DNA from: Olleya namhaensis | GTDB taxonomy: Bacteria; Bacteroidota; Bacteroidia; Flavobacteriales; Flavobacteriaceae | Reading direction: 5' to 3' | Length of the DNA stretch: 64,000 nucleotides | Assembly: GCF_900114005.1 (NCBI RefSeq) | Contig: NZ_FORM01000001.1 | Span: forward strand, 372,001 to 436,000 | Shown here: piece by piece, positions 1 through 64,000 of the stretch | Layout of the letters: each line of letters opens with the position of its first letter | Position numbering within the stretch: the stretch's first letter is position 1 | Position numbers and translations under genes: made by a program | The notes under the pieces: model-generated | Seen by the model: the letters and a program-made list of their open reading frames with translations, nothing else | Told to the model about the DNA's origin: nothing | Database searches by the model: none

Positions 1-793
1 AGCAGTATCTGTTGTTGGAGGAGATTTTCCTCAGGAATATTTAGATCTTTTAACAGATAGAAATGTAAATATCGAAGGTATCGAAATTGTAAAAGACGGT
101 AAAACCTTTTTCTGGAGTGGAAAATATCATAATGATATGAATTCTCGTGATACGTTAGCTACAGAATTAAATGTATTAGAGCATTTTAATCCTGTAGTTC
201 CTGAAAATTATCGTGATGCAGAGATCGTGATGTTAGGTAATTTACACCCTTTAGTACAACAAGGTGTTTTAGACCAAATGACTAAAAAGCCAAAATTAGC
301 TATTTTAGACACTATGAATTTCTGGATGGACATCGCTTTAGATGATTTAATTTCAGTAATTAAAAATGTGGATGTTATTACTATTAATGATGAAGAGGCA
401 AGACAATTAACTGGAGAATACAGTTTAGTAGTTGCTGCTAGAAAGATTCATGAAATGGGACCAAAATATGTAGTTATTAAAAAAGGAGAGCACGGTGCTT
501 TACTTTTCCATGATGACCATATGTTTTACGCACCTGCTTTACCATTAGAAGAAGTCTTTGATCCAACAGGAGCTGGAGATACTTTTGCTGGTGGATTTGC
601 TGGATATTTAGCAAGCACTGGAGATATTAGTTTTGAAAACATGAAAAACGCAGTAATCTACGGATCTACTTTAGCTTCTTTTTGTGTGGAGAAATTTGGA
701 ACAGAGCGCATGGTAACCTTGAAAAAAGAGGAAGTCAATACACGTTTGCTGGAGTTTAAAAAACTGACACAGTTCGATATAGAATTAACATAA
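1..793 (+). CDS. PfkB-family sugar/nucleoside kinase, 3' part only
   Basis: The reading frame is open from the left edge (first full codon at base 2), so the true start lies outside the window; the internal ATG at 137 is only the first Met inside it. The C-terminal PfkB signature DPTGAGDTFAGGF is encoded near 560-598; its last Asp is the family's catalytic base, and the Gly-rich stretch forms the anion hole. The family phosphorylates sugars or nucleosides (ribokinase, adenosine kinase, fructokinase). The visible part cannot fix the substrate. A strong terminator follows at once and a PurF-like gene lies downstream. Sugar kinase versus nucleoside kinase is open; a nucleotide link is inferred only from the neighbour. 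Confidence 0.9.
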   Translation, partial: AVSVVGGDFPQEYLDLLTDRNVNIEGIEIVKDGKTFFWSGKYHNDMNSRDTLATELNVLEHFNPVVPENYRDAEIVMLGNLHPLVQQGVLDQMTKKPKLAILDTMNFWMDIALDDLISVIKNVDVITINDEEARQLTGEYSLVVAARKIHEMGPKYVVIKKGEHGALLFHDDHMFYAPALPLEEVFDPTGAGDTFAGGFAGYLASTGDISFENMKNAVIYGSTLASFCVEKFGTERMVTLKKEEVNTRLLEFKKLTQFDIELT

Positions 794-796
794 ACT

Positions 797-826
797 AACG
801 CGCTCATAATTATGAGCGCGTTTTTT
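797..826 (+). terminator. Rho-independent terminator after the PfkB kinase
   Basis: A perfect inverted repeat (797-822, 13-base arms, AACGCGCTCAT core) is followed by a T-run, four bases after the kinase stop codon. It should separate the kinase transcript from purF-like, although purF-like starts only about 40 bases later and shows no clear promoter of its own. Confidence 0.9.
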
Positions 827-867
827 ATTTTTATTATTTTAATAAAACAACTCACAACACAACAACA

Positions 868-2766
868 ATGAGTGATGCTTTAAAACACGAGTGCGGAATT
901 GCACTTATTAGATTACGTAAACCGTTAGAATTTTACAAAGAGAAATATGGTAGTGCATTTTATGGTGTAAATAAAATGTATTTAATGATGGAAAAGCAAC
1001 ACAATCGTGGTCAAGATGGTGCTGGTTTTGCAAGTATTAAAATGGACACATTACCAGGAGAACGTTACATTAGTCGTGTACGCTCTATCGCACAACAACC
1101 TATTCAGGATATTTTTGCTCAAATTAATGACCGTATTAATAAAGAATTAGCAGATCATCCAGAATACCAAGACAGTGTTGAGCTTCAAAAAAAGCACATC
1201 CCATATATTGGAGAGCTTTTATTAGGTCACGTACGTTATGGTACTTTTGGCAAAAACAGTGTAGAAAGTGTTCATCCTTTTTTAAGACAAAATAACTGGA
1301 TGCACCGTAACCTTATTTTAGCTGGTAACTTTAACATGACTAATGTTAAAGAGCTTTTTCAAAGTTTAGTTGATCTTGGTCAACATCCAAAAGAATATAC
1401 AGACACCATTACTATAATGGAAAAAATAGGTCACTTTTTAGATGATGCGGTAAGCAAAATTTATAAAGAACTTAAAAACGAAGGTTATGGTAAGCATGAG
1501 TGCTCTCCATTAATAGCAGAACGTTTAAAAATTGCTAAAATATTAAGACGTGCTGCAAAAAACTGGGATGGTGGTTATGCTATGGCTGGTTTAATTGGAC
1601 ATGGAGATGCTTTTGTGCTTCGTGATCCTGCAGGAATACGTCCAGTATATTACTATACCGATGACGAGATTGTTGTTGTCGCTTCAGAGCGTCCAGTAAT
1701 ACAAACGGTATTTAATGTAGAGTTTGATGATGTTAAGGAGTTAACCCCTGGTCATGCTTTAATCTCTAAAAAATCGGGTGCTGTTTCAATTAAAAAAATA
1801 TTAGAACCTTTAGAACGCAAATCATGTAGTTTTGAGCGTATTTACTTTTCAAGAGGAAGTGATGCCGAAATATATCAAGAACGTAAAATGTTAGGGCGTT
1901 TATTAATGCCTAAAGTTTTAAAGGCAATTGATAATGACACAGAAAACTCGGTGTTTTCATACATACCAAATACAGCAGAAACATCATTTTACGGAATGAT
2001 TGAAACTGTAGAAGAGCATTTAAATGAAAAGAAAACAAAGGCTATTTTAAACGGTAATGGAAAATTATCTGCAGATGAAGTGACTTCTATTTTAAAAGAA
2101 AGACCTCGTATCGAGAAAATAGCTATAAAGGATGTAAAACTAAGAACCTTTATTACGGAAGACAGTAGTCGTGATGACTTGGTTGCACACGTTTACGATG
2201 TCACTTACGGTGTTATCAAACCAACAGATAACTTGGTTATTATTGATGATAGTATTGTGCGTGGTACAACCTTAAAAAAGAGTATTATTAAAATGATGGA
2301 CAGATTACATCCTAAAAAGATTGTAATTGTATCCTCAGCACCACAAATACGTTTTCCTGATTGCTATGGTATTGACATGGCTAATCTAGAAACTTTAGTT
2401 GCTTTTAACGCTGCTTTAGCCTTACTTAAAGAAAACGGTAAGTATGACTTAGTAGAAGAAGTGTACCACAGGTGTAAAGCACAAGAAACATTAGCAGATA
2501 AAGATGTTAAGAATTTTGTAAACGAAATATACGATCAGTTTACTACTGAGGAGATTTCGGCTAAAATATCTGAGCTATTAACAGACGAATCAGTAAAGGC
2601 GGAAGTAGAAATTATCTTTCAACCAGTATCTAATTTACATAAAGCCATCCCTGATCATTTAGGAGATTGGTACTTTACAGGAAATTATCCAACTGCTGGA
2701 GGTAACAGAGTGGTTAACAGAGCATTTATTAATTTTTACGAAGGAAATAAAGAACGTGCTTATTAA
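868..2766 (+). CDS. PurF-like amidophosphoribosyltransferase, long Bacteroidota form
   Basis: Predicted glutamine phosphoribosylpyrophosphate amidotransferase (632 aa), the enzyme type that moves glutamine-amide nitrogen to PRPP in the first committed step of purine synthesis. The N-terminal class II glutaminase begins at Cys9 in HECGIAL, implying removal of an 8-residue propeptide to expose the catalytic Cys. RGQDGAGF and the HVRYGTFG segment also fit the glutaminase fold. The phosphoribosyltransferase signature VIIDDSIVRGTT is at about residues 457-468. The protein is over 100 residues longer than ordinary PurF, with extra sequence in the glutaminase half and at the C terminus, so it may be a second, specialised paralogue rather than the main purF. 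I therefore leave the symbol blank. Confidence 0.85.
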   Translation: MSDALKHECGIALIRLRKPLEFYKEKYGSAFYGVNKMYLMMEKQHNRGQDGAGFASIKMDTLPGERYISRVRSIAQQPIQDIFAQINDRINKELADHPEYQDSVELQKKHIPYIGELLLGHVRYGTFGKNSVESVHPFLRQNNWMHRNLILAGNFNMTNVKELFQSLVDLGQHPKEYTDTITIMEKIGHFLDDAVSKIYKELKNEGYGKHECSPLIAERLKIAKILRRAAKNWDGGYAMAGLIGHGDAFVLRDPAGIRPVYYYTDDEIVVVASERPVIQTVFNVEFDDVKELTPGHALISKKSGAVSIKKILEPLERKSCSFERIYFSRGSDAEIYQERKMLGRLLMPKVLKAIDNDTENSVFSYIPNTAETSFYGMIETVEEHLNEKKTKAILNGNGKLSADEVTSILKERPRIEKIAIKDVKLRTFITEDSSRDDLVAHVYDVTYGVIKPTDNLVIIDDSIVRGTTLKKSIIKMMDRLHPKKIVIVSSAPQIRFPDCYGIDMANLETLVAFNAALALLKENGKYDLVEEVYHRCKAQETLADKDVKNFVNEIYDQFTTEEISAKISELLTDESVKAEVEIIFQPVSNLHKAIPDHLGDWYFTGNYPTAGGNRVVNRAFINFYEGNKERAY

Positions 2767-2864
2767 ACCAAGCTATTTTCTTACATCAAATCAGTTAACC
2801 GATTATATTTACGTTTTAACCATAATATACAACAAGTCAATTTAATTGTCGTTATATTTGAGCT

Positions 2865-2936
2865 TACCATAACATAAGTAGGTTAAGTTCATGGTAGATT
2901 TGGGGCAAAAAAGGAGAACTCTCGTTCTCCTTTTTT
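2865..2936 (+). ncRNA. Possible small RNA or structured 3' UTR ending in a terminator
   Basis: TATATTTG (2853-2860) matches the Bacteroidota -7 element TAnnTTTG, but I find no TTTG at the expected -33 spacing. Just downstream a hairpin can form (2865-2873 with 2887-2896: TACCAT-AAC against GTT-C-ATGGTA), followed by a strong terminator. The segment lies between the convergent purF-like and sod genes, so it cannot be a leader. It could be a roughly 70-nt independent RNA or simply the end of the purF-like transcript. Confidence 0.3.
2907..2936 (+). terminator. Rho-independent terminator
   Basis: GGAGAAC (2913-2919) pairs with GTTCTCC (2924-2930) around a 4-base loop, extended by A/T pairs and followed by a T-run. 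It closes the purF-like transcript or the candidate small RNA. Confidence 0.88.
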
Positions 2937-2975
2937 ATTTGCCAAAAATTAAGCAAAACATACAATTTATAGCAT

Positions 2976-3008
2976 AAAAAAAAGCAGATTCAAATGAATC
3001 TGCTTTTT
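2976..3008 (-). terminator. Terminator of the superoxide dismutase gene
   Basis: GCAGATTCA (2984-2992) and TGAATCTGC (2995-3003) form a hairpin. On the minus strand it is followed by a run of eight T. It starts 24 bases past the sod stop codon. Confidence 0.88.
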
Positions 3009-3031
3009 CTATTTTATAAACGTTTTAAAGC

Positions 3032-3640
3032 TTATTTAGCTTCTGCGTAACGTCTTTCCACTTCGTTCCAGTTAATTACATTAAAGAAAGCATCAATATA
3101 ATCAGGTCTTCTGTTTTGGTAGTTTAAGTAGTAAGCATGCTCCCAAACATCTAATCCTAAGATTGGAGTTCCTTCGCAAGTTACACCTGGCATTAATGGG
3201 TTGTCTTGGTTTGGAGTAGAACATACTTCAACCTTACCTCCTTTATGCACACATAACCAAGCCCAACCTGAACCAAATTGTGTTGCTGCTGCTTTACTAA
3301 AAGCATCTTTAAAAGCTTCAAAAGATCCGTAAGCTGCTTCAATAGCATCTTTTAAATCTCCTGACAAACGTCCTTTTCCCTCTGGATTCATAACTTCCCA
3401 AAATAATGAGTGGTTATAAAAACCTCCACCATTATTTCTAACAGCCATATTTTTCATATCTAAGTTAGCAAGAATATCTTCGATAGATTTTCCTTCTAAA
3501 TCAGTTCCTTCTATAGCAGCATTTAATTTAGTTGTGTAACCGTTATGGTGCTTAGTGTGGTGTATCTCCATTGTACGTGCATCGATATTTGGTTCTAATG
3601 CATCATACGCATATTTTAATTTTGGTAATTCAAATGCCAT
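3032..3640 (-). CDS. Superoxide dismutase, Fe/Mn family
   Basis: Converts superoxide to oxygen and hydrogen peroxide. At 202 aa it has the usual length for the family and no signal peptide, so it is probably cytosolic. Metal ligands are visible: His27 in MEIHHTKHH, the His of NHSLFW, and Asp and His of [22 protein letters not shown] and the Gln of PNQDNPLM are features of Mn-type enzymes, so Mn or cambialistic use is more likely than strict Fe use; this is inferred from sequence. The gene is monocistronic with its own terminator and a plausible promoter. Confidence 0.96.
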
Positions 3641-3675
3641 GATTGTATGTTTTAAATATTAATATTCAATTTTAT

Positions 3676-3705
3676 CAAAAATAAACATTAAAGCTTTCAA
3701 TCAAA
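3676..3705 (-). promoter_or_regulatory. Candidate promoter of the superoxide dismutase gene
   Basis: Read on the minus strand, TATTTTTG (3683-3676) fits TAnnTTTG and is preceded by TTTG (3705-3702) at 18-bp spacing, close to the Bacteroidota sigma-ABfr pattern. It leaves a leader of about 30 bases before the start codon. Confidence 0.5.
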
Positions 3706-3774
3706 AATATTTAAGGACTCTATTAATTCTATTTAATAATATTTTAACACCAGAAATTAATTATTACAGATTGT

Positions 3775-3804
3775 TTTGAAATAAATTTAACAACCATAAT
3801 ATTG
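3775..3804 (+). promoter_or_regulatory. Candidate promoter of the addA-like gene
   Basis: TTTG (3775-3778), an 18-bp spacer and TAATATTG (3797-3804; one mismatch to TAnnTTTG) lie about 30 bases before the start codon. The match is moderate. Confidence 0.35.
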
Positions 3805-3833
3805 TTATTATCTTGTCTAAAATTAAAAATTAA

Positions 3834-6800
3834 ATGTCTAAAACAACTCCTTTTAAAGTTTACGATGCCTCCGCAGGAAGCGGAAAAACCTTTGCATTAG
3901 TTAAGGAGTATTTAAAATTATTATTTACCGCAACTTACAACGATGGCTTCAAACAAATATTAGCTATAACCTTTACCAATAAAGCGGTTGGCGAGATGAA
4001 AACTAGAATTTTAGACACCTTAAAACAGTTTTCTGACCCAGAGATTAGCGCAGACACAAATGGGATGTTTAAAGCTATTACAGAAGAGTTAGCATTGCAA
4101 CCAAAAGATGTCCATCAAAAAGCCATTGTTTTGCTAAATACAATCATGCATAATTATGCCGCTTTTGATATTTCTACTATTGATGGTTTTAATCACAAAT
4201 TAATTAGGACGTTTGCACATGATTTAAAGATTCCGATAAATTTTGAAGTCGAGCTAGACACACCTTCTTTACTAAGTCAAGCTGTAGACAGTTTAATTGC
4301 TAAAGCTGGAACAGATAAAAAGCTAACCAAAGTGTTAATAGATTTTGCTCTAGAAAAAGCAGATGACGACAAGAGCTGGGATGTCTCTAGAGATTTTAAC
4401 ACCATTGCAAAACTTTTAATTAACGATAACGATTTACCACATTTAGAAAGCATAAAGCATAAAACGCTAGAAGATTTTAGTGGCCTGAAGTCGCAACTTA
4501 TTAAACAGATTGCTAATCAAGAGGTGCTAATTGCAGAATTAGCCAACAATTTATTATCTGTATTTGAAGCCAATGGATTAGATCAAAAAAGTTTTTCTAG
4601 AGGAACGCTATTTAATCATTTTGTAAAGATTTCTAATTTAGAATTTTATAAAATTTACGACAATCAATTAGCAAATAACATAGCAGAAGGCAAACTCTAC
4701 ACAAAAACATTAGATTCCGCGAAAGCGCAAGCAATAGATCAGCTTTTACCGCAAATAGAAACCGTTTATCACAAAATAAAAACAACTGTTTTAGATGTCA
4801 AATTCTTAAGAGCGGTTTACAAAAATGTAACACCATTATCCGTCTTAAACGCTATTAATAAAGAGTTAACACTAATAAAAGAAGACGAAAACAAATTACT
4901 AATATCAGAATTCAACACTTTAATTAGTAAAGAAATAAAAAACCAACCGACGCCTTTTATATATGAGCGTTTAGGCGAAAAGTTTAGACATTATTTTATT
5001 GACGAGTTTCAGGACACGTCACAAATGCAATGGGAAAACTTGATTCCGCTAATAGAAAACACGCTTACCGGACAGAATCTAAAAGGAGAACAAGGAACCG
5101 CTATGTTAGTCGGTGATGCTAAACAGGCCATTTATAGATGGCGAGGTGGAAAAGCAGAACAGTTTATTGGCCTAACAAAAGAAGACAACCCTTTTCCTGT
5201 CGAAAAAGAAGTAGTAAGACTAGAATATAATTATAGGAGTTATAAAAATGTTATTGAATTTAATAATCAGTTTTTTGATTATTTATCGCAAACCAGCTTT
5301 AGCAGTCCTGACTATTCTGACTTATACAATAAGGCCAAACAAAAACCAGTAATAAAACATGAAGGCTATGTAAACCTAAATTTTCTGGACATACAAAGCG
5401 AAGATGATATAAACCAATTATATCCGGAAACTGTATTTGAAACCATAAACAAGTGTTTAGAAAACAATTACAACCTTAAGGATATTTGCATATTAGTTAG
5501 AAAGAAAAAAGAAGGTGTTGCAATAGCCGAATATTTAAGCGACAAAGGCGTGCGTATTACATCCTCTGAAACCATGCTTATCAACAACTCTGAGGATGTT
5601 AGACTTGTTGTAAATATTTTTAGATTACTAGTTAACCCTAATAATCTTGAGGTCAAGATTAAAGTCTTAGACTATATTGCTAGTCTAAATGCTATTGAAG
5701 ATAAACATCAGTTTTTTAAAACACATTTAAATTTACCGCTCCAAGCGTTTTTTGAGAGCTTTAAGTTATTTGATATTGATTGTGACCCAACACAATTAGT
5801 TCAGTTGTCTTTATACGATTTAGCGGAAAGTATAGTGAGGGGATTTAACCTGACCAAAAAATCGAATGCCTATATCCAGTATTTTTTAGATATTATTTTA
5901 GAGTTTTCACAAAAGAAGATTTCGGACATCCCAGGATTTTTGGATTATTATGACACTAAAAAAGACAGTTTAAATATTGTATCGCCAAGTAACCAAAATG
6001 CCATTCAGATTATGACGATTCATAAATCCAAAGGACTAGAGTTTCCGGTAGTAATTTTCCCATATGCGCAATTGGAAATTTATAGAGAGATGGAACCAAA
6101 AGAATGGTTTCCGTTAGACCAAAGCCAATTTAATGGCTTTTCAAAAACACTAATTAACTTTAATAAAGATTTTGAAGACTTTGGTGACATAGGAGAATCT
6201 ATCTATTTAAAACATAGATCGGAACAGGAATTAGACAACATGAATCTGTTATATGTAGCCTTAACACGACCAATCGAACAATTATATATAATTTCTAAAA
6301 AAGAAAACCAAACTAAAACCGGTGTTAAATTTGACAGTTACTCTGGACTATTAATGAATTACCTAATGCAACAAGGCTTATGGAATGATAGTCAATTAGA
6401 GTATAGCTTTGGACAGCAAAACCGTGAGGTAGTACCAGAAGAAAAGCCTGAAACAACTCAAGAAACAGAACAGTTTATTAGTGTTGCCAAGCAGGATCAT
6501 GATATTAAAATTATCACCAAATCTGGATACTTATGGGATACAGAACAACAAAATGCAATTGAAAAAGGTAATTTAATTCATGATATTATGGCAGAAATTA
6601 ATACTGAAAAAGAGGTGCCTGCCGTAATTAAAGATTATATCAACTCTGGAATTATTAATAAAGAACAAGCTTTACTATTAAAAGACACCATAAATACTAT
6701 TATTAACCACCCAGAGCTCAAAGATTATTATAGCACAGAATACACTATATATAATGAACGTGATATTATCTCTAAATCTGGAACAATAATAAGACCTGAC

Positions 6801-6977
6801 CGTTTAGCTATAAAAGATAACACAGCCACTATTATAGATTATAAAACAGGATTACCAGATCCCAAATACCAACAACAATTAGAAACGTATTCTGATATTT
6901 TAAAAGAAATGAATTTTACAGTAGACAAAAAAATACTGATTTATGTTAATGACGCTATAAAAATAGTAACGTATTAA
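3834..6977 (+). CDS. AddA-like UvrD-family helicase-nuclease (double-strand break repair)
   Basis: Predicted ATP-dependent 3'-5' helicase with a C-terminal nuclease, the AddA/RecB-type motor that resects double-strand ends for RecA loading. Superfamily I motifs are visible: Walker A ASAGSGKT (residues 13-20), Walker B DEFQDT (about 390), GDAKQAIYRWRGG (about 428) and IHKSKGLEFP (about 730). The C-terminal PD-(D/E)XK nuclease is seen as ATIIDYKTG near residue 1000. The 1047 aa length is typical of Bacteroidota homologues. The likely partner (AddB-like, 9871-12618) is on the same strand but separated by kbl and an ompA-like gene. The partnership is inferred from families and proximity. Confidence 0.9.
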   Translation: MSKTTPFKVYDASAGSGKTFALVKEYLKLLFTATYNDGFKQILAITFTNKAVGEMKTRILDTLKQFSDPEISADTNGMFKAITEELALQPKDVHQKAIVLLNTIMHNYAAFDISTIDGFNHKLIRTFAHDLKIPINFEVELDTPSLLSQAVDSLIAKAGTDKKLTKVLIDFALEKADDDKSWDVSRDFNTIAKLLINDNDLPHLESIKHKTLEDFSGLKSQLIKQIANQEVLIAELANNLLSVFEANGLDQKSFSRGTLFNHFVKISNLEFYKIYDNQLANNIAEGKLYTKTLDSAKAQAIDQLLPQIETVYHKIKTTVLDVKFLRAVYKNVTPLSVLNAINKELTLIKEDENKLLISEFNTLISKEIKNQPTPFIYERLGEKFRHYFIDEFQDTSQMQWENLIPLIENTLTGQNLKGEQGTAMLVGDAKQAIYRWRGGKAEQFIGLTKEDNPFPVEKEVVRLEYNYRSYKNVIEFNNQFFDYLSQTSFSSPDYSDLYNKAKQKPVIKHEGYVNLNFLDIQSEDDINQLYPETVFETINKCLENNYNLKDICILVRKKKEGVAIAEYLSDKGVRITSSETMLINNSEDVRLVVNIFRLLVNPNNLEVKIKVLDYIASLNAIEDKHQFFKTHLNLPLQAFFESFKLFDIDCDPTQLVQLSLYDLAESIVRGFNLTKKSNAYIQYFLDIILEFSQKKISDIPGFLDYYDTKKDSLNIVSPSNQNAIQIMTIHKSKGLEFPVVIFPYAQLEIYREMEPKEWFPLDQSQFNGFSKTLINFNKDFEDFGDIGESIYLKHRSEQELDNMNLLYVALTRPIEQLYIISKKENQTKTGVKFDSYSGLLMNYLMQQGLWNDSQLEYSFGQQNREVVPEEKPETTQETEQFISVAKQDHDIKIITKSGYLWDTEQQNAIEKGNLIHDIMAEINTEKEVPAVIKDYINSGIINKEQALLLKDTINTIINHPELKDYYSTEYTIYNERDIISKSGTIIRPDRLAIKDNTATIIDYKTGLPDPKYQQQLETYSDILKEMNFTVDKKILIYVNDAIKIVTY
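4715..4727 (+). repeat. 13-mer TTCCGCGAAAGCG, copy 1 (inside addA-like)
   Basis: TTCCGCGAAAGCG occurs here and again at 22526-22538 inside hopJ, in unrelated coding sequences. A partial match in the other orientation is at 54818-54829. Such a GC-rich word is not expected twice by chance in AT-rich DNA of this length. Function unknown. Confidence 0.5.
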
Positions 6978-7021
6978 CATAAAAGAAAAATCACAACCAT
7001 TATCTTAAAGAAAAACATTAC

Positions 7022-7029
7022 TAAATTTG
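7022..7029 (+). promoter_or_regulatory. Candidate -7 promoter element of kbl
   Basis: TAAATTTG matches TAnnTTTG and lies 19 bases before the kbl start codon. No TTTG is seen at -33, so the call rests on the -7 element only. Confidence 0.4.
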
Positions 7030-7048
7030 CAAAACTAAAATACGACAT

Positions 7049-8242
7049 ATGTACAGCAATATAAAAGAACATCTCCAAAAAGAAATACAAGACATAAAAG
7101 ACAATGGGCTTTTTAAAGAAGAACGCATTATAACTTCTGCTCAAGGTGCAGAAATTACTTTAAACACAGGAGAACGTGTTTTAAACTTTTGTGCTAACAA
7201 CTATTTAGGACTATCCTCACATCCAGACGTTATAAAAGCTGCACAAGACACAATGGATACTCATGGATTCGGGATGTCTTCTGTACGTTTTATTTGCGGT
7301 ACTCAAGATATACACAAAACTTTAGAGCAAAAAATATCTGATTTTTATGGAACTGAAGACACAATACTATACGCTGCAGCATTTGATGCTAACGGTGGTG
7401 TGTTTGAACCTTTATTAGGAAAAGAAGATGCTATTATATCAGATTCTTTAAACCACGCCTCTATTATTGATGGTGTTAGATTATGTAAAGCAGCGCGCTA
7501 TCGTTACAAAAATAATGACATGGCAGATTTAGAGCAACAACTAATTGATGCAAATAAAAATGGAGCTCGTTTTAAAATCGTCGTAACTGACGGAGTGTTT
7601 TCAATGGACGGACTTGTAGCACCTTTAGATCAAATAACAATCTTAGCAGAAAAATATGATGCTATGATTATGATTGACGAGTGCCACTCTGCTGGATTCA
7701 TAGGAGAAACTGGTCGAGGTACTTTAGAAGAAAAAGGAGTAATGGGTAAAATTGACATTATTACCGGAACGTTAGGAAAAGCACTTGGAGGTGCGATGGG
7801 CGGTTATACAACTGGTAAAAAAGAAATAATAGAAGTACTACGTCAACGATCTAGACCGTATCTATTTTCAAATTCTTTAGCCCCAGCAATTGTTGGTGCT
7901 TCGATTAAAGTCTTTGATATGTTATCTAATGACAATACTTTACGTGACCAATTAGAAGAAAACACTGCTTTTTTCAAAAAAGGAATGAAAGCAGCAGGAT
8001 TTGATATCATAGATGGTGACTCTGCAATTGTACCTGTAATGTTATATGACGCTAAATTATCTCAGACTATGGCAAACATGTTATTAAAAGAAGGAATTTA
8101 TGTCATTGGATTCTTTTTCCCAGTAGTACCAAAAGATAAAGCAAGAATACGCGTGCAACTATCCGCTGCGCATACAAAAGAACAATTAGAAAAAGCCATT
8201 GCAGCCTTCATAAAAGTAGGTAAAGCACTGGAAATTATCTAG
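7049..8242 (+). CDS. kbl: Glycine C-acetyltransferase (2-amino-3-ketobutyrate CoA ligase)
   Basis: PLP enzyme of the alpha-oxoamine synthase family (397 aa) that cleaves 2-amino-3-ketobutyrate with CoA into glycine and acetyl-CoA in threonine breakdown. Family motifs are clear: CANNYLGLSSHP near the N terminus, DSLNHASIIDG, TDGVFSMDGLVAP, IDECHSAGF, and the PLP-binding lysine in GTLGKALGGAMGG (about residue 243). Related 8-amino-7-oxononanoate synthases are alternatives, but the NH2-terminal half and VRFICGTQDIHK fit Kbl best. The usual partner, threonine dehydrogenase (tdh), is not adjacent; the gene sits between addA-like and ompA-like. Confidence 0.92.
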   Translation: MYSNIKEHLQKEIQDIKDNGLFKEERIITSAQGAEITLNTGERVLNFCANNYLGLSSHPDVIKAAQDTMDTHGFGMSSVRFICGTQDIHKTLEQKISDFYGTEDTILYAAAFDANGGVFEPLLGKEDAIISDSLNHASIIDGVRLCKAARYRYKNNDMADLEQQLIDANKNGARFKIVVTDGVFSMDGLVAPLDQITILAEKYDAMIMIDECHSAGFIGETGRGTLEEKGVMGKIDIITGTLGKALGGAMGGYTTGKKEIIEVLRQRSRPYLFSNSLAPAIVGASIKVFDMLSNDNTLRDQLEENTAFFKKGMKAAGFDIIDGDSAIVPVMLYDAKLSQTMANMLLKEGIYVIGFFFPVVPKDKARIRVQLSAAHTKEQLEKAIAAFIKVGKALEII

Positions 8243-8301
8243 AAAGATTCTATAATAGATAAACAAAAGCACCAAATAATCAATATTTTTATATATTTGT
8301 C

Positions 8302-8332
8302 TTTGTTAATAATATATAACAACTTATTTTTG
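8302..8332 (+). promoter_or_regulatory. Promoter of the ompA-like gene
   Basis: TTTG (8302-8305), a 19-bp spacer and TATTTTTG (8325-8332) match the Bacteroidota consensus exactly. The -7 element ends 35 bases before the ATG at 8368, in an A/T-rich leader. A second TAnnTTTG (8292-8299) lies just upstream. Confidence 0.65.
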
Positions 8333-8367
8333 CTTTTAATTAACACTTAAAAATTAAACTTTTGAAT

Positions 8368-9801
8368 ATGAAAAATCTTAGCAGATTATTGTTCACAATG
8401 TTACTACTTACAAGTATGGGTAACGTTATGGCTCAAAATGAAAACAATCCGTGGGCAATCAACTTCGGTATTAACGCAGTAGATGTTTATCCAGTAGGAG
8501 AAAACATGCCTCAAGGAGATTACTTTGATGAGTTCTTCAATGCTGAAGATCACTGGAGTATTTTACCTTCTTTATCTACTATCTCTGTATCTAAGTATGT
8601 AGGAGACAACTTTTCAGTACAAGCTGGAGGTTCTTTAAACAGACTTACAAAATGGGGAGAAAATACTTCAAACCCTAGTTTAGGAGTTAGTGATTTAGCT
8701 TACTATGCACTTGATGCTAATGTAAGATACCACTTAGGAGAAGTTATTGGTTCAAAAAAATTAGATCCAGCTATCGGAATTGGTGGTGGTTACACATGGA
8801 TTGAAGAAGGAACTTACAATACGTTTTCTACAGTAGCAGGTTCTAACAATGCTGTTGGAGCAGGAACTTTAAATGCTTCTTTAGGTTTAACTTACTGGTT
8901 TTCTGATAACATTGGTTTATTTGTTGAGTCTAAATATAAGCACTCTTTTGAAGACTACTTAACTAAGCATTTCCAACATTCTGCAGGTCTTACTGTAAGA
9001 TTTGGAGGAACTGATACAGATGGTGACGGAATATATGACAAAAACGATGCTTGTCCTGATGTACCTGGATTAGAAGCTTTCAACGGTTGTCCTGATGCTG
9101 ATGGTGATGGAATCGAAGATTCTAAAGATACTTGTCCTGAAGTAGCTGGTTTAGCTGAATTTAACGGATGTCCTGATACTGATGGTGATGGTGTTTCTGA
9201 TAACAACGATGACTGTCCACAAGTAAAAGGATTAAAATCTTTAAAAGGTTGTCCTGATGCTGATGGTGATGGTGTAACTGACGCTAAAGATAAGTGTCCA
9301 AGTGAAGCTGGTCCTGCTGCAAACAGTGGATGTCCTTGGCCTGATACTGACGGAGACGGTGTATTAGACAAAGATGATAACTGTCCTAAAGTTGTAGGTA
9401 CTGTTGCAAACAAAGGTTGTCCTGAAGTTGCTGCTGCTCCAACTCAAGTTGTATTAGACAAGTTAAATAGCTATGCTAAAACTATCTTATTTGATACTGG
9501 TAAATCTAGCTTTAGATCAGAAACTTTTTCTGTACTACAGTCTATTACTGCTATCTTAAAAGAATACCCAGAGTCTAACTTTACAATCGAAGGTCACACT
9601 GATAGTGTTGGAAGCAAAACTTCTAACCAAACTTTATCTGACTCTAGAGCTAACGCTGTAATGGCTTACTTAATCGAAAACGGAATTAGTTCTCAAAGAT
9701 TAAACGCTTACGGATTTGGTGAAGATTACCCAATCGATAGTAACACTACTAAGGCTGGAAGATTTAACAACAGACGTGTAGAAGTTAAACTTAGAAAATA
9801 A
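8368..9801 (+). CDS. OmpA-family outer-membrane protein with thrombospondin type 3 repeats
   Basis: Major-porin-like structural protein linking outer membrane and peptidoglycan. A signal peptide covers about residues 1-23 (cleavage after NVMA), followed by a beta-barrel-like region to about 210. Five or six Asp-rich calcium-binding TSP3 repeats (DxDGDGxxDxxDxCP) span about 214-350, and an OmpA peptidoglycan-binding domain follows ([10 protein letters not shown], then [20 protein letters not shown] and the NNRRVEVKL end). I chose ATG 8368 because a TTG two codons upstream (8362) would add only two residues ahead of a standard MK signal peptide. A strong promoter and terminator fit a monocistronic, highly expressed gene. 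Confidence 0.93.
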
Positions 9802-9828
9802 GTTTAAACAAAACATTAAATTTTATAG

Positions 9829-9860
9829 AAAAACGCTTCGGGAAACCGAAGCGTTTTTTA
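9829..9860 (+). terminator. Strong terminator after the ompA-like gene
   Basis: A 13-base stem (9829-9841 with 9846-9858) is closed by a GAAA tetraloop and followed by T residues. It ends 10 bases before the start of the addB-like gene. Confidence 0.93.
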
Positions 9861-9870
9861 TTTTTATATA

Positions 9871-12618
9871 ATGACAAACTTTATTCAAGACGTACTAATA
9901 GACCTGAAAAATAAACAAGCTAATTTTAGCGACCTTATTTTTATTTTACCCAGCAGAAGAGCTGGAGTATTTTTAAGACGTGAACTAAGTTTAATTTTAG
10001 ACCAAACACTATTTGCTCCTAAAATAGTAAGCATAGAGTCTTTTGTAGAAGAGCTGTCTGAGCTAAAATCAGTATCAAATACAGAACTACTATTTCAATT
10101 TTACAACACTTATATTCAATTAACACCAAAACCTGAAAGAGAGGATTTTGACACGTTTTCAAAATGGGCTCAGATAATTTTACAGGATTTTAATGAAATT
10201 GATCGTTATCTGATTCCACAATCAAAAATATTTGACTATTTAAAAGCAATACAAGATTTAGAACATTGGTCATTAGAACCAAACCAAACAGAAGTAGTTA
10301 CCAACTATCTAAAATTTTGGAACAAGCTTCCTATCTATTATAAAAACTTCACACAAAATCTAATAGAAAACAAGCAAGGCTACCAAGGCTTACTTTACAG
10401 AGAAGCCTTTAATAACATCAAAAACTACATTGATAATACAAATCAACAACATATATTTTTAGGGTTTAATGCCTTAAATGCTGCCGAAGAAAATATAATT
10501 CAAGATTTACTACGTGAAGATTTAGCATCGATTTATTGGGATACAGACCAATCCTTTTTAGATAACAAAATACATGATGCTGGATTATTTATTAGACAAC
10601 ATCAAAACAATTGGGAGCATTTTAAAACAGCACCTTTTAATTGGAAAAATAACCATTACAAAAGTCAGAAAAATATATCTGTCTTTGGAGTACCCAAAAA
10701 TATTGGTCAAGCAAAAGCTATTGGATCTATATTACAAGATTTATCAACAAACGATCCTTCCTTAAAAAAAACAGCTGTAGTATTAGGAGATGAAAACTTA
10801 CTTATTCCTGTATTAAATTCTATTCCAGAATCAGTAAAGACATTAAACATCACCATGGGGTTCCCTTTAAAATCAATCCCGCTAGCATCTTTGTTTGAAC
10901 ACCTTTTTAACTTACAAAAAAAGAACAGTTTAACCTATTACTATAAAGATGTAATAAGTATACTAACGCATCAATTTATACAACCACTGTTTAAAAATGG
11001 AAGTGCTATTGATTTGGTGGAGTTAATAAACAAAAACAATCTAGTTTATTTAACGGAAGCTGATTTAAAAGCTATTTGCAAAACAGAAGCGACGCTTTTA
11101 TCCTTACTGTTTAGTAATTGGAATAACGATGCAAATACTGGCTTAAATAGCTGCTTTAAGCTTATAGCGACTATAAAAGAACACTTGTCTGAAGACAAAA
11201 AACAAAACCAACTAGGATTAGAGTATCTATATAGATTCAATACGTTGTTTAATGAGATATTGCGTCTAAACGATACCTATAAACACATCAAGGATATCAA
11301 AGGTCTTTATAGCATCTTTAAAGAACTACTAAGCTCAGAAACCTTAGATTTTCAAGGAGAACCACTACAAGGTTTACAAATCATGGGAATGTTAGAATCT
11401 AGAGTATTAGATTTTGAGACCATAATAATCTCTAATGTTAATGAGGGGATATTACCGTCAGGAAAATCCAACAACTCTTTTATACCGTTTGATGTTAAAA
11501 TAGAAAACAAGCTACCTACTTATAAAGAAAAAGATGCGGTGTACACCTATCACTTTTATCACTTATTACAACGGGCTAAAAACGTATATGTACTTTACAA
11601 TACAGAAATAGACACCTTAGTTGGAGGAGAGAAAAGTAGATTTATAAATCAATTGGAGTTAGAAAACATCCATAACATAAATCATAAAATACTCACACCA
11701 AAAGTTCCTAGCTATAAAAAAGAACTCGCTATAATTACAAAAACAGAAAGTGCCATTTCTCAGTTAAAAGAAATAGCACGTAAAGGATTTTCGCCATCAT
11801 CCTTAACCAGCTACGTTAGAAATCCAATAGATTTTTATTACCAAAAACTACTAGGCATATCAGATCTAGAAGAAGTAGAAGAAACCATTGCGGCAAACAC
11901 TTTAGGTACAGTAGTACATAACACCTTAGAACAATTATACCTACCATACAAGCAACAACTACTAACTGTAGATATTGTAAAAAGCTTAATCCCCCAAATA
12001 GATAAAAATATCACTGCCTTTTTCAAAGAAGAATACAAAGAAGGCGATATGACCAAAGGTAAAAACCTTATTGTTTTTGAGATTGCAAAACGCTACGTCC
12101 TTAACTTTTTAAACCTTGAAATTGAAGATTTAAAAAAAGGGAATACCATCAAAATAATTGACTTAGAAGCCGAAACAAATAATGTTGCTATCAAAATTGA
12201 AGGCTTAGATTTTCCGATACAATTAAGAGGAACAGTTGATAGAATTGACGAGTTTAATGGCGTTACTAGAATTATAGATTATAAAACGGGTAAAGTCGAC
12301 CAAAGCAAAGTGTCTATAGTAGATTGGGAAGACTTAACATCAGATTACGACAAGTACAGTAAATCATTTCAAGTTTTAATGTATGCATACATGCTTCATA
12401 AAAAGAAGATCGCAGACCTGCCATTAGAGGCTGGTATAATTTCGTTTAAAAACTTAAGTGAAGGGTTGCTAAAATTTACTAAAAAAGATCAAATTAGAGG
12501 CGGAAACAAAGACACTTTAATAACAGAAGATACCCTAGTCGAATTTGAAATTCAGCTTAAAAAATTAATCTTAGAAATATTTGACCCAACTATAGATTTT
12601 ATTGAAAAAGAACTATAA
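9871..12618 (+). CDS. AddB-like PD-(D/E)XK nuclease family protein
   Basis: Predicted second subunit of an AddAB-type recombination complex (915 aa). The N-terminal two thirds resemble an inactivated helicase fold beginning FILPSRRAGVFLRREL. The C terminus carries a RecB-type nuclease with FSPSSLTSYVRNPIDFYYQK (about 645) and TRIIDYKTGKV (about 800). In Bacillus-type AddB the first segment holds a cysteine of a 4Fe-4S cluster; here that position is Asn in VRNP, so the cluster is probably absent. The stop codon overlaps the next start as TAATG, so the alpha/beta hydrolase is likely translationally coupled. Pairing with the 3834-6977 protein is inferred. Confidence 0.85.
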   Translation: MTNFIQDVLIDLKNKQANFSDLIFILPSRRAGVFLRRELSLILDQTLFAPKIVSIESFVEELSELKSVSNTELLFQFYNTYIQLTPKPEREDFDTFSKWAQIILQDFNEIDRYLIPQSKIFDYLKAIQDLEHWSLEPNQTEVVTNYLKFWNKLPIYYKNFTQNLIENKQGYQGLLYREAFNNIKNYIDNTNQQHIFLGFNALNAAEENIIQDLLREDLASIYWDTDQSFLDNKIHDAGLFIRQHQNNWEHFKTAPFNWKNNHYKSQKNISVFGVPKNIGQAKAIGSILQDLSTNDPSLKKTAVVLGDENLLIPVLNSIPESVKTLNITMGFPLKSIPLASLFEHLFNLQKKNSLTYYYKDVISILTHQFIQPLFKNGSAIDLVELINKNNLVYLTEADLKAICKTEATLLSLLFSNWNNDANTGLNSCFKLIATIKEHLSEDKKQNQLGLEYLYRFNTLFNEILRLNDTYKHIKDIKGLYSIFKELLSSETLDFQGEPLQGLQIMGMLESRVLDFETIIISNVNEGILPSGKSNNSFIPFDVKIENKLPTYKEKDAVYTYHFYHLLQRAKNVYVLYNTEIDTLVGGEKSRFINQLELENIHNINHKILTPKVPSYKKELAIITKTESAISQLKEIARKGFSPSSLTSYVRNPIDFYYQKLLGISDLEEVEETIAANTLGTVVHNTLEQLYLPYKQQLLTVDIVKSLIPQIDKNITAFFKEEYKEGDMTKGKNLIVFEIAKRYVLNFLNLEIEDLKKGNTIKIIDLEAETNNVAIKIEGLDFPIQLRGTVDRIDEFNGVTRIIDYKTGKVDQSKVSIVDWEDLTSDYDKYSKSFQVLMYAYMLHKKKIADLPLEAGIISFKNLSEGLLKFTKKDQIRGGNKDTLITEDTLVEFEIQLKKLILEIFDPTIDFIEKEL

Positions 12619-13466
12619 TGACTAAAAAAAACCTAGTTTTAGATAGAAAAAACCAAAAACCAATTGTTTTTGATGTGTTTTACAACAAAACAAGTACACC
12701 AAAACCATTAGTTGTTTTTTGTCATGGCTATAAAGGCTTTAAAGATTGGGGCGCTTGGGATCAAGTAGCAGAGCAATTTAAAGACACTGGTTTGTTTTTT
12801 GTTAAATTTAACTTCTCTCATAATGGGGGTACAGTAAATCAACCCATAGATTTTCCCGATTTAGAGGCTTTCGCCGAAAATAATTACACAAAAGAATTAC
12901 AGGATTTAGATGATATAATTACGTTTCTAATTTCGGATAAAAACCCACTATCTAACCAAATTAACACACAACATATTACAATAATTGGCCACTCTAGAGG
13001 TGGTGGTATAGCGACTATAAAAGCTAGCGAAGACAACCGTATTACTAAGTTAATTACTTGGGCAAGTGCTTGCGCCTTTGGAAAACGCACCTCCACAACC
13101 GGAGACTTAGAACAATGGAAAAAAGCAGGTGTAAAATATGTGCTAAATGGCAGAACAAAACAAAAAATGCCACATAACTATCAGTTTTATTTAGACTACA
13201 AAGCACATGAAGCAAGATTAAATATAGAAAACGCATGTAAACACATCGCTATTCCACACGCAATCATACATGCAATTGATGACCCATCAGTTAGTTTTGA
13301 AGAAGCAAAACAGTTACATAATTGGAACCCTAAAAGCACGCTATTAAGTCTTAAAAACAGTAATCACGTATTTAACGCAAGCCATCCTTGGAACAGTAAT
13401 ACATTACCAGAAGCACTTCAGACTGTTGTAACCGAAACCATTACTTTTATAAATACAAAAGCTTAA
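12618..13466 (+). CDS. Alpha/beta hydrolase (dienelactone-hydrolase-like)
   Basis: Predicted cytosolic serine hydrolase (282 aa) without a signal peptide. The oxyanion region FCHGYKGFKDWG and the nucleophile elbow GHSRGG (Ser at about 126) are clear; a late Asp (AIDDPSV) and His (NSNHVFNASHPW) complete a plausible triad. The substrate is unknown. The start overlaps the addB-like stop by one base (TAATG), which indicates co-expression, but nothing ties its chemistry to DNA repair. Downstream is a convergent universal stress protein gene. Confidence 0.85.
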   Translation: MTKKNLVLDRKNQKPIVFDVFYNKTSTPKPLVVFCHGYKGFKDWGAWDQVAEQFKDTGLFFVKFNFSHNGGTVNQPIDFPDLEAFAENNYTKELQDLDDIITFLISDKNPLSNQINTQHITIIGHSRGGGIATIKASEDNRITKLITWASACAFGKRTSTTGDLEQWKKAGVKYVLNGRTKQKMPHNYQFYLDYKAHEARLNIENACKHIAIPHAIIHAIDDPSVSFEEAKQLHNWNPKSTLLSLKNSNHVFNASHPWNSNTLPEALQTVVTETITFINTKA

Positions 13467-13501
13467 AAAGAACGGCATCTAAAATCTAATTGGAATTATT
13501 T

Positions 13502-14299
13502 CTATTTTAAACCACTAAGGACTAAAACGGGTAACGTTGACACATAAAAGTCTCTTTTAAGGATATTGTTTTTCTCCCATATCTTAGTAAAGAATCCTCT
13601 TTTACGTCTAACAACACACAATAAATCAGGATTAAAATCTTTATAGTGCTCTAAAACACCTTGAAAAGTTGTTGCGTTCTCACTTTCTTTTATAGTAGAA
13701 GCAATGGCTTTTAAATCGTCATTTACAAGTAAATCTTCATCGCTATGCATTGGTGTTTTTACTAACAGTAAGTTTACTGTAGCATTAAACTGTTTTTTAA
13801 AGCTCACTAACGGTGCTAAAGCATCTGTTTTATTAATAACAGCAGATTTTATAGCCATTAATATAGAATTAATAGACTTGTACTGATAGCCTTCAGGTAC
13901 AATCAATGCTGGTATATTAGTTTGCTTAATAATCTTCCCAGATGTTTTACCTAAGTACACCTCATCTTTAATAGAGTTTGTTCTTGGTTCTAACATAATT
14001 AAATCAATATCTAATGTTTTACAAACCAACTCTAAAGTATCTACTAATTTACCTTTAAAAGTCTTTACAACAACCTGAACATTTTTAGTATTTACTTTAG
14101 CCACGTGATTGTTTAAAAAATCTAAACTTTCGCGTTCTAAAATATCATCTACTTTAATCATAGTTCCGGACTTAGTGTATACATTGTAAATTTGTACTAC
14201 ATACACTTTTGCGCCAAAAGCTTCGGCAAAATCAACTGCGTATTGTAAATGACTTTGTGCGTTTTTGGAAGACCCAACAGGAACTAAAATAGATTTCAT
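13502..14299 (-). CDS. Universal stress protein, two-domain UspA family
   Basis: The 265 aa length fits two tandem Usp domains. The first is well conserved, starting MKSILVPVGSS and ending with GKTSGKIIKQTNIPALIVPEG, where the Gly/Ser segment is the ATP-binding loop region. The second (from about residue 142) is more diverged and ends STLPVLVLSGL. Usp proteins help stress survival by poorly defined nucleotide-dependent mechanisms. It is transcribed alone, diverging from the MATE gene. TATTTTTG (14326-14319, minus strand) is a plausible -7 element 20 bases before the start. Confidence 0.88.
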   Translation of the reverse strand: MKSILVPVGSSKNAQSHLQYAVDFAEAFGAKVYVVQIYNVYTKSGTMIKVDDILERESLDFLNNHVAKVNTKNVQVVVKTFKGKLVDTLELVCKTLDIDLIMLEPRTNSIKDEVYLGKTSGKIIKQTNIPALIVPEGYQYKSINSILMAIKSAVINKTDALAPLVSFKKQFNATVNLLLVKTPMHSDEDLLVNDDLKAIASTIKESENATTFQGVLEHYKDFNPDLLCVVRRKRGFFTKIWEKNNILKRDFYVSTLPVLVLSGLK

Positions 14300-14394
14300 A
14301 TAAAGTAAATTTAGAAATCAAAAATACAGATTTTTATTCACAAAAACTTCGATAATCTTTTACGACCTTTGTAAAACCAATCTTAACGTCCATT

Positions 14395-15729
14395 TTGAGC
14401 ACTTCTATTAGTTTAAAACACATAAATAAACTCGCAATTCCAGCCTTAATTGCAGGTGTATCAGAGCCTATTTTATCGTTAACAGATGCTGCAGTGGTTG
14501 GTAATGTCCAAAATAACCCAACAGAGGCTTTAGCTGCAATTGGTATTGTAACTACCTTTTTATCCATGTTAATCTGGATATTAGGTCAAACCAGAAGCGC
14601 TATTTCGTCCATCATATCGCAACATGTTGGGGCTAATAAACTAGATCAAGTAAAAGATTTACCAGCACAAGCTATTTTTTTAATCACATCGTTAAGCTTA
14701 GTAATTATAGCCACTACCTACCCTTTTGCTTCGCAAATATTTACGTTATACAATGCCTCAGATTTAATCTTAGACTATAGTATTGATTATTATAAAATCC
14801 GCGTATTTGGCTTTCCGTTTACCCTATTTGTAATTGCTGTATTCGGGACATTTAGAGGGCTTCAAAACACGTTTTACCCAATGATAATAGCTATAATTGG
14901 AGCAGGACTAAATGTAATATTAGACTTTGCTTTTGTTTATGGTATCACAGGATTAATAACCCCTATGCATATCAAAGGTGCTGCGTATGCAAGTGTTATT
15001 GCTCAGATTGTAATGGCTTTAATTTCGGGATATTTATTATTGACCAAAACAGCAATACCCTTGCGCATTACATTTCCGTTTAATAAACAAATTGGCAATT
15101 TTGCCATCATGATTTTAAACCTATTTATACGGACATTAGCACTAAATATCACGCTTTATTTTGCTACAAAATTCGCAACTGGATATGGTAAAAATTATAT
15201 TGCAGCCTATACAATAGCCATAAACTTATGGTTTTTAGGGGCGTTTATAATTGATGGATATGCTAGTGCAGGAAATATATTATCTGGTAAATTACTAGGA
15301 GAAAAAAATTACGGAACACTGCTACAACTTAGCAATAAACTAATAAAAATAGGCATTTTACAAGGCTGTATGATTGCTGTTTTGGGTGCTGTTTTTTACT
15401 ATCCTATTGGACACATATTTACTAAAGAGCCCGAAGTATTAAAGCAGTTTTACAACGTCTTCTGGATTGTTTTAGCCATGCAGCCCCTGTGTGCGTTAGC
15501 TTTTATATTTGACGGTATGTTTAAAGGACTAGGTAAGATGAAGGATTTACGCAACCTTTTATTACTATCTACTATCCTAGTGTTTTTACCAATACTTTTT
15601 ATCGCAGATCATTATGATTTTAAACTAAAGGGTATATTTATAGCCTTCACCTTTTGGATTATAGCACGTGGTTTTCCGTTAATTATAAAATTTAGAAAAC
15701 AATTTTCACCTCTTGCCCAAAACAACTAA
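14395..15729 (+). CDS. MATE-family efflux transporter
   Basis: Multidrug and toxic compound extrusion transporter (444 aa) with about 12 hydrophobic segments, probably using an ion gradient. The N terminus (INKLAIPALIAGVSEPILSL, then TDAAVVGN) is typical of the DinF-like branch. No ATG is suitably placed, so the start is taken as TTG at 14395, which gives the usual N terminus just before the first membrane helix. The substrate cannot be inferred. Two tiny membrane-protein genes follow on the same strand. Confidence 0.9.
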   Translation: MSTSISLKHINKLAIPALIAGVSEPILSLTDAAVVGNVQNNPTEALAAIGIVTTFLSMLIWILGQTRSAISSIISQHVGANKLDQVKDLPAQAIFLITSLSLVIIATTYPFASQIFTLYNASDLILDYSIDYYKIRVFGFPFTLFVIAVFGTFRGLQNTFYPMIIAIIGAGLNVILDFAFVYGITGLITPMHIKGAAYASVIAQIVMALISGYLLLTKTAIPLRITFPFNKQIGNFAIMILNLFIRTLALNITLYFATKFATGYGKNYIAAYTIAINLWFLGAFIIDGYASAGNILSGKLLGEKNYGTLLQLSNKLIKIGILQGCMIAVLGAVFYYPIGHIFTKEPEVLKQFYNVFWIVLAMQPLCALAFIFDGMFKGLGKMKDLRNLLLLSTILVFLPILFIADHYDFKLKGIFIAFTFWIIARGFPLIIKFRKQFSPLAQNN

Positions 15730-15751
15730 CTTTACCGCTTAATAAAAATAT

Positions 15752-15922
15752 ATGTTTTTAAGCTTATTACAACAAGTCAATATTGAAGAAAAAATCAAGA
15801 ATGCTCCTGACGATGAATATCAGATAGGGATTCTTATAGGATCTTACCTTCCATTATTTGCATTAATTGTTTTGGCTTATATCCTATACAGGTACAACAA
15901 AAACAGAAACAAAGATCAATAA
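15752..15922 (+). CDS. Small single-pass membrane protein, 56 aa
   Basis: A short reading frame starts ATG 15752, 22 bases after the MATE stop, and ends at TAA 15920-15922. The protein begins MFLSLLQQVNIEEK, has an acidic juxtamembrane stretch (NAPDDEYQ), one hydrophobic segment (about residues 27-46) and a basic tail YRYNKNRNKDQ. The charge pattern and tight spacing to its neighbours argue that it is real. The positive-inside rule predicts a cytoplasmic C terminus. Function unknown. Confidence 0.6.
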   Translation: MFLSLLQQVNIEEKIKNAPDDEYQIGILIGSYLPLFALIVLAYILYRYNKNRNKDQ

Positions 15923-15926
15923 CATT

Positions 15927-16007
15927 ATGAGCGATTTAATTTTTCCCCTATTAGCATTATTTGTAATACTAGCGTACTTCTACAACAAGTTTCGTAACCG
16001 CAGATAA
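15927..16007 (+). CDS. Tiny membrane protein, 26 aa
   Basis: The frame begins ATG 15927, four bases after the previous stop, and ends at TAA 16005-16007. It reads MSDLIFPLLALFVILAYFYN followed by KFRNRR: one helix with a basic tail. The short spacing to the 56-aa gene suggests a translationally coupled pair. Its stop abuts the stop of the convergent oxygenase gene (16008). This is plausible as a mini-protein, but length alone gives little statistical support. Confidence 0.45.
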   Translation: MSDLIFPLLALFVILAYFYNKFRNRR

Positions 16008-16649
16008 TTAGCGCGTTTTTAGCCAACCAGTAATGCTTAATCTTTTAGTATTTACTGGTTTGACTTCGTGTTCTAAAATTTGACTTTCAAAAATCACCAC
16101 ACGACCAGGAAAAGGGTACACCACTTTTTCTACCTCCTGCCCATTATCATCTAAATACAATACCAATTCACCACCATTTTCAGGTTGCCAGTCTTCGTGG
16201 TTTAAATAACACACAAAAGACAGCTTACGTCTATCATCATTTTTAAAAGTATCTAAATGGCGTTTATAAAACGTTGCTTTAGGATAAATAGCATAATGAA
16301 ACTCCTTATGTAAAATTCCTAAAAAACACGTTTTATTTAAATACCCAACCAGATCATTTATCTTATTAAAAAACAAGCCTTCCGCATAATTAGATTTAGC
16401 CTCTTCAATCCACAAAATCACATCACCTCTAATGGATTTAACAATTAGCTCATCAAATTTATTACCAATAGCAGCCTTCTTAAAAGCATCCTCCTCATGC
16501 TTCTCTAGTATAGACGCCCTTAAGGCATCAACTTCTTCAGTAGAGAAAAAATGGTCAACAATCGCGTATTTCTGTTTCCCAATATCGTCTATGATTTGCT
16601 CATAAAGCGGATTTTCAACAAAATCTAAAGCTTCAAAAAGCTGATTCAT
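16008..16649 (-). CDS. 2OG-Fe(II) oxygenase, prolyl-4-hydroxylase-like
   Basis: Predicted non-haem iron, 2-oxoglutarate-dependent dioxygenase (213 aa). The iron-binding triad is visible: His and Asp of RHLDTF (about 130-132) and the distal His of LEHEVKPV (about 194), followed by the 2-oxoglutarate-binding Arg of KRLSITGW. The segment LSFVCYLNHEDWQPENGGEL is typical of the P4Hc fold. The substrate is unknown; homologues hydroxylate prolines or other protein side chains. It diverges from queD. Confidence 0.88.
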   Translation of the reverse strand: MNQLFEALDFVENPLYEQIIDDIGKQKYAIVDHFFSTEEVDALRASILEKHEEDAFKKAAIGNKFDELIVKSIRGDVILWIEEAKSNYAEGLFFNKINDLVGYLNKTCFLGILHKEFHYAIYPKATFYKRHLDTFKNDDRRKLSFVCYLNHEDWQPENGGELVLYLDDNGQEVEKVVYPFPGRVVIFESQILEHEVKPVNTKRLSITGWLKTR

Positions 16650-16714
16650 AGTACATTTATATTTAAAAAAGTGCGCAAATGTAACCTATTAACCATTCGC
16701 TTTTACAAATTCAA

Positions 16715-16722
16715 TATCTTTG
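16715..16722 (+). promoter_or_regulatory. Candidate -7 promoter element of queD
   Basis: TATCTTTG matches TAnnTTTG and lies 20 bases before the queD start. A clear TTTG at -33 is not present. Confidence 0.4.
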
Positions 16723-16742
16723 CACCCTAAATACTTTGGTTA

Positions 16743-17195
16743 ATGAGCAATATTCGCATTACAAAACAATTCACTTTTGAGACAGGACACGCACTTTATG
16801 GTTATGACGGAAAGTGTAAAAACGTACACGGACACAGTTACAAATTAGATGTTACCGTAATCGGGACACCAATATCTGACTCCGATAATGCTAAATTCGG
16901 GATGGTTATAGATTTTACTGATCTTAAAAAAATAGTAAAAGAAGAAATTGTAGACGTCTTTGATCACGCCACAGTATTTAACAAAAACACACCACACGTC
17001 GAGCTTGCCAAAGAGCTAAAAGACAGAGATCACAATGTGTTATTGGTAGATTATCAACCAACCAGCGAAATGATGGTTATTGATTTTGCACAAAAAATAA
17101 AAAACCGCTTACCAAACGCAATCAAATTACACTCCCTAAAACTATCCGAAACCGCAACCAGTTATGCCCAATGGTATGCTAGCGATAATGGATAA
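16743..17195 (+). CDS. queD: 6-carboxy-5,6,7,8-tetrahydropterin synthase (QueD)
   Basis: Zinc enzyme of the PTPS family (150 aa) that makes 6-carboxytetrahydropterin from dihydroneopterin triphosphate in queuosine/7-deazaguanine synthesis. The zinc ligands are His16 (FETGHALYGY) and His29 and His31 (NVHGHSYK). Cys25 in GKCKNVHGH matches the catalytic Cys of QueD. Other queuosine genes are not in the window. A structured intergenic repeat follows directly. Confidence 0.93.
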   Translation: MSNIRITKQFTFETGHALYGYDGKCKNVHGHSYKLDVTVIGTPISDSDNAKFGMVIDFTDLKKIVKEEIVDVFDHATVFNKNTPHVELAKELKDRDHNVLLVDYQPTSEMMVIDFAQKIKNRLPNAIKLHSLKLSETATSYAQWYASDNG

Positions 17196-17202
17196 ATAAT
17201 TA

Positions 17203-17295
17203 GGGCGTTACCACAAGGGTCGCGCTTTCCACTATATCTTTTTTGCGCATAAGCGCGCACAAAAAAGGATGCCGTATCAATCGCTAACGCAACCC
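17203..17295. repeat. Long hairpin-forming intergenic repeat (REP-like element)
   Basis: This stretch is markedly GC-richer than its surroundings and highly symmetric. GGGCGTTA at the left end pairs with TAACGC..CCC at the right end, and the centre TTTTTTGCGC-ATAA-GCGCGCACAAAAAA forms a second stem. I recognise the overall pattern (GGGCGTTACC...GCGCTTTCC.CTATATC...AAAAAGGATGCCGT.TCAATCGCTAACGC) from recollection as a family of dispersed intergenic elements in Flavobacteriaceae. Only one copy is in this window, so repetition cannot be shown here. Confidence 0.6.
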
Positions 17296-17339
17296 TCAGC
17301 CAACACAAGGCATTATCAAGAATTAAGTATCTTTACAGC

Positions 17340-18095
17340 ATGCAAATTCCAAAAGGAAAAAAAATATATTTCGCCTCAGACAATCATTTAGGCGCACCAA
17401 CAAAAGCACTGTCTTTACCACGCGAAAAAAAGTTTGTCGCATGGTTAGACATGGTAAAAGAAGATGCAGCAGCTATTTTCTTACTAGGGGATATGTTTGA
17501 TTTTTGGATGGAATACAAACGTGTAATACCAAAAGGATTTACAAGAACATTAGGTAAACTAGCTGAAATTAGTGACTCCGGAATCCCAATCTATTACTTT
17601 GTAGGTAACCATGATTTATGGATGGATGGTTATTTTGAAGAAGAATTAAACATCCCAGTTTACCACAAACCAAAAGAATTTACCTTTAACAATAAAACCT
17701 TTTTTATAGGACATGGAGATGGTTTAGGTCCAGAAGACAAAGGGTATAAACGCATGAAAAAAGTGTTTACCAATCCTGTTGCTAAATGGTTATTCCAACG
17801 TTTATTGCACCCAGACTTTGCTTTGCGTTTAGGACAATATATGTCCGTTAAAAATAAAATGATTTCTGGAGACGATGATGCTAAATTTTTAGGAGACGAC
17901 AAAGAGTGGTTAGTACAATACTGCAAACGCAAATTAGAAACTAAACACCGCGATTACTTTGTCTTTGGACACAGACACTTACCATTAAACATAAACTTAG
18001 GTAACAACTCTAAATACGTTAATCTAGGCGATTGGATACAGTACTTTACTTATGGGGTTTTTGATGGCGAAAACATGGAGTTAAAGGACTATTAA
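17340..18095 (+). CDS. lpxH: UDP-2,3-diacylglucosamine diphosphatase (LpxH-like)
   Basis: Calcineurin-like metallophosphoesterase (251 aa) predicted to hydrolyse UDP-2,3-diacylglucosamine to lipid X in lipid A synthesis at the cytoplasmic face. All metal motifs are present: SDNHLG (Asp14, His16), GDMFDFW, VGNHD, GHGDG and FGHRH. The spacing and FDFW fit LpxH rather than other phosphoesterases. The 3' end overlaps the convergent MFS gene by 4 bases. Only three bases separate a TATCTTTA element (17329-17336) from the ATG, hinting at a very short leader. Confidence 0.88.
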   Translation: MQIPKGKKIYFASDNHLGAPTKALSLPREKKFVAWLDMVKEDAAAIFLLGDMFDFWMEYKRVIPKGFTRTLGKLAEISDSGIPIYYFVGNHDLWMDGYFEEELNIPVYHKPKEFTFNNKTFFIGHGDGLGPEDKGYKRMKKVFTNPVAKWLFQRLLHPDFALRLGQYMSVKNKMISGDDDAKFLGDDKEWLVQYCKRKLETKHRDYFVFGHRHLPLNINLGNNSKYVNLGDWIQYFTYGVFDGENMELKDY

Positions 18096-19363
18096 TCCTC
18101 CTTTTCATGGTCCTCAATATCCTTAGTTAAATCTAAGTTTCTTAACGTTTTATTTTTTGCTCCAATAGCAACTACTGTCAATAGCGTCATGACACCCCCA
18201 AAAATTACAGCTCTAGCAGCACCACCTAAATATTTGGCAGCAATACCGCTTTCAAAAGCACCAAGCTCATTAGACGACCCAACAAACATACTGTTTACTG
18301 ATGCTACACGACCACGCATGTGATCAGGCGTTTTTAATTGTAATATGGTTTGACGTATTACCATAGACACGCCATCTGTTACTCCAGAAAAAAACAAGGC
18401 TGCAACACTAACCCAAAACAGTTCTGACATTCCAAAAATAATAATACAAATTCCAAAACCAAAAATAGAAATTAATAACTTTTTACCTGCATTTTTACTA
18501 ACCGGTAAGTAGGTTGTAATAAACATAGTTAATATACTACCAATAGATATTGACGCATTTAAAACACCAAACCCTTTTGGTCCAACATGTAAAATATCTT
18601 GAGCAAAAACAGATAACAAAGCAACTGCACCACCAAATAATACAGCAATCATATCTAAAGACAAAGCCCCTAAAATAGCTTTATTATTAAACACAAACTT
18701 AAGTCCAACCTTTAAACTCTCCTTTACAGACTCACCAATATTAGGGTTTAAAATAGGCTTCTTTTCTATCTGAAACGTGATAACAAAAGCTAAAGCCACT
18801 AACACAAACACAATACACAATGTGCTAGCCACACCAATCCATCCTATAAAAAAACCTCCAAATAATGCTCCTAAAACGGTTGCTGCTTTCCAAGTACTAC
18901 TACTCCAGGTCGCCGCATTAGGATAGATTTTTTTAGGAACCAATAACGCTATTAAAGAGAAAATAGTAGGACCAAAAAACGATCGTAAAAAACCTCCAAA
19001 AAAGACCAAAGCATAAATACAGTATAAAATAGTATTGGTTTCCCAATGGCCAACAACCGTATCCCAAGTCAATAAAAACAAGCCCAAACTAATTAAAGAA
19101 AATGCTGCGATACATAGCGCTAACAAATTTCGTTTTTCTCTTTGGTCTACAATATGACCTGCAAATAAAGCCATAGTAAAAGCAGGAATAATTTCCATTA
19201 ATCCAATTAACCCTAAATACAAGGGATCTTTAGTTAAAGTATACACCTCCCACTCAATAACAATAAACTGCATGGACCAACCAAAAACTAAGGCAAATCT
19301 TAATAATAAAAAGATATTAAACTCTCTTATTCTTAATGCTGCGTATGGATCATTTTTAGCCAT
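18092..19363 (-). CDS. MFS transporter (EntS/MFS_3-like)
   Basis: Major facilitator superfamily permease of 423 aa with about 12 membrane segments. The N terminus (YAALRIREFNIFLLLRFALV) and LKTPDHMRGRVASVNSMFVG in the C-terminal half are typical of the branch containing the enterobactin exporter EntS. The substrate is unknown and no siderophore genes are nearby. It follows recJ with a one-base gap and is probably co-transcribed with it. Confidence 0.87.
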   Translation of the reverse strand: MAKNDPYAALRIREFNIFLLLRFALVFGWSMQFIVIEWEVYTLTKDPLYLGLIGLMEIIPAFTMALFAGHIVDQREKRNLLALCIAAFSLISLGLFLLTWDTVVGHWETNTILYCIYALVFFGGFLRSFFGPTIFSLIALLVPKKIYPNAATWSSSTWKAATVLGALFGGFFIGWIGVASTLCIVFVLVALAFVITFQIEKKPILNPNIGESVKESLKVGLKFVFNNKAILGALSLDMIAVLFGGAVALLSVFAQDILHVGPKGFGVLNASISIGSILTMFITTYLPVSKNAGKKLLISIFGFGICIIIFGMSELFWVSVAALFFSGVTDGVSMVIRQTILQLKTPDHMRGRVASVNSMFVGSSNELGAFESGIAAKYLGGAARAVIFGGVMTLLTVVAIGAKNKTLRNLDLTKDIEDHEKED

Positions 19364-19364
19364 A

Positions 19365-21056
19365 TTACTCTTTTAAATCTCTTAATTTTAATTGCAAAGA
19401 CACATTGCCTTGCCAATGATTTTCGTCTACAGAATAGACCGCTTTAAAACGTTTTCTATCTTTTATAAGGTTTAATTTATCGCCTAAATTAAAACCAATA
19501 CACACAAATTTTTCTCTACCAGATTGCGTCACTGTGCATCTAATATGCTTATCGTCTTCTCCTACACATTTTCCATAACCAGTGTCTTTTAAATCTTCCG
19601 ACATAAAAATAGGTGTCATGTTTCCAGGTCCAAAAGGTGCAAACTGTTTAACAATACGCCAAAATTTATCGTCAATAGCACTTAGTTCTAAAGTGGTATC
19701 AATTTTAATTTCTGGTGTTAATAAATTTTTATCTATTGTTTTGGAAACCTCATCTTCAAACGCTTGTTTAAAGGCTTCATAGTTTTCTTCTTTAAGCGTT
19801 AAACCTGCAGCATACATGTGCCCTCCAAACTGTTCGATATGCTCACTACAAGCCTCTAAGGCATTATAGACATCAAACCCAGAAACGGATCTTGCAGAAG
19901 CTGCTAATTTATCTCCACTTTTAGTAAACACTAATGTTGGTCTGTAATACGTCTCTATTAATCTTGAGGCCACAATACCAATAACCCCTTTGTGCCAATC
20001 TTCTTGATACACTACAGAGGTTAGTCTTTGTTCCTCTTTGTTTTCTATTATTTGTGCTAACGCTTCAACCGTAATGGTTTTATCAGTTTCGCGTCGGTCT
20101 GTATTAAATTCTTCTATCTCTTCAGCATAAGTAACCGCTGTATCAAAATCAACTTCAGTTAATAAGTCAACCGCATATTGTCCATGTTTCATTCGCCCTG
20201 CAGCATTAATACGTGGCGCAATAGTAAACACAACATCCGTAATAGTTAACGTGTCTTTTTTAAGCTGATTGATAATAGCTCTAAATCCAGCTCTCGACTT
20301 TTGATTAACCACTTTTAATCCGTGGTATGCCAAAATCCTATTTTCCCCAGTAATGGGAACAATATCGGCACCAATTGCTGTGGCTACTAAATCTAAATAT
20401 GGCAGTAAATCGGCAATAGTTTCACCATCTTTTCCTGCTAAGGCTTGGATTAATTTAAATCCAACACCACAACCACATAACTCTTTATAAGGGTAATTAC
20501 AATCGGCTTGTTTAGGGTCTAAAACAGCGACAGCGTCTGGCACAACTGCTCCTGGTCTGTGGTGATCACAAATTATAAAATCTATGTTTTTTGCTTTCGC
20601 ATAAGCGACTTTGTCTACCGCCTTTACTCCACAATCTAATGCTATAATAAGACCAAAATCATTGTCTTCCGCAAAGTCAATTCCTTTATAAGAAACCCCA
20701 TAACCTTCGCCATACCTATCAGGAATATAAGTCGCAACTAAAGGTGTTTTTGTTTTTAAATACGATGACATCAATGCAACAGAAGTCGTGCCATCGACAT
20801 CATAATCGCCATATACCAATATATTTTCATTATTAGCAATAGCGTGCTCTATTCTAATCACAGCTTTATCCATATCCTTCATTAAATACGGATCATGCAA
20901 ATGGTCTAAGCTAGGTCTAAAAAAAGATTTAGCATCCTCAAAATTTTCAATGCCACGCTGTACTAAAAGAGACGCAATGGGTGCATCAATTTGTAAACTA
21001 TCTGCTAAAGAATTAACAGTTTCAGGATTGGGTTTTGGTTTTAAGGTCCAGCGCAT
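19365..21056 (-). CDS. recJ: Single-stranded-DNA-specific exonuclease RecJ
   Basis: 5'-3' single-strand DNA exonuclease of the DHH phosphoesterase superfamily (563 aa), acting in recombination and mismatch repair. Motifs in order: VYGDYDVDGTTS (motif I), DCGVKAVD, CDHHRPG (the DHH motif), APRINAAGRMKHG, and the DHHA1 motif near FGGHMYAAGLTL. Length is normal. It is the first gene of a recJ-MFS pair. Confidence 0.95.
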   Translation of the reverse strand: MRWTLKPKPNPETVNSLADSLQIDAPIASLLVQRGIENFEDAKSFFRPSLDHLHDPYLMKDMDKAVIRIEHAIANNENILVYGDYDVDGTTSVALMSSYLKTKTPLVATYIPDRYGEGYGVSYKGIDFAEDNDFGLIIALDCGVKAVDKVAYAKAKNIDFIICDHHRPGAVVPDAVAVLDPKQADCNYPYKELCGCGVGFKLIQALAGKDGETIADLLPYLDLVATAIGADIVPITGENRILAYHGLKVVNQKSRAGFRAIINQLKKDTLTITDVVFTIAPRINAAGRMKHGQYAVDLLTEVDFDTAVTYAEEIEEFNTDRRETDKTITVEALAQIIENKEEQRLTSVVYQEDWHKGVIGIVASRLIETYYRPTLVFTKSGDKLAASARSVSGFDVYNALEACSEHIEQFGGHMYAAGLTLKEENYEAFKQAFEDEVSKTIDKNLLTPEIKIDTTLELSAIDDKFWRIVKQFAPFGPGNMTPIFMSEDLKDTGYGKCVGEDDKHIRCTVTQSGREKFVCIGFNLGDKLNLIKDRKRFKAVYSVDENHWQGNVSLQLKLRDLKE

Positions 21057-21103
21057 GTAGTGGATTTAGAATAAAAATTAGACTCTTTTCTAAGTAAATA
21101 ATA

Positions 21104-21523
21104 TTATTTATTATGAAAATGCACATTAGTTTTAACTTCCGCAAATCGTCTAAACATCTCCATAACACCACAGTATTTTTCAACTGATAATTGTACTGCT
21201 CTATTTATTTTTTCTTCATTTAAATCCTCACCAGTAAAATGATAATCTAAAATTACGGTATGGTAATATTTAGGATGCTCGTCAGTTAACAAACCTTCAA
21301 CCTCCATTTTTAAATCATAGGTATTAATTTTCATTTTATCTAAAATAGACACAACGTCTAATCCAGAACAACCCGCTAAGGATGATAGCATTAAGGCTTT
21401 AGGAGACAATCCTTCTCTCTCTTTACCTTCTACATCTGTATCCATTAAAACATGGTGACCACTTGGGTTATCAGAATCGAATAACATGTTTCCTTTCCAA
21501 TTGGTTGTAATTTTATGCGACAT
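21104..21523 (-). CDS. OsmC/Ohr-family thiol peroxidase-like protein
   Basis: 139 aa, the usual length for OsmC. The two redox cysteines are visible in LAGCSGLDV (about residue 53) and EKYCGVMEMF (about 117), so peroxidase activity on hydroperoxides is plausible. It diverges from a gene for an AhpD-like protein, the two starts being 60 bases apart; the pairing fits a shared oxidative-stress role (inference). TATTTTTG on the minus strand (21563-21556) is a candidate -7 element. Confidence 0.9.
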   Translation of the reverse strand: MSHKITTNWKGNMLFDSDNPSGHHVLMDTDVEGKEREGLSPKALMLSSLAGCSGLDVVSILDKMKINTYDLKMEVEGLLTDEHPKYYHTVILDYHFTGEDLNEEKINRAVQLSVEKYCGVMEMFRRFAEVKTNVHFHNK

Positions 21524-21583
21524 AATTGAATATTTTTTCGTTTATTGATATCAATCAAAAATACTACTTAAAAACAAAAAACA

Positions 21584-22174
21584 ATGCCTTTAATAACACC
21601 TTTAACAGCAGATCACGATTTAGAAACTAAAGAACTGGCAACATTCTTTAACGAGACCCTTGGATTTTGTCCAAATTCGGTTTTAACCATGCAACGTAGA
21701 CCTGCTATTAGTAAAGCCTTTATCAATTTAAACAAAGCGGTTATGGCTAATGAAGGTCGTGTAACCTCAGCTTTAAAACGAATGATTGCATGGGTAAGCA
21801 GTAATGCTACAGGTTGTCGTTATTGTCAAGCACACGCCATTAGAGCTGCCGAGCGTTATGGAGCAGAACAAGAGCAATTAGATAACATCTGGGAATACAG
21901 AACACACCCTGCTTTTAATGATGCAGAGCGTGCTGCTTTAGATTTTAGCTTAGCTGCTAGTCAAGTACCAAATGCTGTTGATGGCGACATTAAAACACGT
22001 TTACACGACCATTGGGATGAAGGAGAAATTGTAGAAATGCTTGGTGTAATCTCTTTGTTTGGATACTTAAACAGATGGAATGATAGTATGGGAACAACCT
22101 TAGAAGAAGATGCTATTGATAGCGGAAACCAATACTTAGGCAAACACGGTTTTGAAGTTGGAAAACACGTATAA
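21584..22174 (+). CDS. Carboxymuconolactone decarboxylase/AhpD-like peroxidase-related protein
   Basis: 196 aa all-helical CMD-family protein. The redox motif GCRYCQAHAIRAA contains CxxC followed by His, as in AhpD-type alkylhydroperoxidases, and this is the best clue to function. It is longer than single-domain CMD proteins and resembles the uncharacterised peroxidase-related group. It diverges from the osmC-like gene. A bidirectional terminator follows. Confidence 0.85.
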   Translation: MPLITPLTADHDLETKELATFFNETLGFCPNSVLTMQRRPAISKAFINLNKAVMANEGRVTSALKRMIAWVSSNATGCRYCQAHAIRAAERYGAEQEQLDNIWEYRTHPAFNDAERAALDFSLAASQVPNAVDGDIKTRLHDHWDEGEIVEMLGVISLFGYLNRWNDSMGTTLEEDAIDSGNQYLGKHGFEVGKHV

Positions 22175-22204
22175 TTTAAAGCTTATTTATAATTATTATA
22201 TATC

Positions 22205-22237
22205 AAAAACCTTACTAGAAATAGTGAGGTTTTTTTA
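22205..22237 (+). terminator. Bidirectional terminator between the AhpD-like gene and hopJ
   Basis: AAAACCTTACT (22206-22216) pairs with AGTGAGGTTTT (22223-22233), followed by T residues on the plus strand. The A-run at 22205-22209 gives a shorter T-run on the minus strand, so the hairpin can serve both convergent genes. Confidence 0.85.
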
Positions 22238-22588
22238 TTAAATAGTCTTTTTAGTTAACGGATTTTTATTAAAATGTAACCCTTCAAAACCTGTTTTAAT
22301 AAAGTTTCTGATATTTTGGTGACCTGTTCCATTGGGATCGTTTAAAACCTCATCAAAATAATACTGCCCAAAACAAGCCAAGGTTTCGGTTTTAGATAAA
22401 GTTTCTGCTTTTGCAAAAGCAAACACTTTACATGATCCCGAATTTTCTCCTTCAGCATTTTGCAACAAACCATTTGTAAAAGCTGTTGGTTTAAAATCAA
22501 AATACGTATCTACTACTTGCAAAGTTTCCGCGAAAGCGATTGTATTTGGGGTGTTTTTTAATTTAAATTTAAACGCTGTTATAGTCAT
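22238..22588 (-). CDS. HopJ-family protein
   Basis: 116 aa soluble protein matching the HopJ type III effector family (Pfam HopJ): FKPTAFTNG, AEGENSGSCKVFAFA, TLACFGQYYFDEVLNDP and GTGHQNIRNFIKTG are the conserved blocks. The family name comes from a plant-pathogen protein, but homologues are widespread in aquatic bacteria without type III secretion. No secretion genes are here, so a housekeeping or stress role is more likely. It lies 20 bases downstream of rsmI and is probably in the same transcript. Confidence 0.9.
   Translation of the reverse strand: MTITAFKFKLKNTPNTIAFAETLQVVDTYFDFKPTAFTNGLLQNAEGENSGSCKVFAFAKAETLSKTETLACFGQYYFDEVLNDPNGTGHQNIRNFIKTGFEGLHFNKNPLTKKTI
22526..22538 (+). repeat. 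13-mer TTCCGCGAAAGCG, copy 2 (inside hopJ)
   Basis: Identical over 13 bases to 4715-4727 in the addA-like gene. On the coding strand it reads as the reverse complement and encodes part of the AFAET segment. Confidence 0.5.
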
Positions 22589-22608
22589 CGTTATGTTATG
22601 CTCTGATT

Positions 22609-23283
22609 TTATTTACTTTTTCCGCCTACCACAATTACAATTTCACCTTTAGGTGGCTTATTAGTGTAATGTTCTAAAACTTCTTTGGCGGTACCGCGAA
22701 TCGTTTCTTCGTATAATTTAGTTAATTCTCTAGAAACAGAGACGGGTCTGTCTTCTCCAAAATACTCACAGAAATGACCTAAGGTTTTGATTAACTTATG
22801 CGGACTTTCGTAAAAAATGATGGTTCTGGTCTCTTCGGCTAATAGTTTTAATCTTGTTTGGCGTCCTTTTTTTACGGGTAAAAAACCTTCAAAAATAAAT
22901 TTATCATTTGGAAAACCACTATTTACTAATGCGGGTACAAAAGCAGTTGCCCCTGGAAGGCAATCTACCTCAATACCATGTTCTACACACGCTCTAGTTA
23001 GTAAAAATCCCGGATCAGAAATGGCTGGCGTACCTGCATCACTTATTAGAGCAATGGTTGTTCCTGCCTTTAATTTTTGCACCAAATTATCCACCGTTTT
23101 ATGCTCGTTATGCATATGGTGGCTTTGCATTTGTGTACCGATTTGGTAGTGTTTTAATAACTTCCCAGAGGTCCGTGTGTCTTCTGCTAAAATTAAATCG
23201 ACGTCCTTTAAAACCTCTACAGCTCTAAATGTCATATCCTTAAGGTTTCCAATTGGCGTTGGAACTATGTATAATTTACTCAT
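22609..23283 (-). CDS. rsmI: 16S rRNA (cytidine(1402)-2'-O)-methyltransferase RsmI
   Basis: SAM-dependent tetrapyrrole-methylase-fold enzyme (224 aa) that 2'-O-methylates C1402 in the decoding centre. The family N terminus KLYIVPTPIGNLKDMTFRA is clear, followed by AEDTRTSGKLLKHY, ISDAGTPAISDPG, LPGATAFVPALVNSG and FYESPHKL. It lacks the C-terminal extension of the E. coli enzyme, as in many Bacteroidota. It is upstream of hopJ. Confidence 0.95.
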   Translation of the reverse strand: MSKLYIVPTPIGNLKDMTFRAVEVLKDVDLILAEDTRTSGKLLKHYQIGTQMQSHHMHNEHKTVDNLVQKLKAGTTIALISDAGTPAISDPGFLLTRACVEHGIEVDCLPGATAFVPALVNSGFPNDKFIFEGFLPVKKGRQTRLKLLAEETRTIIFYESPHKLIKTLGHFCEYFGEDRPVSVSRELTKLYEETIRGTAKEVLEHYTNKPPKGEIVIVVGGKSK

Positions 23284-23378
23284 ATTTTAACTCAATTCTT
23301 ATTCAAATTTACAATCTTTTTGAGAGAGTTGAAGCAACCTTTTTGTAAATTAGACATCTATTAATAAACCAACCAACC

Positions 23379-26300
23379 ATGAAAAAATCATTTTGCTTAC
23401 TTATTTTTTGTTTTTCGTTATTAATGAGTAACGCACAAACAACAGATTTATCCATAGTAGTTGCTGCACAAGACCTAAATGGAGTGTCTGTTTCTCAAGT
23501 TAATATTTATGAAGATTTTCAATATATTATTACCGTTTTTAATTCAGGAGCAGCTGTAAATAACGCTACGTTTTCTCAGTCATTAAACTCTAATCTAACG
23601 GTTTTAAGCACTATTAGTCAAAACCAAACTGGAGGTGCTAGTGCAATTACATCCATAGCTTTAGCGGGGAATGTATTATCAGGCACAATCAGCAGCTTAC
23701 CTTCTAATAGTAGTGTGCAACTTAAAGTGACTGCAAAAGCACCTCTAACACCAGGAGGTATTGCAACAAACACAACTGTTGTTGCACCTGACGGCACTGC
23801 AGATAGCGACCTATCCAATAACACATCTGTTATATCTATAGATATTGTTGAGTTACCAATAAACTTTACTGTTGATTATAATCAGATCTCACCAGTTAGT
23901 GGTACTTCAATAACGGATTGGAATCAGACAATAACCTATCAATTTACTATTACAAACAATAGCGCAGTCCCGTTTCCGTTACAGCAATTTAAAAACAAAT
24001 TTAACAATCCTTTTGCCCCATTAATTGGTGTACCCAGAATACAACTTAATAGTCTAAACTGTATTAATACTACTTCTGGAATGACATGTCCAGACACCTC
24101 CACTTCAGGAGGTGCGGTGACTGACGTAACATCATCAGATTATTTATTTAGTTTTAATACACCCATAGAATTCCCTGCTGGAGGTGCACTAACTTTTGAA
24201 ATGGAAGTTCTTTTTTTAGAGCCTACTTGCGCTACCGAGCTTGAAAACTTGCAATTATCTAGTTTTATTGAACTTTCACTTTCTCCTTCTAACATTAATC
24301 AGTCTTCAGATACTTCTAATAGTATTACTAATCTTTTACCTCAAGGTATCCTTTGTGATATGGCAGACTTATGTATATCTACTGAGCAAACTAATCCTGG
24401 CCTTTCAACAGACCTTGATTGGAACGAAGAAGTCACTTTTGTTACTACAATTTGCAATATGGGTCCCGAAGATGCATACATGCGCTTTTTTCTTCAAAAT
24501 ATACAAAATATAAACTTCAATACCGCTTGGGATATTATATCTATAAATTGTGACACCACAACAGGTCCTATTGCGTGTAATGATTTTACACTAACGGATC
24601 AAGGTCAATTTTGGGGAAGCAATGAGTTTATCTTACCCGCTAATACTACAATTACTGTAACTACAGTGGTAATATTTTTAGAACCTGACGATTGCACAAC
24701 ACAACTAGAAGACAATTCAATAATACACGTAACGAGTGGCGTAAACTTACTAGAAAGCACTATTATTGATCCAAATATGGATAATAATATCGATAGTGAC
24801 CATTTGCTATTACCACCGCTTGAGGTTTGTAACCCTGAAGAAATTGTTAAACTTAGCGTTACAAAAGCACAAGTAAGCCCAGAATTACCAGCCGGCTCAT
24901 CTCCTGCTAATACCATTGAATGGGAACCAATAACTTATCAAATTGTCGCTACCAATTATAGTAACGTTGATTCTGTAATAGCTCTCAATGATTATATTTC
25001 AGAACCTTCTTCTGGAACATTAATTTCTGTAAATTGTATTGAAACTACAGGAACAGCTACTTGTTATGATATTGTCAATGCAAACATTGGTGTATTTCAA
25101 GACGGTATTCCAGATTCGGGAATAAATGATGTTTTTTGGGAAATTACGCCAGAAGAAAATGTTACGCTTCCTGCACAAAGCTCAATAACATACGAAGTCG
25201 TAATAGAATGGCAACCTGCATGTAGTACAAACGCGATTGCGGTAACTAATAACGTTGAAATAAGCAGTGTAAACGAACCCAACGAGCTTTTCCTAGATGA
25301 CAACACAGACTCCGTGTCAACCTATCTTGCATCATGTATTGATATTCTAGTTCAAACGTATCCTCAATCAACTTCTGTTGGTGTTAATACTGCTTTTAAT
25401 TGGATAATAGACATTACTAATAGTAATACAAGCTCTAACGCAACAAACATTGCTTTTGAAGATATATTAGGTCCTCAATTTATAATTAACGGGACGCCAT
25501 CTTGCTTGGTTAGCACAGGCGTTGCTACTTGCGTACCTTCCTTTACTATTTCTGGTAATACCATTTCTGGTACTATTGCAAATATGGAAGCTGGTTCTAC
25601 ATTACAAATAATAATACCCGTTATAGCACCTAGTTATGGAGGTGCTTTTACAAATTCAGCCGAAGCAATAGCAAATATTGACGAAAACAATGAGCTTACA
25701 CCCGAGACTAACTTATCAATAAGCAACATGCAAGTTATTGCTCCAAGGGTACAAAAAACCTTTACTCCAAACCAAATTATTTCTGGTCAACAAAGCATAT
25801 TGGAATTTACAGTGTTTAATATTGCTGAAAACACTGCACAATCAAACATAACGTTTACAGATAATTTACCCGCAGGACTAACTGTAGCTGGACCGATAAC
25901 GTGGACTAATAGTAATGGATGCACAGCAACATTTACTAGTACAATAGGCGGTACTGTTGTTGAAGTATCTGATTTAACCATCCCTGAAGGTATAGAAAGC
26001 TGTAGTTTTTCTGTTGTAGTAACCTCCAACATAGATGGCGTTTACAATAATAACACCACTAATTTTAGTGATCAAAATAATATTGATAGTACTCAAGCTA
26101 ATGCCACATTAACTGTTTTAGAAGACACCAGTAATGTTGATATTCAAATATTAAAATCAGTAACACCAACCCAATCGTCTATTGGAGAAGAAGTAGTTTT
26201 TACTATTAATGCAACTAATGTTGGAACGACAGAAGCTACAACCATTTTAATTTTTGAACAGCTACCTTTAGGTTACCTTTTGATAAGCGCCAATACTAGC

Positions 26301-26777
26301 TTGGGTAATTATGACACCGCTTCGTTTTTATGGAGTTTAAGTAACTTACAGCCTAATCAATCGGAGAGTTTAACTATTACTGCACAAGTAATTTCATCTA
26401 ACAACTTATTAAATACCGCCTCTTTAAGTGAAGTTTTAGAAATTGACAGAGATGAAACAAACAATGAGGATTCAGCAGAAGTAACAGTCAGTAATTGTCT
26501 ACAAATCCCTAACGGATTTTCTCCTGGTAATGATGCGATAAACGACACCTTTGTTGTTCCATGCATTGAAGACTATCCAAATAACAGTTTAAATATTTAC
26601 AATAGGTATGGCACCTTACTTTATCAAAGTAACAATTATATAAATAATTGGAACGGAATGCCAAATAAAGGCCCTTTTAATCAAAACAAAGTGCTACCAG
26701 TAGGATCTTATTACTATGTTTTAACTATTCCAACAATAAACACCCCTTTTACAGGTTACATTTATTTAAACTATTAA
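23379..26777 (+). CDS. Secreted DUF11-like repeat protein with type B T9SS sorting domain
   Basis: 1132 aa cell-surface protein. A Sec signal peptide (about 1-20, ending SNAQ) is followed by repeated Ig-like DUF11/conserved-repeat modules; blocks of the type N.A.V.TN.G..TA and LPAGLTVAGPITW recur. The C terminus (about 1045-1132: LQIPNGFSPGNDAINDTFVV, then NIYNRYGTLLYQSNNY) is a gliding-motility-associated domain of the CHU_C type, the type B signal for secretion by the type IX system. Even-spaced cysteines are frequent. An adhesin or matrix role is likely but inferred. The 3' end overlaps the convergent DoxX gene by 12 bases. Confidence 0.88.
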   Translation: MKKSFCLLIFCFSLLMSNAQTTDLSIVVAAQDLNGVSVSQVNIYEDFQYIITVFNSGAAVNNATFSQSLNSNLTVLSTISQNQTGGASAITSIALAGNVLSGTISSLPSNSSVQLKVTAKAPLTPGGIATNTTVVAPDGTADSDLSNNTSVISIDIVELPINFTVDYNQISPVSGTSITDWNQTITYQFTITNNSAVPFPLQQFKNKFNNPFAPLIGVPRIQLNSLNCINTTSGMTCPDTSTSGGAVTDVTSSDYLFSFNTPIEFPAGGALTFEMEVLFLEPTCATELENLQLSSFIELSLSPSNINQSSDTSNSITNLLPQGILCDMADLCISTEQTNPGLSTDLDWNEEVTFVTTICNMGPEDAYMRFFLQNIQNINFNTAWDIISINCDTTTGPIACNDFTLTDQGQFWGSNEFILPANTTITVTTVVIFLEPDDCTTQLEDNSIIHVTSGVNLLESTIIDPNMDNNIDSDHLLLPPLEVCNPEEIVKLSVTKAQVSPELPAGSSPANTIEWEPITYQIVATNYSNVDSVIALNDYISEPSSGTLISVNCIETTGTATCYDIVNANIGVFQDGIPDSGINDVFWEITPEENVTLPAQSSITYEVVIEWQPACSTNAIAVTNNVEISSVNEPNELFLDDNTDSVSTYLASCIDILVQTYPQSTSVGVNTAFNWIIDITNSNTSSNATNIAFEDILGPQFIINGTPSCLVSTGVATCVPSFTISGNTISGTIANMEAGSTLQIIIPVIAPSYGGAFTNSAEAIANIDENNELTPETNLSISNMQVIAPRVQKTFTPNQIISGQQSILEFTVFNIAENTAQSNITFTDNLPAGLTVAGPITWTNSNGCTATFTSTIGGTVVEVSDLTIPEGIESCSFSVVVTSNIDGVYNNNTTNFSDQNNIDSTQANATLTVLEDTSNVDIQILKSVTPTQSSIGEEVVFTINATNVGTTEATTILIFEQLPLGYLLISANTSLGNYDTASFLWSLSNLQPNQSESLTITAQVISSNNLLNTASLSEVLEIDRDETNNEDSAEVTVSNCLQIPNGFSPGNDAINDTFVVPCIEDYPNNSLNIYNRYGTLLYQSNNYINNWNGMPNKGPFNQNKVLPVGSYYYVLTIPTINTPFTGYIYLNY

Positions 26778-27149
26778 TTTGTTTTTTTGACGCACATCTT
26801 TACCCAAAAAATAAGACACTAACACTATAAAAATAGTATAAAAAGACATCCCAAAAAGACCATGTCCTGCATTGTAATGCGCAACAGTAGCTAATATGAC
26901 ATCAAAGAAAAAGCCTGCATAAGCCCATTCTGTGAGCCAAGCACTTTTACGCCATAAAATCATGACAACACCTAAAACTTTAATAATAGCTAAAGGAATT
27001 ACAATATAAGTCGGATAGTTTAAACTTTTAAAATAGCCTTCTATCATTGCTGTATTGAAAAAGTACATTTGAGCCGAGTACAAAAACATGGCGCAAACCA
27101 AAATTGTACTAACCCAATATAATATGTTTTTTATAGATGTTTGTTTCAT
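26766..27149 (-). CDS. DoxX-like membrane protein
   Basis: 127 aa integral membrane protein with four hydrophobic segments, matching the DoxX-like family (LNYPTYIVIPLAIIKVLGVV and WLTEWAYAGFFFDVILA). The function of the family is poorly known; some members are linked to redox or membrane stress. It lies 50 bases downstream of the 27200-27931 gene and may share its transcript. Confidence 0.8.
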   Translation of the reverse strand: MKQTSIKNILYWVSTILVCAMFLYSAQMYFFNTAMIEGYFKSLNYPTYIVIPLAIIKVLGVVMILWRKSAWLTEWAYAGFFFDVILATVAHYNAGHGLFGMSFYTIFIVLVSYFLGKDVRQKNKLIV

Positions 27150-27199
27150 GTAATTATTGTGTGATTTTTAATTATTTTAAGCAGATACTTGCAACCAGA

Positions 27200-27931
27200 C
27201 TACTCAAATCTAGCACCAATAATTGCCATAAAGCGGATTTCGTAATCTTCTTTACCTTCCCAATTATTATAATCTGGCTTAACCACATTATTAATTAAAT
27301 TACTTGCTTCTTCTAAAGAAGACGATGTGTTTAATTGTGATAACACTCTGTTATAATCGTCAACTTCTCCATCAAACAAATGTTTGATAAAAGCTAACTT
27401 ATCATTTAAACCTATATTTAATCCAGATTTCAATCTATCGTTTAAACTCTTTTTCTCATTAGCATCAGACTTTGCTACCGGTTCAAAAACAGGAATATCA
27501 TCAAATCCAGCAGTGATATCTTCAAAATCGTTTTTACTATAGTCTTCCTTTGGTAAAACTGAAGCAAGCAAATCGTCCACCTGATGGGTTTCGTCCGGCA
27601 TTTGAGCAACCATATCCTTAATTTTCTCCATTAATGGCTCCATTATAGCATCATCTTCATCATCATCTAAGTTAATGTAGGTTTTATTATCAACTTCAAT
27701 ATTATCGCTTACCTTATTATTAAAAGCAGAGTCTAACATATCAAAAAACGAGGAGTCATTTCCTATAGTTGGCAAAGCGTCGTCTAAATTTTCGCTTGCA
27801 AACTTCAAAACAGTTAATTTTTCATACAAAGCAGCAACCTCAGCATGCATTTGGTTAACATCCTCTTTACCACCTAGCTTTAGAATCCTATGTGCTATAC
27901 TCATTAATTCTGATTCTAATTTCTTCTTCAT
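27200..27931 (-). CDS. Conserved hypothetical protein, acidic, cytosolic
   Basis: 243 aa with no signal peptide or membrane segment. The N-terminal 50 residues look helical (MHAEVAALYEKLTVLKFASE). A long acidic linker follows (about 65-150; LDDDEDDAIMEP), then a C-terminal segment LNDRLKSGLNIGLNDKLAFI and FDGEVDDYNRVLSQLNTSSS that looks folded. I believe homologues are common in Flavobacteriia, but I cannot assign a function. It diverges from tdk. Confidence 0.75.
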   Translation of the reverse strand: MKKKLESELMSIAHRILKLGGKEDVNQMHAEVAALYEKLTVLKFASENLDDALPTIGNDSSFFDMLDSAFNNKVSDNIEVDNKTYINLDDDEDDAIMEPLMEKIKDMVAQMPDETHQVDDLLASVLPKEDYSKNDFEDITAGFDDIPVFEPVAKSDANEKKSLNDRLKSGLNIGLNDKLAFIKHLFDGEVDDYNRVLSQLNTSSSLEEASNLINNVVKPDYNNWEGKEDYEIRFMAIIGARFE

Positions 27932-28039
27932 GGTTTTATTTTTTTTTATAATTTTTGAATTTATTGCAAGTTAGCCTTTTGATTTTTAATAAATTTGACC
28001 CACCTTTATACAAAACGTAAACACATTACGTTTTAGTGC

Positions 28040-28047
28040 TAAATTTA
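28040..28047 (+). promoter_or_regulatory. Candidate -7 element immediately upstream of tdk
   Basis: TAAATTTA differs from TAnnTTTG in the last base and ends four bases before the ATG at 28052. If used, the tdk mRNA would be leaderless or nearly so. Confidence 0.3.
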
Positions 28048-28051
28048 CAAA

Positions 28052-28699
28052 ATGTTTCTCGAAAATACAGTAAATCAAAAAGAACAATTTGGATGGATTG
28101 AAGTCATCTGTGGATCAATGTTTTCTGGTAAAACAGAAGAGTTAATCCGTAGGCTTAAACGTGCTCAATTTGCTAAACAAAAAGTTGAAATTTTTAAACC
28201 AGCAATCGATACACGTTATGACGAAGAGATGGTTGTCTCTCACGATTCTAACGAGATCAGATCGACTCCCGTACCCGCTGCTGCCAATATTCCAATATTA
28301 GCAGACGGTTGCGATGTGGTTGGTATTGACGAAGCTCAGTTTTTTGATGACGAAATTGTTAGAGTATGTAATGATCTAGCAAACAAAGGAATTCGTGTGA
28401 TTGTTGCCGGACTAGATATGGATTTTAAAGGAAACCCCTTTGGACCAATGCCTAATTTAATGGCGACTGCAGAATATGTTACAAAAGTACATGCGGTATG
28501 CACTAGAACAGGAAACCTTGCACAATATAGTTTTAGAAAATCTGCTAATGACAACTTAGTTTTATTAGGTGAAACTGAAGAGTATGAGCCACTGTCTAGA
28601 GCTGCTTATTACAAAGCAACCATGCGAGAAAAAATAAAAGACATAACTGTTCAGGATGCACAACAAGTAGATCAAAAACCTAAAACAACAAATGGTTAA
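28052..28699 (+). CDS. tdk: Thymidine kinase
   Basis: Type II thymidine kinase (215 aa) that salvages thymidine to dTMP. Walker A GSMFSGKT (about 21-28), [10 protein letters not shown] (Walker B, about 94-103) and the lasso-region block [17 protein letters not shown] are present. The usual structural zinc site (four Cys/His) is degraded: only the Cys of CTRTGN remains, with Thr and Ser/Tyr at the other positions. The C-terminal 20 residues are polar and variable. The stop overlaps the alr start by 8 bases. Confidence 0.94.
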
Positions 28700-29798
28700 C
28701 GCTCAAGAAACCGTTTTAGAAATAGATTTAAATGCCCTAAAACATAACTTTGAGTATTTAAAATCTAAACTATCAGGAAACACAAAATTTCTGGCAGTAG
28801 TAAAAGCATTTGCTTACGGTAGTGATGCTGAAGAGGTCGCTAAATATCTAGAAACATTAGATGTTGATTACTTTGCAGTTGCTTATACTTATGAAGGCGT
28901 TGCACTTCGCGATGCTGGTGTAACAACCCCAATTTTAGTGCTACACCCTCTTCCTGTTAGTTTTGACACCATTATTGAGCGCTGCTTGGAACCAAGTTTA
29001 TACTCCAAACGTTTATTGGATCTTTTTATCGCTTGCGCTGAAACACATAAACAAAGTAACTACCCTGTTCATTTAAAATTTAATACAGGCCTAAACAGGC
29101 TTGGTTTTGCAGATCAAGATATCCCTGAAATTTCAGAAGCACTATCTAAAACTGAAACTATAAAAGTAAAAAGTCTATTTTCTCATTTAGCAGAAAGCGA
29201 AGAAGTGGAACACCCAGATTTTACTTTAAAGCAAATAGAACGTTTTACAGCTATCTATAAAAAAGTATATCGTTATTTAGATTACAAACCTTTCCTACAC
29301 CTATGTAATACATCAGGACTATTAAATTATCCTGAAGCACATTTTGATATGGTTAGAAGCGGTATTGGTCTTTATGGTTTTGGAAACGATCCCCGATTTA
29401 ATAAACACCTAAAACCTATTGCATCTTTAAAAACAATTATATCTCAAATACATCATATAAAACAAGGCGAGAGTCTAGGGTATAATAGAGCCTATATAGC
29501 AGCAAAAGATACAAAAACAGCAACATTACCTATTGGCCATGCAGATGGTATTAATAGACAATATGGTAATGGACATGGTTTTGTGACTATTAATAATCAA
29601 AAAGCATACATATTAGGTAACGTTTGTATGGACATGATTATGGTAGATGTCACAAATATAGACTGTAAAGAAGGTGATCAAGTCGTCATTTTTGATACAA
29701 ATCACACTGTAGACACTTTAGCAGAAAACGCCAATTCTATCTCATACGAATTGCTTACTGCGGTATCTCAGCGAGTAAAACGCGTAATTTGTCGATAA
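28692..29798 (+). CDS. alr: Alanine racemase
   Basis: PLP enzyme (368 aa) interconverting L- and D-alanine for peptidoglycan. The PLP lysine is Lys38 in AVVKAFAYG; the catalytic Tyr of the other face is in LGYNRAYIA (about 264), and [12 protein letters not shown] and CMDMIMVD are conserved. It is a stand-alone enzyme here, not fused to MurF as in some Bacteroidota. It overlaps tdk by 8 bases, indicating translational coupling. Confidence 0.94.
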
Positions 29799-29894
29799 GT
29801 TAGTACCCAACCGACCTGTTTTTTCCTGTTTATGTTAAAAAATTAACTAAATTCGAAGTAGTAAATATAAACTAACATTTAAAATTAGAACATT

Positions 29895-30296
29895 ATGCTT
29901 AAAGAATTTAAGAATTTTATCATGACAGGAAACGTAATTGAATTTGCGGTTGCTGTAATTATGGCTGGAGCTATAGGACTTGTAATTAACGGTTTTGTTG
30001 GAGACATCATTATGCCAGTTGTAGGTCATTTTGCAGGAGGAATGGACTTCGCTAGCTTAGCTTACCAATTAGATCCAGCAGTATTAGCTGCTGACGGAAC
30101 AGTAGAAAAAGCTGCTAACAGTATCCGTTACGGTGCATGGATCAATACAATAATTAACTTATTTATTGTTGGTTTTGTAATGTTCTTAATGGTTAAAGCT
30201 TACAATAAAACTAAGAAGCCAGTTGAGGCTGCTGCACCAGCAGGACCAACTGATAATGAATTATTAATGGAAATCAGAGACGCTTTAAAAAAGTAA
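29895..30296 (+). CDS. mscL: Large-conductance mechanosensitive channel MscL
   Basis: 133 aa inner-membrane channel that opens on hypo-osmotic shock. The N-terminal amphipathic helix LKEFKNFIMTGNVIEFAVAV runs into TM1 (GAIGLVINGFVGDIIMPVVG), followed by a periplasmic loop, TM2 (INTIINLFIVGFVMFLMVKA) and a cytoplasmic helix ending LLMEIRDALKK. Length is normal. It has its own terminator. Confidence 0.96.
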   Translation: MLKEFKNFIMTGNVIEFAVAVIMAGAIGLVINGFVGDIIMPVVGHFAGGMDFASLAYQLDPAVLAADGTVEKAANSIRYGAWINTIINLFIVGFVMFLMVKAYNKTKKPVEAAAPAGPTDNELLMEIRDALKK

Positions 30297-30318
30297 TCTA
30301 AATTCTATTATTAGTATC

Positions 30319-30353
30319 AAAAACCGATTTTATATTTAAAATCGGTTTTTTTT
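30319..30353 (+). terminator. Terminator after mscL
   Basis: AAACCGATTTTA (30321-30332) pairs with TAAAATCGGTTT, followed by nine or more T residues. Confidence 0.9.
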
Positions 30354-30445
30354 ACGCCTAATTTTTACGAAAAAATTAATACTTTTTATATTCTTTCTTT
30401 ACTTAAATACCCTAATTTTAAACCTTAATTAAATTAATAGTAAAA

Positions 30446-31435
30446 ATGAGAGTAGCAGTAGTTGGAGCAACCGGAATGGTTGGAGAAGTAATGCGTAAAG
30501 TACTAGAAGAAAGACAGTTTCCTATTTCAGAATTTATTCCTGTAGCATCAGAACGTTCTGTAGGTAAATCTATCTCATTTAATGGTAAAGATTATACCAT
30601 TGTAAGCTTACAAGATGCCGTAAATGCTAAGCCTGATATTGCTTTATTTTCGGCAGGAGGAAACACGTCTTTAGAGTGGGCTCCAAAATTTGCGGAAGTT
30701 GGTACTACCGTTATTGATAATTCTTCTGCGTGGAGAATGGATCAAAGCAAAAAATTAATTGTTCCAGAAATTAATGCGGATCAATTAACTACATCAGATA
30801 AAATTATAGCAAACCCAAATTGCTCTACCATACAAATGGTAATGTGTTTGGCTCCGCTTCATAAAAAATACAAAATCAAACGTGTTGTTGTTTCAACTTA
30901 CCAATCTATTTCTGGTACAGGTGTAAAAGCAGTACAACAATTAGAAAACGAATTAGCCGGAATTGATGGAGAAATGGCATACCACTATCCTATCTTTAAA
31001 AATGCAATCCCGCATTGCGATGTCTTTGAAGACAATGGTTATACTAAAGAAGAATTAAAACTAGTAAACGAAACTCAAAAAATATTAAACGATAATACTA
31101 TAGCGGTAACAGCAACTGCGGTAAGAATACCTACTGCTGGTGGACATAGTGAGTCTGTAAATATTGCTTTTGAAAACGACTTTGACTTAACAGAAGTTAG
31201 GGAATTACTTAGCCAAACAGACGGTGTAGTTGTACAAGACAATACAGACGTAAACACATACCCAATGCCTTTATATGCTAATGGTAAAGACGATGTTTTT
31301 GTTGGTCGTATTAGACGTGATTTATCTCAAGCAAACACAATTAACATGTGGATTGTAAGTGATAACCTTCGTAAAGGTGCTGCAACAAACACAGTCCAAA
31401 TTGCAGAATATTTAGTAAAAAATAAATTGGTTTAA
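30446..31435 (+). CDS. asd: Aspartate-semialdehyde dehydrogenase
   Basis: NADPH-dependent reduction of aspartyl phosphate to the semialdehyde for lysine, threonine, methionine and DAP synthesis (329 aa). The Rossmann motif VGATGMVGEVM is at residues 5-15, the catalytic Cys in NPNCSTIQMV is about residue 126, and the active-site His is in PTAGGHSESVN. It is monocistronic, with a terminator at each side. Confidence 0.96.
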   Translation: MRVAVVGATGMVGEVMRKVLEERQFPISEFIPVASERSVGKSISFNGKDYTIVSLQDAVNAKPDIALFSAGGNTSLEWAPKFAEVGTTVIDNSSAWRMDQSKKLIVPEINADQLTTSDKIIANPNCSTIQMVMCLAPLHKKYKIKRVVVSTYQSISGTGVKAVQQLENELAGIDGEMAYHYPIFKNAIPHCDVFEDNGYTKEELKLVNETQKILNDNTIAVTATAVRIPTAGGHSESVNIAFENDFDLTEVRELLSQTDGVVVQDNTDVNTYPMPLYANGKDDVFVGRIRRDLSQANTINMWIVSDNLRKGAATNTVQIAEYLVKNKLV

Positions 31436-31447
31436 TATAAAACCAAA

Positions 31448-31480
31448 AAGCGTACTGCTATCTATTATAGCGTAACGCTT
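31448..31480 (+). other. Hairpin between asd and its terminator
   Basis: AAGCGT (31448-31453) pairs with ACGCTT (31475-31480), and GCTAT (31457-31461) with ATAGC (31467-31471). It sits just upstream of a separate terminator hairpin and could stabilise the asd mRNA 3' end or be a remnant element. Confidence 0.4.
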
Positions 31481-31488
31481 GAAATCTT

Positions 31489-31525
31489 AAAAAGTGCTTG
31501 TTTATTTTAAACAAGCACTTTTTTG
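31489..31525 (+). terminator. Terminator after asd
   Basis: A long stem (AAAAAGTGCTTGTTTA against TAAACAAGCACTTTTT) is followed by T residues. Confidence 0.9.
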
Positions 31526-31562
31526 TTTAAATTTATAGTCACAACCAAAACGTATTTATAAC

Positions 31563-33734
31563 ATGAAAAAAATAGCACTTTGTCTATTAACCCTTTCCAT
31601 AATTATGTCGTGTAAAGAAGAAGACCAACAACAAGCAGTAAAAAGAGATATAGTCGTTGACTATCCTGATACTAAAAAAGCAGATACAGTAACCAATTAT
31701 TTTGGAACGGTTGTAAAAGACCCATACCGATGGTTAGAAGATGATAAAAGTGCTGAAACGGAAGCTTGGGTAAAAGCAGAAAACAAAGCGACACACTCAT
31801 ACTTAGACAATATACCGTACAGAAAAGCACTTAAACAGCGTCTTGAAAAACTATGGAATTACGAGAAAATTGGCGCTCCTTTTAAAGAAGGAGAATACAC
31901 TTATTTTTATAAAAACGATGGATTACAAAACCAATATGTTATCTATAGATACAAAACCGGTGAAGACCCAAGTACAGCAACAGTATTTTTAGACCCAAAT
32001 ACTTTTAAAGAAGACGGAACCATCTCTTTAGGTGGGACAAGTTTTTCTAAAAACGGTAGCGTTTTAGCCTACGCCATCTCTGAAGGAGGTAGCGATTGGC
32101 GTAAAATATTAGTTATGGATATCGAATCTAAAAAAATTGTCGAAGACACTTTAGTCGATATTAAATTTAGTGGGATGTCTTGGTATAAAAACGAAGGCTT
32201 TTACTACTCTAGTTATGACAAGCCTAAAGGTAGTGAGCTGTCTGCAAAAACAGACCAACACAAAGTTTACTATCACAAATTAGGAACACCTCAAAAAGAA
32301 GATCAATTAATTTTTGGTGGTAAAGCTTCAGAAAAACACAGATACATTTACGGTTCAGTAACAGAAGACGACCGTTACTTAATAATTTCTCCTCGTGTTT
32401 CTACCTCAGGAAACAAATTATATATCAAAGATTTAACGCAACCTAATTCTAAACTAGTGGAGATTATTGGTAATACCGATAACGACACCTATGTATTAGT
32501 TAATGAAGGGTCAAAATTATTTTTAGTAACAAACCTTAACGCGCCAAATAAAAAAATAGTTACAGTTGACGCGTCTAATCCTACTCCAGAAAACTGGGTA
32601 GATTTTATACCAGAAACTAAAAATGTGTTAAGTCCATCAACAGCTGGCGGATACTTTTTTACTGAATATATGGTTGACGCCGTATCTAAAGTAATGCAAT
32701 ATGATTACGATGGTAAATTGGTTAGAGAAGTTAAATTACCAGGTGTAGGAAGCGCAGCTGGTTTTGGTGCTAAAAAAGATGAAAAAGAATTATACTATTC
32801 GTTTACAAATTATGTAACTCCAGGCAGCATTTACAAATACGATATAGAAAACGGAACTTCAGAATTATTCCGTAAACCAGATATCGATTTTAATCCTGAA
32901 AATTACGAGAGCAAGCAAGTTTTTTATGCTTCAAAAGACGGTACAAAAGTACCAATGATAATCACGCACAAAAAAGGATTAGAACTTAATGGTAAAAACC
33001 CAACTATTCTTTATGGTTATGGTGGTTTCAACGTTAGTTTAACGCCTAGTTTTAGCATCGCTAATGCGGTTTGGATGGAACAAGGTGGTATTTATGCTGT
33101 ACCAAATTTACGTGGTGGTGGAGAATACGGAAAAGCTTGGCATGATGCAGGAACGCAATTAAAAAAACAAAATGTTTTTGACGATTTTATCGCTGCTGCG
33201 GAATACCTTATTGATCAAAAATATACCTCATCAGACTTTTTAGCAATCCGTGGTGGATCAAACGGTGGATTATTAGTTGGTGCAACGATGACGCAACGTC
33301 CAGATTTAATGAAGGTTGCTTTACCTGCAGTTGGTGTTTTAGACATGTTACGTTATCATACTTTTACTGCAGGAGCAGGTTGGGCTTATGACTACGGAAC
33401 AGCAGAAGACAGCAAAGAAATGTTTGATTATTTAATGGGGTACTCTCCTGTACATAATGTAAAAGAAGGTGTAGAATATCCTGCAACTATGGTAACCACA
33501 GGTGATCACGATGACAGAGTTGTACCTGCACATAGTTTTAAATTTGCTGCCCAATTACAAGACAAGCAAACAGGAAGCAATCCAACATTAATACGTATCG
33601 AAACTGATGCTGGTCACGGTGCCGGAACACCTGTAAGTAAAACAATAGAGCAATATGCGGACATCTATGGTTTTACACTTTTTAATATGGGATTTGATGT
33701 TTTACCAACAGAAATCGAAGATTTTAAAGACTAA
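31563..33734 (+). CDS. Prolyl oligopeptidase family lipoprotein (S9A)
   Basis: 723 aa serine peptidase cleaving after proline in short peptides. The N terminus is a lipoprotein signal (lipobox LSIIMSC, Cys18), so it is exported and membrane-anchored. A seven-bladed propeller (about 90-440) follows the N-terminal PYRWLEDD motif, and then the alpha/beta-hydrolase domain with catalytic Ser in RGGSNGGLL (about 566), Asp in DHDDRVVP (about 650) and His in DAGHGAG (about 685). It is a single-gene unit flanked by terminators. Confidence 0.95.
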
Positions 33735-33746
33735 TAATATTACTTA

Positions 33747-33802
33747 AAAAAATAGCAGCAAGTGGTTAGTAAAATATATTAACCGTTTGCTGCTATTTTT
33801 TA
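33747..33802 (+). terminator. Terminator after the prolyl oligopeptidase gene
   Basis: AATAGCAGCAA pairs with TTGCTGCTATT across a 20-odd-base loop that contains a small GGTTA/TAACC stem, ending in a T-run. Confidence 0.85.
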
Positions 33803-33836
33803 TTTCAACAATAACCATTCCCCAACATTTAAACTT

Positions 33837-35093
33837 ATGAAAAAAATACTTTTACTAGCATGTGTTGCTTTTGCCTCACTAACTGCAACAGCGCAAAAAG
33901 CGGATGTTAAAACGCAAGACGTTAAAGCTACTTTTGATCAACCAGAGATTCTAAAAAACACTAAAACGTATAGCTACACCATTCAAGATGATGGAAAATA
34001 CTGGAATTATACTGCTACTGAAGCAAATCCAACAATAGCATCCAATACAGAAGGCATAAACCTAAGTGGGTTAGAGCGTGTTACTGAAAATGCAGACTTA
34101 CAGGTAATTGTTGGTTTTTCTGGTAACCAATTAAAATCTAGTCCAGGATTAATTGTTTTACAAGGCACATACAATATCATGGTGTTAAATAAAGAAAACA
34201 AACTACTCTTGAACATTAAAGAAACTGTAGAAAAGAATGTATCCGCAGCAAAAAGCGAATACAGTATAGTAAACAGGGATACAAGAAACATAACAAAAGC
34301 ACTTATTGTTACAGAACACGTACAGGATTTACTTAAAGAATATGAGCATTTATTCTCAGGTAGTGCAGACCTAAAAGTGCCATTTGGATTGTTTAAAAAA
34401 ACAAAGGACGGTGCTGCAGAAAGTTTTAACACGTCTTCTAAACCTTTAATAGATGCCATTGTTGCTAACAGTAACGATACGGAAGCACTAGATAAAGCTA
34501 TTGCTTTTTGGACCGCTCAATTAAATGTTGATTTTGGAAAAAAAGTTAAAGACAAGATAAAAAATCGCGTTATTTACGCCAATTTAACTTCTGCAAGTTT
34601 ATTAAAAAAAGACATAAACGCTGCTAAAACCTATTTTGAATTAGTTAAAGAAAACACTGGATTCTTTGATACTTGGACTTCAAATTACAAAACAATATTT
34701 AGTCGTTTTGAAAGCGCTAATTCATTAGAAAATTCAGACAACTTAGTAACTGTTGCTGTAACACCAAATAGTGCATATTTAATTACACTACCTGCAGGAA
34801 AATACACTTACAAATCTAAAGACCCAATAAACTATTCTAAAATAGAGATTCAAAATTTTGTTCCAAATGTTAAGTCTGGTATTGCATCTTTAGACTCTAA
34901 AATAAAGCCAGAAATTTACATTTACGAAAATGATGTAAAAACACTTCGTCATTTTGGAGACGGAAATAACACTATTATTACTAATGATGGTGAAGAAATA
35001 ATCTTTAAAGTTTACAAAGGAGAATATAAGCCTTGCGTCAAACAAGCGGATGGTTCTTATAAAATGTATAACAGTAATATTGTTATAGAATAG
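33837..35093 (+). CDS. Secreted hypothetical protein
   Basis: 418 aa with a signal peptide (about 1-20, ending TATAQ). The rest is hydrophilic and mixed alpha/beta, with no motif I recognise. A short segment ITLPAGKYTYKSKDPINYSK lies in the C-terminal third. It has no sorting domain of the T9SS type, so it is probably periplasmic or released. Flanked by terminators, it is expressed alone. Function unknown. Confidence 0.8.
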   Translation: MKKILLLACVAFASLTATAQKADVKTQDVKATFDQPEILKNTKTYSYTIQDDGKYWNYTATEANPTIASNTEGINLSGLERVTENADLQVIVGFSGNQLKSSPGLIVLQGTYNIMVLNKENKLLLNIKETVEKNVSAAKSEYSIVNRDTRNITKALIVTEHVQDLLKEYEHLFSGSADLKVPFGLFKKTKDGAAESFNTSSKPLIDAIVANSNDTEALDKAIAFWTAQLNVDFGKKVKDKIKNRVIYANLTSASLLKKDINAAKTYFELVKENTGFFDTWTSNYKTIFSRFESANSLENSDNLVTVAVTPNSAYLITLPAGKYTYKSKDPINYSKIEIQNFVPNVKSGIASLDSKIKPEIYIYENDVKTLRHFGDGNNTIITNDGEEIIFKVYKGEYKPCVKQADGSYKMYNSNIVIE

Positions 35094-35115
35094 TCATAAA
35101 ACTAATTTTAAATTA

Positions 35116-35146
35116 AAGAGTCGCTCTAAATCAGAGCGACTTTTTT
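35116..35146 (+). terminator. Terminator after the 33837-35093 gene
   Basis: AGTCGCTCT (35119-35127) pairs with AGAGCGACT (35133-35141), followed by T residues. Confidence 0.9.
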
Positions 35147-35193
35147 AATACATTATTTTTCTTCTTAAAGAAGACTTAAAAAGCAATCTTTAG

Positions 35194-35225
35194 TTTGGTA
35201 GTAATAATCAATTACTCTAGTTTTG
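35194..35225 (+). promoter_or_regulatory. Promoter of the 35235 gene
   Basis: TTTG (35194-35197), a 20-bp spacer and TAGTTTTG (35218-35225) match the Bacteroidota consensus exactly. The ATG begins 10 bases after the -7 element, so the leader is only a few bases long. Confidence 0.65.
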
Positions 35226-35234
35226 CACTCGTAA

Positions 35235-35645
35235 ATGAACAAAATAGTCACTAAATATTTATCCTTATTAGCACTCTTGCTATTGACAGGACTAACTAAC
35301 GCACATGCAGATACTGCAATTGATGCGGACTATGCTTTAGCTGGTAATCATGAAAATAAAGCTTCAGTAGATGCCAACTTAGGTACTATATCTAATTTTA
35401 CAATTCAACAAAACGAAACAGCAGAATGGTTTTTCGATTATACCGAAGCCGAAGAAGCAGAAAACGAAGAAACCGTTAGTAGCACGACTATTAACTCTTT
35501 TAGTAGTTATATTTTAAAACTGTTTCATACTCAATTATTAAGTGATTTATCTTCTAAACTTCAAAAAGAAGCTAACAGTTTCACCTATATCGTTTGTCAA
35601 CCTTCGACAAAACTTCATGTTAGATTAGAAGTCTTTATAATCTGA
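35235..35645 (+). CDS. Small secreted hypothetical protein
   Basis: 136 aa with a good signal peptide (about 1-25, LSLLALLLLTGLTNAHA). The mature part is acidic in the middle (DYTEAEEAENEETVSS) and has no recognised domain. The C-terminal codons overlap a sequence resembling the short palindromic repeats near 44.7 and 46.6 kb, so the end of the protein may have been acquired by repeat insertion. It precedes the RND efflux operon by 149 bases and may be its first gene. The exact promoter supports expression. Confidence 0.65.
   Translation: MNKIVTKYLSLLALLLLTGLTNAHADTAIDADYALAGNHENKASVDANLGTISNFTIQQNETAEWFFDYTEAEEAENEETVSSTTINSFSSYILKLFHTQLLSDLSSKLQKEANSFTYIVCQPSTKLHVRLEVFII
35600..35623 (+). 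repeat. Possible degenerate REP-like sequence
   Basis: ACCTTCGACAAAACTTCATGTT resembles, with mismatches, the CNCTTCGACNNNCTCAGTGTGAC elements at 44670 and 46641. It lies in the 3' end of the 35235 gene. Confidence 0.25.
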
Positions 35646-35794
35646 TTTTTTCTTTCTATTATAGACTAATTTTTATTGGTTTATTACATATTTCAAAAAA
35701 AATAATATAACACAAACAGCCTGTCTTGTGCCGTATTGGCAATGACTTGCTGCAATCACATTTTATTTTACCAATTTATTTTAAATAAAAAATT

Positions 35795-36877
35795 ATGAAA
35801 AAAATCTTCATTTTCATGGGTTTATTCGCATGTCTAATTCATACAAGTTGCGAAACTAAAAAAGAAGAAAAGAAAGAACACGTTGCTTTTCTTGTTACCA
35901 ATCCTATTAAAAAAGACACCACTATAACTAAAGATTATGTTAGTCAAATACATTCTATTAGACATATCGAATTAAGAGCCTTAGAAAGAGGTTATCTAAA
36001 AAGCATCTCTGTAGACGAAGGGCAACATGTTAAAAAGGGACAAGCCATGTTCCAAATAATGCCAAATATTTATCAAGCTGAATTACAGAAGGCTAAAGCC
36101 GAATCTGACGCTGCCAAAATTGAGTTTCAAAACACGAAATTATTGGCGGATGGTAATGTCGTTTCTCAAAACGAATTAGCCATGGCAAATGCTAATTTAG
36201 ATAAAGCTAATGCTGAAGTAACTTTAGCACAAACACATTTAGGTTTTACTAGAATTACAGCGCCTTTTGATGGTATCATGGACCATTTAGAAGCAAGAGA
36301 AGGGAGCCTTTTAGATGAAGGCGAATTACTTACAACATTGTCTGATAATAGTCAAATGTGGGTCTATTTTAATGTCCCTGAAGCAGAATACCTAGACTAT
36401 ATTACTAGCGCCGATAAAGACACTAAAAAAGAAGTTGGCTTACTAATGGCTAACAACAAACAATTCAACCAAAAAGGAATTGTTGAAACTATTGAAGGAG
36501 AGTTTAACAGCGAAACAGGAAATATTGCTTTTAGAGCCACGTTTCCAAATCCGGATGGAATCCTAAGACATGGCGAAACAGGTAGCGTATTAATGGCAGT
36601 ACCTTTTAAAGACGTTATTATTATTCCTCAAAAAGCAACGTTTCAAGTCTTAGATAAAACCTATGTTTTTATTGTAGATCAAGACCATATCGTAAAACAA
36701 AAAGAAATTACTATTGGTGCAGAGTTACCACATCTATTTATTGTTAGTAAAGGACTATCTGAAAACGATACTATCTTACTAGAAGGTATCAGAATGGTTA
36801 AAAACAATGAAGAAATAGAAACCAAATTTTTAGAGCCAAACAAAGTAATGTCTGAGTTAGACTTATACGCTGAATAA
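35795..36877 (+). CDS. RND efflux periplasmic adaptor (membrane fusion protein), lipoprotein
   Basis: 360 aa AcrA-type adaptor linking an inner-membrane RND pump to an outer-membrane channel. The lipobox LIHTSC puts the lipidated Cys at 19. The order is typical: barrel-sandwich half (YLKSISVDEGQHVKKGQAMF), an alpha-hairpin with heptads (about 90-150), the second half (ITAPFDGIMDHL), then beta-barrel and membrane-proximal domains. It is the first gene of a three-gene operon, 25 bases upstream of the pump. Confidence 0.94.
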   Translation: MKKIFIFMGLFACLIHTSCETKKEEKKEHVAFLVTNPIKKDTTITKDYVSQIHSIRHIELRALERGYLKSISVDEGQHVKKGQAMFQIMPNIYQAELQKAKAESDAAKIEFQNTKLLADGNVVSQNELAMANANLDKANAEVTLAQTHLGFTRITAPFDGIMDHLEAREGSLLDEGELLTTLSDNSQMWVYFNVPEAEYLDYITSADKDTKKEVGLLMANNKQFNQKGIVETIEGEFNSETGNIAFRATFPNPDGILRHGETGSVLMAVPFKDVIIIPQKATFQVLDKTYVFIVDQDHIVKQKEITIGAELPHLFIVSKGLSENDTILLEGIRMVKNNEEIETKFLEPNKVMSELDLYAE

Positions 36878-36902
36878 TTTTAGAATTTAATCTACAAAAG
36901 AC

Positions 36903-39900
36903 ATGTTTAAACAATTTATAAAAAGACCCGTTTTGGCTATTGTCATTTCGGTTATCATTCTATTTATAGGGGGACTTGCCATCAAGCAACTTCCTATATC
37001 TCAGTTCCCACAAATAGCACCAACAACGGTAAATATCTTTATCGCTTATCCTGGTTCTAGTTCTGAAGTATTAGTTAATTCGACATTAATCCCATTAGAA
37101 ACAGCCATTAATGGTGTACAAGATATGCGCTATATCGCGTCTGATGCAACCAGTGCCGGAGAAGCAACCATTCGTGTTATTTTTGAACCAGGCACAGATC
37201 CAAACGAGGCTGTAGTCCGGGTAAAAACACGTGTGGATCAAGTAATGCCACTATTACCAGAATTGGTACAACGTGAAGGCGTTATTATATCCCCAGTCCA
37301 ACCTAGTATGTTAATGTACGTTAACCTATCTAGCACAGATAAAAATAATGATGAAAAGTTTTTATATAACTATGCTTACACTAAGGTTATACCAGAAATA
37401 CAACGTATTAAAGGGATTGCAAGCGCTCAAATTTTAGGAAGCAGAAAATACGCGATGAGAGTTTGGCTAAAACCAGACCGTATGCGTGCGTATAATATTT
37501 CTGCCGAAGAAGTATTAGAAGCCATGGAGGAGCAAAGTATTTTAGCTAGACCTGGACGACTAGGACGTAGTTCTGGTATGACTGCACAATCCTTAGAATA
37601 TGTACTAACCTATGAAGACCGCTATAATGAACCTGAACAATACGAAGAGATTATAATCCGTGCCAATAAAGAAGGAGAAATCATTCAATTAAAAGATATT
37701 GCAGAGGTTAATCTAGGAAGTGAATTTTTTGATATTTACTCCAACTTAGACGGAAAACCTTCCGCGTCAATAGTATTAAAACAAACGTTTGGAAGTAACG
37801 GTAGCGATGTAATAGATGCTGTAAAAGTAAAATTAGCAGAATTAGAAGTAGAACTACCACCGGATGTAGACTTTCAAATTAGTTATGATGTGTCTAACTT
37901 TTTAGATGCGTCTATAGAACAAGTATTACACACCCTTAGGGATGCTTTTATCTTAGTTGCTATTGTAGTATTTCTATTTTTAGGGGATTGGCGTTCTACA
38001 TTAATCCCGATTATAGCCGTACCCGTATCTTTAATTGGAGCCTTTTTTGTAATGCAATTATTTGGATTGTCCATCAACTTAATAACATTGTTTGCATTAG
38101 TACTAGCTATTGGTATTGTCGTCGATAATGCTATTGTCGTCGTGGAAGCCGTCCATGTTAAAATGGAAGAAGAACATCTCACCCCCTACAAAGCATCGTA
38201 TGAAGTGTTAGGTGAAATTGGAGGCGCTATTGTCGCTATTACTTTGGTGATGGTTTCTGTTTTTATTCCTATTTCATTTATGACGGGGCCTGTAGGTGTT
38301 TTCTATCGTCAATTCTCTATTACTATGGCTGGTGCTATTGTTATTTCAGCAATTGTTGCATTAACACTAACACCTGTATTATGTGCCATGTTACTTAAAA
38401 ACAACCATGGAAAAACTAAAAAATCACCAATAGATAAATTTATCAACTGGTTTAATAATGGTTTTGAAAAACTAACAGGTAGGTATGTCAAAATACTTAA
38501 TAAAATTGTAGCAAGACGCGTAATAACCTTTGGAATATTAGCTGCTTTTTGTGCCGGTATTTATTTCACCAACAAAGTATTACCAGCAGGATTTATACCT
38601 AATGAGGATCAAGGTATGATTTACGCTATTATTCAGACACCGCCAGGTGCAACGTTAGAACGCACAAACGAAGTCGCTAAAAAACTTCAGAAAATATGTG
38701 AAGAAACAGAAGGTGTAGAATCAGTATCCTCTTTAGCCGGTTACGAGATCATGACGGAAGGTCGTGGATCTAATGCCGGAACCTGTTTAATTAATCTTAA
38801 ATCTTGGTCAGATCGTGAGCATACCGTGCACGAAATCATGGAAGAATTAGAAGAAGAGACTAAAGATCTAGGTGCGGTTATCGAATATTTTGAACCACCT
38901 GCTGTTCCTGGATTTGGATCTTCTGGAGGGTTTGCCATGCGTCTATTAGACAAAACGAATTCAACGGATTATCATCATTTTGAAGAGATTAACAACAACT
39001 TTATAGAAGCTCTATCTAAACGTAAAGAGCTTACAGGTTTGTTTACCTTTTTCTCTGCAAATTACCCACAATATCAATTAAAAATAAACAACAAGATTGC
39101 TATGCAAAAAGGAGTAACCATTAGCAAAGCAATGGAAAATTTGAATATTTTAATTGGTAGTACTTACGAGCAAGGTTTTATTCGTTTTGGTAGATTCTTT
39201 AAGGTTTACACACAAGCAGGACCAGAATATAGACGCTTACCATCCGATCTTGAAAAGCTTTTTGTTAAAAATGAAGAAGGAGAAATGGTACCATATTCTG
39301 CATTTATGACTATCACTAAAAAACTAGGACCTAATGAGATTACAAGATATAATCTTTACAACTCAGCATCCATTAGAGGCTTACCAGCTTCAGGATTTAC
39401 AAGTGGAGATGCCATTAATGCCATTAAGGAAGTTGCTGCTAAAGAACTTCCTAGAGGTTATGATATTGCTTGGGAAGGACTGTCTTATGACGAAGCAAGT
39501 AGAGGTAACGAATCCACTTATATTTTTATAGTAGTACTAATATTTGTGTACTTTGTTTTAGCCGCACAATACGAGAGTTTTTTATTACCATTTGCAGTAA
39601 TATTATCACTACCTGTGGGTGTTTTCGGGTCATTCTTCCTGTTAAAATCAATGGGGTTAGCTAACGATGTTTATGCACAAATTGGAGTTATCATGCTGGT
39701 CGGATTACTTGGTAAAAACGCAGTACTAATTGTCGAATTTGCAGTACAAAAACAACGTGAAGGTGCTACAATTCTGGAAGCAGCTATTGAAGGTTCTAGA
39801 GCCAGATTTAGACCTATTTTAATGACGTCCTTTGCCTTTATCGCTGGATTAATTCCGCTAATAGTAGCATCCGGAGCAGGTGCTATTGCCAATAAAACCA

Positions 39901-40154
39901 TTGGTAGTTCTGCTTTAGGAGGAATGCTTATTGGAACCCTTGGTGGTGTTTTAATTATCCCTGGCTTATACTACATTTTTGCTAAAATGGCTGAAGGAAA
40001 AAGTCTTATTAAAGATGAGTCTCATGAGCCATTATCTGAAGAATTTATTAGAAATAGTGAATCTGCTGGTAAACAAACAAAAGAAAATACCGAACAAATA
40101 AGCAAATTGAAAAGTCTATTTAAAAAACTAAGCAAAAGAAACAAAGATGAATAA
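36903..40154 (+). CDS. RND multidrug efflux pump, AcrB/HAE1 type
   Basis: 1083 aa inner-membrane proton-driven transporter with 12 predicted helices and two large periplasmic loops. The N terminus MFKQFIKRPVLAIVISVIIL is characteristic. The proton-relay Asp of TM4 is in GIVVDNAIVVVEA (about 407), and the TM10 Lys is in LLGKNAVLIVEFA (about 938). HAE1-type pumps export hydrophobic or amphiphilic compounds. A charged C-terminal tail of about 45 residues follows the last helix. The end overlaps the outer-membrane gene by 8 bases. Substrate unknown. Confidence 0.96.
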   Translation: MFKQFIKRPVLAIVISVIILFIGGLAIKQLPISQFPQIAPTTVNIFIAYPGSSSEVLVNSTLIPLETAINGVQDMRYIASDATSAGEATIRVIFEPGTDPNEAVVRVKTRVDQVMPLLPELVQREGVIISPVQPSMLMYVNLSSTDKNNDEKFLYNYAYTKVIPEIQRIKGIASAQILGSRKYAMRVWLKPDRMRAYNISAEEVLEAMEEQSILARPGRLGRSSGMTAQSLEYVLTYEDRYNEPEQYEEIIIRANKEGEIIQLKDIAEVNLGSEFFDIYSNLDGKPSASIVLKQTFGSNGSDVIDAVKVKLAELEVELPPDVDFQISYDVSNFLDASIEQVLHTLRDAFILVAIVVFLFLGDWRSTLIPIIAVPVSLIGAFFVMQLFGLSINLITLFALVLAIGIVVDNAIVVVEAVHVKMEEEHLTPYKASYEVLGEIGGAIVAITLVMVSVFIPISFMTGPVGVFYRQFSITMAGAIVISAIVALTLTPVLCAMLLKNNHGKTKKSPIDKFINWFNNGFEKLTGRYVKILNKIVARRVITFGILAAFCAGIYFTNKVLPAGFIPNEDQGMIYAIIQTPPGATLERTNEVAKKLQKICEETEGVESVSSLAGYEIMTEGRGSNAGTCLINLKSWSDREHTVHEIMEELEEETKDLGAVIEYFEPPAVPGFGSSGGFAMRLLDKTNSTDYHHFEEINNNFIEALSKRKELTGLFTFFSANYPQYQLKINNKIAMQKGVTISKAMENLNILIGSTYEQGFIRFGRFFKVYTQAGPEYRRLPSDLEKLFVKNEEGEMVPYSAFMTITKKLGPNEITRYNLYNSASIRGLPASGFTSGDAINAIKEVAAKELPRGYDIAWEGLSYDEASRGNESTYIFIVVLIFVYFVLAAQYESFLLPFAVILSLPVGVFGSFFLLKSMGLANDVYAQIGVIMLVGLLGKNAVLIVEFAVQKQREGATILEAAIEGSRARFRPILMTSFAFIAGLIPLIVASGAGAIANKTIGSSALGGMLIGTLGGVLIIPGLYYIFAKMAEGKSLIKDESHEPLSEEFIRNSESAGKQTKENTEQISKLKSLFKKLSKRNKDE

Positions 40155-41595
40155 TTTTAAAAAACATATAAAGATCAGAAAACGTTTCGTAATAGGTGTT
40201 TTAACAATACTATTCTTGTATTCTTGCGCACCTACCAGAATTGTTAGAGCAGAAAACAAGACCGTTCCTGAGCAGTATAAAAGTCAATCAGAAGACACGA
40301 CAAATACTGCCAATATGCAATGGAAAGATTTTTTCAAAGATCCTAATTTAGTCGCGTTAATAGATAGCGCTTTAGTTAATAATCAGGAGCTAAACATTAT
40401 GTTACAGCAAGTGGATATAGCTAAAAACGAAATAAAAGCTAAAAAAGGAGAATACCTCCCTTTTGTTGGTGTTTACGCTGGAGCTGAAGTTGAAAAAGTT
40501 GGTGAATACACTAGGAGTGGTGCTGTAGAAAAACACTTAAATATCCGTGAAGGTGAAGAATTCCCGGAGCCTTTAACTAATTTTTCAATCGGGCTTTCTG
40601 CCTCTTGGGAACTTGATGTTTGGAAAAAACTTCGCAATGGTAAAAAAGCAGCAGTTTTAGAATATCTAGCGACTATTGAAGGTCAACATTTTATGGTAAC
40701 ACAATTGGTTACAGAAATTGCAAGCTCGTATTATGAGCTTATGGCTTTAGATAATCAATTAGAAATTATTGAAGAAAACTTAGAGATCCAGCAACAAGCA
40801 TTAAAAATGGTGAAACTTCAAAAAGAGGCAGCTAGAGCTACTTTATTAGCTGTAAGACGTTTTGAAGCGGATGTTTATAAAAACCAAAGCAGCAAGTTTA
40901 AAATTCAGCAAAAAATAGTTGAGACAGAAAATTTAATTAACTTTTTAGTTGGACGTTACCCACAAACAATAACTAGAAGTTCTAGCAATTTTATTACAAA
41001 AACGGTTGATAGTATATCTGCAGGGATTCCAGCTCAACTTTTAGCTAATCGTACAGATATTAGACAAGCAGAGTACGAGTTGTCTGCCTCTAAACTAAAC
41101 GTGAGTGTTGCAAAAGCTAATTTTTATCCTTCTATCGGTCTTAAAGCTGGTGTAGGATTAGAAGCTTTTAAACCTAAATTTTTGACAAGCACACCTGAAT
41201 CTTTACTTTACAATTTAGTGGGCGATATTGTAGCGCCATTAATTAACAGAAATGCGATAAAGGCAGAATATAAAAATGCAACTGACCAACAATTGCAAGC
41301 TCTTTTTGAATATGAAAAAACCATATTAAATGCGTTTATTGAAGTTACAAATCAGTTGTCTAATGTAGATAATCTTAAAAAAAGCTACCAGCTTAAAGAA
41401 GATCAAGTGCAAGCACTTGCAGAATCTATAGACTTATCGCTTAGGTTATTTAGATCTGCTAGAGCAGAATACACAGAAGTGTTGCTAACCCAAAGAGAAG
41501 CTTTAGATTCTAAAATTGAAATTATAGAAACTAAAAGGGACCAGTTATTAGCTAACGTAAAACTATATCAGGCTTTAGGTGGCGGTTGGAATTAA
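40147..41595 (+). CDS. TolC/NodT-type outer-membrane efflux lipoprotein
   Basis: 482 aa trimeric outer-membrane channel component. After a short basic N terminus the lipobox ILFLYSC places the lipidated Cys near 27, as in the NodT family. The PTRIVRAENKTVPEQYK and WKDFFKDPNLVALIDSALVN segments open the first repeat; long coiled helices of both repeats are evident (LEIIEENLEIQQQALKMVKL). It overlaps the pump gene by 8 bases and ends the operon before a terminator. Confidence 0.94.
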   Translation: MNNFKKHIKIRKRFVIGVLTILFLYSCAPTRIVRAENKTVPEQYKSQSEDTTNTANMQWKDFFKDPNLVALIDSALVNNQELNIMLQQVDIAKNEIKAKKGEYLPFVGVYAGAEVEKVGEYTRSGAVEKHLNIREGEEFPEPLTNFSIGLSASWELDVWKKLRNGKKAAVLEYLATIEGQHFMVTQLVTEIASSYYELMALDNQLEIIEENLEIQQQALKMVKLQKEAARATLLAVRRFEADVYKNQSSKFKIQQKIVETENLINFLVGRYPQTITRSSSNFITKTVDSISAGIPAQLLANRTDIRQAEYELSASKLNVSVAKANFYPSIGLKAGVGLEAFKPKFLTSTPESLLYNLVGDIVAPLINRNAIKAEYKNATDQQLQALFEYEKTILNAFIEVTNQLSNVDNLKKSYQLKEDQVQALAESIDLSLRLFRSARAEYTEVLLTQREALDSKIEIIETKRDQLLANVKLYQALGGGWN

Positions 41596-41618
41596 ATTGT
41601 CATGTTTTTTTTAAATTT

Positions 41619-41650
41619 AAAAACCGCTCAAGTAATTGAGCGGTTTTTTT
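41619..41650 (+). terminator. Terminator of the RND efflux operon
   Basis: AAACCGCTCAA pairs with TTGAGCGGTTT (41621-41646), followed by a T-run. Confidence 0.92.
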
Positions 41651-41654
41651 ATAT

Positions 41655-41662
41655 TATTTTTG
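41655..41662 (+). promoter_or_regulatory. -7 promoter element directly before the ABC ATPase gene
   Basis: TATTTTTG matches TAnnTTTG exactly and ends four bases before the ATG at 41667. It follows the efflux-operon terminator immediately, so the ABC gene probably has its own promoter and a leaderless mRNA. Confidence 0.45.
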
Positions 41663-41666
41663 TGTT

Positions 41667-42578
41667 ATGCTGACAGTTAAAAATCTTACCTTTTCTTATA
41701 ATAAAACACCTGTTTTAAAAGACCTTTCTTTTACTGCTAAACAAGGTGAAAACGTAGCCATTATCGGAGAAAGTGGCTCAGGAAAAAGCACACTATTAAA
41801 TCTTATTTTTGGCGAATCCGACTTAAATCAAGGTCAGATTTTTTGGAAGGATGAACAAGTTTTGGGACCAAAATATAATTTAGTTGTAGGTTACGACTTT
41901 ATGAAATACGTAAGTCAAGAATTTGACTTAATGCCTTTTATAACCGTTGAAGAAAACATTGGTAAACACCTTTCTAATTTTTTTCCAGAAGAAAAAAAAG
42001 AACGTACTGCAGAGTTACTAGAAGTTGTAGAACTTACTGAACTTGCTAAAACAAAAGTAAAAACCTTAAGTGGTGGTCAAAAACAGCGTGTAGCATTAGC
42101 ACGTGCATTGGCAAAACAGCCAGAAATTATTTTATTAGACGAGCCTTTTAGTCATATTGATAACTTCCAAAAACAATCACTTAGACGTAATGTCTTTAGA
42201 TATTTAAAAGATAAAAACATTACATGTGTTGTTGCAACACATGACAGAGAAGATGTTTTAGGTTTTGCAGACAGAATGATTGTTTTGTACGACAACAAAA
42301 TTGTTGTTAATGATAGTCCAGAAAATTTATTTAAAAATCCAGAAGCACCATTAATAGCTTCGTTTTTTGGCGAGTTTAATATTATTGGTGATGCTATAAT
42401 ATACGCACATCAATTAAAAATGGTAACCAATTCTGAGCTTAAAGCTACAGTAATACACGCTTATTTTAAAGGACACTATTACTTAATTGAAGCCTTATTA
42501 GATGATGATGTTGTGTTTTTTGAGAGTAAAACAAACTTAGAAAAAAATACTACTCAGTATTTAGAAATCATAAGATAG
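41667..42578 (+). CDS. ABC transporter ATP-binding protein
   Basis: 303 aa ATPase subunit. Walker A GESGSGKST (about 36-44), signature LSGGQKQRVALARAL (about 138-152), Walker B IILLDEPFSHID and the H-loop ATHDRED are all intact. The C-terminal 80 residues form an extra domain. No permease gene is adjacent, so its partner and substrate are unknown. The gene overlaps the convergent phosphopantetheinyl transferase gene by 11 bases; its relation to the polyketide cluster is uncertain. Confidence 0.92.
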   Translation: MLTVKNLTFSYNKTPVLKDLSFTAKQGENVAIIGESGSGKSTLLNLIFGESDLNQGQIFWKDEQVLGPKYNLVVGYDFMKYVSQEFDLMPFITVEENIGKHLSNFFPEEKKERTAELLEVVELTELAKTKVKTLSGGQKQRVALARALAKQPEIILLDEPFSHIDNFQKQSLRRNVFRYLKDKNITCVVATHDREDVLGFADRMIVLYDNKIVVNDSPENLFKNPEAPLIASFFGEFNIIGDAIIYAHQLKMVTNSELKATVIHAYFKGHYYLIEALLDDDVVFFESKTNLEKNTTQYLEIIR

Positions 42579-43125
42579 CATAACCACTAAAAGCACCATG
42601 ATGTGTCAACGAAAAAGAGACATCTAACAAGTCACTGTTATGCTGTAGTTTAGGCACACCAATATTGTTTTTAATAATAGTTACTTCATCTAAATTTAAA
42701 GTTTTTAAAAAGCTCCTTTTTAGGCATTTACTCTGTGCGTCATAGTCTTGACTATGATCTAAAAACCATTCACTTTTATAACTTTTACCAGACGCTATTA
42801 ACGCAATAGAATAAATAAAATCTTCAGTAATTATAGACTCTATAAAATAACGATTGTCTTCAATAATTACCTCTCCTTTTAAATTAGAAAGTAAAGTACA
42901 TTCCAAACGTTTTGGATTAAAAAACCGTGTTCCAAACTGTTGTACATTTACTTTATACGCAGCTTCTTTCATGCTCCAAAGTAGCCAAACCATTTGGTCT
43001 TGATCTTTAGCAGACCAAATTAATTGCTGCTCTCTTGGCGTAAAAATTTTATCTAAAAAACGTGGACGTTTCCAATTACTATCTTTAGCAGCTTGTTTTA
43101 AATCGACAATATCATTGCCTATCAT
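42568..43125 (-). CDS. 4'-phosphopantetheinyl transferase (cluster carrier-protein activator)
   Basis: 185 aa AcpS/Sfp-superfamily enzyme that moves phosphopantetheine from CoA to a carrier-protein serine. The metal-binding motif GNDIVDL is at residues 3-9 and the second motif WSMKEAAYKV at about 50-59. It overlaps the upstream acyl carrier protein gene by 4 bases (start codon inside the acp stop), so that ACP is its probable substrate. It ends the minus-strand lipid/polyketide cluster. Confidence 0.9.
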   Translation of the reverse strand: MIGNDIVDLKQAAKDSNWKRPRFLDKIFTPREQQLIWSAKDQDQMVWLLWSMKEAAYKVNVQQFGTRFFNPKRLECTLLSNLKGEVIIEDNRYFIESIITEDFIYSIALIASGKSYKSEWFLDHSQDYDAQSKCLKRSFLKTLNLDEVTIIKNNIGVPKLQHNSDLLDVSFSLTHHGAFSGYAIL

Positions 43126-43376
43126 TTTGCTGCTAATTTTTCGTTTACAATATCCATTGCTGCTTTTACAGACGTCATTTTTTCCATGTCGTCGTTTTCT
43201 ATTCTAATATCAAATTCGTCTTCTACATCCAGAATAACATCTACTAAATTTGCTGAATTTATTTTAAGATCATTAATAAAATCAGTCGCTTCAGATAAAT
43301 TATTAAAAGCGTCTTCGTTTTGAATATAAGGTTGTACAATAGTTTTTAGTTTCGAGATAAGTTCTTCTTTAGTCAT
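43122..43376 (-). CDS. Dedicated acyl carrier protein
   Basis: 84 aa with the four-helix ACP pattern. The phosphopantetheine site is Ser41 in LKINSANLVDVILDVEDEFD; the usual Asp-Ser-Leu is replaced by Asn-Ser-Ala, so it is not the housekeeping AcpP. It lies between the ketosynthase (3-base gap) and the phosphopantetheinyl transferase (4-base overlap). It should carry the acyl chain built by the cluster enzymes. Confidence 0.92.
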   Translation of the reverse strand: MTKEELISKLKTIVQPYIQNEDAFNNLSEATDFINDLKINSANLVDVILDVEDEFDIRIENDDMEKMTSVKAAMDIVNEKLAAK

Positions 43377-43379
43377 AGT

Positions 43380-44651
43380 CTAATTATATTTTTTAAAAAT
43401 CACACAACCATTAACATCACCAAAACCAAAACTGGCTTTTGCTGCAATATTAAGGCTTGTATTAATAGTATGTTTTACAATTTTTTCTTCAGAAATTAGT
43501 GCAGATATTTTAGGGTGCAGGTCCTCGCAATTAATATTAGGAAACACAAATTGGTGTTTTAACTGCAATACAGTAGCTACACTTTCTATACTACCCGAAG
43601 CTGCCAAACAATGACCAACCATGGATTTTAAAGAATTTATATACGGAAAACCCGTTCCGCTTCTACCTAATGCTGTTGTCCAATTTTCGATTTCCAAACT
43701 GTCTTTTGAAGTCGCTGTTAAATGCCCATTTATAGTGTCAATATCTTCGGCTAAAATGCCCGAATCTTTAACCGCATCTTGTATGCAACGTTGCACAGCT
43801 TTAGCATTTGGAGCGGTCATTGTCCCTCCATCACGTTGTCCTCCAGAGTTTATATTTCCGCCTAAAATTTCAGCATAAATAGTCGCCTTTCTTTTTAAAG
43901 CACTTTCTAAAGACTCTAAAACTAAAGCGCCTGCTCCTGCGCCTGGCACAAAACCACTTGCTGTTTCACTCATTGGTCTAGAGCCTTCTTTTGGAGTTTC
44001 ATTATGCTTATATGTCATCACTCGCATAGCGTCAAATCCTCCCCAAATATAAGGTCCGTCGTCACTACAACTACCAACCAACATTCGTTTTGCTTGTCCG
44101 TTTTTAATACGATCATAACCCATTAAAATAGCTTCTGTACCTGTGGTACATGCAGATGAGTTTGTCGTTACTTGGTTACCTAAACCCAAAATTCCACCTA
44201 AAAAAGCACTAATTCCACTAGCCATAGTCTGTACCACAACTGTACTTCCTAATCGCTTTACCTGCTTGTCATCCAACTTATAAATAGCCTCTCTAAACTT
44301 GTCTACTCCTGAGGTTCCTGTTCCAAAAACAGTACCGGAATCAAAGTCTAAATCACTATCAGGATCAACTTCAAACCCAGCATCTTTCCAAGCGTCCATT
44401 CCTGCAATACAACCATATAAAATACCAGAACTATTAAAGCCTCTTAATTGTAAAGGTGTTAAGTATTCTAACTTTTTTTCTTCGGAAATATTAGGAATTC
44501 CACCAATACAACACGAAAAATTTAAATCTGCTAATTGTTGATGAAAAGTAATTCCGGATACACCATTTTTTATAGCCTTAGTAAATGCGTCGACACCTAC
44601 TCCATTTGGTGCAACGACTCCTAAACCTGTTATTACGACTCTGTTTTTCAT
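43380..44651 (-). CDS. Beta-ketoacyl-ACP synthase (FabF-like, cluster-specific)
   Basis: 423 aa thiolase-fold condensing enzyme. The catalytic triad is intact: Cys in NSSACTTGTEAI (about 168), His in TINGHLTATSKDSLEIENW and His in KSMVGHCLAASGSIE. The INGH sequence, where FabF usually has NAHGTST, marks a diverged clade. No separate chain-length factor is present. Genes on both sides (dehydratase, ACP) point to elongation of a special acyl chain. The gap before it contains a short palindromic repeat. Confidence 0.92.
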   Translation of the reverse strand: MKNRVVITGLGVVAPNGVGVDAFTKAIKNGVSGITFHQQLADLNFSCCIGGIPNISEEKKLEYLTPLQLRGFNSSGILYGCIAGMDAWKDAGFEVDPDSDLDFDSGTVFGTGTSGVDKFREAIYKLDDKQVKRLGSTVVVQTMASGISAFLGGILGLGNQVTTNSSACTTGTEAILMGYDRIKNGQAKRMLVGSCSDDGPYIWGGFDAMRVMTYKHNETPKEGSRPMSETASGFVPGAGAGALVLESLESALKRKATIYAEILGGNINSGGQRDGGTMTAPNAKAVQRCIQDAVKDSGILAEDIDTINGHLTATSKDSLEIENWTTALGRSGTGFPYINSLKSMVGHCLAASGSIESVATVLQLKHQFVFPNINCEDLHPKISALISEEKIVKHTINTSLNIAAKASFGFGDVNGCVIFKKYN

Positions 44652-44669
44652 ACTTTATTAATTAAAATA

Positions 44670-44693
44670 CACCTCGACAAACTCAGTTTGATC
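44670..44693. repeat. Short palindromic REP-like element, copy A
   Basis: CACCTCGACAAACTCAGTTTGAT resembles the better-preserved copy at 46641-46666 in the same orientation. It fills the gap between the dehydratase and ketosynthase genes. Confidence 0.45.
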
Positions 44694-44711
44694 TATCGTT
44701 TACAATTGGTA

Positions 44712-45152
44712 TTATTCTGCTTTCAGCATTCCTGAGATCTGTCCTCTACAAACCAATTCATTTTTCTGATTAAACATTTTTACTTTACATTTCAATTTAT
44801 TGAAACGAAAGACTTCTTTTTCTGAAACTACAGTCACTGTTTCGCCTGGAAAAACAGGTAAAAAGAAATCTACTTGACTTGACGTTAAAGCTATTTGAGG
44901 TTTATTATCTTTTGAAATTTCCTCCTTCAACATATAAATACCCAAACATACTACACCTATTTGCGCCATACATTCCGTTAAGATCACGCCTGGCGTAATT
45001 GGATTGTCTTTAAAATGTCCTTTGTAAAAATACTCGTCTTTTTTAAAAGTATAACTTCCCGTTACGCCTTCATTGGAAATCGTAGTTAAAATATCAACAA
45101 ACAAAAAAGGTTGCTGATAAGGTAATAATTTAATAATCTCGTTGTTATTCAA
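44712..45152 (-). CDS. 3-hydroxyacyl-ACP dehydratase (FabZ-like hotdog protein)
   Basis: 146 aa hotdog-fold enzyme. LLPYQQPFLFVD at residues 9-20 corresponds to FabZ LLPHRYPFLLVD, and the catalytic pair is preserved: His46 (YKGHFKDNP) and Glu60 (LTECMAQ). It should dehydrate 3-hydroxyacyl-ACP to the enoyl form in the cluster pathway, between the ketosynthase and the FabI-like reductase. The transposase gene separates it from the upstream half of the cluster. Confidence 0.88.
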   Translation of the reverse strand: MNNNEIIKLLPYQQPFLFVDILTTISNEGVTGSYTFKKDEYFYKGHFKDNPITPGVILTECMAQIGVVCLGIYMLKEEISKDNKPQIALTSSQVDFFLPVFPGETVTVVSEKEVFRFNKLKCKVKMFNQKNELVCRGQISGMLKAE

Positions 45153-45173
45153 TTGTTAATTAGGTTTTATTAG

Positions 45174-45202
45174 ACCTCACAGGTTTTAAAAACCTGTGAG
45201 GT
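45174..45202. repeat. Perfect inverted repeat next to the REP-associated transposase
   Basis: Two perfect 14-base arms (ACCTCACAGGTTTT and its complement) surround a single A. It lies 17 bases past the transposase stop. There is no T-run on the minus strand, so a simple terminator is less likely than a REP-type hairpin or transposase recognition site. I recall similar ACCTCACAGGTTTT palindromes in many Bacteroidota genomes, which would need checking. Confidence 0.7.
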
Positions 45203-45219
45203 ATTTACGCTCTTTAATT

Positions 45220-45780
45220 TTATTCCAAGTAATACTCTTCTAAATTATTTGTTTTATGAGAACTATGTGTTTTAATAAAATTTAATCTGCTTTCAAATAA
45301 ACTTAAGACATAGATTCTATTCAATTTTGTTGATTTATTAGAAAGAACTACTTGATAGGATGAATACTTATATTGACTAAAATCTGCTACAAACCCGTGA
45401 TGAACAGGATTTAAATGCACATACAAAATCAAGTTTTTCAAATACGTTTCATCTTCAATTTTTTTTCTAGAAAATCGATCTTGAAATAGACTTCCTGTTC
45501 TATTGTACTTTTTATTTATACTCTTTGAATATGCATTAAACAAATTTGAAAAGGCTTGTGAAATTTCTTTTGACTTAATATTTTCTTTCGTTTTTACAAC
45601 AAAGTGAAAATGGTTTTTCAATAAGCAATAAGATAGCACGCTACAGACGGAAGTAATATGTTTTTTCATTAACTGAAGAAAATAATTATAATTCCTCTCT
45701 TCAATAAAAAGGTCTTCTTTATTATTACCCCGATTGTAAATGTGGTAATATGTGTCTTCTAAAAGCGGTTCATATTTCAT
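45220..45780 (-). CDS. REP-associated tyrosine transposase (RAYT, Y1_Tnp/IS200-like)
   Basis: 186 aa HUH endonuclease-like protein. It begins YYHIYNRGNNKEDLF, as RAYTs do. The metal-binding HUH motif is HFH in LKNHFHFVVK (about 72-80), and the catalytic Tyr is probably in LILYVHLNPVHHG (about 135). RAYTs are domesticated single-copy transposases linked to dispersal of REP palindromes. It interrupts the polyketide cluster between reductase and dehydratase and is followed by a perfect palindrome. Nothing suggests that it is broken. Confidence 0.88.
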   Translation of the reverse strand: MKYEPLLEDTYYHIYNRGNNKEDLFIEERNYNYFLQLMKKHITSVCSVLSYCLLKNHFHFVVKTKENIKSKEISQAFSNLFNAYSKSINKKYNRTGSLFQDRFSRKKIEDETYLKNLILYVHLNPVHHGFVADFSQYKYSSYQVVLSNKSTKLNRIYVLSLFESRLNFIKTHSSHKTNNLEEYYLE

Positions 45781-45819
45781 ATTATATTTTCTTTTCTTAT
45801 AATGGTAAGCCCTTTTATT

Positions 45820-46617
45820 CTAGCTCAAACTCTCTCCTCCATCTACTTTTATAATTGTTCCATTGATCCAGCTAGCTTCATCTTTAGATAACAAATACAC
45901 TGCATTTGCAACATCTTCCGGTAATGTTAATCTGTTAAATGGATTACGAAATAAACTGTGTTCTTTAATTTTATCACTTCCAGGAATCATACGTAAAGAC
46001 GCTGTATCTGTTACTCCTGCTTGGATGCAATTGGCTCTGATACCATAAGGCGCAAACTCTAAAGCAATATTTCTAGTAATGGCTTCTAATGTTACTTTTG
46101 CTGCAGAAACTGCTGCGTAATTTTTCCATGCTTTTGTATTGCCTTCACTTGTAAAACTTATGATTCTTGAATCCTCTGCGAACAATTCGTCTTCAAAAAC
46201 AGCTTTAGCCCAATCAAACAAGCTAATAGCCATAGCGTTTATTGTTAAATTGAAATCGTCAGTTTTAAGTGTTGGTTTTTGGTCATCCAACATTGGTTTT
46301 AAATTGCCTTTAGCAACACTGTGTACTAATGTTCTTATTTTTCCTTCTGAGCCTAAAATTACTTTTAATTCAGAAATAATTTGCGTTCTTTTTTCTTGCT
46401 TAAAAGCATCAACATTAAACGATTTAAACTGTACTCCTTCTGCTTTTATTGTATCAAAATTGCTGTTAATTTCGGCTTCCTGAGTTCTTGAATTTCTGTG
46501 AATAATACAAATATTCATACCATGTTTAGCTAGCTTTTTTGCAGTAGCTAAACCTAATCCGCTTGAACCTCCTAAAATGAGTGCCCAATAGTTTTTATGC
46601 TGAAAATCTTTTGTCAT
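45820..46617 (-). CDS. SDR-family reductase, FabI-like (probable enoyl-ACP reductase)
   Basis: 265 aa Rossmann-fold oxidoreductase. The cofactor loop is ILGGSSGLGLA (about 15-25). The catalytic pair lies in NYAAVSAAKVTLEAI (Tyr about 165, Lys about 172): Tyr-X6-Lys spacing, as in FabI/FabL enoyl reductases, rather than the Tyr-X3-Lys of ordinary ketoreductases. The end WINGTIIKVDGGESL is typical of both. It likely reduces the enoyl-ACP made by the dehydratase. If so, a ketoreductase must come from elsewhere (perhaps FabG). Confidence 0.85.
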   Translation of the reverse strand: MTKDFQHKNYWALILGGSSGLGLATAKKLAKHGMNICIIHRNSRTQEAEINSNFDTIKAEGVQFKSFNVDAFKQEKRTQIISELKVILGSEGKIRTLVHSVAKGNLKPMLDDQKPTLKTDDFNLTINAMAISLFDWAKAVFEDELFAEDSRIISFTSEGNTKAWKNYAAVSAAKVTLEAITRNIALEFAPYGIRANCIQAGVTDTASLRMIPGSDKIKEHSLFRNPFNRLTLPEDVANAVYLLSKDEASWINGTIIKVDGGESLS

Positions 46618-46640
46618 AAATAGTAAATCTTGTTTTATCA

Positions 46641-46666
46641 GACACTTCGACTGCGCTCAGTGTGAC
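46641..46666. repeat. Short palindromic REP-like element, copy B
   Basis: GACACTTCGACTGCGCTCAGTGTGAC: ACACT pairs with AGTGT around the loop. It is GC-rich in an AT-rich gap between the type III PKS and reductase genes. I recognise this motif from recollection as a common dispersed element in Flavobacteriaceae. Confidence 0.6.
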
Positions 46667-46699
46667 GTTAAATTTTAAAATATTTTGATAACATTAAAA

Positions 46700-46724
46700 A
46701 GCTTAGACAAATTGAGCATGACAT
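46700..46724. repeat. Short REP-like element, copy C (degenerate)
   Basis: AGCTTAGACAAATTGAGCATGACAT follows copy B by about 35 bases in the same orientation and keeps the CTTNGAC...NTNAGNNTGAC outline. Confidence 0.35.
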
Positions 46725-46748
46725 AGCAATTACCATTTGCCTTTATAA

Positions 46749-47801
46749 TTACCATTCTAATAATATACGTTGTGCTGAAAAACCAGGTCCAAAACTCAAC
46801 ATTAATCCTCTATCGCCTTTTGGCAATGGTCTATCCATAAAGCGTTCTAAAACATACAAAACAGTTGCGCTACTCATGTTTCCGTAAAGTCGCAAGACTT
46901 CTTTTGTGTCGTCTATATTCTTACCTAAAGATCCAAATAAATCTTCTACAGTTTGCACTATTTTTTTCCCTCCTGGATGAAAAATAAGATGATCAATATC
47001 ATCAATTGTAATGTTATTGCGTTCTAAAAACGGATGGACAATCATAGGAAAATGTTCTGAAATGGTTTCAGGAACAGTCTTATCTAAAATCATTTGTAAC
47101 CCTGTGTTTACCAATTTAAAACCCATCATGGTTGTGGCATCATAAAAATGATACATGGCTTCATCTACTATTTTTGGTCCTACTTCATCTTCATAAGACG
47201 ATAAAATAACACTTGCCGCACCATCACCAAAAATGGCGGCACTTACTATATTAACCATTGAAAAATCATCTAGCTGAAAAGTTGCTGTTGGCGACTCAAC
47301 CGCAATGACAACTGCACGTTTATTAGGGTTTGCTTTTAGGAAATTCTTGGCGTAAATAATACCTGAAACACCTGCTGCACATCCCATTTCCGTAACAGGT
47401 AACCTAACAATATCCTGCTTCATCTTTAGATTATTTATCAAATAAGCATCTACAGAAGGAATCATAATACCTGTGCAACTTACTGTAATTATATAATCAA
47501 TATCAGTTGGTTTTAGCGCTGCTTTATCTAATGCTTTTACCAAAGATTGCTCTGCTAATTTTACTACTTCACGAGCGTAAATATCATTTTTTTCTTGAAA
47601 AGATGTATTTGTAAAAACTTCTTCTGCATCCATTATAGAGTAGCGCTTGTCAACACCTGCGCCTTCAAAAAGTTTGATAACTTTACGCTGAAAACGGTCG
47701 TCTTGACCAGTCATCCAAAGTTTTAAAAAAGGAATAATATCCTTAGTTTCTCTAGTGTACTTTGGAAGTTGTTTGGCTACTGCTGTTATTTTTACGCTCA
47801 T
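46749..47801 (-). CDS. Type III polyketide synthase (chalcone-synthase-like)
   Basis: 350 aa homodimeric condensing enzyme that extends acyl starters with malonyl-CoA and cyclises the product, commonly to alkylresorcinols, alkylpyrones or related phenols. The Cys-His-Asn triad is intact: Cys in VTEMGCAAGVSG (about 140), His in LIFHPGGKKIVQ (about 275) and Asn in LRLYGNMSSATVLYVLE (about 307). The ending SFGPGFSAQRILLEW is typical. The methyltransferase gene stops one base before this start. Adjacent fatty-acid-type enzymes suggest a long or modified acyl starter. Confidence 0.93.
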   Translation of the reverse strand: MSVKITAVAKQLPKYTRETKDIIPFLKLWMTGQDDRFQRKVIKLFEGAGVDKRYSIMDAEEVFTNTSFQEKNDIYAREVVKLAEQSLVKALDKAALKPTDIDYIITVSCTGIMIPSVDAYLINNLKMKQDIVRLPVTEMGCAAGVSGIIYAKNFLKANPNKRAVVIAVESPTATFQLDDFSMVNIVSAAIFGDGAASVILSSYEDEVGPKIVDEAMYHFYDATTMMGFKLVNTGLQMILDKTVPETISEHFPMIVHPFLERNNITIDDIDHLIFHPGGKKIVQTVEDLFGSLGKNIDDTKEVLRLYGNMSSATVLYVLERFMDRPLPKGDRGLMLSFGPGFSAQRILLEW

Positions 47802-47802
47802 A

Positions 47803-48516
47803 TTATTGTTGCTTCAAAATCCATTGAAAACGAAACGCCCACTTCCATTGGATTTGATAATTTGCATTTATTTGTTCTGAAATAGTTGTCAACTCTTCTC
47901 TTTTGAATCCTCTTAAAACAGAGGTTAGTCCATCTTCCACTATTGTTTTATTCTTGATAGTTGTACATAAAAGTTTAAACAGATAATAGGCTAATTTATG
48001 TCTGTGTAAATCATTAACCACTATACCTAATTTTGCTTTTTGCAACACAGGTTTTAAAAACGAAACCAATTGATCTTCTTTAAAATGATGCAAAAATAAA
48101 GTGGTTAATACTAAGTCGTACTCTAAGTTATTGAACTGATCTGAAAATATATCTATTGCTTCAAAACTTACGTTATCGTATTTTTGCGATAATGAATTAG
48201 CGTAATTAACTGTATGAGGGTTTGCATCAATCCCTATTAGTTTAAAATTATAGTCGTTTTTCTTTCCAAAAAGTGATATTTCTCTTAATATATCTCCCCC
48301 TCCACACCCCAAATCAATGATTGTTATAGCTTCTGATTTATTATGGTTTTTAAGTGCTTTTTTTAAGCCATTAATAGTCACAATGTTTCCGCCTAACCAT
48401 TGATTAATTTTGGCCAATTTATCTAATGCATCATGAAGTATTGGACCATTATAATCCAAATCGTCCATTATTTCTTCTGCTTCACTTCTATATTTTGTAT
48501 TTACTAAAACACTCAT
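47803..48516 (-). CDS. SAM-dependent methyltransferase (cluster tailoring)
   Basis: 237 aa class I methyltransferase. The SAM motif IIDLGCGGGDILREI is at about 66-80, and the acidic-loop motif LIGIDANPHTVNYA follows. The substrate is inferred: in a type III PKS operon the natural target is the phenolic or quinone product, by O- or C-methylation. It overlaps the flavoprotein gene by 4 bases (ATGA) and is one base from the type III PKS gene, so all three are translated from one mRNA. Confidence 0.9.
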   Translation of the reverse strand: MSVLVNTKYRSEAEEIMDDLDYNGPILHDALDKLAKINQWLGGNIVTINGLKKALKNHNKSEAITIIDLGCGGGDILREISLFGKKNDYNFKLIGIDANPHTVNYANSLSQKYDNVSFEAIDIFSDQFNNLEYDLVLTTLFLHHFKEDQLVSFLKPVLQKAKLGIVVNDLHRHKLAYYLFKLLCTTIKNKTIVEDGLTSVLRGFKREELTTISEQINANYQIQWKWAFRFQWILKQQ

Positions 48517-49649
48517 TTAATTGTCATTGTTTTACCATGTGTACGCTTAATAATTTGTGGCAAAATACTTGGTATTATTTTTACGATACGTATTAAAACC
48601 TCAGCCAATTTGTTGTAACTAAATAGCTTTGCTACAATATGACCTGTTGTTAATCGCGATTTAAACTCGGTATTCCATTCTCTAAGATACTGTTTTTCTA
48701 ATCCTTCTCTGTCCTTTATTGCACCATTAAAAAATTGAATAATTAATAGTGATGCCATTTGTGCACTGCGTATTGCCATGCTCATTCCGTTACCACATAA
48801 AGGGTGAATCATTCCTGCAGTATCGCCACACATTAACATATGGTTTTCTATAGGGTTTTTGGTTTCGAAAGAAATCTGACTAATAGTTAAAGGCGTTTCA
48901 AAAACTGAAGTTGTGTTTTCAAATACTGATTTTAAAGCGGTATTTTTATAAAGCACTTTTCGCTGAAACTCGTTAATATCTTTATACTTTTTAAAAGCCT
49001 CAAAATTGGTAATGTAGCATACATTTATACTATCGTCTTCTACTTTTGAGATACCACAATAACCACCTTCAAAATTATGAAGCGCCACTAAGTTTTCAGG
49101 AAAAACGCCTTTTAAATGTGTTTTAACTGCTAAAAAAGGGGATTTGTTTTTAATGAAATTACGATTGAGCTTAACATCCAAATTAGCACGTTTGCCATAA
49201 GCACCAATCACAATTTTTGAAGTATACTTATTTGATTTAGTTTCAACCGAAAACACATCATTAGCAAACGTTACATTTTCTACTGTATCTTGAGTAATGG
49301 TAGCCTGATTTGCTAATGCAACTTTTGCCAATTGGTTATCTAAACAATAGCGACTAATACCAAAACCACCAAGAGGCAAATTGGCCTTTACAAGCTTGTT
49401 TTTAGGTGTAGATAGTTCAAATTTATCAATCCTTTTTGCGCCTAGTTTAAAAACGTCTACTCCCAGAAAGTTTAAATAAGGTAAGACTTCGTTAGAAATA
49501 TACTCGCCACAAACCTTATGTTTTGGATACTCGTTTTTTTCGATAACCAAAACACTATGCTTATTTTTTGATAAATGGATGGCACTACTAAGACCTGCTA
49601 ATCCTCCACCAATAATAATAACATCAAAATTTGAGGGAATTATATTCAA
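48513..49649 (-). CDS. FAD-dependent oxidoreductase (geranylgeranyl-reductase/hydroxylase-like)
   Basis: 378 aa flavoprotein of the p-hydroxybenzoate hydroxylase fold. The dinucleotide motif VIIIGGGLAGLSSAIHLSKN is at about 9-28, and the second FAD motif MCGDTAGMIHPLCGNGMSMA is at about 275-294. Members either hydroxylate aromatic rings or reduce isoprenoid chains. It is probably the first gene of the cluster mRNA and overlaps the methyltransferase gene by ATGA. In Streptomyces griseus srsABC, a type III PKS works with a methyltransferase and a flavoprotein hydroxylase, so ring hydroxylation is my preferred guess. Confidence 0.88.
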   Translation of the reverse strand: MNIIPSNFDVIIIGGGLAGLSSAIHLSKNKHSVLVIEKNEYPKHKVCGEYISNEVLPYLNFLGVDVFKLGAKRIDKFELSTPKNKLVKANLPLGGFGISRYCLDNQLAKVALANQATITQDTVENVTFANDVFSVETKSNKYTSKIVIGAYGKRANLDVKLNRNFIKNKSPFLAVKTHLKGVFPENLVALHNFEGGYCGISKVEDDSINVCYITNFEAFKKYKDINEFQRKVLYKNTALKSVFENTTSVFETPLTISQISFETKNPIENHMLMCGDTAGMIHPLCGNGMSMAIRSAQMASLLIIQFFNGAIKDREGLEKQYLREWNTEFKSRLTTGHIVAKLFSYNKLAEVLIRIVKIIPSILPQIIKRTHGKTMTIK

Positions 49650-49671
49650 CTTTTTTCTAATTCAATTTTAC

Positions 49672-49679
49672 TAAAGATA
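49672..49679 (-). promoter_or_regulatory. Candidate -7 element for the type III PKS operon
   Basis: TATCTTTA on the minus strand (one mismatch to TAnnTTTG) lies 22 bases before the flavoprotein start. No -33 TTTG is evident. Confidence 0.25.
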
Positions 49680-49703
49680 CCTCGAAAATTGTTGATTTAG
49701 ACG

Positions 49704-50165
49704 TTAGTTAACATTTGTTATTGAAAAATTTTGTGCCCTAAAAACAATATTATCGCCAATTGTTTTACCCAAAAGCAATTGTGCAATAGGCGTATTGGCT
49801 GCAATTGCATAAAATTTTTGAGTGTCAACCTCTAGCTCTCCAGCACTTATAGCAATGTAATAATTGGATTTTGTGGTATAAACAACACTACCTAAGCCAA
49901 TAGTTTTAGAGGTCTTTTCTGTACTTATTTTGACTAATAACTGGTTTACTTTTTGGATTTGAGCTAATTGATGTCCTGCTTTTTCGCGTTCTAATTGCAC
50001 CATAGCTCGCCCAGTCTCATGCTTATCACCAGCACTACTTTTAGTCTCAGAGGTTAAGGATTCTTGTAATTCTGAAATTGTTTTATTTATGGTATTCAGC
50101 CTATTTTTTGTAAACAAAGCGCAACTATCATGCAATGCTTGTTTAATCTTTACTGTGCTATTCAT
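49704..50165 (-). CDS. GreA/GreB-like C-terminal-domain protein
   Basis: 153 aa: an N-terminal helical part (about 1-85; NRLNTINKTISELQESL, MVQLEREKAG) and a C-terminal segment resembling the FKBP-like domain of GreA (AANTPIAQLLLGKTIGDNIV, compare SPIAKALLGKKVGD). GreA factors rescue stalled RNA polymerase, but the tip acidic residues of true GreA cannot be confirmed here. It overlaps mtgA by 8 bases. A transcription or polymerase-binding role is inferred. Confidence 0.7.
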   Translation of the reverse strand: MNSTVKIKQALHDSCALFTKNRLNTINKTISELQESLTSETKSSAGDKHETGRAMVQLEREKAGHQLAQIQKVNQLLVKISTEKTSKTIGLGSVVYTTKSNYYIAISAGELEVDTQKFYAIAANTPIAQLLLGKTIGDNIVFRAQNFSITNVN

Positions 50166-50841
50166 CCTCCGTTTTATAATTTAAAGTACCATAAAAATTC
50201 ATCTGTGTCATTATCCAACTTTTTCTAGATGCTATATAATTAGTCACCGGATTTGCTTTATATTTTCTCGGGTTGGGTAATATTGCTGCTATAGCAGAGG
50301 CTTCTAATTTTGATAATTTTGAAGCTGGTTTTTTAAACCAATATTGAGCTGCCGACTCTGCTCCATATATACCGTTGCCCATTTCTATACTATTTAAGTA
50401 GACTTCCATAATACGTTCTTTATCCCAAATGGTCTCTATTAAAAACGTAAAATAAACTTCTAAACCTTTACGGAACCAACTACGCTGTGGCCATAAAAAT
50501 ACATTTTTTGCTGTTTGCTGACTTATGGTACTTCCGCCTTTAACACGTTTTCCTTTTTTATTGTTTTCGTACGCTTTTTCAATTGCATTTAAGTCAAACC
50601 CTGTATGTTTTAAAAAACTTTGATCTTCGCTACAAATAACTGCTAACTGCAAATTTTTGGATATGTTTTCTATTGGCTCCCAATCGTGATTCAATAATTT
50701 TGGACTGTCTTTTTCAAAATATCTAATAACCATTAAAGGTGTTATTGGTACCGGTACCCATTTGTAAAACACAACTATCCCAACTGTTATAATAACAAAC
50801 CAAACTAGTATTTTAGCAATAAACCTGAAAATATTATGCAT
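50158..50841 (-). CDS. mtgA: Monofunctional peptidoglycan glycosyltransferase
   Basis: 227 aa GT51 enzyme polymerising glycan strands from lipid II. An N-terminal membrane anchor (about 7-28) precedes the catalytic motif ICSEDQSFLKHTGFD (Glu at about 73) and GGSTISQQTAKNVFLWPQRS; ERIMEVYLNSIEMGNGIYG is the third conserved block. Length is normal for MtgA. It sits between a flavoprotein gene (4-base gap) and the GreA/B-like gene (8-base overlap). Confidence 0.94.
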   Translation of the reverse strand: MHNIFRFIAKILVWFVIITVGIVVFYKWVPVPITPLMVIRYFEKDSPKLLNHDWEPIENISKNLQLAVICSEDQSFLKHTGFDLNAIEKAYENNKKGKRVKGGSTISQQTAKNVFLWPQRSWFRKGLEVYFTFLIETIWDKERIMEVYLNSIEMGNGIYGAESAAQYWFKKPASKLSKLEASAIAAILPNPRKYKANPVTNYIASRKSWIMTQMNFYGTLNYKTEDE

Positions 50842-50845
50842 GCTT

Positions 50846-51958
50846 TTATTCTATAAGATTGGCTAATTCTTCTCCAATCAAACTACCTATCGCTACTCCC
50901 ATACCACCAAGACGTACGCCACAAAACACATTATTACTAAGTTGCTTTACTATTGGTTTTTTTTGACTACCCACGCCCATAATTCCGCTCCAGCGATGTT
51001 CTACTTCAAAAGGCGTGTTTGGTAAGATAGTTGTTTTTAAAAGTGATTCTAATGTGTTTTGAATTAAGTCCGTTTGGGTTAACACTGTAGTTTCTTCGCC
51101 TTTAAAATCTAGATTACGGCCACCTCCAAATAGTATTCTACTATCGATGTTTCGGAAATAATAATACCCTTCATCCAAATGAAACGTACCTTTAATATGA
51201 AGGTTTTTTATAGGCTTTGTAATTAACACTTGCGCTCTTGCTGGTTTAACTTCCGGAATATTTAAAACTGAAGCGAAGCCATTTGTAGCTATTAATAATT
51301 TTGAAGTCGAAAAACTAAATTGATTCGTTTCAACTTTAACAGCATTTGCATCTTCTGAAAAATTAGACACCGAAACATTATTAAGTATTTTAACACCTTT
51401 TAAGAGCGCTTTTTGCAATAAAGCCTCCATCATACGACCTGTGTCTATTTGTCCTTCATATTGATTAAAACAGTATTGATTCTTGATGTTATTAAAACCA
51501 AAGGTGTTGTCTTTTAAACTAAACACGTTGTCTCCAAAAACAGGTTTCAATAAATTATTAACCAACGTTTTTTGTTCTAAGCAGGTTTCAAATAAATCAC
51601 CGCTAGTATTAAACAATTCGTAGCCTCCTAACTGTTGGTAATCTATGGTTTTGTCTCCTAGGTTTTCTCTTAATTTTTGTAATCCGTTTACGCGTTTTTG
51701 CACCAAATCTAAAACCTCTTGTTCTGTATGTGTTTTAAGATCGTCTACAATTTCTGACAAGCTTCCAAAACAAGCAAAACCTGCGTTTTTTGTGCTTGCT
51801 CCTTGAGGTAAAGTTCCTTTCTCTAAAATTAAAATGTTAGCTTTTGGAAAGCGTGTTTTTAATTGCAGTGCGCAATTTAAACCCACAATTCCACTACCAA
51901 CAATAGTATAATCTACGTTGGTTAGCCATGATTTTATTTCCCAATAACTTAATGTCAT
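50846..51958 (-). CDS. FAD-dependent amino-acid-oxidase-like protein (DAO family)
   Basis: 370 aa oxidoreductase with an N-terminal FAD motif YTIVGSGIVGLNCALQL (about 17-33) and the DAO block GASTKNAGFACFGS. The C-terminal HRWSGIMGVGSQKKPIV and VRLGGMGVAIGSLIGEELA complete the FAD site. The family oxidises amino acids or N-methyl compounds; the substrate is not predictable. It is cytosolic and co-directional with mtgA. Confidence 0.88.
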   Translation of the reverse strand: MTLSYWEIKSWLTNVDYTIVGSGIVGLNCALQLKTRFPKANILILEKGTLPQGASTKNAGFACFGSLSEIVDDLKTHTEQEVLDLVQKRVNGLQKLRENLGDKTIDYQQLGGYELFNTSGDLFETCLEQKTLVNNLLKPVFGDNVFSLKDNTFGFNNIKNQYCFNQYEGQIDTGRMMEALLQKALLKGVKILNNVSVSNFSEDANAVKVETNQFSFSTSKLLIATNGFASVLNIPEVKPARAQVLITKPIKNLHIKGTFHLDEGYYYFRNIDSRILFGGGRNLDFKGEETTVLTQTDLIQNTLESLLKTTILPNTPFEVEHRWSGIMGVGSQKKPIVKQLSNNVFCGVRLGGMGVAIGSLIGEELANLIE

Positions 51959-51980
51959 TTTAGTAAGGTACTAAATTTGT

Positions 51981-53333
51981 TTATTCTTTCTGATTAATAA
52001 AAAACTGAGCAAGCGCATTAATGTCTTTATTTTTTAAATTGACTTCACCACTTACATCAATTGTTTCCTCGTGATTACTAATTCCATTAAGCTTTAAAGT
52101 TAACAGTTTATCCATATAATTAGACCCTATTGGAAAGTGATTTTGTTCCTGTAGTTTTTTAAAATCAACAGTTAGTGCCAAAACCTTTAATGGTTCTATT
52201 TTTTTGGTTTCAAAAACACGAGTATCACCTGTGCTTAAAAGCAAACCATTAGTTGTACTGTCTACATTAAATTGATATAAAGGAAATAAGTCTTTACTAA
52301 TCCTATTAGTGTTTATAATACCTACCTGTTTTAAATACTTATATAGTTTTGTCCCTTGAGTAGACATTTGAATATTAATTTCTGGCACTTCTTTTTCTAC
52401 AGCAGTTTGTGTTGCTACTTTTTCAAAATCATCATTAAATTGATATGTAATTACCGAATCTATTTGTGTCGTTTTTCTTGCTAATTCTACACCTAAATGC
52501 CCTTTAAAATAAGCACTTAAACTATCTGTTTGCACCGTAAAATCTTTATGTTTAAAAGACAAAAAATTAACCGTTGACACTGCATTTAAATCAAGTGTAA
52601 TACTAGCATCACTAGAAAATTTGCTTGCAATAATTACTTTGGGCACATCTAAATATTCTGGTAAAATAAAGTTGCCATTTATTAACAATTGTCCTGATTT
52701 AAAATCTAAATTTAAGTTATTATTTTTAGTGATATAATTAACATGCGCAGTCGCTGCTTTAAGCTTTGACCATTTCTGATCTGATTGATCCAATGTAATA
52801 CCATTATTAAGAAGGTCTTCAAACACAAGGTTAACATCCTCTTGATTTTGACTAAACACAACAACACATTGCTTAGCATTAAAACCAATTTGCATTTTTT
52901 TATCTTTTGTAAATGCAGTCGTAATAGTTTGGGATGATTTAAAATTTTTAAACTGAAATTTAGAAGTAATAAAGTTTTTAAATGCTGAAGAATCTGAAAT
53001 TTTAAACGACGTAAAAACAGTTGTTTTTGAGTAATTATTTAGAGTATACAAAAATAGGTTTGCAGGAACAGAAACGCCTTTATCATCAGATTTTTTATCA
53101 TCCTCAGACTCTTTTTTTGAATCTTTTTTTAAATAATACGACGGGTTTTTAATCGCATTAAAAGCAATAGATTGAAAGATTCCATCTACTCTAACTTTTA
53201 CAATTTGATTGGCATTTTTATGTATCACATCTTTATAGGACGTATAATCACGATACATTAAAACACTTTTAAAAATTAAGAGCAGCACACTAATACTAAT
53301 GGCTGCTCTTTTTAATATTTTTTTAAACTTCAT
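51981..53333 (-). CDS. Membrane-anchored hypothetical protein
   Basis: 450 aa. A basic N terminus and one hydrophobic segment (about 11-27, AAISISVLLLIFKSVLM) predict a signal anchor with a large periplasmic domain. A Lys/Glu/Asp-rich linker (KKDSKKESEDDKKSDDKG) is at about 66-83. The rest is beta-rich, with no motif I recognise. It starts 6 bases after the stop of the 53340-55226 gene, so the two are very likely made and act together. Function unknown. Confidence 0.78.
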   Translation of the reverse strand: MKFKKILKRAAISISVLLLIFKSVLMYRDYTSYKDVIHKNANQIVKVRVDGIFQSIAFNAIKNPSYYLKKDSKKESEDDKKSDDKGVSVPANLFLYTLNNYSKTTVFTSFKISDSSAFKNFITSKFQFKNFKSSQTITTAFTKDKKMQIGFNAKQCVVVFSQNQEDVNLVFEDLLNNGITLDQSDQKWSKLKAATAHVNYITKNNNLNLDFKSGQLLINGNFILPEYLDVPKVIIASKFSSDASITLDLNAVSTVNFLSFKHKDFTVQTDSLSAYFKGHLGVELARKTTQIDSVITYQFNDDFEKVATQTAVEKEVPEINIQMSTQGTKLYKYLKQVGIINTNRISKDLFPLYQFNVDSTTNGLLLSTGDTRVFETKKIEPLKVLALTVDFKKLQEQNHFPIGSNYMDKLLTLKLNGISNHEETIDVSGEVNLKNKDINALAQFFINQKE

Positions 53334-53339
53334 TGCCTA

Positions 53340-55226
53340 TTACTTTGCAAATTTATCGATAATAGTAAAAATGTACTTTAATGCATTTTTTTCTGATCCA
53401 GGAACACCAACTACCATCTTAGTCTCAACGGTATTACCTTTTATTTTTGAAGCCGTCATATAAGCATCCTCAGACGTATTTAAAAACCACTCTAACTTTC
53501 CGCTTCCGTCAAGCCCCATTTCTTCAATTGGTAATTGAGAAGCCAACTGCTCTGCGCTTACAAATAATGAAGTGCTATTATCTAACATCCTTTTTTTATG
53601 TTTAGAAGATAACTTAGCATCAAAAGTACCTGTTGTTATTTTTCTCATTTCAGCTTTTGATGTTCCTAAAAATGCAATACCATCTTTAATTACAAAGTGC
53701 AATGATAATGGGCTTTTTGGAATTACAAAAGTGTAATAACCATTATCAAAAGTCACCATCTCTTTATTTACAGCATACTTTATTAACTTAGTAAACATGC
53801 TAGAATCTTCAGTAGATGCCATTAATAAAAAGTCCGGAATTGTTTCTGTTTTAGTTTTTTCAACTTCGATATATTCGTAATCATCGTTATACTCATACGT
53901 CGTATACGTTACTTCTTGTTTAGAGATACCAGATAATAAAAATAATAAATCACCATTTAACACCTCCCCAACTGCTGCTTCATCCAATAATAAAGAAAAC
54001 ATATCAAGTCCTAAAACAGCTTCTTCTCCGTAATATGGTATGTTTTTATAAATAGACTTTAAAATTATAGGATACTCTTCTAATGTTGCTTTTGTATCCA
54101 TAGCATAACTCATGTAACCAATCATTCTATCTTCGTTAACATAGTCTAAAAACTTTTTATTAAGCTTTCTAGAGGTCATTTTCTTATAGCTCTCCGCCAT
54201 TTGATCAGACATTCTGTAACTAGTACTAAGCTCCATTCTGTCGTTTTCAAGTAATAACTTTGCACTTAAACCATTGTTAGCATACATCTGACCTAAATCA
54301 AATCCGGCTAACTCGCTAAAATACAAACCCCCTAAAACATTAGAATACAACTGGCCAAAATCGTGTACCCACAATGTTGCTTCTGCATTGTCATCTAAAC
54401 TTTTTAAGTAAGATTTATTTTTTAAGATCGAGCGATTAGGTGATTGCTTTAAAATTTGTATTGCCTTTAATGTGGCCCAATTTTCAGATAATTCTCGCTT
54501 TATTTTGTTATTTGCATCATACACATCGTAATAACTATAGTTGTCATCGTTATCGTTGTAATCTTCTGTAGACTCAATAACCGTTTCTTCTATTTCTTCT
54601 TCTTCATATACTTCTTCAGACACTTCTGTAGACTCTATCACTGTTTCCTCTACTTCCTCTTCATATACTTCTGTTGATTCCACAATCGTTTCTTCTTCAT
54701 CGTATGCTTCCGTAGATTCCGATTTAAGACCATAACGCGCCATTACGGCTTTATCTTGAAAAAAATAATTATTCATTGATGCGTCCACGACAACTAAAGC
54801 TGAAGCATCCCAAAAGATTGCGCTTTCGTTTTGTCCCTGAATTGTTCTAACACCGTTTTGACTAACTATCTCTTTTTTACCTTGCGACGATACTAAGGCT
54901 TCAAATTTATTTACGTCCTTCATAGGGACAATAAAAGCGTTATAATTTATACTATCATTTGCTTGAAAAAAGTAATGTGAAGACGCTCCTAAATTAAAAC
55001 CAAAGTCCTCTAAAGATTTAAAGTCGCTGTTTTTTCTAGACATTTCTTTTAACATTTCAATACCTACAAAAGAGTTATTAATCTCTTCCATAGACATTAA
55101 TTGCAGTAGATTTTTTCCTTTAATAGTCGCTACAATAGAAGCATCACTAGGTATTTTAGATATTGTGTTTTGTGCTACTGCAACTACCGAAAGGCAAAGC
55201 ATGATTAGGCATGATAATTTTTTCAT
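53340..55226 (-). CDS. Secreted hypothetical protein with an acidic repeat tract (DUF4836-like)
   Basis: 628 aa with a signal peptide (about 1-18, ending VVAVA). It resembles the DUF4836 group of Bacteroidota exported proteins (IPSDASIVATIKGKNLLQLM at the N terminus), but I cannot confirm this. Residues about 168-235 are an acidic insertion built from repeated units of the type ETVIESTEVYEEEV, ending in Asp/Asn/Tyr-rich sequence. It is in the same operon as the 55253 lipoprotein and the 51981 membrane protein. Function unknown; the tract may bind cations or act as a spacer. Confidence 0.75.
   Translation of the reverse strand: MKKLSCLIMLCLSVVAVAQNTISKIPSDASIVATIKGKNLLQLMSMEEINNSFVGIEMLKEMSRKNSDFKSLEDFGFNLGASSHYFFQANDSINYNAFIVPMKDVNKFEALVSSQGKKEIVSQNGVRTIQGQNESAIFWDASALVVVDASMNNYFFQDKAVMARYGLKSESTEAYDEEETIVESTEVYEEEVEETVIESTEVSEEVYEEEEIEETVIESTEDYNDNDDNYSYYDVYDANNKIKRELSENWATLKAIQILKQSPNRSILKNKSYLKSLDDNAEATLWVHDFGQLYSNVLGGLYFSELAGFDLGQMYANNGLSAKLLLENDRMELSTSYRMSDQMAESYKKMTSRKLNKKFLDYVNEDRMIGYMSYAMDTKATLEEYPIILKSIYKNIPYYGEEAVLGLDMFSLLLDEAAVGEVLNGDLLFLLSGISKQEVTYTTYEYNDDYEYIEVEKTKTETIPDFLLMASTEDSSMFTKLIKYAVNKEMVTFDNGYYTFVIPKSPLSLHFVIKDGIAFLGTSKAEMRKITTGTFDAKLSSKHKKRMLDNSTSLFVSAEQLASQLPIEEMGLDGSGKLEWFLNTSEDAYMTASKIKGNTVETKMVVGVPGSEKNALKYIFTIIDKFAK
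54520..54725 (-). repeat. Coding tandem-like repeat for an acidic tract
   Basis: On the minus strand, degenerate units coding for E-x-T-V-I-E-S-T-E-(V/D)-x-E-E recur at least three times with near-identical codons, followed by Asp/Asn/Tyr codons. The copies are imperfect and spaced 14-20 codons apart. Such repeats are prone to length variation. Confidence 0.7.
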
Positions 55227-55252
55227 TACTATATTGGTTGTTAGTTTAAGGA

Positions 55253-55930
55253 TTATTTTTTTAATAAAATTTGAGTACTAAAATCACCTGTACCATTTAT
55301 TACATCCATAGCACTTACACGTTGCATGACTGCTTTTTTTGATTTAGAAATTTTAGCTTTTTGGTTGTTTTGAGAAGTAACTTCGTTCTCAAATCTATAA
55401 ATTACAGTGTAAGAGGCATCATCAAACACTTTTTTGTTTTCTGTTTTAAGCTTATTATATGCTTTTGTAACGTCTTCGGAATGTGTATACTTTCTTTTAA
55501 ACACACCACTATTATCATCAAATGCATACGATGATTTTATAGCTTTATTTTTTTGATTACTAGAAATCTGATTAGAAATCTTATTAATGTTTTGCACCGA
55601 ATTAAAGTCACATTGTATTGAAAACACAAAATTATCATAATCGGCAGTTTTCTTGATATTAGAGACGCCCTCAGCTTTATTTAGTTCTGAAACAATATCT
55701 TCTAACCCTTTTTGAATATCTGCTCTAGAAGGCACTTTATATCCATTTATAGAGTCTAACAACATTATAGATGCTAACTTGGATTTGCTTTTACTTAAGT
55801 TAAGCGTATAGGTCATTGTACCTGTACCATCTGATTTAAGATCTATTTCTTCAATAATCTCAAAACAAGACGTTATAGATAAAAAGCTAATTATTAAAAT
55901 ACAGAATTTAAAATAGTTACGCATTTTCAA
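55253..55930 (-). CDS. Hypothetical lipoprotein
   Basis: 225 aa with an N-terminal signal and lipobox LSITSC (Cys22). The first mature residues FEIIEEIDLKSDGTGTMTY resemble the start of small Bacteroidota envelope lipoproteins in which a beta-sheet domain follows. The remainder has no recognised motif. It is the first gene of a three-gene unit with the 53340 and 51981 genes, pointing to a shared envelope function. Confidence 0.8.
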   Translation of the reverse strand: MKMRNYFKFCILIISFLSITSCFEIIEEIDLKSDGTGTMTYTLNLSKSKSKLASIMLLDSINGYKVPSRADIQKGLEDIVSELNKAEGVSNIKKTADYDNFVFSIQCDFNSVQNINKISNQISSNQKNKAIKSSYAFDDNSGVFKRKYTHSEDVTKAYNKLKTENKKVFDDASYTVIYRFENEVTSQNNQKAKISKSKKAVMQRVSAMDVINGTGDFSTQILLKK

Positions 55931-55976
55931 GGCTATTGTTTAAGTAATCAAATATACTATTGTTTTTGTTTGTAGT

Positions 55977-56009
55977 AAAAAAAAACTCCGAAAGAGATTT
56001 CGGAGTTTT
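55977..56009 (-). terminator. Terminator of the accB-accC transcript
   Basis: AAAACTCCGAAA pairs with TTTCGGAGTTTT around a 4-base loop; on the minus strand a nine-base T-run follows. It begins 10 bases past the accC stop. Confidence 0.92.
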
Positions 56010-56019
56010 TAGTTTTGTT

Positions 56020-57372
56020 TTATTCTTCTATTTGTTTTTCTATGACAAAATCTTCCATGAATTTAGTGGTATAATTACCAGCTCTATAATCAGGATGATC
56101 CATTAATTGTCTATGAAAAGGAATTGTTGTTTTAATACCTTCAATTACAAATTCATCTAAAGCACGTTTCATTTTATTGATCGCTTCTTCACGTGTTTGC
56201 GCAGTTGTAATTAACTTAGCAATCATTGAATCGTAATTTGGAGGTATACTATAACCTGCATAAACATGCGTGTCTAATCTAACACCATGACCACCTGGCG
56301 CATGTAATGTTGTTATTTTACCTGGAGAAGGACGGAAATCGTTAAACGGGTCTTCTGCATTTATACGACACTCTATTGAGTGTAGTTGTGGTAAATAGTT
56401 TTTACCAGAAATTGGCACACCTGCGGCAACTAATATTTGCTCACGGATTAAGTCAAAATCAATAACTTGCTCTGTAATTGGGTGCTCTACTTGGATACGC
56501 GTATTCATTTCCATAAAATAGAAATTTCTATGCTTATCTACTAAAAACTCAACTGTTCCTGCACCTTCATATTTAATGTATTCTGCTGCTTTTACAGCTG
56601 CTTCACCCATTTTTTTACGTAATGCTGTTGTCATAAAAGGAGAAGGCACTTCTTCTGTTAACTTTTGGTGACGACGTTGTATAGAACAATCTCTTTCTGA
56701 TAAATGACAGGCTTTTCCTGTACTATCTCCAACAATTTGGATTTCGATGTGACGTGGCTCTTCAATAAGTTTTTCCATGTACATGTCATCATTTCCAAAA
56801 GCAGCTTTAGATTCTGCACGAGCAGACTCCCAAGCGTTTTGTAAATCTTCTTCTTTCCAAACCGCACGCATACCTTTACCACCACCACCTGCAGACGCCT
56901 TAAGCATTACTGGGTAACCGGTTTCTTTGGCAACTTTAATACAATCTTCAAAAGTTTCTATTACACCTTCACTTCCTGGAACAACAGGTACACCTGCAGC
57001 AATCATTGTTGCTTTGGCGTTAGCCTTGTCTCCCATTCTGTTAATCATATCTTCTGAAGCACCAATAAATTTAATTTGGTGTTCTTCACAGATTTTTGAA
57101 AACTTAGCATTTTCAGATAAAAATCCGTAACCTGGGTGTATCGCGTCAGCGTTTGTAATTTCTGCTGCAGCAATAATATTAGACATTTTTAAATAGGACT
57201 CACTACTAGCTGCTGGTCCAATACAAACTGCTTCGTCAGCAAATTTGACGTGTAAACTTTCAGCATCCGCAGTAGAGTATACTGCAACTGTCTTTATGCC
57301 CATTTCTTTACAGGTTCTGATAACACGTAATGCTATCTCTCCTCTATTGGCAATTAATACTTTTTTAAACAT
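56020..57372 (-). CDS. accC: Acetyl-CoA carboxylase, biotin carboxylase subunit
   Basis: 450 aa ATP-grasp enzyme that carboxylates the biotin of AccB, feeding malonyl-CoA to fatty-acid synthesis and to the type III PKS. It begins [20 protein letters not shown]. The glycine-rich ATP loop [12 protein letters not shown] is at about 160-171, and the [12 protein letters not shown] and [15 protein letters not shown] blocks contain catalytic residues. Full length. Downstream of accB. Confidence 0.97.
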
Positions 57373-57457
57373 CTTTTTTAAATTAGATAATTAGACGATG
57401 GGATTATTCGATTTTAAAGCACTCATTATACATACTTTAATCTCTAACAATCTAAAA

Positions 57458-57934
57458 TTAAGATGGGTCTACTAAAAATAATGGCTGATCAAACTCTACA
57501 GGAGAAGAATCGTCCACTAATATTTTAACGACTTTACCTGATACTTCAGATTCTATTTCGTTAAACAATTTCATAGCTTCGATAATACAAAGTACATCTC
57601 CTTCTGCTATAGTCTGTCCTACCTCTACAAATAATGGTTTATCTGGAGATGGTTTTCTGTAAAATGTTCCAATAATAGGAGACTTTACAGTAATATATTT
57701 TGAATTTTCGTCTTCAGCTGGAGCTGCTTCTGTTGGAGCTGCTGCTACCGGTGCTGGCTGCATTGCTTGTTGCATTGGCATTTGGGCCTGCATTGGCACT
57801 TGCTGAACGTAAGTTGTTTCTGTGTCAGAACCAGTTCTAATCGTAATTTTTACGTCGTCAGTTTCCAATTTAACTTCACTTGCACCAGATTTGGCAACAA
57901 ATTTAATTAAGTTTTGAATGTCTTTTAAATCCAT
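57458..57934 (-). CDS. accB: Biotin carboxyl carrier protein of acetyl-CoA carboxylase
   Basis: 158 aa. A Met/Gln/Ala/Pro-rich linker (about 45-75) joins an N-terminal domain to the biotinyl domain. The biotin lysine is in IIEAMKLFNEIESE (about 125). It lies between fabH (32-base gap) and accC (85-base gap). Confidence 0.97.
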   Translation of the reverse strand: MDLKDIQNLIKFVAKSGASEVKLETDDVKITIRTGSDTETTYVQQVPMQAQMPMQQAMQPAPVAAAPTEAAPAEDENSKYITVKSPIIGTFYRKPSPDKPLFVEVGQTIAEGDVLCIIEAMKLFNEIESEVSGKVVKILVDDSSPVEFDQPLFLVDPS

Positions 57935-57966
57935 AATTATAAGTTATTAATTTAGTTTTAGTTAGT

Positions 57967-58962
57967 TTAAGAGTTGTAGGCCCATTTTAAATAAATAGAT
58001 CCCCACGTAAATCCACCTCCAAAAGCAGCAAATATTAGATTGTCTCCTTTTTTAAGTTTAGATTCAAAATCATAAAGTAGTAATGGTAATGTTGCAGAAG
58101 TTGTATTACCATATCTATGAATATTTTTTAAGACTTTATCGTCTTCTAAATTCATTCGTTTAGCTGTAGCGTCTATAATACGCATGTTAGCCTGGTGCGG
58201 CACTAACCATGATACATCATCATTAGTTAAGTTGTTACGTTGCATTATTTTTTCGCAAACGTCCGCCATGTTTGAAACCGCAAATTTAAACACTGTACGT
58301 CCATCTTGATGCACAAAGTGTTGTTTATTGTCTATGGTTTCTTGTGAAGACGGTGTAATTGATCCACCCGCTTCAATTTTTAAAAATTCTCTTCCAGAAC
58401 CATCACTTCTTAAGTACTCGTCTTGCAACCCTAATCCTTCCGTATTAGGTTCTAACAATACGGCACCAGCCCCATCACCAAAAATGATGCATGTAGAACG
58501 GTCTGTATAATCAATAATAGAAGACATTTTATCCGCACCTATTAATAACACTTTTTTATAACGTCCTGATTCTATATAGCTTGTTGCTGTAGATAGTCCA
58601 TAAAGAAAACTTGAACACGCTGCTTGCAGATCGTATGCAAACGCATTTGTTGCGCCTATTTCTGTAGCTGTATAAACAGCTGTAGAAGCAACAAGCATGT
58701 CAGGTGTTGCTGTTGCAACAATGACTAAGTCAATTTCCTTAGGATCTATATTTTGTTTTTTAAGCAGATCTTTAGCTGCATTAATGGCTAGGTATGATGT
58801 TCCTTCGCCCTCTAATTTAAGAATCCTACGCTCTTTAATTCCTGTTCTTGATGTAATCCATTCATCGTTTGTATCCACAAGTGTTTCTAGAACCTTGTTA
58901 GACAAAACATAGTCTGGTACGTAACCACCAACAGCAGTTATTGCAGCAGAGATTTTGCTCAT
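57967..58962 (-). CDS. fabH: Beta-ketoacyl-ACP synthase III
   Basis: 331 aa enzyme that starts fatty-acid synthesis by condensing an acyl-CoA with malonyl-ACP. The Cys-His-Asn triad is visible: QAACSSFLYGL (about 115), LVPHQANMRI (about 257) and YGNTTSATLPL (about 288). Its neighbours accB, accC, rpmF and yceD match the conserved lipid/ribosome order. In this phylum branched starters are likely. An inverted repeat upstream (59027-59043) could be an operator. Confidence 0.96.
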   Translation of the reverse strand: MSKISAAITAVGGYVPDYVLSNKVLETLVDTNDEWITSRTGIKERRILKLEGEGTSYLAINAAKDLLKKQNIDPKEIDLVIVATATPDMLVASTAVYTATEIGATNAFAYDLQAACSSFLYGLSTATSYIESGRYKKVLLIGADKMSSIIDYTDRSTCIIFGDGAGAVLLEPNTEGLGLQDEYLRSDGSGREFLKIEAGGSITPSSQETIDNKQHFVHQDGRTVFKFAVSNMADVCEKIMQRNNLTNDDVSWLVPHQANMRIIDATAKRMNLEDDKVLKNIHRYGNTTSATLPLLLYDFESKLKKGDNLIFAAFGGGFTWGSIYLKWAYNS

Positions 58963-59026
58963 ATTTTAGTTATTTTAGTCAAAAAAAGGTCAAAAACGAC
59001 CTAAATTGACTTAATTATAATAAAAT

Positions 59027-59043
59027 TAGTCTTTTTTAGACTA
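59027..59043. promoter_or_regulatory. Inverted repeat upstream of fabH (possible operator)
   Basis: TAGTCT (59027-59032) and AGACTA (59038-59043) flank five T. A second imperfect repeat, AGGTC-N6-GACCT, lies at 58988-59003, closer to the gene. Either could bind a regulator of fabH-accBC; this is inference. Confidence 0.3.
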
Positions 59044-59090
59044 TTTCTATGCAAAGTAAATGCTTTTTAACGTAAAGAAAAACAAATCAT

Positions 59091-59118
59091 AAAAAAAACG
59101 CCCACAAGTGAGCGTTTT
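59091..59118 (-). terminator. Terminator after rpmF
   Basis: AACGCCCAC (59097-59105) pairs with GTGAGCGTT (59108-59116) with one wobble; on the minus strand a T-run follows. It separates the yceD-rpmF transcript from fabH-accB-accC. Confidence 0.88.
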
Positions 59119-59137
59119 TCTATATGCATGCATAATA

Positions 59138-59338
59138 TTATGCTACGTTTTCTTCTACTGAATTGTCAATTAAAACTTGACCTCTGTAGTAAAGTTTTCC
59201 TTCACTCCAGTGCGCTCTGTGGTATAAATGAGCTTCACCAGTTGTTGGGCAAGTTGCAATTTGTGGCGCAGTTGCTTTATAATGTGTTCTTCTCTTATCT
59301 CTTCTTGTTTTCGAGATTTTTCTTTTAGGATGTGCCAT
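59138..59338 (-). CDS. rpmF: 50S ribosomal protein L32
   Basis: 66 aa basic ribosomal protein beginning [20 protein letters not shown]. The zinc-ribbon is incomplete: the segment is [14 protein letters not shown], with one Cys where zinc-type L32 has paired CxxC motifs, so this is likely a zinc-independent form. It follows yceD by 9 bases, the classical yceD-rpmF pair. Confidence 0.97.
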
Positions 59339-59347
59339 TTTATATTA

Positions 59348-59893
59348 TTATTTATCCGTTAATAGTTTTTTTAATGTATTCCAACGAGGATCGGTCTCCT
59401 CTTTGTCTTCTTTTTTATCTTTTAGCCTTGGGCTAAGTTCATCTAATTTGTCAAGTATATCAGAATCTAATGTTCCGTCTTCAACTCCTGGATGTATGCG
59501 CTTACTTGGCAATGCTAATACAATAGACTCATAAATATACTGTTGTATATTAACTTCATACTCTCCATGAGTAATGATTAATATATCAATATAATCGTCA
59601 TTATATTCATCTCCAAATTTAACTACCAAATCAAAACTAGTTTCTATTGGTAAGTCAAAAGGCTCATTTGTAACATCGCAATTGACGTTTACAGTTCCCG
59701 AAATTTCAAAATTTAACTCTAGTAAAGTTGATTTTTTTACAAAAGTTAAATTTACTTTAATATCACATGAGTTAAAATCTTCATACTCAAAGTGATTAAA
59801 GAACGTTTGATCTATACTATAATCAAAAAGATGTTTTCCTTCTTTTAAACCTACAAATGGTATTGTAAATTCTTTTAATTGCTTCATTACCAC
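59348..59893 (-). CDS. YceD/DUF177-family protein (23S rRNA accumulation)
   Basis: 181 aa. It has the DUF177 pattern, with NVNCDVTNEPFDLPIETSFD in the middle and DPRWNTLKKLL at the end; homologues sit next to rpmF across bacteria and have been linked to 23S rRNA maturation and plastid ribosome biogenesis. The usual cysteines are reduced here. The link to L32 is supported by the neighbouring gene; molecular function is not established. Confidence 0.9.
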   Translation of the reverse strand: MVMKQLKEFTIPFVGLKEGKHLFDYSIDQTFFNHFEYEDFNSCDIKVNLTFVKKSTLLELNFEISGTVNVNCDVTNEPFDLPIETSFDLVVKFGDEYNDDYIDILIITHGEYEVNIQQYIYESIVLALPSKRIHPGVEDGTLDSDILDKLDELSPRLKDKKEDKEETDPRWNTLKKLLTDK

Positions 59894-59959
59894 ATCTATT
59901 TTGAGCCTGCAAATATATAAAAATTTCTTTATTATAAAGACTTATAAACATTTTTTTGT

Positions 59960-61006
59960 TTATATCTTTCTTTTTGAAAATCTTAATGGGTTTTTAGTAA
60001 GCTCTTGATACTCGATTCTATTTTTAAAAATCTGTATTCCTGTAAAGATAGCTTCTTTAAAAGAACCAACATCAGCTACACCTTTTCCAGCTATCTCATA
60101 AGCTGTACCGTGGTCTGGAGATGTTCTGACTCTGTTTAAACCTGCAGTGTAATTTACACCTTGCCCAAAAGATAATGTTTTAAAAGGTATTAATCCTTGG
60201 TCATGATATGATGCAATTATAGCATCAAAATTTTTATAATTGTTTGATCCAAAAAAGCTATCTGCCGCATATGGACCAAAAACCAGCTTACCAGAGTCCT
60301 TTATTTTTTGAAGTGTTGGTCTTAAAACAGTATCATCCTCGGTTCCAATAACACCATTATCTCCTGTATGTGGATTAATGCCTAAAACTGCAATTTTAGG
60401 TTTATCGATTTGAAAATCTTGCTTAAGCGAATTGTAAACTGTATTAATTTTTTCTTCTATCAGTTTTGGTGTGATATGCATTGCAATATCCTTTACAGGA
60501 ACATGATCCGTTAATAAACCAACGCGTAACCCATCAGAAACCATAAACATAAGACTATTGCCTTCTAATTCTTGATTAAGATAATCTGTATGACCAGGAA
60601 ATTTAAAGGTCTCAGACTGTATGTTATGTTTATTAATCGGAGCAGTAACTAAAAGATCTATTTCTTCTTCCTTTAAAGATTTAGTAGCCTGTTCAAGAGA
60701 CTTAATTGCGTACTCTCCAATTTTTAGATCTTCTTGTCCAAAATTAATAGCAACATTTTCTTTCCAGCAATTTAAAACATTAACACGTCCATGCAGGGCT
60801 TGACTAACATTTTGAATCCCGTTTAAGTTAATATCTAAATTAAAATGGTTTTTAACAAAACTCATTGTTTTGATAGAGGCAAAAATAATAGGCGTACAAA
60901 AATCTAACATTCTATTGTCTTCAAAAATCCTTAAAACAATCTCTGCTCCTATACCGTTTAAATCTCCTATAGAAATTCCTAGTTTAATATTTTCTTCTTT
61001 CTTCAT
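59960..61006 (-). CDS. pdxA: 4-hydroxythreonine-4-phosphate dehydrogenase
   Basis: 348 aa NAD-dependent enzyme of the DXP-dependent pyridoxal phosphate pathway. Family motifs: SIGDLNGIGAEIVLR near the N terminus, FPGHTDYLNQEL (a metal-site His), GINPHTGDNGVIGTE (a second His) and SYHDQGLIPFKTLSF plus RTSPDHGTAYEIAG near the C terminus (third His and substrate loop). It diverges from ribE; the gap is 66 bases. Confidence 0.96.
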   Translation of the reverse strand: MKKEENIKLGISIGDLNGIGAEIVLRIFEDNRMLDFCTPIIFASIKTMSFVKNHFNLDINLNGIQNVSQALHGRVNVLNCWKENVAINFGQEDLKIGEYAIKSLEQATKSLKEEEIDLLVTAPINKHNIQSETFKFPGHTDYLNQELEGNSLMFMVSDGLRVGLLTDHVPVKDIAMHITPKLIEEKINTVYNSLKQDFQIDKPKIAVLGINPHTGDNGVIGTEDDTVLRPTLQKIKDSGKLVFGPYAADSFFGSNNYKNFDAIIASYHDQGLIPFKTLSFGQGVNYTAGLNRVRTSPDHGTAYEIAGKGVADVGSFKEAIFTGIQIFKNRIEYQELTKNPLRFSKRKI

Positions 61007-61072
61007 TAATTCTACTAACTATTGTTTGTAAATTTACCAAAGCAAATTTAACTAAATAATACCATTAAGTTT

Positions 61073-61663
61073 ATGTTTACAGGAATAATTGAAACACTGG
61101 GTACGGTCAAACAATTATCAACTATAAAAGATAATTTAGATATTACTATTGAAAGCACTATTACTAGCCAATTAAAAATAGATCAAAGTATTGCACATAA
61201 TGGTGTTTGTTTGACTGTTGTCGAAATCAATGATAACCAATATAGAGTTACTGCCATTAAAGAAACTTTAGACAAAACTAATATTGGTGATTTACAAATA
61301 AATGATTTTGTTAATATAGAGCGCGCCATGAAGCTTGGTGACCGACTAGATGGTCACATTGTACAAGGTCATGTAGACCAAACAGCTGTTTGTATAGAAA
61401 CAAAAGACACTAATGGAAGTTGGTTATATACTTTTGAATACGATCCAAAACTAAATAATATAACCATAGAAAAAGGGTCTATTACTGTAAACGGAGTTAG
61501 TCTAACGGTTGTTAATTCTCAAAAAAACAGCTTTAGTGTTGCTATCATACCTTATACATTTGAGCATACTAATTTTAAACAATTTAAAATTGGGACAAAA
61601 ATAAATTTAGAATTTGATGTCATTGGAAAATACGTAAAGCGCCTTAACGAATTAAGCCTTTAA
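61073..61663 (+). CDS. ribE: Riboflavin synthase, alpha chain
   Basis: 196 aa enzyme dismutating two lumazine molecules to riboflavin. The N terminus MFTGIIETLGTV is diagnostic, and the two lumazine-binding repeats are visible (DGHIVQGHVDQTA and VNGVSLTVVNSQ in the second; HNGVCLTVVEI in the first). The 3' end overlaps the convergent PID-CTERM gene by 12 bases. No FMN riboswitch is seen before it. Confidence 0.95.
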   Translation: MFTGIIETLGTVKQLSTIKDNLDITIESTITSQLKIDQSIAHNGVCLTVVEINDNQYRVTAIKETLDKTNIGDLQINDFVNIERAMKLGDRLDGHIVQGHVDQTAVCIETKDTNGSWLYTFEYDPKLNNITIEKGSITVNGVSLTVVNSQKNSFSVAIIPYTFEHTNFKQFKIGTKINLEFDVIGKYVKRLNELSL

Positions 61664-61864
61664 TATTTTTTTAGAAGACACTACTTTATACACACCGTAT
61701 ACAAGACCTAATACAACTAAGATTACGAGACCTCCATCAATAGGAAGACCTGGTGCAGGTGGCGCTCCGTTTTCTAAAGGTGGTGGTGGTCCAGAATCGG
61801 CCATACCAACTACGCTTATTAATAAAAATAAGATGTTTGCTATTAATGTTTTTATTGTCTTCAT
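61652..61864 (-). CDS. PID-CTERM sorting-domain mini-protein
   Basis: 70 aa: signal peptide (about 1-22, LLISVVGMA), a Pro/Gly-rich mature stretch (DSGPPPPLENGAPPAPG), the signature PIDGG, one membrane helix (LVILVVLGLVYGVYKVV) and a basic end. This tripartite C terminus matches the PID-CTERM pattern known in Bacteroidota small proteins, thought to be recognised by an unidentified sorting enzyme. After processing only a very short mature peptide would remain. Function unknown. Confidence 0.85.
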   Translation of the reverse strand: MKTIKTLIANILFLLISVVGMADSGPPPPLENGAPPAPGLPIDGGLVILVVLGLVYGVYKVVSSKKILKA

Positions 61865-61913
61865 GCTTGATTTGAGAGTGTAAATGTATGAAAAAAACTA
61901 GGCTATCAAAACT

Positions 61914-61958
61914 TTTAAAACGCTTTTTTCTTAAAAAACCTCTTTAAAACGCTTTTTT
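61914..61958 (+). repeat. Direct repeat of 16 bases
   Basis: TTTAAAACGCTTTTTT occurs at 61914-61929 and again at 61943-61958, both in the gap after the PID-CTERM gene. Confidence 0.6.
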
Positions 61959-62052
61959 TATCGATGAAATGCCGATTTCGATGTGTTTTCGCCCATTCAA
62001 CGAAGGCTTTATCAATCTCTATTTGTTGTAATACAAAAACAGTTCCAAAGTA
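61915..62052 (-). other. Open frame without a start codon, possible gene remnant
   Basis: On the minus strand 45 codons are open between TGA (62055-62053) and TAA (61917-61915), encoding ...IEIDKAFVEWAKTHRNRHFI... and a Lys/Phe-rich end. The amino-acid mix looks protein-like, but no ATG, GTG or TTG starts it. It lies in the 244-base gap between the PID-CTERM gene and the TPR gene, and the frame contains a direct repeat (TTTAAAACGCTTTTTT at 61914-61929 and 61943-61958). Possibly the tail of a decayed gene. Confidence 0.2.
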
Positions 62053-62108
62053 TCAAAAACGCTAAAATCAAGTGCAAATCACAAGTTAGCAGCTTAAATA
62101 AACTGTTT

Positions 62109-63656
62109 TTAACCGTGTAAAGCTAGATATTTCTCTTTTACAATCTGACCTACCGGTCTATTACTAATTTTACTCTCAAGCCAAGAGATTACGTCTAAAT
62201 ACAAAAATGCACGACGCTCAAATGGATGATCTTCAAAAGGTTTTAAGACTTCTAAAAGTTTCTTAAACTCCTTTTTAATATCCTGAGGGTAAATATCCTG
62301 AAGCCCTCTAATAAACTTTATCATTTCTTTTTGCACCTCGTGCAAATCATTCATCTTTATTAAAAACTTATAAGTACTACGCAATAAGGTTTCTAAATGA
62401 TAATCTAAACCAGCCTCATAATGCGCAACTAAATTTAAAACTCGAGAAAAGCATAATAAGTCCTCTCGCATAGATAAAGACTTGTTTGATATAATTTTAT
62501 CCAAATATCTAATACACTCCTTATTATTACCCGCTCCAAAATGCAAACTGGCAAACTTATAATAAAAGACCATTTTATGGTGTGCATCAATCTTATTAGA
62601 ATATACCATCAAATCAGCTTCTACCTCTGGAATTAAACCAAGACCATTTTCAAAGCTTCCATCTATAAAATGCTGATTTATTTTATGAAAATTACCATAT
62701 AAAAACACCAAAGAAGCCACATTCTCATCCTTAGGAAAATCAGAACGCTCTACAATAGCATAAAAATCAGATAGCTTACCAACAAATTTAGGCTTGTTTT
62801 TAATAAAATATAAAGCCTCTAACAAATAGTTATTTCCCTTTAAGAAGAATACTGGATTTAAACTAATCATGCTTGGGTTTTCATAGAACAAGTCCACCCA
62901 TTTTAAAGCATACTTATAACAGTTTAAAAAATCCTGCATTAAAAAACTATACCATAAATGCGTTTTATAAAACCAAAGCTTTTCTCTAAATCCTAACTTA
63001 GCTACATCAACCTCAGGAAGCCTGTCTTCAAAATATTTGGTTACTGCTTTACTTTCTGCTTCGTTTTTAACATAACCTGTCTTTAATATTATGCTATATA
63101 ACTGTAAAGACAAATTAGACAACTTACTAGTTATTACATTTAATTCACTTAACTCCTTAGCCTGCACAGTTAACTGATCTGCACGACTACCTATACTTCT
63201 AGTAATATATTGTGATTCAATTATTTTCTCAAGTTCAACAATTTCAAATGCTAAGTTTTTTTCTTCATTTAAAATAGCCAATTCTTTTGCCTTATCTAAG
63301 ATCTTTAAACTTTGCTTATACAACCCTTTATGATACAGTATTGAAGCAAAATCTAATTGCTCTCTAATTTGAGAGCGTATATTTTGATGGGATGGGTTTA
63401 ATTTTAAACTAATCAAAACCTGCTTATACAAATGCGCCTTAACGTTTGCTAATTGCTGTTTTTTAACTACACCACTTTTAACAATAGCAGCTTCATCATA
63501 CACTTTAGACTTATCAAGAAGATTAAATAGGTTTAAAAATTTAGAATCAGAATTAACCCCAAGCCTTCCAACATACAGCTTAAACTGTCGCTTTTCGGAC
63601 TTAGTTAAAGACTTAACTAATAAAAACAAATTATCTTTTTGGGCTTTAGTCATCAA
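62109..63656 (-). CDS. TPR-like conserved hypothetical protein
   Basis: 515 aa, cytosolic, all-helical, with no signal peptide. Helix pairs resembling tetratricopeptide units are visible (ASILYHKGLYKQSLKILDKA; FASLHFGAGNNKECIRYLDK). The N terminus (KSLTKSEKRQFKLYVGRLG) is a recurrent motif in Bacteroidota proteins of this type, which I recall only as hypothetical. A scaffold or regulatory role is plausible. It diverges from leuA. Confidence 0.78.
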   Translation of the reverse strand: MMTKAQKDNLFLLVKSLTKSEKRQFKLYVGRLGVNSDSKFLNLFNLLDKSKVYDEAAIVKSGVVKKQQLANVKAHLYKQVLISLKLNPSHQNIRSQIREQLDFASILYHKGLYKQSLKILDKAKELAILNEEKNLAFEIVELEKIIESQYITRSIGSRADQLTVQAKELSELNVITSKLSNLSLQLYSIILKTGYVKNEAESKAVTKYFEDRLPEVDVAKLGFREKLWFYKTHLWYSFLMQDFLNCYKYALKWVDLFYENPSMISLNPVFFLKGNNYLLEALYFIKNKPKFVGKLSDFYAIVERSDFPKDENVASLVFLYGNFHKINQHFIDGSFENGLGLIPEVEADLMVYSNKIDAHHKMVFYYKFASLHFGAGNNKECIRYLDKIISNKSLSMREDLLCFSRVLNLVAHYEAGLDYHLETLLRSTYKFLIKMNDLHEVQKEMIKFIRGLQDIYPQDIKKEFKKLLEVLKPFEDHPFERRAFLYLDVISWLESKISNRPVGQIVKEKYLALHG

Positions 63657-63802
63657 CTAATTATTAATTTAAAACACTGATTATCAATTAATTAAGATTG
63701 TTTTCAAAGACTGAACATCGTAACATCACAAATAACAGACATCTATAACAGTTAACCAAAGTATACATTAGTAATTCAAAAGAAAAATAATTCTCTCTTA
63801 AA

Positions 63803-64000
63803 ATGTCAAAAAACTCAATTCAAATATTTGATACTACTCTACGTGATGGCGAACAAGTGCCAGGATGTAAGCTAAACACAGAGCAAAAGGTAATTATTGC
63901 TAAGCAATTGGACCAACTAGGTGTTAATGTAATCGAAGCAGGTTTTCCCGTCTCTAGTCCAGGTGACTTCAAATCGGTAGAAGAAATATCAAAAATCGTA
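63803..64000 (+). CDS. leuA: 2-isopropylmalate synthase, 5' part
   Basis: 66 codons from ATG 63803 run off the right edge. The N terminus [20 protein letters not shown] is the HMGL-like TIM-barrel motif with the metal-binding Asp and catalytic Arg, and [14 protein letters not shown] is the second block. It should condense acetyl-CoA with 2-oxoisovalerate for leucine synthesis. Homocitrate or citramalate synthases share the motif; LeuA is favoured by [12 protein letters not shown]. Confidence 0.88.

What the first reader, a model, noticed from the sequence alone, without database searches (positions are those of the whole stretch)
42568..49649. Uncharacterised type III polyketide/fatty-acid hybrid cluster
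Seen: nine minus-strand genes in one direction: FAD oxidoreductase, methyltransferase, type III PKS, FabI-like SDR, REP-associated transposase, FabZ-like dehydratase, FabF-like ketosynthase, ACP with an atypical NSA site, and a phosphopantetheinyl transferase. The first three overlap or are one base apart, and the last three overlap or are 3 bases apart. Catalytic residues are intact in PKS, KS, dehydratase and SDR. Known: Streptomyces srsABC couples a type III PKS, methyltransferase and flavoprotein to make methylated phenolic lipids. Inference: a private FAS module with its own ACP and activator makes an unusual acyl chain that the PKS turns into a methylated, oxidised phenolic, pyrone or quinone lipid. 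No ketoreductase is encoded, so one is borrowed or the chain is not fully processed.
Basis: partly seen in the sequence, partly recalled or inferred. Interest (0 to 1): 0.8.

Follow-up and report, generated by a model that had tools for sequence, protein, structure and literature searches.

The report
Private fatty-acid kit feeding polyketide enzyme
A unit of up to eight neighbouring genes, found in about a third of the sampled genera of one bacterial family, joins a type III polyketide synthase to its own second set of fatty-acid-making genes, and is predicted to make an unusual methylated, oxidised lipid whose structure is not yet known.

Summary
Window 42568-49649 (-) carries FAD enzyme, methyltransferase (MT), type III PKS, SDR, dehydratase (DH), ketosynthase (KS), ACP and PPTase, with a transposase between SDR and DH. 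Two genomes keep DH-KS-ACP together elsewhere in the genome. The genome has a separate FabF, ACP and LpxC-FabZ-like protein, so this is a second set. New findings: (1) the private ACP reads I-N-S-A, not D-S-L, in 55 of 57 rows. (2) This PKS clade has Phe at residue 228 (66 of 66), where 17 of 17 unlinked PKSs fetched from the phylum sample have the Trp that literature links to resorcinol formation. (3) The cassette also occurs without this PKS in 5 of 395 phylum genomes, twice beside flexirubin/dialkylresorcinol genes. Best reading: a portable acyl-ACP supplier, here predicted to load a re-tooled type III PKS. Product, hand-over and physiology are untested. The trio FAD/MT/type III PKS is known; ten searches of the held papers showed no FAS-linked version.

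The parts
48513..49649 (-). FAD-dependent oxidoreductase (hydroxylase/halogenase/GGR fold superfamily); start codon uncertain (TTG)
   Evidence: model pLDDT 89, nearest solved folds flavin halogenases and hydroxylases; next to the PKS in 62 of 62 family loci
47803..48516 (-). SAM methyltransferase (PRK06202-like, under that model's cut-off)
   Evidence: 62 of 62 family loci
46749..47801 (-). type III polyketide synthase, FAS-linked clade, F228 in place of Trp
45820..46617 (-). SDR with Y-x6-K, predicted enoyl reductase; optional
44712..45152 (-). FabZ-like dehydratase; start codon uncertain (TTG)
43380..44651 (-). FabF/FabB-like ketosynthase with NGHLTAT motif; the only such gene in the unit
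43122..43376 (-). private acyl carrier protein, attachment serine in I-N-S-A
42568..43125 (-). 4'-phosphopantetheinyl transferase; optional, homologues (E 1e-5) found only in PKS-positive genomes of the family sample
45220..45780 (-). REP-associated tyrosine transposase (RAYT); passenger, not part of the pathway
   Evidence: NCBIfam score 65.7 under the cut-off of 80, Pfam Y1_Tnp over its cut-off
45175..45201 (.). palindrome CCTCACAGGTTTTNAAAACCTGTGAGG beside the RAYT gene; passenger

Best explanation
The window encodes a conserved unit that pairs a type III PKS, a methyltransferase and a flavoenzyme with a second, private type II FAS set, and the private set is predicted to build an acyl chain on its own ACP that is likely passed straight to the PKS, which would extend and cyclise it before the methyltransferase and flavoenzyme would finish it. 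Shown: the genes, their intact catalytic residues, their coupling across genomes, and that they duplicate a FabF, ACP and FabZ-like set elsewhere in the genome. Inferred: the PPTase arms the N-S-A ACP; KS, DH and, where present, the SDR elongate and dehydrate/reduce the chain, borrowing FabG, FabD and FabH; the ACP-bound chain (not a CoA ester) is the PKS starter; the product is a methylated, hydroxylated or quinoid alkyl-resorcinol or alkyl-pyrone lipid. The cassette is a portable acyl-ACP supplier, since its orthologues also sit beside DarB/DarG/DarH in two other genomes. Genomes without the SDR would make a less reduced chain or use the host enoyl reductase.
For: Co-occurrence: PKS 63 and KS 62 of 199 family genomes, all 62 KS genomes PKS-positive. 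Synteny in 62 family loci: FAD 62, MT 62, DH 59, KS 58, ACP 58, SDR 54, PPT 18, in different flanking contexts (45, 12 and 5 loci). In G144 and G190 the block DH-KS-ACP lies elsewhere in the genome, still together. Second FAS copy: the other FabF is 31% identical to the private KS, and the other ACP has ADSLD. PPTase homologues in 20 of 199 genomes, all PKS-positive. Distances of PKS and KS correlate (r 0.74, 0 of 999 permutations as high). FAS-linked PKS is one side of a branch at 100/99, with F228 in 66 of 66 rows against W in 17 of 17 fetched unlinked ones. The cassette lies beside DarB (635 and 615 bits, cut-off 550), DarG and DarH in L249 and L250. Precedent: acyl-ACP use by germicidin synthase and by ArsB/ArsC (passages of PMC6274091).
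Against: No protein interaction, transcript or product was examined. The KS has relatives next to GNAT-like and glycosyltransferase genes in three genomes, so its product need not become a phenolic lipid. Two loci keep FAD-MT-PKS-SDR without KS and ACP nearby: L053 (21 kb, genome not searched for them) and L163 of G138, where a DH match lies about 9 kb off at the contig end and no KS was found in a 99% complete genome. No FabH, FabD or FabG is in the unit. Related genomes share ancestry, so co-occurrence counts are not independent. Mantel r for PKS-ACP is only 0.49. The nearest solved relatives of the PKS (Pks11 and others) are CoA users as far as I recall.
Confidence: 0.6

Rival explanations
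1. The two halves serve one product but not by ACP hand-over: the PKS takes a CoA starter, and the FAS cassette makes a second acyl chain that is joined to the PKS product later (as the aryl-polyene acid is esterified to the resorcinol in flexirubins).
For: Flexirubin joins a polyene acid made by type II FAS-like genes to a dialkylresorcinol (PMC3992019 passages); the cassette sits beside flexirubin genes in L249 and L250.
Against: No ligase or acyltransferase is among the eight kept genes; gene order places the PKS between tailoring genes and the cassette.
Confidence: 0.2
2. The unit makes an ordinary srs/hierridin-type alkylresorcinol, and the extra FAS genes only raise or adjust chain supply with no new chemistry.
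For: The FAD/MT/type III PKS trio matches HidA/HidB/HidC and the planctomycete operon in make-up (PMC10896814 passages; PMC8086630 passages).
Against: Trp to Phe at 228, Cys to Pro at 171 and Leu to Ala at 173 are fixed or nearly fixed in this clade, and the PKS is far from the three trio PKSs seen elsewhere in the phylum (28-31% identity, L227, L229, L230).
Confidence: 0.15
3. The FAS half and the PKS half are unrelated neighbours.
For: The cassette exists without this PKS in 5 of 395 phylum genomes.
Against: 62 of 62 family KS genomes are PKS-positive, with kept order in different flanks, and the cassette is retained after relocation.
Confidence: 0.05

Closest known systems
Hierridin operon HidA/HidB/HidC and the planctomycete MT-oxidoreductase-type III PKS operon (PMC8086630, PMC10896814; passages seen)
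   Same: Methyltransferase, oxidoreductase and type III PKS in one operon
   Different: No FAS cassette, private ACP or PPTase described in the passages seen; those operons are mostly ordered MT-oxidoreductase-PKS, this one oxidoreductase-MT-PKS
Azotobacter ars operon (ArsA, ArsB, ArsC; passages of PMC6274091 and PMC5916927)
   Same: A dedicated FAS of the same operon loads type III PKSs from its ACP
   Different: There the FAS is type I with a fused ACP domain; here the parts are separate type II proteins, and MT and FAD enzymes are present
Germicidin synthase Gcs (passages of PMC6274091)
   Same: Type III PKS able to take an acyl-ACP starter
   Different: Passages report acyl-ACP use only; private FAS genes beside Gcs were not looked for
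Flexirubin/dialkylresorcinol genes DarB/DarG/DarH (NCBIfam hits; PMC3992019 passages)
   Same: An orthologous SDR-DH-KS-ACP-PPT cassette lies divergently beside them in L249 and L250
   Different: DarB is a KAS III-type enzyme, not a type III PKS of the chalcone synthase family
Streptomyces srs cluster and the M. smegmatis polyketide quinone cluster (mentioned in passages of PMC5916927; gene make-up partly recalled)
   Same: Type III PKS with methylation and oxidation of a phenolic lipid
   Different: No private FAS set recalled; SrsA, PKS10 and PKS11 are reported to carry the Trp that is Phe here

Membership tests
Type III PKS (chalcone synthase superfamily) | Cys-His-Asn triad and fold | tested here: met
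   C141/H275/N308 in 66 of 66 rows; Pfam over cut-off; best fold match Pks11, TM 0.90
srs/hierridin-type resorcinol lipid operon | MT and flavoprotein genes adjacent to the type III PKS | tested here: met
   62 of 62 family loci; homology to SrsB/SrsC or HidA/HidB themselves not tested
srs/Pks11-type alkylresorcinol synthase | Trp at the ArsB-W281 position (literature, PMC5916927 and PMC6274091 passages) | tested here: not met
   Phe in 66 of 66 rows; CylI, solved with a resorcinol product, aligns Leu there, so the residue alone does not exclude resorcinol
Azotobacter ars-type FAS-to-type III PKS system | Type I multidomain FAS in the operon | tested here: not met
   only separate type II proteins
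Azotobacter ars-type FAS-to-type III PKS system | Direct transfer from ACP to the PKS | not testable with these tools
   needs enzymology
Flexirubin/DAR biosynthesis | DarB-type KAS III over its family cut-off | tested here: not met
   among the families listed for the nine ORFs of the window unit, only the PKS touches the DarB model, at 29.9 bits against a cut-off of 550; other window ORFs were not scanned
Primary FAS | Only FabF/ACP/FabZ set of the genome | tested here: not met
   separate FabF, ACP and a 472-residue frame with a FabA-like domain elsewhere in the genome
Enoyl-ACP reductase (FabI/FabL type) | Y-x6-K active site (motif recalled) | tested here: met
   56 of 56 SDR rows; activity untested, and the score to the FabL model is under its cut-off

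The most novel reading that the evidence does not exclude
A portable type II FAS cassette with an orthogonal ACP (INSA site) plugs into different lipid-finishing machines of Bacteroidota (type III PKS, DarB resorcinol makers, GNAT/glycosyltransferase pairs), and in Flavobacteriaceae it has driven the evolution of an obligately ACP-fed type III PKS clade with a re-shaped active site that makes a new, widespread class of ring lipids.
Probability: 0.4. Interest if true: 0.8.

Novelty: new variant of a known kind. Interest (0 to 1): 0.62.

Why it matters
Genome surveys count type III PKS clusters as about a tenth of predicted clusters in Flavobacteriaceae (10.74% in PMC10734526, 9% in PMC7440613; passages seen), and the passages I saw name no product. 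This report gives the unit its boundaries, shows that a private FAS set goes with it, and names a switch residue and an ACP signature that make the function testable. If the hand-over is real, it would be a type II counterpart of the Azotobacter type I FAS to type III PKS hand-over, with a natural series of genomes with and without the reductase for structure comparison.

Tried and rejected
Rejected: that the halves are chance neighbours. Rejected: that the transposase belongs to the pathway (6 of 80 named loci). Rejected as unproven: calling the product a resorcinol from the srs analogy, and calling the FAD enzyme a halogenase from its fold rank alone (hydroxylases and reductases score close by). 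Considered: that the flanking E1 dehydrogenase, lipocalin-like and OmpA genes (one or more in 45 of 62 loci) belong to the unit; not adopted, because 17 of 62 loci lack them. Led nowhere: KS against plasmids, no match at E 1e-50; protein searches for the PKS and the ACP listed only near relatives, the best 120 of thousands. Dropped or limited rows: unlinked PKSs were examined in 17 loci fetched from the 140 phylum genomes that have only a more distant match; 3 of the 17 were missed by the first ORF script and recovered. Two further distant matches from the family search are not in the 17: L155 has Tyr at the position and L156 is a doubtful type III PKS. Each gene alignment uses the best single ORF piece per locus, so loci with broken frames give partial rows, and rows under a score limit are absent. 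The KS tree used 30 of 62 PKS-linked rows. The bootstrap of the PKS tree had not settled and long branches meet there. Literature absence rests on searches of an open-licence library only, mostly seen as listings.
Full report
What is there. ORF listing and family scans confirm nine minus-strand ORFs in 42568-49649: FAD enzyme, methyltransferase, type III PKS, SDR, REP-associated transposase, FabZ-like dehydratase, FabF/FabB-like ketosynthase, ACP and PPTase. The closest named database relatives are Olleya and Lacinutrix; the same-genus genome G171 has a contig of the length (3,005,012) given for the Olleya sp. YS hit, so the window is most likely an Olleya genome (inference).

Is it more than chance? 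In 199 family genomes (198 genera), the PKS search gave 63 genomes with an orthologue (56-100% identity; G150 in two pieces), followed by a gap to other condensing enzymes (next hit 31%). The KS search at E 1e-60 gave 62 genomes, all within those 63; only G138 has PKS without KS. The Fisher p (2.5e-51) ignores shared ancestry and is only a guide. Around the 62 PKS loci other than the window, tblastn found FAD 62, MT 62, DH 59, KS 58, ACP 58, SDR 54 and PPT 18. Of the four loci without KS, L158 is a 6.3-kb contig whose genome has the KS on another contig; L163 is G138, where a DH match lies at the contig end about 9 kb beyond the SDR, so an insertion and an assembly gap are possible; L122 and L132 have DH-KS-ACP together elsewhere in the genome. 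The last two genomes are neighbours in the PKS tree (92/80), so this may be one event. In 80 named genome contigs, MT is found in 80, FAD 79, DH 77, KS 74, ACP 73, PPT 71 and SDR 60 (five of the six without KS are contigs of 3.9-11.3 kb, the sixth is L053).

Edges of the unit. Upstream of the FAD gene lie E1 dehydrogenase, lipocalin-like or OmpA genes in 45 of 62 loci, DAO/GreA/MtgA-like genes as in the window in 12, and neither in 5. The kept unit is therefore FAD to ACP, with PPTase when present. The PPTase search found homologues in 20 of 199 genomes at E 1e-5, and all 20 are PKS-positive.

A second, private FAS. The genome has a FabF and ACP pair about 50 kb away on the same contig, a 472-residue frame with a FabA-like domain (the size of an LpxC-FabZ fusion), and one further PPTase over the cut-off. 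The private KS is 31% identical to that FabF, and the two ACPs match over 51 residues at 37%. The other ACP has ADSLD; the private ACP has N and S in 57 of 57 rows and A in 55 (S in 2). The private KS has NGHLTAT around the first His, the other FabF NTHGTST. That this makes the ACP orthogonal is inference.

The SDR. Y-x6-K is kept in 56 of 56 rows, and the best solved relative is an NADPH enoyl-ACP reductase (3oic). It is missing near the PKS in 8 of 62 family loci and 20 of 80 named loci. Whole-genome search of the eight family genomes found no orthologue: five had nothing at E 1e-20, and three had only 29-31% relatives, no closer than the window genome's own second SDR (30%). A 61-residue piece remains in L150. 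So the reductase step is dispensable in some genomes, and the product may vary in saturation (inference).

The PKS has changed. Across 395 phylum genomes, 173 have a match at E 1e-25. Only 33 are orthologues (66% identity or more): 30 in the family, and G275, G328 and G437 outside. These three carry FAD, MT, DH, KS, ACP and PPTase beside the PKS, with an SDR orthologue in G437 alone. The FAS-linked PKSs form one side of a branch at 100/99 in an 80-row tree, with many long branches and an unsettled bootstrap. Phe228 is present in 66 of 66 linked rows, and the MGF string that holds it in 80 of 80 named loci. Trp stands there in 17 of 17 unlinked PKSs fetched from the phylum sample; one more distant family PKS, L155, has Tyr. 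Pro171 (Cys in others) and Ala173 (Leu in others) are further clade-specific residues against the 14 unlinked rows. Pks11 carries W at the aligned place, and the literature ties this Trp to resorcinol formation (PMC5916927 passages). Against over-reading: CylI, solved with a resorcinol product, aligns Leu there. The matching position in chalcone synthase (G256) is recalled, not tested.

The cassette on its own. A KS search of the same 395 genomes found 38 at E 1e-60: the 33 PKS orthologue genomes and five others. In G294 and G576 the order SDR-DH-KS-ACP-PPT recurs, divergent from genes that score over the cut-off as DarB (635 and 615 bits, cut-off 550), DarG (198 and 191, cut-off 170) and DarH (454 and 443, cut-off 300); the neighbouring 300-residue gene, in the place where DarA would be expected, matched no family in either. 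Both ACPs read KINSANLVD. In G272, G242 and G319, DH-KS-ACP (with SDR in G272) lies beside GNAT-like and family-2 glycosyltransferase-like genes (the GNAT-like gene was scanned in L251 and L253 only). Here the ACP motif is not kept: INSMH in L251 and LDSFY in L252 and L253. The KS tree puts these five and 30 sampled PKS-linked rows together against FabF (100/99; PKS-linked group 84/97). Flexirubin genes are known to include type II FAS-like sets for the polyene (PMC3992019 passages); whether this cassette beside dar genes is already described there I could not see, as supplements were not open.

How it likely works. See Best explanation. Shown: genes, residues, coupling. Inferred: activation of the ACP, chain building with borrowed FabG/FabD/FabH, direct loading of the PKS, ring closure, methylation, oxidation. 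The FAD enzyme model (pLDDT 89) matches flavin halogenases and hydroxylases best, GGR reductases close behind, so its chemistry is open.

Novelty. The trio is known. FAS hand-over to type III PKS is known for a type I FAS. Survey and strain papers count Flavobacteriaceae type III PKS clusters without describing this make-up in the passages I saw. In ten searches of the open library I met no description of a type II FAS-linked type III PKS unit in Bacteroidota; subscription papers are mostly missing from that library.

Noticed in passing
window 45175-45780: A RAYT transposase gene beside a 27-base palindrome sits between SDR and DH. RAYT homologues at 62-73% identity lie in the same PKS/SDR-to-DH gap in L062, L071, L080, L083, L094, L105 and L164, with the palindrome on both sides in L083 and L105.
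   Followed up: partly
window 46643-46658: GAGCGCAGTCGAAGTG, a stretch that looks REP-like (label recalled), lies in the PKS-SDR gap; the only hit in the window.
   Followed up: no
L113-L154 and L168-L176, upstream of the FAD gene: Fused E1 dehydrogenase, a lipocalin-like protein (no Pfam hit) and an OmpA/glycine-zipper protein lie in the same direction upstream of the unit in many genera (one or more in 45 of 62 loci); a lipid carrier role is possible but untested.
   Followed up: partly
L251-L253: The DH-KS-ACP cassette lies beside GNAT-like and family-2 glycosyltransferase-like genes, perhaps a separate glycolipid pathway.
   Followed up: partly
L154, L039, L042, L149: Relatives with split FAD, PKS, MT or KS frames, possible decay or sequencing errors.
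   Followed up: no
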